This document shows positions 1-39,503 of a stretch of 39,503 nt of DNA, in pieces. The notes beneath the pieces are model-generated. The model saw only the letters and a list, made by a program, of their open reading frames with translations, was not told the DNA's origin and did not search any database. The position numbers and the translations under genes are program-made. Position 1 is the stretch's first letter, and each line of letters opens with the position of its first letter. Origin of the DNA: a bacterium (GTDB lineage Bacteria > Cyanobacteriota > Vampirovibrionia > Gastranaerophilales > Gastranaerophilaceae); NCBI GenBank assembly GCA_014803505.1, contig JAAVBM010000017.1:1-39503 (forward strand), in the 5' to 3' direction.

Positions 1-468
1 ATAACCAAGAATATAATGATAATAACGATATTCGGGCAAGAGGAAATTGAAACGCGCAAAAAGGCCGATGATGAAAAAGAGAATCAGAGGATTTGAAAAC
101 GTCAGCAAAAATCCGCTGACCATATCCGTCCAATAACTCTTTGGCGCCGAATCATCCTTGGGATTAACCCTCCGCGCCGGATTCTTCCGGAAGAGGTAAA
201 CGCCAAACACGGCCAATACCGCCGATCCTACCAGCTGCAAGATAAACTGCTGAGAATTAATGAAATCAGTAATGAAAGCGATGCCCGCACCCGTCAGTAT
301 GCAATAAAACATATCTGAAACCGATGCGCCGATACCCGTGAAAAATGCCGGCCACCGACCCTTATTCAACGTGCGCTGAATCACGAGCATACCGATTGGA
401 CCCATAGGGGCCGAAATCAGCACGCCGATAGCTAAACCGCGCAGCAGCACATAGAATATACTTTCCAT
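1..468 (-). CDS. LysE-family amino-acid exporter (partial)
   Basis: This is chromosomal DNA outside the prophage. The reverse strand reads from an ATG at 468 through 156 codons to the window edge with no stop, so the C-terminus is missing. The product is hydrophobic, with several membrane segments, and near residues 20-26 it has the APMGPIG motif typical of LysE/RhtB-type exporters, which move amino acids or related metabolites out across the inner membrane. A Bacteroidetes-type promoter lies just upstream. It is transcribed away from the tRNA-Cys gene, and the phage insertion does not touch it. The substrate cannot be told from sequence. Confidence 0.85.
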   Translation of the reverse strand, partial: MESIFYVLLRGLAIGVLISAPMGPIGMLVIQRTLNKGRWPAFFTGIGASVSDMFYCILTGAGIAFITDFINSQQFILQLVGSAVLAVFGVYLFRKNPARRVNPKDDSAPKSYWTDMVSGFLLTFSNPLILFFIIGLFARFNFLLPEYRYYHYILGY

Positions 469-477
469 AATCTTATG

Positions 478-508
478 CAAATTTAGTTAGAATGACTGAA
501 AGACGCAA
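478..508 (-). promoter_or_regulatory. promoter of the LysE-family gene
   Basis: On the reverse strand TTGC is followed by 19 bases and TAAATTTG, matching the Bacteroidetes primary sigma consensus (-33 and -7 boxes). Its start point would lie just upstream of the ATG at 468. Confidence 0.6.
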
Positions 509-544
509 CACTTTTGCAAAAATTTTCAAAAATATCTAAAAAAA

Positions 545-576
545 TTTGCACATCCCGAAATTTATTCCTAACTTTG
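545..576 (+). promoter_or_regulatory. promoter of tRNA-Cys
   Basis: TTTG at 545-548 and TAACTTTG at 569-576 are 20 bases apart, a near-consensus Bacteroidetes promoter. Its start point falls about 20 bases before the tRNA. Confidence 0.65.
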
Positions 577-601
577 CACCGCTAAAGCGCTCATGATTCA
601 T

Positions 602-672
602 GGTTCCATGGCCGAGTGGTTAGGCAACGGTCTGCAAAACCGTGTACAGCGGTTCGAATCCGCTTGGGACCT
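602..672 (+). tRNA. tRNA-Cys (anticodon GCA)
   Basis: A full cloverleaf can be drawn. The acceptor arm 602-608 pairs with 665-671 and U672 is the discriminator base expected for tRNA-Cys. The anticodon stem 627-631/639-643 encloses a CTGCAAA loop with GCA at 634-636, and the T-loop GGTTCGAATCC is present. CCA is not encoded. The last 14 bases (659-672) belong to the att repeat, so phage integration rebuilds an intact gene. Confidence 0.97.
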
Positions 673-733
673 CTCATGACTCCGCACCCCGCGGAGTCAT
701 TCGTGTTTAATATTCTGATATTCACTCAGTTAA
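659..733 (+). repeat. attL core repeat (75 bp)
   Basis: These 75 bases are repeated exactly at 39429-39503. The repeat starts in the T-arm of tRNA-Cys, spans the tRNA terminator and ends in TTCACTCAGTTAA. The bases before it differ (GAA at left, AGC at right). The right boundary of identity cannot be seen because the window ends there. Integration at a tRNA 3' end is the classic site choice of tyrosine integrases. Confidence 0.95.
676..710 (+). terminator. terminator of tRNA-Cys, inside attL
   Basis: A perfect 10-bp stem, ATGACTCCGC with GCGGAGTCAT, has an ACCCC loop and is followed by a T-rich tail. It lies wholly inside the att repeat and is therefore duplicated at the right end. Confidence 0.8.
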
Positions 734-866
734 CTGCGCATTTTTTGAGTGAAATTTCTGCAACGCTCCGCAATAATTCGAAAAAACGCCATTTCTGACT
801 ATCAGTCAGTTACGTTTTTGCTCTCAGCAGTTGTTGTACGTTTTTTCAATAATTCGATTTTGAATC
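721..866. promoter_or_regulatory. att arm region upstream of the integrase
   Basis: The perfect palindrome CAGTTAACTG (727-736) straddles the end of the repeat and is nested in a larger inverted repeat, TTCACTCA (721-728) with TGAGTGAA (746-753). Further CAGTTA-like sequences occur near 806 and 926. These may be arm-type or accessory sites for the integrase or an excision factor; this is inferred from position only. No gene and no clear promoter box is visible here. Confidence 0.4.
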
Positions 867-2021
867 ATGCAAAAAATCCAACTCATGCGCAGGCCCGGAA
901 ATTTCTCCAAAACGAGCAGTTTTCAGTTATACGCAGTTTTCACTCTTGACCGAGAACGGATCAGCATCCGGACGGGCATTGAGGTCACCCATGAAGAGTG
1001 GGACAAGGAAAAACAAATCATTAAAGGAAGAAGTCAATCCGCCAAGGATCGCAATCTTATTCTCTCAAATGTTCGCGCCCGGATTACGGACGTGTTTGTT
1101 CGTGCCCGGCTTTCAGGGACGACGCTGACCAAGGCGCGATTTTTGGAGGAGTATCAGCTCCCGGGTGCCTGTACTCGTTTTGTAGACTTTGCCCGTCACC
1201 ATCTGAAGGAACTGAGCCGGGCCCAACGTCCGGAAACCATCCGCCATCATGAAACCATCATTGCAAAAGTTGAGGCTTACGCCCCCGGGCTCGAGCTCCG
1301 ACAGATTACCCCCGAATGGATTCAGGGCTTCATGACCTACATGAGAGATAAACTATATAACGCGCCCGGGACAATCCGCAAATGTATCGGAATAATGCGC
1401 GCCCACTATTACGCCGCCATCCGCGCCGGCAAAGTAACCGAGAACCCGTTTGAGTCGGTCAAGATGCCAAAAGATGCCCCGGCCATTGTCTTCCTGACAG
1501 AGGACGAACTGAACACGCTGATACGGCTCTATAAAGACGGAACGCTCCCTGATAACGAACAGGTTGCGCTCCGTTTCTTCCTTTTTATGACGTTTACGGG
1601 GATGCACATTTCAGACGCGCGCTCGCTCCAGATTGAGCAAATTTTCGGCGGTGAAATTCACTATCAGAGACTGAAGACCGGGACGAAGGTTTCCGTCCCT
1701 TTGAGTAAGCCGGCGGCTCTTCTGGTTCAGATTTACATGGGTGGCCGCCATCGGGGTAAACTGATTCGCGACCTGCCCTCAGACCAGGGCTATAACAGAC
1801 TCATTAAGAAGGTGGCGACAAAAGCGGGGATATGTAAGGCGGTCAGCGCTAAGGCCGCGCGCCATACCTTTGCGACGCTCTACTACAAGAAGAACTCCGG
1901 CGACCTTGGGACGCTCTCAAAGCTTCTGGGTCATGTCTCAGTATCAACGACCATGGTTTACGCTCATATAACTAAAGACATGCGCCAGGAAGGCATCTCC
2001 GCATTTGATGGCCTCATGTAA
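867..2021 (+). CDS. int: tyrosine recombinase (phage integrase)
   Basis: This 384-residue protein has an N-terminal arm-binding region (about 10-95), a SAM-like core-binding domain (about 100-200) and a C-terminal catalytic domain. Visible catalytic residues are K270, the R332-H333 pair in ARHTFAT, H356 in LGHVS and the nucleophile Y365 in MVYAHI. The position of the first catalytic Arg (usually TGxR) is His247 in FTGMHISD. Loss of Arg I is known in Bacteroidetes integrases such as IntDOT. The protein should recombine attP with the tRNA-Cys site. The gene ends 5 bases from the converging tail-fibre gene, with no terminator between them. The start is the first in-frame ATG. Confidence 0.95.
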   Translation: MQKIQLMRRPGNFSKTSSFQLYAVFTLDRERISIRTGIEVTHEEWDKEKQIIKGRSQSAKDRNLILSNVRARITDVFVRARLSGTTLTKARFLEEYQLPGACTRFVDFARHHLKELSRAQRPETIRHHETIIAKVEAYAPGLELRQITPEWIQGFMTYMRDKLYNAPGTIRKCIGIMRAHYYAAIRAGKVTENPFESVKMPKDAPAIVFLTEDELNTLIRLYKDGTLPDNEQVALRFFLFMTFTGMHISDARSLQIEQIFGGEIHYQRLKTGTKVSVPLSKPAALLVQIYMGGRHRGKLIRDLPSDQGYNRLIKKVATKAGICKAVSAKAARHTFATLYYKKNSGDLGTLSKLLGHVSVSTTMVYAHITKDMRQEGISAFDGLM

Positions 2022-2026
2022 TGCCG

Positions 2027-3685
2027 TCAAGGCAGACCGAGTGCGGCCTTAATGCGGTCCAGGTCTCTTAAAACGGCATCGCCATTAAATCCAATGGGCA
2101 AAAATGCGTTGCTACTATTTGTGCCGAGATTTTCTCCTAATACAATACCAGGCAGACCATAAACGATCCCGTCTTTATCCAACCACAATTTAAAGTAACT
2201 ACCGGTAGGAACTGTAAAAAGAACTCTTGCATTGTATTTGGCCCCAGTTGCATTTCTAATTTCAAAATCTGAATTCTTTGAGCCCAAAGAACCTACCACG
2301 ATGGCATTAACAATTCCTGAGCCATCTCCAAGTCGGACGTTATCGCCGATTTCTATTCCACTTTTGAGCGTGTTGTTAGAGCCGATGACGTTGCCGCCGC
2401 CGATGTTGAGGTGTTCCATACCTGAATAGTCGCTTGTATCAATGACATGGCGAATGGAAAGGAGTCCCGTTCCGGGATAGGAGATAACACTGGCGTTAAG
2501 GGCTGCGCGGTCGCTGAGGTTGACGTTAGACTGGATGATGTTATTTGAACCGATGGTGTTGTATATGCCCATGCTCATGGCGCTGACCCCTTCAGAGTTG
2601 GTGACGGTCAGGATCCCCGTCTGTTTGTTTACTTTCAGCTTTACGTTTTCGAGGCTGACATTTGCGGAGAAAGTAAAAGAGCCTTGGCCGATGGTTAACA
2701 CGGCATTGCCGCTGCCGTCTGTGGCTTGTCGTGTCTGCATTGTCGCGTTGGGGCCGATGCTGACGTATTCTTTATCCAGCGTGCCGATTGAAAGCATATT
2801 GTTGGAGTCTATGCGTGCGTGTGTAACCAATTGGAGTTGCCCGACTTCAGTGCCGACAAACAGCCGCCCCTCCGGGTCAAGATACAGCCCGCCGATAAAC
2901 GGTCGGCAATAGCCATTTTTGAGATACCCATAAGCCTCCATCGGCTTCGTTGTGTACCCTTCCGGAACAATCCACTTGTAATAATATGCGACGGCTAAAT
3001 CCGATTGCTCAAGTCGCAACTGGATGTAAAACTGTTCGTTATTAGGTTCGTAGTATACCTCGTGAACGTATTGACCTTCAAGCGTGTAAATAAATTCAGG
3101 GCTCACTGCAGAGCCCTCCGGCGCCTTGATTCCGCCAAACTTAATCACGTTGCATCGGCGCGCCAGGTCGGCAATATCCACGGCGGCCTGATTGGCGGAA
3201 TTTTTGACGGAGGGGAGTGTTGTCTCTATTACTTGGATTCGCTTTTCAAAAGCGTCGCCATCCTTTACGCAACTGTCTGCCACTTCTTGGATTTTCGCTT
3301 CAAGATCCTGACGCACGAGACTGTCGCCCTGCGCGAAGTCGTTTCTGATCTGGGCCAAGCCTTTGACGGCATTATCGGCGGTTTGCTGAGCATTAACAAC
3401 CGATTGAACAGCATCCTCGGCAACTCCATGGGCCGCTGAAGCTGTAGTCGCGGCGGTGTCGGCGGTGTCCTGTGCATTTCTCGCAGCACGCCTCGCCATT
3501 TCGGCGGCACGGTCGGCCGATTCGGCTATTTCCTTGATTTCATCCGGGTCCGCTTTCGCTTCAAGAGTCTCCGAGACAATCTCCAGAGCCCGGCCAACCA
3601 TTTCCGGAGTGACGGAACATTCCTCCTGAGCCAGTTTAATAGTGGATGAAAGCTCTTTGAGTTCTGTTTTATTTGAAAATTCCAT
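2027..3685 (-). CDS. putative tail fibre / receptor-binding protein
   Basis: This is the last gene of the tail operon in transcription order, 552 residues long. Residues about 30-175 are an alanine-rich coiled coil (repeated TADTAATT and AAEMARRAAR type segments), as expected for a trimeric fibre shaft. A globular region follows, then from about 330 a glycine- and asparagine-rich stretch with repeated IGSNN and SNV motifs that looks like a beta-solenoid. The C-terminus is a short helix. Position after the tape measure and hub genes and this architecture suggest the host-binding appendage, though no specific family was recognised. It is separated by two bases from the upstream gene's stop. Confidence 0.7.
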   Translation of the reverse strand: MEFSNKTELKELSSTIKLAQEECSVTPEMVGRALEIVSETLEAKADPDEIKEIAESADRAAEMARRAARNAQDTADTAATTASAAHGVAEDAVQSVVNAQQTADNAVKGLAQIRNDFAQGDSLVRQDLEAKIQEVADSCVKDGDAFEKRIQVIETTLPSVKNSANQAAVDIADLARRCNVIKFGGIKAPEGSAVSPEFIYTLEGQYVHEVYYEPNNEQFYIQLRLEQSDLAVAYYYKWIVPEGYTTKPMEAYGYLKNGYCRPFIGGLYLDPEGRLFVGTEVGQLQLVTHARIDSNNMLSIGTLDKEYVSIGPNATMQTRQATDGSGNAVLTIGQGSFTFSANVSLENVKLKVNKQTGILTVTNSEGVSAMSMGIYNTIGSNNIIQSNVNLSDRAALNASVISYPGTGLLSIRHVIDTSDYSGMEHLNIGGGNVIGSNNTLKSGIEIGDNVRLGDGSGIVNAIVVGSLGSKNSDFEIRNATGAKYNARVLFTVPTGSYFKLWLDKDGIVYGLPGIVLGENLGTNSSNAFLPIGFNGDAVLRDLDRIKAALGLP

Positions 3686-3687
3686 GA

Positions 3688-4869
3688 TTAAGAGAATTGA
3701 TTGTTAAATACGTTAGTGAATATCTTGCGCAAATATGAGGCGTTACTCTTTGAGATTTCGGGCATGACCGCCGGCTCATTGTAGACGCGACGCAAAGTCA
3801 GCTCCATGGATTGCGGCTCCTCCTGTCGCTCCGGAACGGTTACGCTCTTCACCTCCGGAATAACTCTAACGGGGTTTAGCCCATAGCCAAGCAGCCACAC
3901 CTCATCAGAGCTCAGCGCATCGAGCAGATGAAGCAATTCGCGGCGGCGCTTCGGGCCGGTTGAGACGGTCAGAGCGGACTCCAGCTCCTGGCGGCGCCGG
4001 TTATCGTCAAACCGGTCAAACTCCGCGCGAAACTTCTTGAAGCTGTTAACGTCAACGAACTGCACCCCATCAGTCAGCTCACCGGTAAGCTCGATAACCT
4101 CAAACACCCCGAAAGAATTGCGGAACCTGAGCTGATGGCGACTCTTTACCGGGTCGGCGGCCTCAATGAAGATTTCCGCGGCCACACGGCCTCCCTTCTT
4201 GATGGTAAATTCAGAGACGAGCAGCCCATGCCGGTCAAAGATTTCGCGGCGTGCTTTCTGAAGGTCTATGGTATAAACGCCGATGTGTCGTGTCCACCCG
4301 GCCAGGAGTTCAATGCCACTTTCAGCCCATACCGGGGGAATTCCTGTCGGGGAATGTAGGGTGATAGACTCGGCGATCTCATTATCCTGAAGGAAATAAA
4401 GCGGGGCCAGTTCCGTCTCCTTGAGGATTATGCGCCCCTTATGTGTGCGAGTACTTAAAAACGGATTTCCAAGTTCGTTAAGAAGTCGCGCCTTAAACAG
4501 GTTGCTCCCATTGAGCAGCTCACGATTCTGAGAGGAAGTGCGCCCCGGTATCACATAAGTAGAGAACCGTTCGCGCGGCTGTGTGCCGGGCAATTGGCGC
4601 GGCAAATACATAAACACGCGGCGGGTGCAGTTTTCTGACCAGTCCTCGACACACTCAAGCCAGGAAGCGCCGGAAGGCTCGGGCAGCGGATTAGCCCAAG
4701 CCTCAAGCACATCACTGACATTCACGGAGCCGGCTGATGACATCAAGAATGTAAACTCCTCGCCTCCGGAACTGTAGAGCACGTTTTTGCCGGCGCTCAT
4801 ACTCAGGAACAGAGGATCAGACGCGAACACAATCCCGCCGGGGGTCGTCGTAACGTTGTGTTTGAACAT
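3688..4869 (-). CDS. putative tail/baseplate protein
   Basis: This 393-residue protein of unrecognised family sits between the tail hub-like gene and the tail fibre. It is mostly predicted beta structure with a charged helical segment near residues 275-315 and no signal peptide. Its ATG comes one base after the stop codon of the 56-codon gene upstream (TAATATG), so the two are probably translationally coupled. From its place in the tail operon it is likely a distal tail or fibre-attachment protein. Function is inferred from location only. Confidence 0.6.
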   Translation of the reverse strand: MFKHNVTTTPGGIVFASDPLFLSMSAGKNVLYSSGGEEFTFLMSSAGSVNVSDVLEAWANPLPEPSGASWLECVEDWSENCTRRVFMYLPRQLPGTQPRERFSTYVIPGRTSSQNRELLNGSNLFKARLLNELGNPFLSTRTHKGRIILKETELAPLYFLQDNEIAESITLHSPTGIPPVWAESGIELLAGWTRHIGVYTIDLQKARREIFDRHGLLVSEFTIKKGGRVAAEIFIEAADPVKSRHQLRFRNSFGVFEVIELTGELTDGVQFVDVNSFKKFRAEFDRFDDNRRRQELESALTVSTGPKRRRELLHLLDALSSDEVWLLGYGLNPVRVIPEVKSVTVPERQEEPQSMELTLRRVYNEPAVMPEISKSNASYLRKIFTNVFNNQFS

Positions 4870-4870
4870 A

Positions 4871-5041
4871 TTATACTAAATAGACAATGTGACAAAATCC
4901 GCCTGCACCCTTATGGGTTATTCCATCATGAGTGCGGACAAACTCCTCGCGCTCAACAGAGGGCTCGGTAAGTATGCGATAATCGGCAGGGGTGACGTTG
5001 CCGAACGCTTGCGGGGCAGACATTAAACTATTTTCTTCCAT
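4871..5041 (-). CDS. 56-residue small tail-operon protein
   Basis: An ATG at 5041 opens 56 codons ending in TAA at 4871-4873. The protein starts MEENSLMSAPQ and ends GFCHIVYLV, with no membrane segment. It fills the gap between two tail genes, beginning 46 bases after the upstream stop and ending one base before the next ATG. That packing is the main reason to believe in it. Function is unknown; it may be a small tail assembly or tip component. Confidence 0.6.
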   Translation of the reverse strand: MEENSLMSAPQAFGNVTPADYRILTEPSVEREEFVRTHDGITHKGAGGFCHIVYLV

Positions 5042-5087
5042 GATGCAAATTTATTGAATGATTTTAACCGGGTAAAGGACCGGGAAA

Positions 5088-7328
5088 TTACCCGCCAATC
5101 ATCCGGACCTTTGGCCGGAGGTTGCCGACTTCGCCGGTCACTATGACCTCAAATTCCTCATCAGAAGTGAATCCGCCACCGTTGCTATATCGGGGCGTTA
5201 CGGCAAACCGGGCCTCCACCATTCCGGAGAAGCGCTCATCCGGGTCCTCATCCGGGTCATAAACCTCCGGGTCCGGCAATGCGTCGGGGTCGCTGAATCC
5301 CAACCACCTGAAAGCATACAACTGCAAATCTTGATCTTCAAGATTCACGTAAGGATTAAGGCCTTCTCGGGGGTGCTCCTCCTCAAATTTCTTCTTGACG
5401 GCGTCCCGTATGGTTTTGCTGTCATCAATCGCATGCCATAAGGAATCCAGTGAAAGCACATAGCCGGGGCGGGTCTGAGCGGCCTCAATGGGTGCCGATG
5501 CCTGCTCAGCTTCGGCGTTAAAGTCGCCCCGGAGGGTCAGCGGCCTGATCTTGAGCGACGTTTCCACGGGCGACGTGCCTGTTAACGAATAAGAGGCCGA
5601 CTCAATAAGCCCGTAAACATTAAGCAACTTTACCGGTTCAAGTGGCGACAACTTGCCAAGGTCAGCGCGTCCGAATTCGGCAATTGCGTCAACGGTTCGC
5701 GCCCCATGACGGAGCAGGAGGTCAAAATTTCGCCAGAAATTCCGAAAAATACCATCCCGGAAATCATAGTAAAGAGTGAGGCCTTCAACCTCGACGCCGT
5801 CATCCGTCTCGGTTATTCGTCGGCCATCCGGGTCAAGCGGCGCAACGGCTCCAAAATTTTCTCCGTTTTTCTGATAGGCGAACACGAACGCAATGGGGGC
5901 ACCGCTTCCGTCGCCCTCCTCAACTCCGGAACCCACCAGGGCGGAATGGCGGTGAGACAATCCACACGCACACCAGGGCAACCGCTTCGAATAATAATCG
6001 CCGAAAGTAAACCAGCCCTGACTCATGGCCACTGACTCATCGCCGGCCTCGAGCTCGTAAGCCTCCAGGCCGTCCGGCTTCGGGTCCCATGTAAAGAACA
6101 AAGAGCCGAATCGGACGCTCCGGTAGGGGTATTGTTCGCCGATATAACAGCCGCCATTGGTCAGGTTAATACCGGTAAACTTGCCGTGCAAACCTTCGTC
6201 GTCAAACTCGATGCCCAAGTCGCGGGCGCAATCAATCAAGCGCTCATCTGTTGTATGGTCATCCTCAATGCCCTCAACGAATGAAACCACGCGCCCCTGC
6301 ATAAAGTCTTCATAACGGGCGGAGGGGGGCTCGGCTAAGGTTAGCGACGTTTTCGGAATCAGTTTTAAATACTTTTGATCCTCAAAAGTCACGGAGGGGA
6401 AAGCGGCCAGCAGGCCGTCAATGGTCAGCGCCGGTTCTCGCTCAATCACGTCCTCAACAAAGGCAGCGGAAACCATGCCGGAGTTTATATCGATATGCCA
6501 GACAAACCCGAACTTCGCCCAAAGTGACTCCAGGAACTCCATAACGGTGCAATCCGGCACAATATCGGCCATCGCTATGGACTCCAGACAACAGGCATCG
6601 GCGCAATTATTGAGCACCACCAGCCGGCGCAAGTCAATGCGCCCGGAATAGAACGGGTTATCCTCCCGCGCCAGGGTGATTCCGATTTCCTGAAATATCA
6701 GCTCCAGGAGCCGCCAAACCTTCAGGAAAGGGCTCCAGCCGTAACGTTTCGGAACCTTGACGTTATAGATTTCGCCGCTGACCACTCGCTCGACGCTCTT
6801 AGACTGTTTCCAACCTTCGCGGAGCACATTCAGCATAACTCCGGCGCTTCCTTCCTCGTCCTTGTTCTCGTCCTTGGCGTTTTCCGTATAACTGACCACT
6901 ACGGGGAACATACACAGCGGCGAGTCCGTTGCACAATCAAACTCGTCGGGCGAATCCGGGACGGGCACGGAGGTAGACTTGAGCACCTCCAGTTCTGACA
7001 GTCGGCGGCCCTTCCATTCAGCATAAGCCACGGAATTATTAAGGCCGATGTTAACCTCGATGCCATCACGAGACGCGTCCAGCACACACAGCAGCCCGTC
7101 GGCCACAAATGAGCCATCCTCAACCCTTACGGGATACTTCGGCAACATGACGCCCAGATCAATGCGCCCGGGATTTCCAAGCAGTCGGCGATTATGAGGG
7201 GTGGCCGGAATGGTCACGGGGATTGTCTGTGTGCCCTGTTCGCCCCAGATGGGGTTCTGCAATTCTATGGATAACGCCGGAGAGTCTGAGAGGTCAAGCG
7301 GCGTATTATTCAAAAATATTCTTACCAT
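5088..7328 (-). CDS. putative tail hub / distal tail protein
   Basis: This 746-residue protein is encoded directly downstream of the tape measure gene, the usual place of the distal tail or tail-associated hub protein in siphoviruses. The N-terminus (MVRIFLNNTPLDL) and the first 150 residues look like a beta-sandwich tube-attachment domain. The middle has mixed alpha/beta content and the C-terminus has an acidic DPDEDPDER-type patch. No lysozyme or peptidase motif was seen. The start is an ATG 14 bases after the tape-measure stop. The assignment rests on synteny and length. Confidence 0.6.
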   Translation of the reverse strand: MVRIFLNNTPLDLSDSPALSIELQNPIWGEQGTQTIPVTIPATPHNRRLLGNPGRIDLGVMLPKYPVRVEDGSFVADGLLCVLDASRDGIEVNIGLNNSVAYAEWKGRRLSELEVLKSTSVPVPDSPDEFDCATDSPLCMFPVVVSYTENAKDENKDEEGSAGVMLNVLREGWKQSKSVERVVSGEIYNVKVPKRYGWSPFLKVWRLLELIFQEIGITLAREDNPFYSGRIDLRRLVVLNNCADACCLESIAMADIVPDCTVMEFLESLWAKFGFVWHIDINSGMVSAAFVEDVIEREPALTIDGLLAAFPSVTFEDQKYLKLIPKTSLTLAEPPSARYEDFMQGRVVSFVEGIEDDHTTDERLIDCARDLGIEFDDEGLHGKFTGINLTNGGCYIGEQYPYRSVRFGSLFFTWDPKPDGLEAYELEAGDESVAMSQGWFTFGDYYSKRLPWCACGLSHRHSALVGSGVEEGDGSGAPIAFVFAYQKNGENFGAVAPLDPDGRRITETDDGVEVEGLTLYYDFRDGIFRNFWRNFDLLLRHGARTVDAIAEFGRADLGKLSPLEPVKLLNVYGLIESASYSLTGTSPVETSLKIRPLTLRGDFNAEAEQASAPIEAAQTRPGYVLSLDSLWHAIDDSKTIRDAVKKKFEEEHPREGLNPYVNLEDQDLQLYAFRWLGFSDPDALPDPEVYDPDEDPDERFSGMVEARFAVTPRYSNGGGFTSDEEFEVIVTGEVGNLRPKVRMIGG

Positions 7329-7342
7329 GGTCGGTGAAATTA

Positions 7343-10300
7343 TTAACCTTTAGAGAATACTGAAGAGGCGGCGTTGAGCTTCTTTTTCGCCTCCTCAACG
7401 TCTTTATAAACCACATATGCGCGAACGCTGCGGATTGAGTCAGTGGCGGCCCGGAGTTCTTTGATGGCAGCGGCCAGTTCTTTCAGGTCAGCCGCCGTGA
7501 CTGTATACGTTGAGTCCGTAAATCCGCCATCAGCAAATCCGGGCGCGGAAGGAGTGCCGGAAGTGACAATTTTATGGCGGCGGATGGCCTCAATCATCCC
7601 GACGGCGTTGATTACGCGCGGATTGTTCATGATGGGCTTCGGGACCACGTATTCGCCACGGTGTACCACTCCGGCCACTTCATAGCGGTCGCCGTCACCG
7701 GTGTAGCCGCCATCAGAATAACCGGTCAGGGTGCGTTGCGTGCTCTTGGTGGCCGCGCTCTGAGCCTCGGAGGTGGCAGAGGCAGCTGCATCGGAGACTG
7801 ACCCCGTAGAAGTGTGGCTCGGCTGCATATTCTTGACGCGGTCACGCTCGGCCTTGGCCTGCTTGACCTGCATGGCACCCGTGGCCGTCAACATGGCCGC
7901 GGCAATTCCGCCCCCGATTGGGCCCAGCTGAGCAAATGCGGTCATGATGGCCTGAGCGGTGTTGGCGATGATGTCGGCCACTTTGATAGCGAAGTTAACG
8001 TCGGCATACTTTTTCTGAATCTTCAGCTTTTCATTCTCCTTCTGCTCCTCCAGGGCCGTGGTGTCCTCGCCGTTATTCTTGGCCTGCTGAATCAGCACGT
8101 CGTATTTAGCCTCACTCTCGGCAATTTCGGCATCCTGCATGGCTGAAAACATTGAGGTGGCCAGTCCGGAGTAATAATCAAAATATTTCTTTGCGTTATT
8201 GACCCCGGCCTGCAGTCGCTTCTTCTGATATTCCTGCTCGGAAATCAGGCCCTGGTCGTGCATATTCTTCAGTGAGGCGAGCTCGCGCTCATATTCGTCG
8301 GCCCAAGTGGTTCCGGCGTTTGCCTTGAGGTCACGCATGGCCTCATCCTGCTGATAATTGAGGGCGGCGATTCTCCGGAGGTGTTCACTCTCCAGGGCTT
8401 CGGTATCTTCGCCCTGAGCCTTCTTGGCGGCGATTACGGCATCATACTCGGCGCTGAGCTGCTCGCGCAAGCGGTCAAACTTCATCGCAATCCCTTCGGC
8501 GCTGTCGGCATTGGTCTGCATCTCGCGAATCATTTCAACATACTTCGCCGTTTGTGTGAGCTCCTGCTGCTGTAACTTTTGCCGTTCTGCGGCGGCCTGT
8601 TCAAGCATCTTTGTTCGCTCATCCTCGCTCAGGGAGGTGGCCTCATAAATGGCCATTTCGCGCTCCTCAACAATCCGGAGCCGGTCTGCCGTTGCCTGGC
8701 GTTCCATCTCCAGGGCGTAGGCCTGAGATTGCTCCATGGTGACCTTTCCCTCGGCTGCAGCCTCCAGAACAAACATTTTTTGATGCTCATAGAAAGCCTC
8801 GGTGGCCTTCAGGCGGTCATCATAGGTTTGCAGGTCCTGTTGAAAAATCAGCTGCTCAATCTCGCGCTCGGCGGCGGCAATGCTTGCCTCGGCCTCGGCT
8901 TCCTTGGCGGTGATTTCGTCCAGGGTCTTTGTATGGGTCGCGTCCGTTTCGGCCCTCATCTGAGCCATGGCGTCCTGAATCTCCAGGGCATAGCGGATTT
9001 GTTCGCGGGCCTTTGCGATACTTTTATCAATGTTTGAGGCATCATTATTGCCCTCGATGGTGGCGACGTTCTTTTTATGCTCCGTTTCCAGGGGCTTTGT
9101 ATATTTGGCCAGAGAGTCCTCGCCATAAGTCCCCGGGGTTTTCGCCCCCTTCTTATTTTTATCGCCTGGCAGAGTCACGGGGTTGGCCTTGGGCGGTTCC
9201 GATTCTTCGGGTGTGGCCAGCTCGCCGGACTCCATGCGCTTCTTCATCTTTTCGCGGTAGGCTTCTGTGGCGGCTTTTTTCTCCTCATAGTTTTTCTGAG
9301 CTTCGGCGGCGGCATTATCGGCCTCAATCATTTTGTTGTTTCTGAAATTCGCACCGTTTCGATTGGCCCGTTGCGCGGCTCCGGAGAGATTCTTCTGCTC
9401 GCTCCGGCGTACATTTTCGGCGTTTTCCTTTGCATCATCGGCGGCGTCAAGAGCCGCTTCCTCCTCGGCGGCTAATTTTTCCAATTTGTCCTGATGGGCT
9501 TTAAGGCGCAACTCCTTCTCGAGAGAATCCAGATATTTATCCAGGGCTTCTCGGCTTGCGTCATACTTTCCGGTTGTTTCATCAATTGAAGCATTATAAC
9601 CGGGAATGATACGGTTAAGCTCGTCAATTGCCTTGCGGCGACGCTCCAGACTGAGGTTTTCATTTTCGGCTACCATTATCAGCGCCTCAATCTTGCCGCG
9701 CTGCTCGCCATACTGGCGCGATGCTTCGCGGCTTGCCTCGGTCCAGGCATCGGTGGTGGTTTTGGCGCCATCTGATGCGGAATTGTAGCCGATAATTGCG
9801 GCGGTCAGTGTGGCAATCAGGCCGACAACTAACATTATGGGGTTGGCCATCAGGGCGGCATTCCATGCGCGGGTAGCCACGGCGGCCAAGCCATCGGCCT
9901 TGGCTGACGCCATCATGGCCGTAATCTTAGCCCCGACAGCCTTGATGGCGTTGTAAATGTCAGTGACGAAGGAGCGGGTGGCCTGTGAGGCTAAAAGCGC
10001 GGCAACTTTATAGGCCACAAACGCCGTCACCGCGCCATTGAGGGCGGCACGCCCAAGGGCGGTTTTAGTCACCAGGTCAGAAACGAATTTTAAGAAGGAG
10101 CCAACCCCGCCCAGAACATAGAGCACGGCGGCGCCTACGCCTTTCAGTACCACGCCAAATCCGGAGAAGGCATCTATCCAGTCGCCAACAGCGTTAACCA
10201 GGTTAGTGGCCCACTGAAATAGAGTGCTGAGCACGGTGCGGAAGTCAAAGAATTTCAGCACCAGGCCCTCCACGGCTGACTCGAGCCCGGCGGCAGAGCC

Positions 10301-11614
10301 GGCGGCGTTATCGCCCATGGTTGTGGCCATCTGCTTAAAATCTTCGGTGCAGTCCGTGATAGAGTCGCGCAGGGCTCCGATATTGTCAGCTTCTGAGAGG
10401 AAGGTGGAGAACGCGGCCACTGACCTTTTATCGGTCAGCTCCAGGGCCGTGTTAAGGTCTACTCCGGCGGCGTTAAGATTCTTCAGGCCCTTGACCATAT
10501 CATCCAAGTTCTTGACCGGACCGCCCAAGGCCTTAGCCAGGTCGCCGTTAGAGTCGGCCAGACTCAGCAGGATGTTACGAGTGGCCGTTGCGGCGCTTGA
10601 GGCATCAAAGCCGGCATTTGAGAGCTGACCGAGTAGGGCGGTGGTCTCCTCTACCGTAAAGCCGAAGGAGGCGGCCACGGGGCCAACAGTGGAGAGCGAC
10701 GCCTGGAGCTTCTGGAAGTCCAAGGCGCTTGAGGTGGTGGCCACGGCAAAAGTGGCCATGACTGACTCGGCCTCGCTCGTGTCCTTACCAAACATGCGCA
10801 TAGCCGCGCCGGCAAAGGCCGCAGCACTCCCCAGGTCAGTATCAACGGCCTTGGCGAATCTCAGAGTGGCGGGTGTGAGCTTCTCGATGTCGTCAGCAAC
10901 AAAGCCCAATTTTGCCAGTTCCGTCTGCAGTTGGGTGACGTCAGAGGCCGTGGCCGTGGTCGTGCGGCCCAAGAGTTTGGCCTGCTCCGTCAGGGATGAG
11001 ATTCCCTGGATATTGGTTCCGAGGACTGCCGCGAGCTTCGAGTTGGCCTTCTCGAAGTTCATGATGGTCCCTATGAAGTCCCTGAACGCGCCGGTGACTT
11101 TGGTCACCAGGGTCACTCCGATGGCCAGCAGAGCGCCCTCCGCAATTTTGGCGATGGAGGGCAGCTGCTTCAGTTTATCCAGAAAAGAGGTTGACGGGGC
11201 CGTTGCATCCTTCAGGGCCTTTTCATGAGCTTTTATTTGCTCGTTTAGCTCCTTCCATTTTTCAGGGTAGAGGGATTTTGAGACGCGGTCCTGTTGCGCC
11301 TTGAGCTGCTTGAGTTCCTTGCGGAGCTCTGAGGCGCTTTTGCGCGACAAATCAACCGATGACTCCTGCTTTTTGATTTCCCGGTTATTCTTTTCAATCT
11401 CGCGGGTATTGGCCGCAATAGCTTCGTTGAGGCGCTTGAACTCTGCGGAGTGGTCGCCCTCCTGTTTGGTCAGGGCGGTAATTTCCCGGCGATACTCCTT
11501 ATTTTGTTCCTTGAGAGCCTGAGTCGCTCGGGTCAGTCGGTGAATCTCCTCCTGGGCCTTGGTGGCTCTGAGGTCTAATTCAACCGATATTTTATCGTTA
11601 TTCAGTTTAGCCAT
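7343..11614 (-). CDS. phage tail tape measure protein (TP901-like)
   Basis: At 1423 residues it is the longest gene in the window. The first 125 residues are a charged coiled coil. A TP901-type region (about 165-460) follows, with the typical TLRFAKAVDTDLGSAA and GFDASSAATATRNI stretches. Hydrophobic segments lie around 485-515 and 590-615, and long coiled coils fill about 630-1200. The product sets tail length and is ejected with the DNA. At about 3 residues per 0.45 nm a tail near 200 nm is expected; this is a family rule and was not measured. The ATG lies within a strong hairpin. Confidence 0.9.
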   Translation of the reverse strand: MAKLNNDKISVELDLRATKAQEEIHRLTRATQALKEQNKEYRREITALTKQEGDHSAEFKRLNEAIAANTREIEKNNREIKKQESSVDLSRKSASELRKELKQLKAQQDRVSKSLYPEKWKELNEQIKAHEKALKDATAPSTSFLDKLKQLPSIAKIAEGALLAIGVTLVTKVTGAFRDFIGTIMNFEKANSKLAAVLGTNIQGISSLTEQAKLLGRTTTATASDVTQLQTELAKLGFVADDIEKLTPATLRFAKAVDTDLGSAAAFAGAAMRMFGKDTSEAESVMATFAVATTSSALDFQKLQASLSTVGPVAASFGFTVEETTALLGQLSNAGFDASSAATATRNILLSLADSNGDLAKALGGPVKNLDDMVKGLKNLNAAGVDLNTALELTDKRSVAAFSTFLSEADNIGALRDSITDCTEDFKQMATTMGDNAAGSAAGLESAVEGLVLKFFDFRTVLSTLFQWATNLVNAVGDWIDAFSGFGVVLKGVGAAVLYVLGGVGSFLKFVSDLVTKTALGRAALNGAVTAFVAYKVAALLASQATRSFVTDIYNAIKAVGAKITAMMASAKADGLAAVATRAWNAALMANPIMLVVGLIATLTAAIIGYNSASDGAKTTTDAWTEASREASRQYGEQRGKIEALIMVAENENLSLERRRKAIDELNRIIPGYNASIDETTGKYDASREALDKYLDSLEKELRLKAHQDKLEKLAAEEEAALDAADDAKENAENVRRSEQKNLSGAAQRANRNGANFRNNKMIEADNAAAEAQKNYEEKKAATEAYREKMKKRMESGELATPEESEPPKANPVTLPGDKNKKGAKTPGTYGEDSLAKYTKPLETEHKKNVATIEGNNDASNIDKSIAKAREQIRYALEIQDAMAQMRAETDATHTKTLDEITAKEAEAEASIAAAEREIEQLIFQQDLQTYDDRLKATEAFYEHQKMFVLEAAAEGKVTMEQSQAYALEMERQATADRLRIVEEREMAIYEATSLSEDERTKMLEQAAAERQKLQQQELTQTAKYVEMIREMQTNADSAEGIAMKFDRLREQLSAEYDAVIAAKKAQGEDTEALESEHLRRIAALNYQQDEAMRDLKANAGTTWADEYERELASLKNMHDQGLISEQEYQKKRLQAGVNNAKKYFDYYSGLATSMFSAMQDAEIAESEAKYDVLIQQAKNNGEDTTALEEQKENEKLKIQKKYADVNFAIKVADIIANTAQAIMTAFAQLGPIGGGIAAAMLTATGAMQVKQAKAERDRVKNMQPSHTSTGSVSDAAASATSEAQSAATKSTQRTLTGYSDGGYTGDGDRYEVAGVVHRGEYVVPKPIMNNPRVINAVGMIEAIRRHKIVTSGTPSAPGFADGGFTDSTYTVTAADLKELAAAIKELRAATDSIRSVRAYVVYKDVEEAKKKLNAASSVFSKG

Positions 11615-11664
11615 AAATTAAGTGGGTAACTTTGTTTTTCGGCAAAGTTACCCACTTAATTATG
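11612..11664 (-). promoter_or_regulatory. start-codon hairpin and promoter of the tape measure gene
   Basis: A perfect 19-bp inverted repeat (11616-11634 with 11643-11661, 8-base loop) extends with one bulge to include the start codon at 11612-11614. One arm carries TAACTTTG on the reverse strand (11643-11650), so a transcript from this box would start in the loop and could not form the hairpin. Read-through RNA from upstream would bury the AUG. No good -33 box is visible. The mirror arm has the same box on the + strand. Confidence 0.6.
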
Positions 11665-11770
11665 CGGGGAGAAGGACATTAAAATCTGCTGCAAATTTTC
11701 GCAAAACTTTCCAATTTGGCAACTATTGGAATAAAATTGGAATAATTTAGCGTAAATCTACTTAGAGCTG

Positions 11771-12037
11771 TCAGCAGAAGGAGGGCGGGTCGAAGCGGTC
11801 GCCATCAGGATAGGCCAGGGTGCTGATATACGCATGAAGGCCAACCAGTGAGGTCAGATAGTCCTGCGTAGACATAAGGTTGTAGGGGTCGGGGTCTTCG
11901 GTTTCAATCTCCAGGATGAGGCGATGAATCAGGCCCTCAATCATCCGCAGGAAGTGTTCGCCCTGGTCATTTCTGATTTGCAGGTCGAGCAGGCACTTTT
12001 TCACGGCGTCGTTAATCTTTGGTTCCTTGGGAATCAT
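11771..12037 (-). CDS. 88-residue cassette protein, island copy
   Basis: This is a small acidic soluble protein with no recognised domain. It is about two-thirds identical by eye to the 87-residue protein at 32811-33074, with strongly kept KEPKIND, GEHFLR, IEGLIHR, PDPYN and AYPDGDRFDPP motifs. It overlaps the stop of the upstream membrane-protein gene (ATGA), so the two are co-translated. The conserved pairing of the two genes at two loci suggests that they work together at the membrane. It is probably expressed in the lysogen. Confidence 0.75.
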   Translation of the reverse strand: MIPKEPKINDAVKKCLLDLQIRNDQGEHFLRMIEGLIHRLILEIETEDPDPYNLMSTQDYLTSLVGLHAYISTLAYPDGDRFDPPSFC

Positions 12038-12297
12038 TGGTCACCTCCTTTCCGGATTGCGCGGGCGATGAAGGGGAGGATGAGGAGCATGGCGCCGGCA
12101 TAGGCCATTTCACCGCCGAAGACGTAAATGGCCAGCAGGGCAATTGCGAAGAGCAGCACGCCAAACATTCCCAGACAGAAGTCGGCAAAAGAGCCCAGGG
12201 CGGGGGTTGAGGACTTGGCGCGTGAAGTTGCGCCGGCAACGGTGACGGATTTGCGGCTCCGTGAGGCCGTCAGGTTAATTGCTTTCATTGAAGTCAT
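12034..12297 (-). CDS. two-TM small membrane protein, island copy
   Basis: This 87-residue protein has a basic, Ser/Thr/Arg-rich N-terminus (ASRSRKSV) and, after about residue 38, two hydrophobic segments (about 39-60 and 65-80) ending in a basic tail. It is a close paralogue of 33376-33642, and its first 37 codons also match the broken copy at 12560-12670. Start 12297 (MTSMKA) matches the MQMKA start of the paralogues; 12288 is possible. Its own promoter and structured leader lie upstream. A role in superinfection exclusion is a reasonable guess for a small prophage membrane protein with its own promoter, but it is unproven. Confidence 0.75.
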   Translation of the reverse strand: MTSMKAINLTASRSRKSVTVAGATSRAKSSTPALGSFADFCLGMFGVLLFAIALLAIYVFGGEMAYAGAMLLILPFIARAIRKGGDQ

Positions 12298-12500
12298 TTG
12301 ATGAAAGTTAAACAATATGTGAATAATCTCGTGAGAAAACAGAAAATCGGCTCCGCTTTCCCGTTGACTTCCACTCATCGCGAGCAGTGGGCGCATTAAC
12401 GCTCCACACGGGGGTCGGAACCGAATATGATTCAGAAGGGGCAAAATTTTTGCCCGCAGAGTTTGCGAGCATCTCGGCCCGCGATGTTTGGAAGTCACTG
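12286..12500 (-). ncRNA. structured leader, copy 2
   Basis: This leader lies between the promoter at 12501-12531 and the gene at 12297. A1 (12481-12497) can pair with A' (12364-12381) over about 17 bases with two mismatches. A2 (12286-12300) repeats the core of A1 (TGACTTC) across the start codon. Helix B (12416-12423) pairs with B' (12348-12355), including one G-U. ATGCTCG and GCGGGC-loop-GCCC elements are shared with the other two copies although the A sequences are entirely different. Confidence 0.6.
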
Positions 12501-12531
12501 CAAAGGTAAGCAAATTTTTTGAATCTGCAAA
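12501..12531 (-). promoter_or_regulatory. promoter of leader copy 2
   Basis: On the reverse strand TTTG (12528-12531) and TACCTTTG (12501-12508) are exactly 19 bases apart, a full match to the Bacteroidetes consensus. It begins about 30 bases from the breakpoint of the truncated gene copy. Confidence 0.75.
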
Positions 12532-12559
12532 CATTTTGCATCATTTTTGTCGCGGGCAC

Positions 12560-12670
12560 GGCAAAAGAGCCCAGGGCGGGGTTTGAGGACTTGGCGCGAG
12601 TGGCAGCGCCCGGAAGGGTGACGGACTTGCGGCTCCGTGAGGCCGTTGAGATTAATGCTTTCATTTGCAT
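12560..12670 (-). pseudogene. truncated copy of the two-TM membrane protein gene
   Basis: From ATG 12670 (MQMKALIS) 37 codons match the paralogues at 12034 and 33376 up to PALGSFA. At 12560 the homology stops, exactly before the membrane segments. The frame then runs into unrelated sequence and the next leader (open to 12308). The promoter and leader of this copy are complete. It is therefore either a decayed gene or a leader plus N-terminal fragment kept for its RNA. Confidence 0.7.
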
Positions 12671-12871
12671 CAGTGATTTATCCAAGGCAGACAAAAAAAA
12701 CGGCTGCCGTTCCGTTGGATAAATCACTGATGCTGTCTCGTCGCCGAGGGCAAAAAGATTCGGAAGGCAGCCGCAATGGCTGAATATGTCACGGGCATAA
12801 AAAAAGCCCGCAAGTGTATTGTCGAGCATTAACCGCGCCCGGCGGGACAGACATCTGTCAGTGATTTATCC
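12668..12871 (-). ncRNA. structured leader, copy 1
   Basis: A1 (12858-12871) lies at the predicted transcript start. A' (12715-12732) and A2 (12668-12685) form a perfect 18-bp inverted repeat, and A1 matches A2 over 14 bases, so A1 and A2 compete for A'. Between the arms of the A':A2 hairpin lies B' (12701-12714) followed by eight U, and B' pairs with B (12761-12773). A CGGGC/GCCCG hairpin with a U-rich loop lies at 12792-12810. The leader ends at the start codon of the truncated gene. Confidence 0.65.
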
Positions 12872-12875
12872 GCTG

Positions 12876-12906
12876 CAAAGTTACGGCGAAAATCTGAAAT
12901 ATGCAA
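12876..12906 (-). promoter_or_regulatory. promoter of leader copy 1
   Basis: The reverse strand reads TTGC, 19 bases, TAACTTTG (12876-12883). The predicted start point falls at the first bases of A1. Confidence 0.7.
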
Positions 12907-12916
12907 CTTTTAGCGC

Positions 12917-12955
12917 AAAAAAATTCCCCGGCGACCGGAAGCGGCCACCGGAGAA
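12917..12955 (-). terminator. terminator after the DUF5053-like gene
   Basis: A stem of TTCTCCGG with CCGGGGAA encloses an inner CCG/CGG hairpin and is followed on the reverse strand by seven T. It ends transcription just before the next promoter. Confidence 0.75.
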
Positions 12956-12994
12956 GTGCCGGGATATACAGGAGTTATGACAGACGAAGAATTT

Positions 12995-13258
12995 TTAACA
13001 CTCCTGTAAATCGTCAGCAAGGTCTTGCAATTCAATTGCTATCGTATGGAGAGCGTTGCTAAGCGTTTTAAGTTCCTCCGGAGTAAATTCACAGGGTTTC
13101 CCATTCTTCATGTGATTATTTATTTTTTGGCTGAACCAACTGCCGGACTTGTTAAAAAAACGCTCTGCGATATAAGTCCCGTTAAGAACTCGCAAAATAT
13201 CTTCCCGCTCCATAAAGCGGATTTTGGATAAAATAGGGTTGTTTGTTTTCGATTCCAT
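12995..13258 (-). CDS. DUF5053-like small protein
   Basis: This 87-residue protein has a central motif SGSWFSQKINNHMKNGKP followed by FTPEELKTLSNAL, which I recognise as the signature of the Bacteroidales DUF5053 family (small proteins common in prophages and conjugative elements, function unknown). The pattern resembles a small DNA-binding helix-turn-helix with a C-terminal helix, but this is only a guess. A later in-frame ATG (MEREDIL) is an alternative start. Upstream lies a GC-rich hairpin, downstream a strong terminator. Confidence 0.65.
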   Translation of the reverse strand: MESKTNNPILSKIRFMEREDILRVLNGTYIAERFFNKSGSWFSQKINNHMKNGKPCEFTPEELKTLSNALHTIAIELQDLADDLQEC

Positions 13259-13283
13259 AGTCGTATAGTATGTTATTTTGATA

Positions 13284-13304
13284 AGCCCCCCGCTGAGGGG
13301 GGCT
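13284..13304. terminator. GC-rich intergenic hairpin
   Basis: AGCCCCCC pairs with GGGGGGCT around a 5-base loop, between the 46-residue gene and the DUF5053-like gene. T-tracts are poor on both strands, so it may be a weak or bidirectional terminator or an attenuator within one transcript. Confidence 0.5.
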
Positions 13305-13310
13305 CTCGTT

Positions 13311-13451
13311 TTAGATTTTCATCAGTCTTGTCAACTGATAACGGATTTCGGCTTTCAGCCACTTCCGTCGTCCTCGGTCTGTGATAAGTCGGAGGCTTTT
13401 TAACATTCCGACCAAATCATCAACCTCTTTTGTAAATTCTTCGTCTGTCAT
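13311..13451 (-). CDS. 46-residue basic helical protein
   Basis: The longer reading from a TTG at 13514 would start inside the promoter, so the ATG at 13451 (MTDEEFTKEVDDL) is chosen, giving 46 codons. The product is helical, with an acidic first half and a basic second half (RGRRKWLKAEIRYQL). Family unknown. It has its own promoter 60-90 bases upstream and probably shares a transcript with the DUF5053-like gene. Confidence 0.55.
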   Translation of the reverse strand: MTDEEFTKEVDDLVGMLKSLRLITDRGRRKWLKAEIRYQLTRLMKI

Positions 13452-13511
13452 TACTTTAGAAGGTTTTAAGTTAAAAAATCTGTTAATGTTCTCGTTTGTC
13501 TTTCGACACTG

Positions 13512-13543
13512 CAAAGTTAGTAAATATTTCTTTACTATGCAAA
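13512..13543 (-). promoter_or_regulatory. promoter of the 46-residue gene
   Basis: The reverse strand has TTTGC, then TAACTTTG at 13512-13519 with about 19-20 bases between them. It sits right after the terminator of the upstream unit. Confidence 0.7.
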
Positions 13544-13574
13544 TTTTTCAGCAATTATTTTGCAAGTTTTAGCG

Positions 13575-13613
13575 TAAAAAAATTCCCCGGGCTGTTGAAT
13601 CAGCTCCGGGGAA
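13575..13613 (-). terminator. terminator after the DUF4468 gene
   Basis: TTCCCCGG pairs with CCGGGGAA around an inner CAGC/GCTG stem and is followed on the reverse strand by seven T. The 95 bases between this and the gene's stop contain further GC-rich complementary segments (a GAGGTG/CGCCTC hairpin and a TTGGCTGCC/GGCGGCCAA pair), so the 3' UTR is structured. Confidence 0.75.
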
Positions 13614-13707
13614 AGGTTGGCCGCCTCTTTTGGGTTGAAGTGCTAAATCAAACGAGGCTCAAGGCAGCCAATTCGGTACCGAGGCGATGAATCCCCACCT
13701 CAATTTT

Positions 13708-14247
13708 TTACCATTCTTCTTCAGCCTCAGCATTAAAATTGTCAAGGCCTTTGAGAGTTTCGACAAGAGAGTCAAATTCAGACTTTGACTTTTCTTTTAT
13801 ATCTTTCCAAATTTTAGTGTGTGCTGCTTTATTTAATCCACCTTTTCCGCACTTTTCTGCAGTGGTTATCGTTCCGAGGCTGCAATCTTTGGCGTTTCCG
13901 GGTTTATTCTCATGATTTATCCCGGACATCTCAACACGAAAGCGGCCATCTTTCGCCTGGAGTTTGAGCATATAATTCACAGCCCCTTCATATGCGGAAT
14001 AAATACCGCCTTTTTTATAGGGGAATAGGGCCTTTAAAATAATTGTTCCGGTTGCCGCGTCTTCCATCTGAGTCACGGCCTTACCATTGACGTAATAGGT
14101 TGCCACCCACTCGCGCAAGCCGCCGTATATTTCGGACTGGTTCTTGCCTTCAACGTTGATGACTTCCGCATAAGTTAGCGGCTTGTCTTGAGCGCTGACA
14201 GTCAGAACAGACAGGATCAGCACCATAAAAAACAGTAATTTTTTCAT
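13708..14247 (-). CDS. secreted DUF4468 (TBP-like fold) protein
   Basis: From ATG 14247 the protein begins with a clear signal peptide (MKKLLFFMVLILSVLTVSAQ, cleavage after about residue 20) and then a DUF4468-type domain (EVINVEGKNQSEIYGGLREW, later TQMEDAATGTIILKA). This family is widespread as secreted or periplasmic proteins of Bacteroidales, with unknown function. It has its own promoter and terminator and stands apart from phage operons, so it is probably an accessory gene expressed in the lysogen. Longer N-terminal readings to 14292 would run past the promoter and are rejected. Confidence 0.85.
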   Translation of the reverse strand: MKKLLFFMVLILSVLTVSAQDKPLTYAEVINVEGKNQSEIYGGLREWVATYYVNGKAVTQMEDAATGTIILKALFPYKKGGIYSAYEGAVNYMLKLQAKDGRFRVEMSGINHENKPGNAKDCSLGTITTAEKCGKGGLNKAAHTKIWKDIKEKSKSEFDSLVETLKGLDNFNAEAEEEW

Positions 14248-14278
14248 TGTGTAAGGGATTTTGTTAATAATTTCAGCG

Positions 14279-14310
14279 CAAAGATACGGCAAAAATACTC
14301 AGATATGCAA
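14279..14310 (-). promoter_or_regulatory. promoter of the DUF4468 gene
   Basis: The reverse strand reads CTTGCA, about 19 bases, TATCTTTG (14279-14286). It is preceded by the terminator of hicAB. Confidence 0.65.
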
Positions 14311-14320
14311 GTTTTAGCGC

Positions 14321-14356
14321 AAAAAATTGCGGCCACTCTTATTAAAGTAGCCGTAA
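14321..14356 (-). terminator. terminator after hicB
   Basis: TTACGGCTACT pairs with AGTGGCCGCAA using two G-U pairs and is followed by six T on the reverse strand. Confidence 0.65.
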
Positions 14357-14415
14357 AGCACATTTAATAATAAAAGTAACCCTCACGGGCGAATATCTTA
14401 GAACATTGCCCCCGG

Positions 14416-14832
14416 CTATTGTACGGCCAGGATTTGGCGGCCAATGGTGTGAAGGCCTTCGATGATACGTTGACGCTGTGCGGGGCGTGGCCGTTTTAGC
14501 ATATTGGCGTAGTGGCTGAGTTGCTTCTGATTGATACCGGTTACACGACTGATGGCGGCCATGGTGGTATAGCGTTCAGCCTCGCGCAGCATGGCAGCCG
14601 TGTCCAGCTCATAATCAATTCCGTAATTCCCCGCGGCAATCCAATCCGGGAGAATATCCCCGTCAGCGAGGCAACCTTCAATGTGCCAGCGGAGGGATTC
14701 TTCAAAATCTTTCTTCAGTTTGTCGAGGTTCTTGGCCGTTGCAACAACGACACCGCCGATATTCTCGGACACTCCGCAACAAAAGTTATTGCCGTCCCAT
14801 CCGACGTGTACTTTTAACTGTCTTTCTTCCAT
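14416..14832 (-). CDS. hicB: HicB-family antitoxin
   Basis: This 138-residue protein has an N-terminal degraded RNase H-like fold of the HicB type (VHVGWDGNNFCCGVSE, then DFEESLRWHIEG) and a C-terminal helix-turn-helix region (about 88-130: TTMAAISRVTGINQKQLSHY). It should bind and neutralise HicA and repress the operon. It lies 33 bases downstream of hicA, the usual toxin-first order. Confidence 0.85.
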   Translation of the reverse strand: MEERQLKVHVGWDGNNFCCGVSENIGGVVVATAKNLDKLKKDFEESLRWHIEGCLADGDILPDWIAAGNYGIDYELDTAAMLREAERYTTMAAISRVTGINQKQLSHYANMLKRPRPAQRQRIIEGLHTIGRQILAVQ

Positions 14833-14865
14833 ATAGTTACTTAATTAAAGGGAAATAAATTTCGG

Positions 14866-15060
14866 TTATTTCCATCCCGCCTGTTTCCAGATGCTATTTA
14901 ATAAAAACTGATCAAGTGTTTCGCTTAGTTTTCCTCTTACAGTTACTTTGCCGGCTTTTACCGGATGCTTAAAATGCCTGTGATCGCCTTTGGTGGTGAA
15001 CAGGAACCAACCGTCAGCCTCAAGCAGCTCAATGACCTCTCTGACCTTATAACGTTTCAC
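14866..15060 (-). CDS. hicA: HicA-family mRNA interferase toxin
   Basis: This 64-residue protein has the HicA double-stranded RNA-binding fold: VREVIELLEADGWFL, then KGDHRHFKHP with H27 at the place of the catalytic His, then KVTVRG and a C-terminal IWKQAG helix. It is a ribosome-independent mRNA interferase in characterised members. The start codon is GTG at 15060; no in-frame ATG is near. The family signature GSHH is GDHRH here, which keeps the key His. Confidence 0.85.
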   Translation of the reverse strand: MKRYKVREVIELLEADGWFLFTTKGDHRHFKHPVKAGKVTVRGKLSETLDQFLLNSIWKQAGWK

Positions 15061-15088
15061 TCTGATTGTTTGTTATCATTTGTTTGCG

Positions 15089-15120
15089 CAAAGGTAGTAA
15101 TTTTTCTATTGTTATCCAAA
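15089..15120 (-). promoter_or_regulatory. promoter of hicAB
   Basis: The reverse strand has TTTGG, 19 to 20 bases, then TACCTTTG (15089-15096), placing the start about 35 bases before the GTG of hicA. Confidence 0.7.
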
Positions 15121-15140
15121 TTTTTCAGTAACTTTTTTCA

Positions 15141-15177
15141 AAAAAAATCCCCGGGGAGCTTCACAGCCACCCGAGGA
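15141..15177 (-). terminator. terminator upstream of hicAB
   Basis: TCCTCGGG pairs with CCCGGGGA (one G-U) and is followed by seven T on the reverse strand. It insulates hicAB from the orphan unit upstream. Confidence 0.7.
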
Positions 15178-15383
15178 GCATGAATTGGTTCAATGTTACA
15201 CTTTTGAAAAAATTTACAAAAAATGAGAGAATTGTACCTATTAATTGAAATGTCAAATAGATGCTATTATAATACACGATCACCAAATTAAGTCTGATTA
15301 AGATGAGAGCCGCCACGGGGGCGGCTCCCGGCCGAGTCTGACCTCTGTCATGTCCGGCTATATTTCATTATCATGTTTAAAAC
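15178..15383 (-). ncRNA. candidate small RNA or mini-ORF transcript
   Basis: This stretch has no gene of normal size but starts at a good promoter and ends at the terminator of 15141-15177. It contains the hairpin GAGCCGCC/GGCGGCTC (15307-15327). Two tiny ORFs overlap by ATGA: 8 codons from 15374 and 17 codons from 15351, the latter ending at 15298 with a Pro-Pro-Pro run and spanning the hairpin. It may be an sRNA, an attenuator or the terminator region of the late operon. Confidence 0.4.
15307..15327 (-). terminator. hairpin after the late operon
   Basis: A perfect 8-bp stem (GAGCCGCC with GGCGGCTC) with a 5-base loop lies 120 bases after the two-TM gene. The tail has few T, so termination would be weak. 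Confidence 0.5.
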
Positions 15384-15388
15384 CGGCA

Positions 15389-15419
15389 CAAAATTACAAT
15401 AATTTTGCATACTGTGCAA
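15389..15419 (-). promoter_or_regulatory. orphan promoter
   Basis: The reverse strand reads TTGC, exactly 19 bases, TAATTTTG (15389-15396). No normal-sized gene follows before the next terminator. Confidence 0.6.
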
Positions 15420-15450
15420 GCTTTTCGGCGATAATCTATAATTTTATTAT

Positions 15451-15705
15451 CTACTCATCGAGGTCGTCAAGTTTTCGCGCTCTGACATCATGCCAGGCCT
15501 CACGGAGCAGGGCAAAGACGGTGAAGACGATGCACCAGACGAACTCCACCCCCAGAGCGCCGGCAATGGCCAGCTCAGTGGGGACGGACTTGAAGCGATA
15601 CCAGTAGACGAAGGCGATGACGCCCGGGAAGATGACGAAGCAGAAGGCCATCAGGCCACGGAGCACGAAGAGCAGGTCTTTAAAGAAGATTTTAAGATTT
15701 TCCAT
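15451..15705 (-). CDS. two-TM small protein, possible holin
   Basis: ATG 15705 gives 84 residues with two membrane segments (about 14-35 and 48-67) and a charged C-terminus (RARKLDDLDE). It is the last gene of the portal-to-tail-completion operon and lies two genes after the lysozyme. Size and topology would fit a class II holin, but 21579-21884 is an equally good candidate. The family is not recognised. Confidence 0.6.
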   Translation of the reverse strand: MENLKIFFKDLLFVLRGLMAFCFVIFPGVIAFVYWYRFKSVPTELAIAGALGVEFVWCIVFTVFALLREAWHDVRARKLDDLDE

Positions 15706-15742
15706 AATTTTACACGGATTTACATGAATTTTTACACGGGGT

Positions 15743-16144
15743 TTATTGATAACTTTGGCGAATGTCGGACGCCGTTGACTCTCGAAGCCATGCGGCCAGG
15801 TCAAATTTAAGGTCGACAAACGTCTGTTTATAGAGGATGCCCCAAATCGGGCGGTTATAGATTTTATTATTCCCGAAGCGTTTCATATCGAGGAACCGGA
15901 TATAATAAGGATAAGACAGGAAGGCCTCAATCCCGGAAGTTCCGGCATTGATTGAAGCGGGAGCCGCCTGAAGGGCCGCCATCAGGGCGCCGGAGCGGCT
16001 CCTTGGTTTTCCGTTATCAGCTCGCACGGCCTTACGGCCATAGATACGGGAGGCGGCAATTCCCTCTTGCGTTTTATAGATTTTCGGGAAATGGCGCTTT
16101 AAATATTCCGCGACGAATTGCGGAAGGTTTTCAGGAGTGGCCAT
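15743..16144 (-). CDS. putative tail completion / neck protein
   Basis: This 133-residue protein has an early helix (LPQFVAEYLKRHFPKIY), a RSRSGALMAALQ segment resembling HK97 gp10-like tail completion proteins, and a C-terminal amphipathic helix. It lies between the connector region and the accessory island. The assignment is by position and weak resemblance. Confidence 0.5.
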   Translation of the reverse strand: MATPENLPQFVAEYLKRHFPKIYKTQEGIAASRIYGRKAVRADNGKPRSRSGALMAALQAAPASINAGTSGIEAFLSYPYYIRFLDMKRFGNNKIYNRPIWGILYKQTFVDLKFDLAAWLRESTASDIRQSYQ

Positions 16145-16151
16145 GGCGGGG

Positions 16152-16589
16152 TTATCCGATTAACGAGAAGGTGAGTGACCATCCGGCAAAAGAGCCATAA
16201 AGTTCCGTTTCCGGAGCGGTCTCAACGGAGGAGACATCAAGGCGCATCCGGCTGCATGGAGCGCCATACTCCGCCAGGAGCGCCCGTTTCAGGGCCTCCA
16301 CCTGAGGCAGGACATCGGCCAGAACATCCCAGGAGGTGACGCGCTGCGGGCTATACTTGCGCATAAGGAACACGACGTAATCACATTTTTCCCGGTAAGC
16401 GTCCGTATTTCGGGAGGTTGACACAGCCATCGGGGGCAACATGAACAGCGTCAAAGAATCAGCCGGCAGAGACTGGATCTTCTTCCCCATGTCGCGGTCA
16501 ATCGTCACCGGAAGCACCGTGGCGGCTCCCTCAAGAGCATCGGCCACGGCTCGGCGCCAGAACTCGGCATAATCTTTCAGGTCAATCAT
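16152..16589 (-). CDS. putative tail terminator-like protein
   Basis: This 145-residue protein has an N-terminal helix, a central strand-rich part (CDYVVFLMRKYSP) and a C-terminal ETELYGSFAGWSLTFSLIG strand pair, reminiscent of the small alpha/beta tail terminator and head-tail joining proteins. Its ATG overlaps the lysozyme stop by four bases. No family signature is firm, so the call rests on order and size. Confidence 0.45.
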   Translation of the reverse strand: MIDLKDYAEFWRRAVADALEGAATVLPVTIDRDMGKKIQSLPADSLTLFMLPPMAVSTSRNTDAYREKCDYVVFLMRKYSPQRVTSWDVLADVLPQVEALKRALLAEYGAPCSRMRLDVSSVETAPETELYGSFAGWSLTFSLIG

Positions 16590-17044
16590 ATTGCGGCACT
16601 GTTAAAATAATGGTTTGCCTCATCGGTTCTGCGGGCCACGAGTCCCGGCAGCTGCTTCATGACGCCCTTGACCTTGGCGTTAGAATATTTCAAGAACTCG
16701 GCGCGGATGGCCGGGTCATTCGGATTGGCCTTGACGCGGCGCACCAGGCTCGGGGCCTTGCGGTCAAGCGCCCCGATATTCCATGAGAGCGAAACCAGGG
16801 CATCAAACTGGTTCTGAGTTAACGCCGTATCGGCAAATAATGAGCTCACGGACTTTTCAAACCGCTCAATGTCGCGGGCAAAGATTTCATCGGCCTCGGC
16901 CTCAGTGATGATTTGTCCCTCTTTGACGTCGGCCCCGGTATGGCCGTAACCGATGGTGAGCACGTTGGCCGCACATCGATAGGCCTTCAGGCAGCGACCC
17001 TCCCAGTGCTTAATGCGTTGGCGGATTTTCTCGGAAGTTTTCAT
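16586..17044 (-). CDS. endolysin, T4-type lysozyme (GH24)
   Basis: This 152-residue muramidase has the GH24 active-site pattern E-8-C-5-T: E15 in HWEGR, C24 (the position of Asp20 in T4 lysozyme, Cys in several phage enzymes) and T30 just before IGYGHTG. The downstream NQFDALVSLSWNIG motif and a C-terminal GLVARRTDEANHY stretch complete the fold. It cuts peptidoglycan at the end of infection. No signal or SAR segment is present, so it needs a pore-forming holin. It sits within the connector/tail-completion operon and not next to the holin-spanin pair. Confidence 0.92.
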   Translation of the reverse strand: MKTSEKIRQRIKHWEGRCLKAYRCAANVLTIGYGHTGADVKEGQIITEAEADEIFARDIERFEKSVSSLFADTALTQNQFDALVSLSWNIGALDRKAPSLVRRVKANPNDPAIRAEFLKYSNAKVKGVMKQLPGLVARRTDEANHYFNSAAI

Positions 17045-17065
17045 TTTTTTCTTGAGATAAAAAAG

Positions 17066-17845
17066 TTATTTACTTGAGCCGTTTTTGCGGCTTTCATTCA
17101 AATATTCAAATTTACACTTGTAGAGATAGAGCAGCACATCCCAGAACGGGGTCTGCTCCACCTCTGCCACCTTACCGAACAATCCGGCTGCGGCCACTTC
17201 AAAAGTGACGCCGCTCCAGCCCGTTTTGTCATCAGGCTTGCCGGGGCCGGAACTTTTAAAGATTATGCGGAAATCAATTTTTTTGCCGTTGAACTCAATC
17301 GGCCCGGACATGATGGCGGACCACACAGCCCCGAACATTGCCGGCGCATGAAGTAAGAGCAACTCCGGCACCTCATTGTCGTCCGGAATATGGTAAAGAA
17401 TCCGGGCAATGCGGGAATAAACTACAAAGGCGCCATGATGGTCATCGGCAGGAATCTCCTCCAGCAGAGTCAGGCACTCAACGAACTCGCCGAAGCTCAC
17501 GCCATCGAGCAAGTCTCCCGGGCCTTTATAGCCCTCGCACTCGGGCATCAGATTGCAGACGGGCTGCCATTTCAGGACCTCCCCGGACGGAGTCATCCGG
17601 AAGAAACCATCGAGAGAGCTGAGCCGGGCATCAATTTCGGCCAGCACTTCATCCTTTAGAATCCGTAACGGGGCCGACACTCCGGCAAGCAATGCAAACA
17701 GGGCGCGGCGCACCTCAAGCGGCGGGAACTCTGACGCCTGAAGCATCAGCACGGACGTCAGCAGCTCGCGATACTGCTGCGGGGTCATTTCATCCACTGA
17801 GCCGGGGAATTCCAGTTCGCGCCCACGGAATATCACCTTGACCAT
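17066..17845 (-). CDS. conserved phage protein, possibly tail assembly
   Basis: This 259-residue protein starts at ATG 17845; a TTG at 17851 overlapping the upstream stop is an alternative. It begins VKVIFRGRELEFPGS followed by DEMTPQQYRELLTSVLML, a pattern seen in Bacteroidetes phage proteins near tail assembly genes. The rest is mostly helical. It has no catalytic motif or membrane segment. It lies between the connector-like gene and the lysozyme. Function unknown. Confidence 0.5.
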   Translation of the reverse strand: MVKVIFRGRELEFPGSVDEMTPQQYRELLTSVLMLQASEFPPLEVRRALFALLAGVSAPLRILKDEVLAEIDARLSSLDGFFRMTPSGEVLKWQPVCNLMPECEGYKGPGDLLDGVSFGEFVECLTLLEEIPADDHHGAFVVYSRIARILYHIPDDNEVPELLLLHAPAMFGAVWSAIMSGPIEFNGKKIDFRIIFKSSGPGKPDDKTGWSGVTFEVAAAGLFGKVAEVEQTPFWDVLLYLYKCKFEYLNESRKNGSSK

Positions 17846-17847
17846 AC

Positions 17848-18807
17848 TCAAAACGTCATCCCTTTAGAGTGAGCAATCGGGCCGGGGGTGTAAGATCCGG
17901 AAGCCTCGGGGGTCTCATCCTCGGCGGCAACCATCATCTGCAGGCGGCTCAAGAGGCGCGCGGCATCATTACCCAGAGAGGCGGCCACGGACTGGCGGGC
18001 GCTCTGTTCGGCGCGGAGCTTGGAATTTACCGGCTGCGACTGCTGCACCTGCACCACACCCTCCGGAATCACCTGCACGGGCAGACGCTCAACGGCCTTC
18101 TTCATCGTCAAGAGCGCCACGGCGCGCGCTGCTGTCTCCCTCATGGCGGGGCGTGGAGTGGGGTAGTTTAAACATTCAACCATGCGCTCGCGCCCGATTA
18201 TCGGCTCAACCTCACACTCCTGGACCTCACGAATGAGAGGCAACAGGGTAACATAAAGGCGGCTTGACCCGATGAAATAAAACTCATCAAACTGCTCACG
18301 GCTGCGCAACAAAAGGTTCTCCCGTTGGGCATACTTGGCCGACAATAGCCAGAACGGCAACTCGCCGGCTGTCATCGTATCGATAAGGGCATCAACGGCC
18401 TCGTAAGCCATCCGCAAGATATTGGCCTCGTCCTTATACTCCTGGAGAGCGGTCAGGCCCTTCTCGTTCTCACCAAGGCGGCGACTGCGCCCGCCTTCAT
18501 CATGCTGAGCGTCAAGGGTGGGGATAACTCTCAACCAGGTGAACAGGGCTACGGCCTGCTGAAGATAAGCCAGGGCGGCATCCATGTCGTCCGGACTCTC
18601 ATCCGACTCAAGCTCCGGGCCGTCTATATAATACTGAGAGAGCTTCAGCACGGGGGTCGGACCGATAATGGCGACAACGTCACGCACTCCCAGCGGCAGA
18701 ATCGGCTCCCACTTGCTGAAGTCAATCCCGTTAGCAATCAGCCCGATGGCCCGGACTATTTCGGCGGCTCCGTTGCCGTCACGGTTAAATAACTGCATTG
18801 TTTTCAT
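17848..18807 (-). CDS. head-tail connector-like protein (DUF6712-like)
   Basis: From ATG 18807 (MKTMQLFNRDGNGAAEIV) this is a 319-residue, mostly helical protein without membrane segments. The LFNRDG start and the internal LPFWLLSAKYAQRENLLLR stretch resemble a Bacteroidetes phage family I associate with DUF6712. Its start overlaps the end of the PLD-like gene by 23 bases. Position after the portal suggests a head-completion or adaptor role. That identity is tentative. Confidence 0.5.
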   Translation of the reverse strand: MKTMQLFNRDGNGAAEIVRAIGLIANGIDFSKWEPILPLGVRDVVAIIGPTPVLKLSQYYIDGPELESDESPDDMDAALAYLQQAVALFTWLRVIPTLDAQHDEGGRSRRLGENEKGLTALQEYKDEANILRMAYEAVDALIDTMTAGELPFWLLSAKYAQRENLLLRSREQFDEFYFIGSSRLYVTLLPLIREVQECEVEPIIGRERMVECLNYPTPRPAMRETAARAVALLTMKKAVERLPVQVIPEGVVQVQQSQPVNSKLRAEQSARQSVAASLGNDAARLLSRLQMMVAAEDETPEASGSYTPGPIAHSKGMTF

Positions 18808-19470
18808 CACGTTTTAATTTATAAGGTTTCCAGTCGTCAAAATCGCGGTTAAACGCTTGGATCTTGTCAAAAATCTCCTCTTTATAGAATCGGGCAAGGG
18901 CGGAATCGATGGTGACCACGGCACACTCTGAGCGCGGGTTGGTGTTGATATTCGCCGACATTTCCACGGCAAAATCAAACCTTTCACCGAATCCGGCGAT
19001 GACCTTGGAATGGTTTCGAAAGATGGCCACTCTACCCCCCCCATAACGCGCACTAAATCAGATAATTGCAAATAAATATCAGCATAAGAGCCCTGAAAGA
19101 GCTCGCCGACGTAAAAATCAGCTCGCCCAAGGTCGCCCCGCTCCATCCATTTTTTAATCTCCTCGACATCCGTTCGCGCCATTGACCAGGTTGACAGCAT
19201 AGCATACTCAACCCGCTGCTGCTTGATGATGGCCCGCAAATAGGTCAGGGCGTCAACGTCGCCAAACGAGAAGCAATGATAAGCCGCGCCCGGCTCAAAA
19301 TGCCAGGGCAACGACTCCTCAAGGTGAAGCTCCGATTTTATCCGGCGCGTAAAGTTGAGAGTTCTGGTCTTGAAGCACTCAACATGGCGGTCCTTATTCG
19401 GGTCATCCGGGCGCTCCTTATCGTCGGCCTTCTTCTCTTCAGATTGTTGAGCGACGAACAAATTACGCAT
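18785..19470 (-). pseudogene. PLD-like protein split by a G8 frameshift
   Basis: ATG 19470 overlaps the portal stop (ATGCGTAA). The first frame is sound to residue 143, ending VRVMGG at a run of eight G (19035-19042). Its continuation to 18814 is nonsense. A second frame (18785-19030) begins VAIFRNHSKVIAGFGE and contains SANINTNPRSE, i.e. the HxK...(G/S)xN half-motif of phospholipase D-like nucleases. A -1 slip on G GGG GGG, or one more G, joins the two into about 228 residues. This may be an assembly error, phase variation or programmed slippage. Similar PLD-like genes are known next to portal genes of Bacteroidales phages. Confidence 0.75.
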
Positions 19471-20824
19471 TAGCCTTCACGCGGTTTTCGGGGTTAACGT
19501 TCTTTTCGGCCTCCACAACTGACCGATACAGGCCAATTTTCACATCCGTGCCCGGGAAATTGGCATCGATAAACTGCTGAAAGGGCTTGCAGAGCACCAT
19601 GTCAGGAATCGTGGTCTCCGTGGCATTATAGACCTTTAACGCATAGAGCTTCTCGGAGCCGGAGCCGAGTTTGGTGTCAAGAATCAAATTTGAGAGCGAC
19701 GGGTCGAGGCCGAACCCGGAAGTTGCGGCGGCCTCCGCTTTTTTGCAAATGGCCACTTGCGCCTCAATGTATTCCTTCACCTTGTTATCGATTGGCGTAA
19801 TCTTCCAGCCCTCAAATGCACGCGCCTCAGCGTTCCAGAATTGCGACGTATGCAAGAACTTGCCGGCGTTGCCCTTTCCTGACATCTGCGATGCAAACAC
19901 CTCCATGGCCTCATCCTTGAACTTCTCCAGGAGGTCCTCTGTGTAAGGCGTTCCGGACAGTTGGCACTGCTCTTTCATGTGCTGCTCCTGCTTTTCCCAG
20001 TAAGATGCGGGGCTTTCGATATGTTTTGAGATGGCCGAAGCGTTTTCGTTATAGGTAGAGAGGAGCGGGGCAAGAGTTCCGGCCAGTTCCAACCATCCGA
20101 AAGCGCCCAGGAAGCGCGGGAAGCTATAGAAATCATGATTATAGCTGTAAATACTGAAGTAGGCCACAGAGACGGTATGCTTGAACGGGTCGGCAGGATT
20201 GAAAATCGGATAGATCTGATTGTTCTGCACTGAGGCCAGAGGCCAGTCGGCCACCATTACATGAGTAGGAGGCACTCCCTCACCATTCCAGATAAAGCGG
20301 ACTTTCCCGGCGGGGATATGCTCAACGCGGGCAATCTTTCCGGGTGCTCCTATGCGTGAGCCTCGGGCGCGGGTAAACTTAACCCAGAATCCCTCAAGGT
20401 GACAGAGGTCCACCAGGCATCGGTGCATCTGAGTGAGATAATCCGTATTTCTGAGCGCTTCGGAGATCTTCTCATCGACAATCCATGCGCGATAAAAGCG
20501 ATTTCCGTCCTCCTCAACGGCGTCGCGATAGAGCCGCGGGCCTTCGCCCCATTGCAGGCCTACCTTCTTGCCCATAATACCCTCGCCGGCATAGAACTTC
20601 TCCAGGAGCTCACAAACTTGCCCGGGCATATTATTATCGGGCCCGTATGGTATAATCTTCTCGCCCAGTACGGTCATATATTTATAGCCTAATGAGCCCG
20701 AAGCGCCGCCATAAGCATATGAGGCCGGGGTCCATCCTCGGCCATTACGGGCATTTATGCTGAATGAATAGAGGCCGCGCGCGCCATCTTCCACAAAACC
20801 GAAGTTCCCACTTCTTTTAACCAT
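19463..20824 (-). CDS. phage portal protein
   Basis: This 453-residue protein lies in portal position, with a strongly basic and aromatic N-terminal region and a long central helical part. A SFPRFLGAFGWLELAG stem-like segment is followed by the C-terminal stretch KVYNATETTIPDMVLCKPF, typical of Bacteroidetes phage portals. It forms the dodecameric DNA gate of the capsid vertex. It is translationally coupled to the PLD-like gene downstream by an 8-base overlap. The portal lies after the lysis genes and is separated from TerL by about 1.8 kb, which is unusual. Confidence 0.75.
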   Translation of the reverse strand: MVKRSGNFGFVEDGARGLYSFSINARNGRGWTPASYAYGGASGSLGYKYMTVLGEKIIPYGPDNNMPGQVCELLEKFYAGEGIMGKKVGLQWGEGPRLYRDAVEEDGNRFYRAWIVDEKISEALRNTDYLTQMHRCLVDLCHLEGFWVKFTRARGSRIGAPGKIARVEHIPAGKVRFIWNGEGVPPTHVMVADWPLASVQNNQIYPIFNPADPFKHTVSVAYFSIYSYNHDFYSFPRFLGAFGWLELAGTLAPLLSTYNENASAISKHIESPASYWEKQEQHMKEQCQLSGTPYTEDLLEKFKDEAMEVFASQMSGKGNAGKFLHTSQFWNAEARAFEGWKITPIDNKVKEYIEAQVAICKKAEAAATSGFGLDPSLSNLILDTKLGSGSEKLYALKVYNATETTIPDMVLCKPFQQFIDANFPGTDVKIGLYRSVVEAEKNVNPENRVKANA

Positions 20825-20845
20825 AATTCAAGTAAATTTTTAATA

Positions 20846-21136
20846 TCAATTCAATACTGTACGCGCCCCGTTGAACTCAACAATCAGAGGTTGCCAGCAG
20901 ACGCGAGCCCGGCCCGTCTCAACGTCTACGAAATAGAGTTTGTGGCTTGAGTTGGCCACATTCTCATCGTTAGCCTTCGGGCGAACCTTGGCCGCGTTGA
21001 CGGTCACCAGGTCGCCTCCTCGTTCGGTCTGGCGGTTCCACTTCCGGAATTTGAAAGCAAACGTATCGCCGCGGGCGCTGATTTCCTTCATCCGGGAAAT
21101 GGCCTCATAAAGATCTATTTTTCTCGCATTCCCCAT
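20846..21136 (-). CDS. small conserved protein before the portal
   Basis: This 96-residue protein starts MGNARKIDLYEAISRMKEI, followed by a strand-rich part (FAFKFRKWNRQTERGG, KLYFVDVETGRARVCW). No family is recognised. It begins within the end of the spanin-like gene (22-base overlap). It may be a small head or connector protein. Confidence 0.6.
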   Translation of the reverse strand: MGNARKIDLYEAISRMKEISARGDTFAFKFRKWNRQTERGGDLVTVNAAKVRPKANDENVANSSHKLYFVDVETGRARVCWQPLIVEFNGARTVLN

Positions 21137-21600
21137 AACCCGACAAATGACAAAAATAATCCGACTATTCCGATGCCCACAAGGAGTCGATGCCAGGGGG
21201 ACTCGCGTTTGTGTTCGGTCTCAACAATCTGAGTGTCGGTCACTGTCTGCTGAACCTCTGACGCTGAACTCTCGGCGGTCTCGTTACTCTCTGAGGCTTG
21301 CTGATGGTGCTCGCGCCGGGTCATTGTGGCCGAATCGGTCAGACGTCTCCGCCAGTTGATGGCCACGGGGAGGCCTGCGGAGTCTCGCTCAATGGTTACG
21401 CGCCCGCTGTCAAGCCTTTCGGCATTGCAGGCAGAGGAGGCCTCAGCATTGGAGTCCTCCAGAGTCTGAGCCGTACCGGTAACGGTCTGAGTGGCCTCGA
21501 GCGCTGCTGTCTCGATTTGGACTGTGTGCTCAGTCTTCCGCGATGAGGCACACCCCACCATGAGAGCTGCTAATATTATCAGGCTTCCGGTTCTGCGCAT
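21115..21600 (-). CDS. candidate unimolecular spanin (u-spanin)
   Basis: This 161-residue protein has a lipoprotein signal with lipobox LMVGC (Cys17), a long Ser/Thr/Glu-rich periplasmic region and a single C-terminal membrane segment (about 138-158) with a basic end. An outer-membrane lipid anchor plus an inner-membrane C-terminal anchor is the topology of u-spanins such as T1 gp11, which fuse the two membranes in the last step of lysis. It overlaps the holin-like gene by 22 bases. Confidence 0.7.
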   Translation of the reverse strand: MRRTGSLIILAALMVGCASSRKTEHTVQIETAALEATQTVTGTAQTLEDSNAEASSACNAERLDSGRVTIERDSAGLPVAINWRRRLTDSATMTRREHHQQASESNETAESSASEVQQTVTDTQIVETEHKRESPWHRLLVGIGIVGLFLSFVGLWGMREK

Positions 21601-21884
21601 TTTTCCTCCTGATTAATATTTAAGCCGGTTAAAATACGGCCTACCTCATTTTTAAAGTGGACCAGCTCTGACTGGTATTTCATTGAAATACCCAGCAGAG
21701 AAGCGACGAAGACGCAAATCATGCCGAATGAGTAAATAACGGAACTGTGGATTTCACCTTTTGGCTCTATCATCATACCCATAAAGAGCAGCGCAATGCC
21801 GGCCGACATTGAGACTATTGCAAGAAGAAGCATGATAACGTCCTTAACTGAGAGCTTATCGAACTCCTGTTTCAAATGTTTCAT
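21579..21884 (-). CDS. holin-like two-TM protein
   Basis: This 101-residue protein has a charged N-terminus (KHLKQEFDKLSVKD), two membrane segments (about 16-39 and 49-68) and a soluble C-terminal tail. Direct overlap with the u-spanin-like gene supports a role as holin, which releases the lysozyme encoded at 16586. The family is not recognised, so the assignment is from topology and context. Confidence 0.6.
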   Translation of the reverse strand: MKHLKQEFDKLSVKDVIMLLLAIVSMSAGIALLFMGMMIEPKGEIHSSVIYSFGMICVFVASLLGISMKYQSELVHFKNEVGRILTGLNINQEEKCAEPEA

Positions 21885-22042
21885 CGTTTTAGCTTTTTTT
21901 AATTTGTATAGTGCAAATTTCGGAATCTACACGCGCGCGATGAAGGACAAAGTAAAAGGAAGCCGGGCGCCATCCGGTGTCCGGCTACAATTCCTCCAAA
22001 AAAAAGACATTCAGCAGTATGATAGAAAATAAGAAGCTCGTA

Positions 22043-22273
22043 TCAAGGGGGACCCGGAATCTCGGCAAGGGCCGAAATATATGCGCGGATATTATCAATA
22101 ATCTCGCAATTAAGTTTGAGCTCATACATGGACATACCCAGCACGCCCGAATTATATGCCAAAGTCTCGCTGAGATTGAGCAAAAAATTACTGAAGATGT
22201 CAGCGGGTGAAGTCGGTCCCTGCAAATTTGCCAGGGCTAATGCGGCGGAGTCGGTAACGGTAACGGTTTTCAT
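22043..22273 (-). CDS. 76-residue small protein heading the lysis/connector operon
   Basis: ATG 22273 (MKTVTVTDSAALALANL) is preferred over the ATG at 22309, which lies at the promoter. The product is helical and acidic, with no membrane segment and no known family. It is the first gene after the promoter at 22311 and is separated from the holin-like gene by 158 bases with no clear feature. Confidence 0.6.
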   Translation of the reverse strand: MKTVTVTDSAALALANLQGPTSPADIFSNFLLNLSETLAYNSGVLGMSMYELKLNCEIIDNIRAYISALAEIPGPP

Positions 22274-22310
22274 TGGGTTGACATGGGGGCTGATGTGGTC
22301 AAAATTCAAT

Positions 22311-22319
22311 GCAAAGATA
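22311..22319 (-). promoter_or_regulatory. promoter of the lysis/connector operon
   Basis: TATCTTTGC on the reverse strand is a perfect -7 box; the -33 box is not clear. The start point would be about 30 bases before ATG 22273. Confidence 0.5.
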
Positions 22320-22611
22320 ACAAATATTTTTCATTTACCTGCAGTAATATTGTAGAATATCTATAGAAAAGCTATTATTTTATTGTATTTTTCGCGGTAA
22401 AAATACCTTTTTGCGTAAAAATCGGACCAAATTTTGCGAAAAGAATCACTAAACTAAAGAAAATCAGCCAAAAAGCGCCCGAAATTTGCGAAAACTAAAA
22501 AAACGACACACACCGAAGCCCGACCCGCTCAGAACGGTGAGGGTACTTACCACCCCCTCCAAAGTGTGAAATATGAGGATCGAGGCCGGAATCGGTCCCT
22601 CAGATACAGAG
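22320..22611. other. AT-rich intergenic region after terL
   Basis: No gene is supported in these 292 bases. Two copies of TTTGCGAAAA lie near 22434 and 22483, resembling motifs upstream of the capsid operon (31779-31802) and the tail operon (near 11696). It may be a late regulatory region. Confidence 0.35.
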
Positions 22612-22643
22612 AGCCCCGCCCGAAAATCAATTCGGACGGGGCT
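22612..22643 (-). terminator. terminator after terL
   Basis: AGCCCCGTCCGAA pairs with TTCGGGCGGGGCT around a 6-base loop, 26 bases after the terL stop. No T-run follows directly. Confidence 0.65.
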
Positions 22644-22668
22644 GCATGGGTCATCAACTGGTAAGGAG

Positions 22669-24369
22669 TTATTTCTTGGCGTGGCGCTCAAGGAAGGAGG
22701 CAATCGCCCCGGAAGCAACAAGAGCGGAAGAGCCGGCCCGTGCCGCCACAGCATCGCGCCAGTGGCGCCTCATCATCAGATATTTGAACGCATCGGAGAG
22801 GTTGGTGGAAAGTCGCGGCAACTTGCGCAATGGTAATTTTTCGGAGCGCTTATCCTTTGCAACTGATTTCACGTCGCCCCTATATTTAACCAGGGCGCGC
22901 GCCAGCTCAATCGAGCTCACCAGTTCCGGGCAGTTCTTAGAGTCAATCAGGAGCGCCGGAAGTTTGGCGTTTTGCCCGCTCATCAGCTCAATCATGAAGT
23001 CATACTCGGCATTTTGCCCAATATCGCCCTGCTTGCGCGACATAAGATTGACCGTCCACCCGGTTCTCGAGCCGGAGGCATCGCGTTCAACGGCATCGCG
23101 CATCTTACCGGCCAGGTCCTCGCCCTGGCTTTGGTAACTATTGCCGGAGCGGTCATAGTAGAGGTTAAGCACCTTGCATCGATGTCCGGCAAAGAAGCGC
23201 AAGAACTCATCGGCCAGATTGCGGATATATCCCGGCGGCAGTTCGTAGAAGTTTTTATGCACACGGTAACGAGAGCCCTCCTCCTGACCGATAACCAGCG
23301 AGAGCATATTGCCGAAGTCCATACCGCCATCCAGCGGGCGGGTAGGGTCAAGATATTGAAGCTCGGAAGAAACATAAGCGGCAACCCCAGAGAGGCATCC
23401 GTCCATGTACTTATTCGATTCGTCAAAGTTAACATAAAAGCGGGCGTCGCGGCGCACAGTGGGACGCATACCCAGAACCGACTTATAAAACTCGTGGCGC
23501 TCCAGGGCACCGTTATAGAGGCGCTTGGCATAGTCAACCGTTAGAATATCGATATTTACAAAACTTGAGAGGTTTGCAAAAAACGTTTGGCCCTTTCGGA
23601 GCTTTAAGAGGCCCTCCTCGTAAAACTCAATTTTGCGGCGTAACCGTTCAATCTTAGCCTCGTCGGGCTTGTCAGTTCCGGAGAGTTTCACCATCTTCAG
23701 GCGCAACCGGTTCAACTCTCCCGCCGCCTGCAATATCTTGACAATTCTTTCCGGGTCCATCTCGGAAGCATAGCGAAAAAACCAGTCAAACTCGCCCTCT
23801 GTAACATCGGGCATATCGGTCGTAATCGTAACGCCGCCATATAAGTGACATCGCCCGTAAGTTATAGCATCGCCGCGGAGAATAGGCATAACGCGCGCCG
23901 CTTTGCTGTCTGAGGCGTATTTTGCCTCATCATAGAGCAAATGCGCCACGGACTTACCGGCCAGGAGCGACGGATTATCCAAAGAGCCCAGGAATATAAC
24001 CGTACCATTCCAAAAGCTATAAACATGGCGGTAATCATCGACAATCACGGAGCAGCGCCTGCGCCATTCTTCCGGAGGGCGTTTCCCCTTAACATAATGC
24101 ACACCCTCAATCAATCCGGCCAGTTTCCAACCGTTTTGCACGGCGGGCATGATATTATCAACGAGATTGGCATAAGTATTGGCCACAATAGCGATGGGCG
24201 CGCCGGGCATGAGCCTGACGCACCTCTCTGACCGATGGGCGAGTATTACGGTACTCTTGGCCACACCGCGCCCGCCAACGAGCACAAAATTTGTCGCATC
24301 AATCCAGTCGCAAAGAATCAGGGCATATGAAGCAAAGCGGGCCTCGGCGTTCAAATCATTCTTCTTCAT
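22669..24369 (-). CDS. terL: terminase large subunit
   Basis: This 566-residue packaging motor has a Walker A motif VGGRGVAKST (31-40), a Walker B motif HLLYDEA with D147 and E148, and a nuclease domain with D351 in GGMDFGN and D406 in LYYDRSGN. The C-terminus has a NLSDAFKYLMM segment typical of the family. It cuts and translocates DNA into the prohead. It overlaps the upstream gene by 14 bases. Terminase and portal are separated by the lysis genes. Confidence 0.95.
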   Translation of the reverse strand: MKKNDLNAEARFASYALILCDWIDATNFVLVGGRGVAKSTVILAHRSERCVRLMPGAPIAIVANTYANLVDNIMPAVQNGWKLAGLIEGVHYVKGKRPPEEWRRRCSVIVDDYRHVYSFWNGTVIFLGSLDNPSLLAGKSVAHLLYDEAKYASDSKAARVMPILRGDAITYGRCHLYGGVTITTDMPDVTEGEFDWFFRYASEMDPERIVKILQAAGELNRLRLKMVKLSGTDKPDEAKIERLRRKIEFYEEGLLKLRKGQTFFANLSSFVNIDILTVDYAKRLYNGALERHEFYKSVLGMRPTVRRDARFYVNFDESNKYMDGCLSGVAAYVSSELQYLDPTRPLDGGMDFGNMLSLVIGQEEGSRYRVHKNFYELPPGYIRNLADEFLRFFAGHRCKVLNLYYDRSGNSYQSQGEDLAGKMRDAVERDASGSRTGWTVNLMSRKQGDIGQNAEYDFMIELMSGQNAKLPALLIDSKNCPELVSSIELARALVKYRGDVKSVAKDKRSEKLPLRKLPRLSTNLSDAFKYLMMRRHWRDAVAARAGSSALVASGAIASFLERHAKK

Positions 24370-25033
24370 CTGAAAAATCTTTTATGTCTTCAGCCATACG
24401 GTCAAGAATACTCCGGCGCAATATTCCGGCGTCTTCCTTCACGCGGCGCCTTGATACCTCCGGAATATCGGGCAACGAGTTAATAAACGCCTCGAGCTCG
24501 CGGCGGTCAGCCTTGGGCGCACCCATTGCTGCGGGGTCAGTATCATAAACAACCACAGGAGCAGCATCAAGCAGCTCACGCGGAATTTCAGAGCTCTTGA
24601 TGTCATAACACCCGCGCAACTTTGCCGCCTCCACAAAATAACTCTTAGCCTCCTTGAGGCGCCCGGTGGTGACGGCCAGAGTCGCTAATTTGTCAAGACG
24701 CTCGGCGTAAAGATTAGCCCAGGCGCGCGGGGCAACTTCATCAGAGGCATAGAAGAAGTTCAACGTGTCAGAGTAAACCTTTCGGGCCATCCAGTCGCTC
24801 AGCCCGTAAAGGTCTGATTTAAGCACCTTGATTATTCCGGCCTTGGTTACTACCTTATCTCCTCCGGGCAGAGTCATGCGGGCAATCCATCCGCGCGTCA
24901 TCTCCATCAGGTCGTAATAATTCCGTTCGTCCGGCTTGAGGCTGTCAACGTCACCGGTCTTTAATATCCGGGAAATCTGCGCCTGGTCAATCTCGTCAAA
25001 GTTTATTCTGGTGATTTTACGGAGAGAACTCAT
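24356..25033 (-). CDS. packaging-operon protein of unknown function
   Basis: ATG 25033 (MSSLRKITRINFDEI) is chosen over a TTG at 25042. This 225-residue, mostly helical protein lies between terS-like and terL genes and overlaps both neighbours. It has an acidic C-terminal tail (KDFSDEEE). It might be a second small-terminase or DNA-binding packaging factor. No known motif is visible. Confidence 0.6.
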   Translation of the reverse strand: MSSLRKITRINFDEIDQAQISRILKTGDVDSLKPDERNYYDLMEMTRGWIARMTLPGGDKVVTKAGIIKVLKSDLYGLSDWMARKVYSDTLNFFYASDEVAPRAWANLYAERLDKLATLAVTTGRLKEAKSYFVEAAKLRGCYDIKSSEIPRELLDAAPVVVYDTDPAAMGAPKADRRELEAFINSLPDIPEVSRRRVKEDAGILRRSILDRMAEDIKDFSDEEE

Positions 25034-25367
25034 CGTCGTCAATGTTTGCTAATAGTTCATTATATTTGTTTTCGGCCTGAAGATCCTGCAAGAGCTTAAT
25101 GGCGTCAATATTCCCGGCTGCGGCCTGTTCCTGAAGTTTAATCTGAGGGATAGCGCGCCCCGTGGCCTTTCCGCTGACCAGCAGGCGGGCAATCTTCTCG
25201 CCCGGAATCTTCGCCAGCAGACAAAACGCCCGGGCGGCATCGGGCTCGAGCTCCAGAGCAATGGCAATCTCGCGGGGCGACATTCCCACTGCGGCCAATT
25301 GCATGACCTCCTGCTCCTGTTCTGCCGTCAGCTCAACAGCCGGAGGCAACATTTCCCGATTATCCAT
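25017..25367 (-). CDS. terS: terminase small subunit-like protein
   Basis: This 116-residue protein has an N-terminal helix-turn-helix (LTAEQEQEVMQLAAVGMSPR, then EIAIALELEPDAARAF), the arrangement of small terminases that recognise the packaging site, followed by a helical oligomerisation region. It is two genes upstream of terL. It overlaps the methyltransferase-like gene by 8 bases. Confidence 0.7.
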   Translation of the reverse strand: MDNREMLPPAVELTAEQEQEVMQLAAVGMSPREIAIALELEPDAARAFCLLAKIPGEKIARLLVSGKATGRAIPQIKLQEQAAAGNIDAIKLLQDLQAENKYNELLANIDDDEFSP

Positions 25368-26148
25368 TCCCCAAACTTTGAATAATTTTTAACTCTCTAT
25401 CAGATAAAGCGGCTCGTTCCGCGGCGGCTCGTTCCGCGGCGGCTCGTTCCGCGGCGGCTCGTTCCGCGGCGGCTCGTTCACTGAGTAGGAATCCGCCGCC
25501 AAAGATTGCACCCTTATAGTTGTCCAGCTTCCTAACATGGGCACAATCAGAGGCGCCAATTTCAAGCGATACACCCCTGAAGGCTAATCGCCGCAAAGTT
25601 GCAGAGCTGACCATGTGAATCGGATGCTCTATTTTACGTTGTGCTTTCGGTTCTTTTTTCTGAGCTGCGGCCACTTGTTTGGATAATTCGCCGGCTACAA
25701 TTATTTTAGGGTCTCCCCCTAACATGTTAGTGACAAACCCGGTCGGGACTTCTGCGCCGTTCTCGTAGACAATAGGCGTGCCGATTATAATATATGTAGT
25801 ATCAACCAATTCATTGGCGCTATTCATCATAGTCAGGCCCGGAGCAAAAAGAAAATATTTAATCCCCCGTTTATTATAAAAGCGACGAATCTTTGCCAAC
25901 ATGGAAAATGGCGGATTATCAATCACCACAGAGCCGGGCGGATAATCAAATGTTTCGTAATCACCTCCCGGCCAAAAAGGGCGCACGACTTCCACCCCGT
26001 CCAGAGGTATAATCCGCTCGTTAACCCAGTCACGCACCAGCTGATAAATATGCGGCGGAGTGTAGCAGTCATCGGTCGTTTTCTTGGGCTTGAACTTATC
26101 AACGAATCCGTCGTAATCCTCAAAACGTTCCTTGCGAGTCTGTTTCAT
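25360..26148 (-). CDS. DNA adenine methyltransferase-like protein
   Basis: This 262-residue protein carries DNPPFS (77-82), motif IV of N6-adenine methyltransferases, preceded by RPFWPGGDYE (56-65) in the place of motif I and by DCYTPPHIY (27-35). This layout is closest to M.EcoRI-type enzymes. Motif I is degenerate, so activity is uncertain. The C-terminus has five tandem ERAAA units encoded by a 15-bp DNA repeat. It may protect phage DNA from host restriction or mark the packaging site. It overlaps the upstream gene by 29 bases. Confidence 0.7.
   Translation of the reverse strand: MKQTRKERFEDYDGFVDKFKPKKTTDDCYTPPHIYQLVRDWVNERIIPLDGVEVVRPFWPGGDYETFDYPPGSVVIDNPPFSMLAKIRRFYNKRGIKYFLFAPGLTMMNSANELVDTTYIIIGTPIVYENGAEVPTGFVTNMLGGDPKIIVAGELSKQVAAAQKKEPKAQRKIEHPIHMVSSATLRRLAFRGVSLEIGASDCAHVRKLDNYKGAIFGGGFLLSERAAAERAAAERAAAERAAAERAALSDRELKIIQSLGNG
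25409..25479. repeat. 15-bp tandem repeat in the methyltransferase gene
   Basis: Four perfect units of GCGGCTCGTTCCGCG plus an 11-base partial unit. Each adds one ERAAA pentapeptide, so copy-number change would keep the frame. Confidence 0.95.
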
Positions 26149-27097
26149 AAAGTTGAATTTTCTCGGTTAATGAATCAATTTGTTTGCGGACTTGGGCCAT
26201 TTGCCAGCCAAACTCGGCGCGGTCACACGCGCTACATGAAGAGCGGGCCAGCATCCTCATAAACCCGTCCCAGCGGGCGCGGGCGGCCTCCAGTTCCTCA
26301 GTTACTTTTTTTTTTCTACGCTCAAGTTCTGCTTTAAGCTCTTCTTTTCGGGCGCTCCAGTAAGCCAGGGAGGCCTCGGCCCGTTCATTCTTTTTCTTTT
26401 TGCCTTTTGCGGCGGCCACTTTTGCCTTCTGTTTTGACTCCTGAACCTGAGCGCTGCGCAAACGGCCCATAAGGTCAACGTCGCTCATGGCGGTCAAGTC
26501 CTCGGCCTCGTCAACCTCATTTTTATGGAAAATCGGATGATTTCCCAAAATTTGGCCGTGTTCCTTGTAATAATTCAACTCGTCCCAGATTGCATGGTTC
26601 TGCAAATAGTTCTCCACAATTGTCTTACACTCTGCAGCTACTTGCGACATTTCGGCCGAATCTCCGGCCTGCTGAAGTGCTGCATGAGCTTCCTTGTATT
26701 TAGCCAATGCCGTGAACATATCGGCCACCAGGATTTTTAATTCATCCGGGCAGTCCGGTTCCTGAAGAAAAGAATATTTTTCGCGGAATCTTGCGGCCTT
26801 TTTTATTGACTCCGGAGCCTCCTGATATTTCGAGAATTGAGTAGTCGTGTTTTTGAGTGCCGGCGCTTCATGGCGGGCCGGCTTCGCCTTCCGGGGAAGA
26901 CGCGAAAACGCCTCATCGGTCAATCCGGCCAGTTTCTTGAGCTCGTTAATCAATATTTCGCGTGAGGTCTCGGTCTGGTTCAGCGCAAATTGTTTCTTCA
27001 GGCGCAAATTCAAACCATACCGGGAATAAAGAGCCACCCCTTCGTTATAATCTCGGGGACCGCTCAGATAATTGATAATTTCGGTTTTTACGTCCAT
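26120..27097 (-). CDS. first gene of packaging operon, unknown function
   Basis: This 325-residue protein starts MDVKTEIINYLSGPRDYNEG. Middle segments are helical; residues about 225-320 form a Lys/Glu/Arg-rich coiled coil with a CSACDRAEFGW segment (two Cys, possibly metal-binding). The N-terminal 60 residues look like those of Bacteroidetes phage proteins found just before terminase genes. Function unknown. Confidence 0.6.
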   Translation of the reverse strand: MDVKTEIINYLSGPRDYNEGVALYSRYGLNLRLKKQFALNQTETSREILINELKKLAGLTDEAFSRLPRKAKPARHEAPALKNTTTQFSKYQEAPESIKKAARFREKYSFLQEPDCPDELKILVADMFTALAKYKEAHAALQQAGDSAEMSQVAAECKTIVENYLQNHAIWDELNYYKEHGQILGNHPIFHKNEVDEAEDLTAMSDVDLMGRLRSAQVQESKQKAKVAAAKGKKKKNERAEASLAYWSARKEELKAELERRKKKVTEELEAARARWDGFMRMLARSSCSACDRAEFGWQMAQVRKQIDSLTEKIQLYETDSQGTF

Positions 27098-27125
27098 ATA
27101 AATAACGGTTAATGTTTTTATACTG

Positions 27126-27133
27126 CAAAATTA
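27126..27133 (-). promoter_or_regulatory. possible promoter of the packaging operon
   Basis: TAATTTTG on the reverse strand fits the -7 box and lies about 30 bases before ATG 27097. No -33 box is visible. Confidence 0.4.
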
Positions 27134-27163
27134 AAATACGGTAACTACCGGGGAAAGGACCGC

Positions 27164-27200
27164 CAAAAAGAAAGGCGCCCTGAATCCCTTCAGAGCGCCC
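27164..27200 (-). terminator. terminator of the capsid operon
   Basis: GGGCGC-TCTGAA pairs with TTCAG-GGCGCC and is followed by TTTCTTTTT on the reverse strand, 60 bases after the last capsid gene. Confidence 0.75.
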
Positions 27201-27261
27201 ACCCAATAAACCAATTAACCAAGTAAACACCTAATTAAGCAAAGAAGCAATTAAAGGAGGG

Positions 27262-28062
27262 TTAACCAACGTAACGCGACTGTTCCAGCCAAAGGAGGCC
27301 GCCGCCCTCAGTTCCGGCATTAAACGCGCGGAGGGTTATCTGAGCCCCCGGCTTTAAAGTGAATTTGTTGCCGGCGATAAATTTCACGTGCTCATCATCG
27401 GCAATGGGACATTCGCCCTCAGTCGGACCCAGGAGGGTGATAACCGAACCATGGGCACCGCCTATGATGCTCGTGAGCTGTGAATTTATCAGCTGATATT
27501 GACCATCGCCAACAAACTGGAGCTTGCCCGTTTCTTCGAGTGCTCCGAGGGGCTCTTCCATGGGGAGGGTGCCTTTATAAATAAAGATGTCCGGACCCTT
27601 GGAAATTTGGGTGAAGGTCATTTCGTTGGTGTTGCTTTCACCATTGCCGGTATATGAGGGCATGAACTTGCACGGGTTGCAGAGCGTGCCGATAAGGTCC
27701 GCGGACTTGCCGGAACAATAGCGAATAACAACAATAAACTTCTTGTTGATGCAGTTAGCCTTGAACTCGCGCACCTCCTGCTCATTACCGGGGTGCTCGC
27801 CCTTAAATGAGGGGGTAAAACCTACTTTGTCGGTGTCGCCATCAGCGCCGGAAGTCACCTCATGGGTGCCGGGGGTCAGATAGAGATCAATAGCGTAGGC
27901 GTTGGGCTTGAGGATGATGTCATCCCAAATAACGACTCCGGAGGAGTCAGGCTCGGGCATGAAGAGAATATCGTCAACGTCTATCAGAGAAACGTGGTCG
28001 CGGGTCTGGATACCGATGCCGGGGCTGCCGGCTGCGCGGGGCACTGATTTTTTAACGTACAT
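27262..28062 (-). CDS. virion structural protein
   Basis: This 266-residue protein lies directly downstream of the major capsid gene. It is strand-rich. Its last 70 residues (GSVITLLGPTEG ... GNKFTLKPGAQITLR ... WLEQSRY) resemble the two C-terminal repeats of the neighbouring capsid protein, suggesting a shared beta domain. A head decoration or major tail protein is likely. Confidence 0.6.
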   Translation of the reverse strand: MYVKKSVPRAAGSPGIGIQTRDHVSLIDVDDILFMPEPDSSGVVIWDDIILKPNAYAIDLYLTPGTHEVTSGADGDTDKVGFTPSFKGEHPGNEQEVREFKANCINKKFIVVIRYCSGKSADLIGTLCNPCKFMPSYTGNGESNTNEMTFTQISKGPDIFIYKGTLPMEEPLGALEETGKLQFVGDGQYQLINSQLTSIIGGAHGSVITLLGPTEGECPIADDEHVKFIAGNKFTLKPGAQITLRAFNAGTEGGGLLWLEQSRYVG

Positions 28063-28093
28063 ATTATTTAAAATTATTAGAGGTTAAAAGAAT

Positions 28094-28137
28094 ACCCCCG
28101 GGGGCTGTGAGCTCATGAGGCCGACAGCCTCCGGGGT
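28094..28137 (-). terminator. hairpin between the capsid gene and the next gene
   Basis: ACCCCGGAGGCTGT pairs with ACAGCCCCCGGGGGT (one mismatch) and is followed by ATTCTTTT. It probably attenuates, but does not block, transcription into the next gene. Confidence 0.6.
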
Positions 28138-28144
28138 GTTGAAT

Positions 28145-30322
28145 TTAGCCGCGGGCCACTTCGTAGAACTTACCGTCCTCAGCCTTGACCAGCTTCAGGA
28201 ATTTGCCCTGACTGAGGGTTACGTCCTCGCTCAAGACAAATTTACCGCCTTTAGCAATCTTGGAGGCGTTTTCGGCTCCGTTACCATGGATGGTGTAGAC
28301 AACCATGGGGATGGCATCCTCAAAGTCAGTGATGACGGTTTCCTCCGTGTTAAGCCCGGTAACGAATTCAGAAGCGCCGGACAGGCTCGGGGTTGTTTCA
28401 TCATCGGCGAACTGGAGGAACTGAGCGGAGGCGTTACCGCGTGAAAGCTCGATAAATTTGCCGTCGGCACGCTTCATCAGCTTGATGACGTCACCCTTTG
28501 CGGGCTTCCATTCAGCGCTCAGGAGATCAAACTTGCCGGTATTTTTGATTTCCACGCCGTTGCCACCATCAGCGCCACACATCAGGGTGATAACCTTGCC
28601 GGGCTGAGCGTCCGCAATGTCGGTGATGGTCAGCACTGAGGAGTTGGCCACGGTCTTAACTGACGAATGAAGGAGCACGGAGGGGTTCTTGTCGGCGTCA
28701 GCTTCCATGAAGTAGCCGGGGGCGAAGTCGGTATTGTTGCACCAGATAACCTGCTGACTGCCGTCCATGGCGGTGGGGTCGGTGTACTTCTTGCCGACGG
28801 CTGAGGCCTGGATTGATTCCTTCCAGTTTGACCATACATTTACGGACCAAATATCGACCTGGAGCTCAAATTTGAGCATTTCGCCGGGCACGTCCGTAAA
28901 CGTCTTGATGTTGCCATCAAACGTCCAGAAGATACGTCCGTGGCTGTCAGCGTTGGAAACGGCTTTAATCTTGACGCCTGGAAACTCCTTGACGTAATCG
29001 ATACCGGCCTTATAATCGTTATTCTGGCCGTAATGGGTCTCGTTATAACGGTTATAGAGAGGAATCATCCACGAGGGAACATAGAGCACGATGCGGCCTG
29101 TGTCGCGATACTTGGCGGGAATCATTGAGGTGCCCTGATAGAACACTTCGCCGATATTGCCGGCGGTAATCTGCGGCAACACGAAGGGCTTGATCTGGTA
29201 GACGGTTTTGCCGGTGGTGCCTCCGTTCGGAGTGAAGTCAACGTAGCCGTCCACACGCTTGCGGATATATTCGTAAATACCGTCGGCAGCGTCCATAGAT
29301 TTGCCGGGTTTGTTAGGGTCGGGGTTCTTTCTGACGCCGTTAACCAGGCGGTTCTGCTGCTCGTTATGGAGCGCCTTTGCGGTCTCGGCCAGAAGGAACT
29401 CGATAAATGAAAGCTTGACGGGGTTGGAGTGTTCGCGGTTGAGATAGCCGATCCAGGACTTCTCCAGGTCCTTGAGACTGGGGAAACGGAAAGCGAACAT
29501 GACGCCGTACATTCGGAGAGTTTCGGTGCCGAAATCAAATGAGCCCTTAACAACCTTGGCAAACTCGCTCTTGTTTGACGTGTCGGCCTGTGAGAACTCA
29601 CCGAGGAAGACGTTAACCAGAGTGTCGAGGTCCTGGTGGCCGCCTTCTTCAGGGAAAATGTCCTGAATGGATGCAACCATCTCAATCAGGGAGATGACGC
29701 GCTCCTGCCAGGGGCGGCGATAGTACGCACCGAGGTCGTCCTGAAGAGTCTGAAAATCCACAGACTGAGCGGCTGGAGCGGATGCTTCATAACCTTGGGA
29801 GGCCATCAGAGCGGCGCGGGCGCGCTTATTGTAGGCGCGTTCCATAGAGTTATAGGTTCCTTCCATGCCCAGAAGCTGCTGCGCATTGGTAATGTCCAGC
29901 CCTGCCACGGGATTGCCGGCGGGACCATTAGCGCTGCGGGCATTGTCCTGCTCAGGGAGGGCAGACAGAGCGGCCACTTTCTGTGCCAGGTCGTTAATCT
30001 TTGCCTCGTTGGCGGAAATGGTGGCGGCAGAGGCCTCCTTGTCAGCTTTCAGAGCGTCGCGCTCGGCGGTCACTGCCTCGAGCTGATTAGTGACCTGAGC
30101 AAGCACAGCCGATACGGCGGCCACTCGGCGGTCGGCGCTATCCTCTTTTTTTCCGGCTTCAGCCTTGGGGTTCTTGAGATAGGCGTCAACGTTCTGGATG
30201 ACCGTGGCCGAGAAGCCGTAGCCCTCAAGTTTTGCGCGCTCCTCGTTTGTCAGGAGTTCGGCATTGGCCTCATCGCGGCCCAGGATGCCGAAAATAGCGG
30301 GGATAAAATTGGCAAATTTCAT
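28145..30322 (-). CDS. major capsid protein with N-terminal scaffold-like region
   Basis: This 725-residue protein has a helical, Ala/Glu-rich N-terminal part (about 1-150) like a scaffolding domain. An HK97-fold core follows (about 180-530: LEKSWIGYLNREHSN, then IVLYVPSWMIPLYNRY and WSNWKESIQ). Two C-terminal beta repeats of about 65 residues each end ELSRG and YEVARG. It follows an S49-type capsid protease, which would cut off the N-terminal part during maturation. Confidence 0.8.
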   Translation of the reverse strand: MKFANFIPAIFGILGRDEANAELLTNEERAKLEGYGFSATVIQNVDAYLKNPKAEAGKKEDSADRRVAAVSAVLAQVTNQLEAVTAERDALKADKEASAATISANEAKINDLAQKVAALSALPEQDNARSANGPAGNPVAGLDITNAQQLLGMEGTYNSMERAYNKRARAALMASQGYEASAPAAQSVDFQTLQDDLGAYYRRPWQERVISLIEMVASIQDIFPEEGGHQDLDTLVNVFLGEFSQADTSNKSEFAKVVKGSFDFGTETLRMYGVMFAFRFPSLKDLEKSWIGYLNREHSNPVKLSFIEFLLAETAKALHNEQQNRLVNGVRKNPDPNKPGKSMDAADGIYEYIRKRVDGYVDFTPNGGTTGKTVYQIKPFVLPQITAGNIGEVFYQGTSMIPAKYRDTGRIVLYVPSWMIPLYNRYNETHYGQNNDYKAGIDYVKEFPGVKIKAVSNADSHGRIFWTFDGNIKTFTDVPGEMLKFELQVDIWSVNVWSNWKESIQASAVGKKYTDPTAMDGSQQVIWCNNTDFAPGYFMEADADKNPSVLLHSSVKTVANSSVLTITDIADAQPGKVITLMCGADGGNGVEIKNTGKFDLLSAEWKPAKGDVIKLMKRADGKFIELSRGNASAQFLQFADDETTPSLSGASEFVTGLNTEETVITDFEDAIPMVVYTIHGNGAENASKIAKGGKFVLSEDVTLSQGKFLKLVKAEDGKFYEVARG

Positions 30323-30353
30323 TGTTGAAAATATGTTGATAAATTAATAATGA

Positions 30354-31214
30354 TTAAATTTCATTGACCTTCGCCAGAACTGATTGAGCCAGAACCCAAC
30401 GCACTGCGTCGGCAACTGTGCCCTGCTCGTCGATATATCCGGCGGCAACGGCCTGAGCAGCGTCAAACATTTCGCCGCGAAACAGCGGGAGCTCCGGGTC
30501 ATAGGTAATTCCGAGATTCTTGGCCACTGTTTCCGCGAAAAGTCGGTGAATCTTTTCGGCGTGCTCCTTGAAGGGCTGCTCGTCGCCATTATCCTCCAGG
30601 GCGCGGACCTCTTTATTTTTCAGGTCGGCGGTGTCGGGATAAATCACGCTGTAATCGATGCCGTTCTGCTTGAAGAACTCGCGGAATGAATAGTGAGTAA
30701 TCATCACGCCAACGCTACCCACTTCACAAAGTGGCGAAGCGATAAAAGTGCGGTCAGCTGCTGAACCGAGCCAGAAGTGGGCCGAGGCCATCGTTCCGGT
30801 CACGACTGTGGCCGTTGGCTTCGAGCAGTTGCGGATAAGTTCCGCGGCTGCGTCAACACGTGAAATCATTCCCCCGGGGCCATCAATCTCCAGAACAATG
30901 CCACAAACGCGCGGGTTAGCCTCAGCGCGCTCAATCTGATGGATGAGCCACTGAGTCTCCCAGGCCAGGAGCATCCCCTGGAGCTGAATAACCGCAACGG
31001 AGTCCTGCGGAAGGTTGACATCGTCCAGCTCATACCATTGAGCCAGATAAGGAGCGCCCGTGGCTTGAGCCGTACACTTTTGGCACCCGAGAAGTTCTGC
31101 CGCGCCGGCAAGATTGCCGGCGGCAATTGCGGGCATAATCAGAGCAACGGCCCCCTCGAGGTCGTTGCGACGGATTCCCCAGTCATCAGAAAAAAATTTA
31201 TATAAGCGATTCAT
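30354..31214 (-). CDS. S49-family capsid maturation protease
   Basis: From ATG 31214 (MNRLYKFFSDDW; the longer frame begins with TTG) the protein has 286 residues. The SppA/ClpP-type fold is clear: VAVIQLQGMLL, then EIDGPGGMIS (109-118), then TGTMASAHFWLG with the likely nucleophile Ser144, then EVGSVGVMITHYSF. In the family a Ser-Lys dyad is used, and the Lys is probably in ADLKNKE. It processes the capsid and scaffold before packaging. Confidence 0.88.
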   Translation of the reverse strand: MNRLYKFFSDDWGIRRNDLEGAVALIMPAIAAGNLAGAAELLGCQKCTAQATGAPYLAQWYELDDVNLPQDSVAVIQLQGMLLAWETQWLIHQIERAEANPRVCGIVLEIDGPGGMISRVDAAAELIRNCSKPTATVVTGTMASAHFWLGSAADRTFIASPLCEVGSVGVMITHYSFREFFKQNGIDYSVIYPDTADLKNKEVRALEDNGDEQPFKEHAEKIHRLFAETVAKNLGITYDPELPLFRGEMFDAAQAVAAGYIDEQGTVADAVRWVLAQSVLAKVNEI

Positions 31215-31266
31215 TTCGTCAATTTTTCGGCAAATTAACGAAACAACGCGCGGGCGTGGAAGGACT

Positions 31267-31674
31267 TTAAAGCGCAAAAATCGGGTCCGGACCGGTGCTT
31301 GTACCCTTTAGAGTGACGTTGATGCCGTCAACGTCGGTTGTGAATGACAGAGCCATCGGCCAGGTAACTGACCCGCAAACGCGGTTATTCCCCATGGAAT
31401 CCCGATAAAATGCAATCAGGCGGCGCGTCCTCAGGCGCGTGAGCTCTGAAAGGGTGTCGGCGGTCAGGTCTGAGCGCTGGAAGGTTATCTCGTTTGCGGT
31501 CAGGCCGTTTTTCTGTGAGCTGCTGACCGTGACAGTCCCCGGAATGGCGACGGCATCGGCCTCCTTATCATAGAGGGCAACGTTGGCCAAATGATTGGCC
31601 ACATAAAACATTTTGACCTGCTCAACGTCAACCAGACGGAGGTCATGAGCAACTGTTGCGGCTGTGGTTCTCAT
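31267..31674 (-). CDS. small virion-region protein
   Basis: This 135-residue, strand-rich protein is the first gene of the capsid operon. It starts MRTTAATVAHDLRLVDVEQV and ends VTLKGTSTGPDPIFAL. No family is recognised. The lack of helices and membrane segments suggests a decoration, head-tail or tail tube protein. Confidence 0.55.
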   Translation of the reverse strand: MRTTAATVAHDLRLVDVEQVKMFYVANHLANVALYDKEADAVAIPGTVTVSSSQKNGLTANEITFQRSDLTADTLSELTRLRTRRLIAFYRDSMGNNRVCGSVTWPMALSFTTDVDGINVTLKGTSTGPDPIFAL

Positions 31675-31807
31675 CTCTGAAAATTGATAATTTTGTAAAT
31701 AGTTGTGTTTCAGTATATTTGCAAAAGTTGGTCACCAATTGTCCGAAAAACGGACAAATTGACCCGTCGGGTCGGTGACATTTTGCGGATATTCGCAAAA
31801 TGGTTTC
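31675..31807 (-). promoter_or_regulatory. control region of the capsid operon
   Basis: It contains nested inverted repeats: CATTTTGCG with CGCAAAATG (31779-31802), GACCCG/CGGGTC, and TTGTCCG with CGGACAA around five T/A, enclosed by GGTGAC/GTCACC. No TAnnTTTG box with -33 is clear, so a phage-encoded activator may be needed. Confidence 0.45.
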
Positions 31808-32281
31808 TTACTTTTTCCGGCGATTATAGGCCCGCTTGGCCTTGCGGCGGGTCTTATAGCGCCAGCGTTGGTAGTTCTTGAAGAGGGCGTCTTCTGAGAT
31901 TGACTCAATGCCGTAACGAAGCATGAAGGTGTAAATCGTCTCCTTGAACTCTATGCCCCGGAGGTGTTTGTTCTCATCCATCATGTCATGAAGCTCGGCC
32001 CACATCATCAGCTTCATTTTATCATTGAGCAATTTTTGCGACCGCTCAGATAGATAGTTGTAGGATTCCGGATTCTTGCCGGCGCGCCGCTCGGGCAAAG
32101 CAAATTCCAGATTCCCCGTGTCAACCGGATGACTGACCGGACGGCGCTGAAGCAGATCATAAATGAGCACATATATATCGAGAGAGGATGGGAATTTCAC
32201 CGCTCCCGCTTCTTCATTATAAAACTTTCCTCGGATATATTCGGCCACTGCCGGTTCTACCCCAATTTTCACCTTTATCAT
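31808..32281 (-). CDS. putative regulator or DNA-binding protein before the capsid operon
   Basis: ATG 32281 (MIKVKIGVEPAVAEYIRG) gives 157 residues. It is helical with a very basic C-terminus (RWRYKTRRKAKRAYNRRKK). It is transcribed alone between a large regulatory gap and the capsid operon, the usual place of a late-gene activator. That role is inferred from position and charge. Confidence 0.6.
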   Translation of the reverse strand: MIKVKIGVEPAVAEYIRGKFYNEEAGAVKFPSSLDIYVLIYDLLQRRPVSHPVDTGNLEFALPERRAGKNPESYNYLSERSQKLLNDKMKLMMWAELHDMMDENKHLRGIEFKETIYTFMLRYGIESISEDALFKNYQRWRYKTRRKAKRAYNRRKK

Positions 32282-32314
32282 TGTAAGTTGTAAGAATGTT
32301 GTAAATAAATCATG

Positions 32315-32322
32315 CAAATTTA
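32315..32322 (-). promoter_or_regulatory. possible promoter of the 157-residue gene
   Basis: TAAATTTG followed by C on the reverse strand matches the -7 box, 34 bases before ATG 32281. The -33 box is unclear. Confidence 0.4.
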
Positions 32323-32329
32323 CGAAGCT

Positions 32330-32748
32330 TCTTTCTCTTTTCTATAATATTATTTTAGTTTTCTCTCCGTATAACTCTATTTTACGGAAAAAAATTGAGA
32401 TATTTGTTACTTGTTATTCTTATTTGAATATCAATCAGTTAACTGATAACAAATTTGAAAAACAAAAGAAATCACAAAAAAATCGAATCTGTTACACCCC
32501 TCCGGAGTGGTCTGACGTTCGTTGATGATTATTTCCCGTAATACTTTTATTTCATTTGTTACCGTTTTTGTTACCGTTTTTGTTACCGCCTTTTCTTTTC
32601 TCAATTTATTGATTTGTTGTTATTTTCTTTCTTTTTCAAACATTCAGTAACAAAGTAACAAAAAAATTATATAAAATAGAGATAGGGGTAAAGGGGAAAG
32701 AAAAGGGGCTTCCGGGACCCCGATTGTCAGGATATTGGCAAAAATACA
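32330..32748. other. AT-rich region with GTTAC repeats, possible origin
   Basis: No gene is supported. It holds a 14-bp palindrome ATCAGTTAACTGAT (32435-32448), two perfect 12-bp units TTTTTGTTACCG (32565-32576 and 32577-32588) with a third partial one before them, and further GTTAC/GTAAC copies near 32406, 32489 and 32646-32656. Iteron-like repeats in AT-rich DNA could be a replication origin or operator cluster. Confidence 0.4.
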
Positions 32749-32783
32749 AGCCCCGAACTGGTAAATGTTACCTGTTCGGGGCT
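32749..32783. terminator. terminator after the early-region cassette
   Basis: A nearly perfect 16-bp stem (AGCCCCGAAC-T-GGTAA with its complement) has an ATG loop. It is followed on the reverse strand by TGTATTTTTG. It closes the operon ending at 32811. Confidence 0.8.
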
Positions 32784-32810
32784 GAGTGGGGGAGTCAGAG
32801 GGGGCGAGGG

Positions 32811-33074
32811 TTAGATGGCAGGCGGGTCAAAGCGGTCGCCATCGGGATAGGCCAGAGTTCCGATGATGGAGTGGAGGCCGACCAGCGAGGCGAGATACTC
32901 CTGAGCCGGCATATAATTGTAGGGGTCGGGGACGTCATTGTCCATCTCAATGATGATGCGATGAATCAGGCCCTCAATCGTCCGCAGGAAGTGTTCGCCC
33001 CGGTCATTCTTGACCTGTAGGGAAAGCAGTATGGCCTTGATGTCGTCGTTAATCTTTGGTTCCTTGGAGGTCAT
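32811..33074 (-). CDS. 87-residue cassette protein, early-region copy
   Basis: This is a paralogue of 11771-12037 with the same KEPKIND, GEHFLR, IEGLIHR, PDPYN and YPDGDRFDPP motifs and no known domain. Its ATG overlaps the stop of the 102-residue gene (ATGA). It is the last gene before the strong terminator at 32749. Being kept twice in one genome next to the same membrane protein suggests that both act as a pair. Confidence 0.75.
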   Translation of the reverse strand: MTSKEPKINDDIKAILLSLQVKNDRGEHFLRTIEGLIHRIIIEMDNDVPDPYNYMPAQEYLASLVGLHSIIGTLAYPDGDRFDPPAI

Positions 33075-33379
33075 GATTCACCTCCTTTCTCAATTTCAGC
33101 CCAGGGGCGGGCGGGATCTTCAATAAATCGGCGCGTTTGACCAAAGGAGTCCGTGGCGGTTCCGTCGGGATGGAAGGTGCCGAGGTAGTCCCATTTGTGG
33201 AGCTCATTGTTATATACGCGATGTTCTACGTCGGCCTGCATCGTCCGGGCCATGTCACGGGCCAATACCTGACCGTCAAACATTGGGCCCAGTTCGTCGT
33301 GTTGACTGAGTTGAATGATTCCGCCGCGGTCTGAACGTTTCAGCGGCGTAAAACTGTGATGATAAATTGTGCGGTTCAT
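33071..33379 (-). CDS. 102-residue protein, present only in the early-region cassette
   Basis: This soluble protein starts MNRTIYHHSFTPLKRSD and has aromatic and charged segments (YNNELHKWDYLGTFHPDG). No family is recognised. It is joined by ATGA overlaps to both neighbours, so all three genes form one translational unit. The island copy of the cassette lacks it, so it was gained here or lost there. Confidence 0.65.
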   Translation of the reverse strand: MNRTIYHHSFTPLKRSDRGGIIQLSQHDELGPMFDGQVLARDMARTMQADVEHRVYNNELHKWDYLGTFHPDGTATDSFGQTRRFIEDPARPWAEIEKGGES

Positions 33380-33642
33380 TCGTTTCCTCCTTTCTTGATA
33401 GCGTTAACAATAAAGGGCATAATCAGGAGCAGCGCGCCGGCATAAGCCATTTCTCCGCCGATGACGTAAACGGCCAGCAGGGCAATAGCGAAGAGCAGCA
33501 CGCCGAACATTCCCAGACAGAAGTCGGCGAAAGAGCCCAAGGCGGGGCGGGAGGTTGAAGACTTGGCGCGAGATGTTGTGCCCGAAAGATTGACGGATTT
33601 GCGGCTCCGGGAGGCCGTTGAGATAAATGCTTTCATTTGCAT
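33376..33642 (-). CDS. two-TM small membrane protein, early-region copy
   Basis: ATG 33642 (MQMKAFIS) gives 88 residues. The N-terminal 40 residues are polar and basic (TASRSRKSV), then come two membrane segments (GVLLFAIALLAVYVIGG and AGALLLIMPFIVNAI). It is a close paralogue of 12034-12297. It is preceded by its own promoter and structured leader. A membrane-located role (immunity, exclusion or lysis control) is inferred. Confidence 0.75.
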   Translation of the reverse strand: MQMKAFISTASRSRKSVNLSGTTSRAKSSTSRPALGSFADFCLGMFGVLLFAIALLAVYVIGGEMAYAGALLLIMPFIVNAIKKGGNE

Positions 33643-33836
33643 CAGGTTGTAGCAAGACAGACAAAAAAACGGCTGCCGTTCCGTTGCTACAACCTGACAC
33701 ATTCTCGTCGCCGAGCATGAAAGATTCGGAAGGCAGCCATAAAGACTGAGTATTTTACGGACATAAAAAAAGCCCGCAAATGATATTTCGAGCATTAACC
33801 GAGCCCGGCGGGACAGAATGTCTGTCAGATTGTAGC
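33640..33836 (-). ncRNA. structured leader, copy 3
   Basis: A1 (33823-33836), A' (33684-33699) and A2 (33640-33655) show the same competing pairing as in the island copies but with different sequence (TTGCTACAACCTGA type). A1:A' holds over 14 positions with one G-U, and A':A2 is perfect over 14. B (33727-33738) pairs with B' (33671-33683), followed by seven U. The CCCGC...GCGGGC-U7 element is also kept. Confidence 0.65.
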
Positions 33837-33840
33837 GATG

Positions 33841-33871
33841 CAAAGTTACGACAAAAATTTGGATTATGCAA
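33841..33871 (-). promoter_or_regulatory. promoter of leader copy 3
   Basis: The reverse strand reads TTGC, 19 bases, TAACTTTG (33841-33848). The start point coincides with A1, as in copy 1. Confidence 0.7.
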
Positions 33872-33888
33872 TAAAAATGCGGATTTGT

Positions 33889-34197
33889 TTACTTTTCTTT
33901 GCGCCTGTCTTCTTCTGCAGCTTCGATGGCGGCGTTACATATCCCGACCACTTCTTCCGGCGGGAGCTGAAGGGCGGCGTGGGAAACCACCACCGCAAGC
34001 AAGGCCTCAGTTAGGGCCGCGTCACCACCTCTCATCAAACAGCCGACCATGATTGAGACATCATAGCAATCAGCATTAAAAACGGCCGCATGGGTGCCCT
34101 CCTCCGTCTTCATGGCGATGAGGGCCGGGCGGTCTTGTTCCAGTGCCCAACATTCAAGCGCGGCGATAATCTTGCCGCAGTTCATCAGCGGGGCCAT
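33889..34197 (-). CDS. 102-residue early protein of unknown function
   Basis: A helical, Ala-rich acidic protein starting MAPLMNCGKIIAALECWALE, with a basic C-terminal tail (EEDRRKEK). The ATG is two bases after the stop of the antirepressor-like gene. There are several Cys but no metal-binding pattern. No known family. Confidence 0.6.
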   Translation of the reverse strand: MAPLMNCGKIIAALECWALEQDRPALIAMKTEEGTHAAVFNADCYDVSIMVGCLMRGGDAALTEALLAVVVSHAALQLPPEEVVGICNAAIEAAEEDRRKEK

Positions 34198-34199
34198 GA

Positions 34200-34709
34200 T
34201 TAAAAGAGCTTCGGTTGAGGGTTGAGACGTTCGGCGCGCAACTGTTCCAGCTGCCTCTCCAACTCCTTGCGGTGCTCGCGGCTCTCCTTCTCCGTCGCGG
34301 CCACGTCGCTGATTTTCCTCATCAGCCGCCGCTCCTCCTGGTTGGCATCTTCCGCCGCCTGCATCCGCCCGACGAAATGGTCAAATAGCACGTCGTAACA
34401 CTCCCGGCGGTAACGACTGACGGTCTCCCGAGCTTCGGGTGCAACCTTCCCGGGGTTAATAGTCGCAAGCCATCCGAACACATAGCGGAGCGGCAAAGCA
34501 AACAGTTCGCGGTCTTTGCAGTCGGCGGCAACTGTGGTGATTATCGCCACACTTGGAGAAAGAAATTCGTCGTTAATGATTTTGTAACGTTGGGAGCTGA
34601 AGTCAATGCCCAGAGCGTCGCAAACAGGCTTGACGGCCACGTAGGCCTCGCCATGGTGGTCAACGGTCATGATTTCAACCCCGTTGATGGTGGTAACTTC
34701 TTGTTTCAT
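34200..34709 (-). CDS. antirepressor-like protein (P22 Ant N-terminal domain)
   Basis: ATG 34709 (MKQEVTTINGVEIMT) gives 169 residues; a longer reading to 34769 is unlikely. The N-terminal domain has the pattern of phage antirepressors: AYVAVKPVCDALGIDFSSQ, then LFALPLRYVFGWLATI. The C-terminal 45 residues are a coiled coil (ESREHRKELERQLEQLRAER). Family members bind or block the lysogeny repressor. Its place in the leftward early operon fits induction control. Confidence 0.8.
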   Translation of the reverse strand: MKQEVTTINGVEIMTVDHHGEAYVAVKPVCDALGIDFSSQRYKIINDEFLSPSVAIITTVAADCKDRELFALPLRYVFGWLATINPGKVAPEARETVSRYRRECYDVLFDHFVGRMQAAEDANQEERRLMRKISDVAATEKESREHRKELERQLEQLRAERLNPQPKLF

Positions 34710-34744
34710 TTTTGCGTTTTTTTGGTAATTGGTAAATGGTGGGT

Positions 34745-35088
34745 CTATCGATGGGAGCCACAGCGACACTCATCGCCGGCTTCCGGGGCCTGCGCGTCAA
34801 GTTTGGCACGGAAATCAAGAACGGCCGGGTCGCCGGGGTGCTTACGGCAGTAGGCCCAGACGGCAGGAAAAACGGTCAGCCTCATCTCCGGCGCATTCTC
34901 AAGCACATGGAGTATGCCTGCGGCAATGTGTTTTAGTGAGCCATAGATCCCACAAATCATGTTATTGGACCGGTTTGGTTGCAAGCCTATGAACAACCCG
35001 TGCTCAATGGGTTTCCCGTATTTCTTGGCGGGCAGGCCGGGGTCGTTTAGCAGTTCGATGATTTCGTCGGTGATTGTTTTTTTCCCAT
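34745..35088 (-). pseudogene. small early gene with an A7 frameshift
   Basis: ATG 35088 begins MGKK at a run of seven A (35077-35083) and then meets a stop. The -1 frame continues TITDEIIELLNDPGLPAKKY and on to GDECRCGSHR, ending at 34745, about 114 residues with protein-like composition. Inside that frame only a TTG at 34996 could start a shorter product. An extra A or a -1 slip on A AAA AAA gives the full protein. It may be an indel, an assembly error or programmed slippage. Function unknown. Confidence 0.6.
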
Positions 35089-35261
35089 GTTTTCTTCTTT
35101 TTAAGTTGTTGTAATTTTTGTTTAAGTAACTGAATGTGCTGATTGATAGCGTCGGCGAGATATGCTCCTTGTATCGTTTTGCATTTACAGGCGTTTAAGT
35201 CCTGATTTAACTCTGCCATCTTCCTTTTCAGCCTTTTCTTTGTCTTGCGGATGTTGGGCAT
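35004..35261 (-). CDS. 85-residue basic coiled-coil protein
   Basis: This protein starts MPNIRKTKKRLKRKMAELNQ and has a helical Gln/Leu/Lys-rich centre (INQHIQLLKQKLQQLKKKK). The last 30 residues are read out of frame with the next gene and look random (HRRNHRTAKRPRP), so the true ancestral C-terminus may have been shorter. It lies 24 bases after the primase stop. Function unknown. Confidence 0.5.
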   Translation of the reverse strand: MPNIRKTKKRLKRKMAELNQDLNACKCKTIQGAYLADAINQHIQLLKQKLQQLKKKKTWEKNNHRRNHRTAKRPRPARQEIRETH

Positions 35262-35284
35262 AGTCTCTTGTATAATTTGGTTTA

Positions 35285-38218
35285 TTAAAATGGTAATTCT
35301 GACTGTTCCGTGGTTGGTTCCTTCGGAGCGTTGGCGGCCTTGAGGCGTTCGGCCTCGCGTTTACTTCTGACGTAGATCATCTCCTTCTGGACCTTTTTAG
35401 GCAGTTTCCCCGGCTCCTCAATCTCGACACGCCGGAGTATTCGGGGCCCTGAATTGTGGAACTCCTCCGGATTCAGGCAATCGATATAATCGCAAGTAAA
35501 GCAGAACGCCTTGAGCATCTTTGAAAACTTGTGCGCGGTCGTACTCTTGAGGCCAGATGACCGGAGATAATCATTATAGGCCCAGTCGCGAATAATCTCC
35601 TTATCGAGATTGCCGGAATTCTCTGAGAAATAAGTTTCGGCCCAGTCGCGGAAGTTGTCAGAGACGTCGCGCTGATGCTTTCTGAAAATAATATTATCCA
35701 CAGAGGGCTCAATTTTTGCCGTGGTGTCCTGAATAGATAGATAAAACCTGCAGCACTGCATCATGAAGTTCAGGTCCTGTTCCCAATTCTTCTCCGGGTA
35801 GGTGAACTCGTCAAGTATCTGCTTATCGTCAAAGTCTGTTGATATTGCTCGGGTCTCGAGGTAGTCATTATCTTCCGTGGATACATGGTAATAATCAGAG
35901 AACACACAGAAGAGCTGACGTCCGCGGCTTGAGGGGTCAAAATCGCGGGGAACGTAATTCGTCGTAAACGCGAATTTCGGGGCTTCATGGTATCTTAAAA
36001 TGTAGGACGAGACGTTTTTGGGGTTGACAGTCATGTCGTTCGAGGTCGTAGCATAGAAACTTTTAAAAGGAAAATATTCATGGCAATCATCAAAGACAAC
36101 CAAATCTGTGTATTTATTAACATGTTCAAATACGAACTTGTTACTCTCCACGTCTTTATCACGTCCGTTAACATTTACCCATTTCGTCAAGCAATTGAGC
36201 GCTTTAACCATAAAAGACTTGCCACTGCGTCCGTTACACTGGTCGTTAGTGCCGATAATGTTATCCATTAAAAACGGGCTCCAGGGTCGGTCAAATCTCT
36301 TATATCGGTGGAGAAGATAGCCGATGCTGAAAATCTTACTTATCAAGCAGCGCTTCTGTTCCCGGATTTCATCCTCAGAGAGGCGCGGCCCGGCGATTTC
36401 AAATTTATGAGTCTTCTTATATTCTTCCGTTTCTGCGGAAGTATATGTTCCGGGCTCCGGCTCATACTCTTTCCGCCAATAAAGGCGGGACGAATTGATC
36501 AGGTATCTGAAGAAATTAGAGTTGTGCTCTTTTATTTCAATATCAAAATCCTCACTATGGACTGACCCCTCAGGATGGGTTATCTCAAACATATCCGGCA
36601 AAATATTCACCTCATGAGGGACCACGCGGTCAGCCCATACATAGCGCCCCTGCAGAGGATTGCGGGCATTGTATTGGGTGAGTTTGTCGCCGGTAATTTC
36701 AACCATGCAATTCTTGAAGTAAAAAAATTGAGATTCCGGGGTGTAATTACAGAAATCCAGGTCAATCTCTTTCAGCGCGTCAAGCACCTGACCTGACAGC
36801 GCCGGAGTTGTCAGTATCAGGTCGCGAAGCTCTTCCGGCAACCCCTGTTCAATAGACCATTCGTGAACAAATGCGCGAATATCTTGTGCCGTAATTGCTT
36901 CTACAACGTTATCCTTAATTTGAATAAATATCGGGTCTTTAGAGTGTTTCTCCTTGAGCTTATAAAATCCGTGAAGCTTCAGGAACTCATGAAGGCGTGA
37001 TGTACGGATTGAATATCTCCGGGAAATCTTAACGGACTCCCCGCGTTTCTTTTCGGTAATCTCCTCCTCCCAGAACTTGACGCAAATGCCCAGCTCGAGG
37101 AGTTTTTTAAAGTCAGAGTTACTCTTCCAGATATCCATATAGTCGCGAAAATCCTTGCGCGGGCGGCCTCGGTTATCCCGGTAGGTACTGAGCTTCTCCG
37201 GCAACCAAATAGTGTGCAGGTCAATGTACTGAAGGGCTAACAGACGCCCGCGGCTTATGCCCGTGCTGTCAATATCCGGAATATTGTAAACCTTATTAAC
37301 GTAGCGGTTAATTTCCCGCCATTCCTCCTCACTGACGTTGTAGGTCTCGGAGTTAAACCAAAGGGGGAAGTAACCCAGAGAGCGGACGCAAAGCGCATCC
37401 CGTTCCCCGGAGCAGATAATGGCTTCCGGCAATTTCTCAAACGAAAACGGTTTATCCTCATTTCCGGCCTCGGAGTAGAACTGTTTTTTACTCCTCTCGT
37501 TATTGTCAGTGTAGATTTTTCGGAGCTCATGGAGCCCGTTGATATACTTAGCCGGCTTTTTCCCTTTGGGCTGATACTGGAAACGCCACTGCTTGTCAAC
37601 GTTCAGAGGCTCATAGATTTTATAAAACTTATCAGGCTTGCCGGCTTCGTCGGTAAACCAGCACTCACGCATAAAAATCGGGTAGTGCTCATTTGAGAGC
37701 TTATAGGTTGCTTCTCGGTTCTTGACGCTTATCAGGCATTTCACACGGTACCAGTGGAGCGCCTTCATGTGTTCGGCAGTGACTCGCGGACCCATGACGG
37801 CCAGTTCCTCCTTGGTGAATTCCTGATCGATTTCCCAATAGGTCTGCCCATCCTCTTGAGACTCCGTTGCCGGCTTCTTCCTGATTTCGGGGCGATTTAT
37901 TGAACGGTTGAGCTCATCCGTAACGTTGAAGCGCACCGCAAGGTCTGCAATTGCTTCAGCGAACCCGATGCGACATTCCTCCATGTGAATCTCTATAGGG
38001 TTCTTCATTCGGCCATCAGCCCCAAAGTCGGTCATTTTCCAGACGGGATTGCCATCTTTATCCTGGCAGAGCTTGACTGATGCGCTTGGCGTTCTTTCAC
38101 TCGAGCGACACTTAAAGAGTCGGTTATTTTTCGCGGCTTCAGCGGCATCCGGATAGTGCATGGAAATAATCAGAAGGCCGTTATCGGTCGCGTCGTATAT
38201 CTGGCGGGGTTTAATCAT
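35285..38218 (-). CDS. primase-helicase (TOPRIM + SF3/D5-type helicase)
   Basis: This 977-residue replication protein has an N-terminal CHC2-like core (RLFKCRSSERTPSASV, 33-48) without the full zinc set. The TOPRIM domain has E272 in ICSGERDAL and D315/D317 in IPDIDSTG. A linker (about 340-600) leads to an SF3-type ATPase with Walker A CNGRSGKS (661-668), Walker B LVVFDDC (706-712), sensor N754 in FTTNY and Arg765/767 as possible arginine fingers. It should prime and unwind phage DNA. No polymerase is encoded, so the host supplies it. Confidence 0.9.
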   Translation of the reverse strand: MIKPRQIYDATDNGLLIISMHYPDAAEAAKNNRLFKCRSSERTPSASVKLCQDKDGNPVWKMTDFGADGRMKNPIEIHMEECRIGFAEAIADLAVRFNVTDELNRSINRPEIRKKPATESQEDGQTYWEIDQEFTKEELAVMGPRVTAEHMKALHWYRVKCLISVKNREATYKLSNEHYPIFMRECWFTDEAGKPDKFYKIYEPLNVDKQWRFQYQPKGKKPAKYINGLHELRKIYTDNNERSKKQFYSEAGNEDKPFSFEKLPEAIICSGERDALCVRSLGYFPLWFNSETYNVSEEEWREINRYVNKVYNIPDIDSTGISRGRLLALQYIDLHTIWLPEKLSTYRDNRGRPRKDFRDYMDIWKSNSDFKKLLELGICVKFWEEEITEKKRGESVKISRRYSIRTSRLHEFLKLHGFYKLKEKHSKDPIFIQIKDNVVEAITAQDIRAFVHEWSIEQGLPEELRDLILTTPALSGQVLDALKEIDLDFCNYTPESQFFYFKNCMVEITGDKLTQYNARNPLQGRYVWADRVVPHEVNILPDMFEITHPEGSVHSEDFDIEIKEHNSNFFRYLINSSRLYWRKEYEPEPGTYTSAETEEYKKTHKFEIAGPRLSEDEIREQKRCLISKIFSIGYLLHRYKRFDRPWSPFLMDNIIGTNDQCNGRSGKSFMVKALNCLTKWVNVNGRDKDVESNKFVFEHVNKYTDLVVFDDCHEYFPFKSFYATTSNDMTVNPKNVSSYILRYHEAPKFAFTTNYVPRDFDPSSRGRQLFCVFSDYYHVSTEDNDYLETRAISTDFDDKQILDEFTYPEKNWEQDLNFMMQCCRFYLSIQDTTAKIEPSVDNIIFRKHQRDVSDNFRDWAETYFSENSGNLDKEIIRDWAYNDYLRSSGLKSTTAHKFSKMLKAFCFTCDYIDCLNPEEFHNSGPRILRRVEIEEPGKLPKKVQKEMIYVRSKREAERLKAANAPKEPTTEQSELPF

Positions 38219-38310
38219 TGTGATAATAACATATATGACAAAAAAAAATGCGCTGCGGTGCTACCCTTGCGCTGCGCTCGCTCAGGCGGCACCATTGCAA
38301 CGCTATATCT
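38219..38310 (-). terminator. possible attenuator before the primase gene
   Basis: On the reverse strand a GGTGC/GCACC pair and GCGC repeats precede GCAGCGCA and nine T, between the 64-residue gene and the primase start. The stem is not clean, so this is only a candidate. Confidence 0.3.
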
Positions 38311-38505
38311 TTATTTCATGCGGGTAACGTATTGGATACCATTAGCGACACGAGTTGTGAACCAGTACCCCTTTTTCTTTAACAAAGAGGTAGCTCGTTT
38401 CACCTGGGTAACGGACGCATTGTCCGGCGATATGCAAACCTCGCCGACAGACATGCCGGTTAATGCCTCGTAAATAGAAATTGTTTTAAGTTTTCTTGTT
38501 TCCAT
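38311..38505 (-). CDS. 64-residue early protein, possible DNA-binding regulator
   Basis: This is the first gene of the leftward early operon: METRKLKTISIYEALTGMSV, then a SVTQVKRATSLLKKKGYWF segment that could be a winged-helix recognition part. Its place opposite the repressor, where Cro or excisionase genes lie in other phages, suggests a switch or excision role. No family match is recognised. Confidence 0.6.
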   Translation of the reverse strand: METRKLKTISIYEALTGMSVGEVCISPDNASVTQVKRATSLLKKKGYWFTTRVANGIQYVTRMK

Positions 38506-38506
38506 T

Positions 38507-38536
38507 TTTGCAATTCAAGTTTTTTTTGTAACTTTG
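38507..38536 (+). promoter_or_regulatory. promoter of the repressor operon
   Basis: TTTG (38507-38510) and TAACTTTG (38529-38536) are 18 bases apart. The predicted start near 38543 lies inside the opposing leftward promoter. Confidence 0.6.
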
Positions 38537-38540
38537 AGTG

Positions 38541-38571
38541 CAAAGTTAAGACAATTAACGCAATTGTGCAA
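38541..38571 (-). promoter_or_regulatory. leftward early promoter
   Basis: The reverse strand reads TTGC, 19 bases, TAACTTTG (38541-38548), with a start near 38534, about 30 bases before ATG 38505. It faces the rightward promoter, so the two transcripts would overlap by about 10 bases. Confidence 0.65.
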
Positions 38572-38601
38572 CCCAATAGAGTAATAATTTAGACAGTTAA
38601 C
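38549..38601. promoter_or_regulatory. operator candidates in the switch region
   Basis: ACAATT-N5-AATTGT (38551-38567) sits between the leftward -7 and -33 boxes. AGACAATTAAC (38549) and AGACAGTTAAC (38591) are near-direct repeats 42 bases apart, the second just before the repressor start. Confidence 0.45.
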
Positions 38602-38611
38602 AAATATTAAC

Positions 38612-39043
38612 ATGACAAATATGTCTGAAGAAACCATCATTGACCGACTGCAATTCATTGTCGACAAGAAATTTAGAGGTAACAAATCGGCCTTCGCCAG
38701 AGCTGCCCAGTTAAGCACTAACAGCCTCAGTAATTATCTCGGAGCTCGTCAAAGCAAACCGGGGCTCTCAATGTTGGAGAAAATAATTTCTAACATTGAC
38801 GTTGATGCCCGATGGCTGATTACGGGACAGGAGACGCCTGCTTCCAAAGAAGTAACCACGCGCGGAGATTATTCCCCGGCATCCATGAGCGGCGACATCT
38901 CGATGGTTGTGGGCGACGCCGTCCTTACAGAGCGCGTCAAAGCCTTGGAGGCTCTCATCGCGGAGAAGGATGAGAGGATTTCAGTCCTCAATGAGCTTGT
39001 CGCAGAGCTTAAAGAACTTATAGCAGAACTTAAGGCGCGATAA
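38612..39043 (+). CDS. XRE-type phage repressor with coiled-coil C-terminus
   Basis: This 143-residue protein has a helix-turn-helix of the phage CI type (about 12-70: GNKSAFARAAQLSTNSLSNY, then GLSMLEKIISNIDVDARWLI) and a C-terminal leucine-rich coiled coil (about 107-143) for oligomerisation. There is no LexA-like peptidase, so induction may depend on the antirepressor-like gene at 34200. ATG at 38621 is an alternative start. Confidence 0.8.
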   Translation: MTNMSEETIIDRLQFIVDKKFRGNKSAFARAAQLSTNSLSNYLGARQSKPGLSMLEKIISNIDVDARWLITGQETPASKEVTTRGDYSPASMSGDISMVVGDAVLTERVKALEALIAEKDERISVLNELVAELKELIAELKAR

Positions 39044-39044
39044 G

Positions 39045-39350
39045 ATGGCAAACCTCGCTATTATCCGCGACCTCTGCAAGCTCAGGCAAATCACTCTCCG
39101 CCGTCTCGCCCGTGAAATCGGCACCACAGAGGGCGCCATCCATATCGCCCTCAGGACCGGACGGACGAGCATTGAGACGCTCGAAAAAATTGCCGCCGTG
39201 CTTGAGGTTCATCCGGGCGTTTTCTTTGATAGCCCTTACCAGTCGCCCTACGAAAATAACGACCTCAAACCTCGGTTTAACCGACTGGTTAGCCAAATCA
39301 CTCAAGCCCTCAACGAAGCTCAACAGGAGCGGCCAACCGATGATAATTAA
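39045..39350 (+). CDS. second XRE-type regulator
   Basis: This 101-residue protein has a clear helix-turn-helix (LRRLAREIGTTEGAIHIALR) followed by TSIETLEKIAAVLEVHPG, the standard XRE layout, and a short polar tail. ATG 39045 follows the repressor stop by one base, so the two are co-transcribed and probably coupled. It may modulate the repressor or the integrase. The 78 bases to attR hold nothing recognised. Confidence 0.8.
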   Translation: MANLAIIRDLCKLRQITLRRLAREIGTTEGAIHIALRTGRTSIETLEKIAAVLEVHPGVFFDSPYQSPYENNDLKPRFNRLVSQITQALNEAQQERPTDDN

Positions 39351-39428
39351 CCATATATCAGCACATTCCCCCAAAATAATACTCAAATAATTCAACCGTA
39401 ATTCCTTGACTGAGAGTCATGCCGGAGC

Positions 39429-39503
39429 TCCGCTTGGGACCTCTCATGACTCCGCACCCCGCGGAGTCATTCGTGTTTAATATTCTGATATTCACTCAGT
39501 TAA
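39429..39503 (+). repeat. attR core repeat (75 bp, to window end)
   Basis: Identical to 659-733. Only the last 14 bases of tRNA-Cys are present here, without the rest of a tRNA. Confidence 0.95.
39446..39480 (+). terminator. second copy of the tRNA-Cys terminator in attR
   Basis: The same 10-bp stem and ACCCC loop as at 676-700. It would stop transcription of the + strand regulator operon from leaving the prophage. Confidence 0.7.

Follow-up and report, generated by a model that had tools for sequence, protein, structure and literature searches.

Classical attenuators and riboswitches control expression by alternative helices that choose between a terminator and another fold. Amongst phage RNAs, the CI RNA of P4, as described in the available excerpt of its source, brings transcription to a stop by base-pairing with two sites, seqA upstream of CI and seqC downstream of it (PMC4825925), and in c4 RNA, according to partial texts of two sources, segment a′ gives specificity and segment b′ covers the ribosome site, the basis of P1/P7 heteroimmunity (PMC5320573, PMC12197685). 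In excerpted form, further sources describe c4 and c4-a1b1 motifs in Proteobacteria and phages (PMC2864571) as well as phage-linked structured RNAs in Bacteroidetes (PMC8040213). With respect to RNAs such as the one treated here in Bacteroides or Bacteroidales phages, or in Bacteroidota, there was none among the literature matches listed. As judged from comparative sequence analysis, this RNA, a leader preceding small operons in a prophage, is a genuine RNA family that lacks an Rfam match and has predicted alternative three-way pairing.

The prophage and its leaders

The window, i.e., the whole stretch of 39,503 bases that was analysed, is an entire contig of the host assembly and reads as a tailed prophage, with a tRNA (602-672) and genes for an integrase (867-2021), a tape measure protein (7343-11614), a terminase-like protein (22669-24369) and an S49 protease (30354-31277). 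A 75-bp exact repeat at 659-733 and 39429-39503, which starts inside the 3′ end of the tRNA and closes the contig, is probably the att site. The promoters in the window have the form TTTG-N19-TAnnTTTG, which we take to be the Bacteroidales consensus, and this form, together with the titles of the metagenome-assembled genomes (MAGs) holding homologues, points to Bacteroidales as the host order of the prophage. A 15-nt tandem repeat (GCGGCTCGTTCCGCG, about five units) is found at 25409-25483 within a conserved phage gene (25360-26148).

Three leader copies are present, all on the minus strand, namely c1 (12906-12657), c2 (12531-12286) and c3 (33871-33640), the first two of them where an earlier note on this DNA had placed such leaders (12286..12871). 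Each is preceded by a promoter of the form TTTG/TTG-N19-TAnnTTTG ending 3-4 nt before a segment called A1, and A1 lies 3-5 nt after TAnnTTTG in 22 of the 25 copies compared in this study. From 5′ to 3′, the parts of the leader are the promoter, A1, the hairpins P1a, P2a, P2 (with a U-rich loop), P3 (which has bases in common with segment B1) and P4, the central segment A′, AA, B′ and a U run, after which come B2, A2 and the start codon of gene 1. The conserved stretches lie mostly in helices and in the AACGGA junction.

In c1, the promoter (TTGC-N19-TAACTTTG, 12876..12906) is followed by A1 (12858..12871), the presumed transcript start, by the hairpins P1a (GACAG:CTGTC, 12846..12859), P2a (containing ATGCTCG, 12824..12840), P2 (GCGGGC...GCCCG, 12789..12813), P3 (CAGCC:GGCTG, 12768..12782, overlapping B1) and P4 (with a GCGA loop, 12737..12748), and by A′ (12715..12732). 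B1 (12761..12773) and B′ (12701..12714) are the 5′ and 3′ strands of a crossing helix; behind B′ lie eight U (12693..12700), then B2 (CTGCC, 12686..12690), the alternative partner of B′, and finally A2 (12668..12685), the alternative partner of A′, which extends into the first ATG. In c3, the same kind of promoter (TTGC-N19-TAACTTTG, 33841..33871) precedes A1 (33823..33836), the five hairpins together with B1 (33704..33826, B1 at 33727-33738), A′ (33684..33699), B′ with a run of seven U (33663..33683) and an A2 that includes the start codon (33640..33655). In c2, the promoter (TTTG-N19-TACCTTTG, 12501..12531) is followed by A1 (12480..12497), hairpins similar to P2a and P2 (12439..12476), B1 (12409..12424), A′ (12364..12382), B′ with a weak U-rich run (12347..12363) and, at the gene start, a weak A2 of 7 nt (TGACTTC, 12290..12296).

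The three copies agree to a large extent with the pairing that the earlier note had described. Its perfect A′:A2 stem in c1, given as 18 pairs, comprises 19 pairs around a 29-nt loop, next to 14 perfect pairs in A1:A′; c3 has 14 pairs in A1:A′, one of them U.G, and 18 in A′:A2, and the two mismatches reported for A1:A′ of c2 are there, together with one wobble. The statement that A1 and A2 both complement A′ holds for c1 and c3, whereas the A2 of c2 is confined to its seven nucleotides. Apart from the A stems, c1 and c3 share 83% of their positions, while their A cores differ at 14 of 17 or 14 of 18 positions, depending on the core taken, and they do so coherently across A1, A′ and A2. The exact three-way repeat in c1 is 14 nt long, as compared to a maximum of 7 in 1000 dinucleotide shuffles; that in c3, where the wobble in A1 breaks the repeat, is 7 nt, a length matched by 13 of 1000 shuffles.

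All genes behind the leaders lie on the minus strand. Gene 1 of c1 (12559..12670) is truncated and corresponds only to the N-terminal part of its homologues. Behind c2 there are gene 1 (12034..12297), coding for a small protein with hydrophobic stretches as judged by eye, and gene 2 (88 aa, 11771..12037), with an overlapping start and a strong Shine-Dalgarno sequence; behind c3 there are gene 1 (33376..33642), a second gene (102 aa, 33071..33379), again with a strong Shine-Dalgarno sequence, and a third (87 aa, 32811..33074) that is homologous to 11771-12037 (68% identity). In general, gene 1 codes for a small protein often starting with MKA or MNA, and gene 2 for another small protein whose start mostly overlaps the stop of gene 1 and mostly has a strong Shine-Dalgarno sequence. 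The gene products in the window gave no match to a PHROGs family and none to a Pfam family above cut-off. Notably, given that Bacteroidia are regarded as using Shine-Dalgarno pairing rather little, the non-first genes of these operons mostly have a near-perfect Shine-Dalgarno sequence (AAAGGAGGTGA) overlapping the previous stop (12037-12051, 33377-33393 and 33072-33088 in the window; also at the loci L030, L031, L042, L055 and others), and because of this overlap gene 1 often ends in KGG.

A gene resembling the P22_AR_N antirepressor family (34200-34769) lies upstream of c3. In P1 the antirepressor is under the control of c4 RNA; in the window the antirepressor-like gene precedes the leader and does not follow it.

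Homologous leaders

Including the window, 25 copies from 11 sources were compared, 22 of them from the ten other sources. The window holds three copies, the L030 contig five, the L037/L047 contig four plus a fragment, and the L042, L048/L055 and L056 contigs two each; in the genome of L041 three copies lie on three contigs, and elsewhere they are single. A related phage was located via its tape measure on the contig L026/L030, where a leader that shares the scaffold but has an A of its own lies upstream of the tape measure gene. Search patterns built on the junction, B′, the U run and GTC, or on B and B′, none of which touched A, led to ten leaders in Bacteroidales MAGs and viral contigs (L031, L037, L047, L041, L042, L048, L055, L051, L056 and L058). 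A covariance model, as the earlier note had proposed to build, added one more when run on 383 genomes of the order (L033, from a different family), and a second one, run on seven whole records, added L067, L069, L070, L071, L072, L073, L074 and L075 as well as L056b; L030a was identified by direct reading of the sequence. Amongst 383 genomes of the window's family (a drawn sample under strict filters), model R2 found the RNA in a single one, the window's own.

With regard to the yield of the patterns, the genome-contig pattern gave 19 stretches, of which seven were strong full-length matches and 12 scored below 24 bits or were unmatched, and the viral pattern gave five, namely two that were already known, L056 and L058, which match, and L057, with no match at the threshold used. 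A junction-only descriptor was too loose and served just for inspecting copies. Protein searches with gene 1 and gene 2 against 147 relatives, viral contigs, phage records and genome contigs gave no matches beyond the window itself, and amongst 194 genomes a protein search gave one weak match (L009, E=0.008). The leaders of L037 and L055 had no blastn match among phage records. Rejected candidates comprise two weak blastn leader matches (L012 and L013, on reading) and two covariance-model matches, L034, which reads as coding sequence, and L035, which is partial (19 bits). Next to the chance match in L012, the stretch L012:1360-1560 looks by eye like a diversity-generating retroelement repeat. 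At gathering score, neither the window nor any of 15 homologous loci matched Rfam, and for 12280-12910 there was no match at E up to 5.

The fragment just mentioned (L037:133-212; contig CAOKFI010000022.1, about 40.1-40.2 kb; L076 is its duplicate) consists only of A′, B′ and the U run, and by eye it has 13 nt of A′ in common with the L047 leader, which lies on this contig too; it is either a remnant or a solo antisense element. A variant leader type (c2, L056b, L073 and perhaps L030a) carries a different B sequence, and in c2 and L056b the A2-like match follows the junction at a distance of about 65 nt, as compared to about 31 nt otherwise. Both in the window (12286-12871) and in L056:963-1558, a type-1 leader and a cut-short operon are followed by a type-2 leader, an arrangement which suggests repeated insertion of leaders into these operons.

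Evidence for RNA pairing

In alignment A11 (14 copies), 90.5% of the cells are paired in contrast to 71.8% after shuffling, 22 pairs have changed on both sides, and none of 500 shuffles attains any of the five measures used. For A1:A′, 95.2% of the cells are paired and both partners have changed in 11 of 12 pairs; for hairpin P1a, these figures are 100% and five of five. Alignment A14, whose 24 distinct rows include two type-2 copies and one fragment, gives 91.5% versus 68.3% (0/500) and 96.8% for A1:A′, and in both alignments pairing drops to 34-41% when the partners are slid by 1-3 columns; both lack c2 and L030a, were fitted to the structure and are biased towards it.

A fairer test uses 13 copies with the segments cut at conserved anchors and compares the pairing energies of own and foreign partners, A2 having been used in no model or search pattern. 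For A1:A′, the own mean is -19.3 kcal/mol as compared to -5.7 for 156 foreign combinations, with two copies weaker than the best foreign value (-15.5), namely L058 (-14.9) and L056a (-5.2), which shows hardly any such pairing. For A2:A′, the own mean is -26.4 kcal/mol (range -20.5 to -33.1) and the foreign one -8.3 (best -17.7), and all 13 copies pair with their own A′. Both A1 and A2 thus pair with A′ in 12 of 13 anchored copies, the exception being A1 of L056a, and the covariation across homologues that the earlier note had named as support for its reading is there for A1:A′, with own pairing of A′:A2 throughout. A2:A′ is the stronger helix in 13/13 anchored copies and in 17 of 22 with wider windows, in which the junction and A2 were picked for best own pairing, so that the anchored test is the fairer one. 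With these wider windows the own mean of A1:A′ is -24.6 (25 copies) and the foreign one -8.2 (600 combinations), with overlapping tails; the best foreign pairing is that of A1 of L037 with A′ of L071, on the same contig (-22.3), and L070/L074 also cross-pair (-20.1). Three copies of this set of 25 lack A2 pairing beyond -14, and c2 and L073 are doubtful: no clear A2 is found in L030a, L075, L033 and L073, and that of c2 is weak.

B1:B′ crosses A1:A′ and is followed by the U run, as in a pseudoknotted terminator. In all 13 anchored copies the helix (-24.4 to -32.3 kcal/mol) precedes a U-rich run, which is uninterrupted for at least 6 U in 10 of the 13, TTT having been required by two search patterns; a G+C-rich helix with a U run directly behind it is the layout of a predicted intrinsic terminator. 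The main helix is 94% paired, with six of 11 pairs invariant and the end pair 202-254 paired in 42.9%. Of the earlier statement that helix B is kept with compensating changes and crosses the A helices, the crossing and the pairing therefore stand, whereas the compensating changes are few. B2 reads CUGCC in 11 of 13 copies, CUGUC in c3 and CUUGCC in L042, its sequence being in part required by the segment-cutting rule and two search patterns. Accordingly, A′-B′ has two predicted options, an upstream one with A1 and B1, i.e., the pseudoknot with the terminator-like end, and a downstream one with B2 and A2, i.e., a hairpin reaching to the start codon (-29.5 to -41.4 kcal/mol). Covariation amongst homologues lends good support to a structured RNA in which the pairings exclude each other, with a predicted pseudoknot and a terminator/translation layout.

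Variability of the A segment

With 1.20 bits per column in the A1 core as compared to 0.94 for the rest, A is among the most variable parts of the leader, although three sites must change together. Between c1 and c3 the A core differs at 14/18 positions in contrast to 26/152 outside (p=3e-7), and between L042 and L067, on the same contig, at 11/18 in contrast to 27/151 (p=2e-4); for L070/L074 the excess has p=0.013. The comparison of pairs, made without L076, the fragment L037:133-212, L056b and L073, gave uncorrected p<0.05 for 11 of the closest 16 of 210 pairs, the others being L037/L047 (0.066), L070/L072 (0.1), L031/L041 (0.29), L047/L042 (0.091) and L072/L074 (0.15). Three of the six same-contig pairs amongst these 16 are thus non-significant (L037/L047, L070/L072 and L072/L074). 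Across the full set of 91 pairs in A11, the similarity of A lies just mildly below that of the rest (0.43 vs 0.52), and in 31 of the 91 A is at least as alike. A single contig can hold as many as five leaders with unlike A segments. Where a contig has several full copies, their A sequences differ, though just slightly between L037 and L071, and the same A in two phages was not seen among the copies compared. The faster change of A may be partly neutral, as the scaffold motifs are constrained in sequence and A only in pairing.

Possible mechanisms and their alternatives

We tentatively hold, at close to an even chance, that the leader is an antisense-type phage control RNA with a logic like that of P4 CI and P1 c4, although it was found in neither family. 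In this reading, transcription would start at A1, and A1:A′ and B1:B′ would be the first helices to form and would halt the polymerase at the U run, giving an RNA of about 180-240 nt. On read-through, the usually stronger A′:A2 hairpin would close the start of gene 1, and gene 2 with it via the gene overlap. Start at A1, early termination and read-through lock are likely as three steps, and from the sequences we infer that both folds are 'off', as expected for an operon silent in the lysogen. The mechanism would be one of antisense-type termination plus a translation lock. Finally, the short RNA made by a lysogen might close matching-A transcripts of an incoming phage in trans, with A as a specificity tag that diversifies. 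This trans action is the least certain step, and a role in immunity is plausible. It is proposed because in several close pairs the A core has turned over more quickly than the scaffold, because full copies on one contig differ in A, because c1 keeps full pairing despite its truncated gene, and because the fragment L037:133-212 carries A′-B′-U with an L047-like A′. However, A′ being held by A1 in the terminated RNA could hinder trans pairing, and specificity is not clean, in that the foreign A1:A′ tail overlaps the own one and that L037 and L071 cross-pair. A more far-reaching form, which we regard as rather unlikely, is a multi-allelic RNA immunity with up to five largely orthogonal locks per phage, A′-B′ being terminator and trans tag at once, diversification being driven by superinfection, and orphan leaders (L030a, the fragment L037:133-212 and c1 with its truncated gene) being memory-like.

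The main rival, along the lines of the cis-acting switch that the earlier note had suggested, is a purely cis-acting attenuator or translation switch, in which the two pairings choose between termination and read-through or an open start codon, the input being a phage or host signal (a protein, an antiterminator or translation), with no trans RNA. This is a serious possibility, albeit with the odds somewhat against it: all steps are possible within a single transcript, the mutually exclusive helices, the U run after B′, the start-codon hairpin and the overlap of P3 with B1 all suit such a switch, and the A of L037 and L071, on one contig, is alike enough for cross-pairing. What it leaves without a reason is the replacement of A at three sites on a scaffold that is 82-83% identical (c1/c3, L042/L067), as well as the perfect A′:A2 and A1:A′ of c1 in front of a truncated gene, though the truncation may be recent. 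Of the cis-acting claim, then, the RNA with alternative pairing and the terminator/translation layout stand, while its restriction to cis is contested by the variability of A and the P4/c4-like layout.

Two further readings would do without RNA pairing. A1, A′ and A2 form two direct repeats and one inverted repeat, and inverted repeats near promoters are common in Bacteroidales, so that they might be operators or recombination sites with RNA pairing as a by-product; DNA repeats should, however, show equal numbers of G.U and A.C mismatches, while the A helices contain 28 G.U, 3 A.C and 7 others (G.U vs A.C p=2.3e-6, for copies that are not fully independent, the A1 part being counted without L056a and the A2 part without c2, L056b, L073 and the copies lacking a clear A2). 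On this excess of G.U, which argues for selection on RNA pairing, the DNA-level reading was rejected as very unlikely; the covarying hairpins P1a, P2a and P4, the crossing B helix and the fixed position of A relative to the promoter and the U run likewise stand against it. Hardly conceivable is an N-terminal coding extension, in which the frame from ATGCTCG would be translated and the repeats incidental, even though the frame beginning at ATGCTCG in c1 continues into gene 1, and that of gene 1 in c3 stays open as far back as 33843. It was rejected for lack of a codon-position pattern, the substitutions between c1 and c3 being spread 4/4/5 over the codon positions, and there is a 1-nt gap in the c1/c3 alignment just before the conserved P4 region. 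ATGCTCG, the conservation of which the earlier note had pointed out, is one strand of the kept hairpin P2a (GRGC:GCYC; 100% of cells paired) and no start codon; L031 has ACGCTCG, with ACG in place of ATG.

If trans-acting, the antisense-type control RNA proposed here would provide Bacteroidota with an RNA-based system of phage immunity or operon specificity, and one scaffold with its natural alleles, several of which occur together on the same phage, would allow the origin of P4/P1-type antisense specificities to be studied. Even if confined to cis, it is a well-supported RNA family without an Rfam match and with an unusual pseudoknotted terminator-like end.

Comparison with known systems

In contrast to attenuators and riboswitches, the leader has no recognised ligand pocket or leader peptide, and its switching helix is among its most variable parts. 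IsrK of Gifsy-1, as far as the excerpted account goes, is similar in that it is likewise the leader RNA of a prophage, exists in two isoforms and precedes a small first gene from which translation continues to the next; IsrK, however, frees the ribosome site of orf45 in trans, and that excerpt makes no mention of a three-way repeat with replaced alleles (PMC4825925).

According to the partial sources cited above, c4 RNA (RF01695) is, like the leader, a phage antisense RNA directed against an operon start region by means of a variable segment, and in all 13 anchored copies A′ is complementary to the operon start. The RF01695 covariance model gave no match at gathering score in the window or in the 15 homologous loci. 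c4 reportedly lies upstream of its target on one transcript. It has three stem-loops, with a′ and b′ in the loops, and is cut by RNase P down to about 77 nt, whereas the leader lacks this form, its A′ and B′ being adjacent and each a strand of a pseudoknot helix.

As in P4 CI RNA, where by the excerpted account a segment of the short RNA is complementary to upstream and downstream segments of the same transcript and the operon it precedes is terminated early, as is predicted for the leader (PMC4825925), one segment of the leader is complementary to an upstream and a downstream one in 12 of 13 anchored copies. P4 CI RNA is processed and belongs to a satellite phage, whereas the leader is apparently bounded by its promoter and U run and resides in a tailed Bacteroidales prophage that, with its integrase, tape measure, terminase-like and S49 protease genes, is not a P4-like satellite. 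Unlike P4, which was compared by description only, the leader pairs through a pseudoknotted terminator and occurs in several copies per contig. The logic of P4 and P1 thus matches that of the leader, while the family differs in having no Rfam match, another fold and another host phylum, and we read the leader as a candidate antisense control or immunity RNA that occurs in multiple copies and is unrelated to P4 CI and P1 c4.
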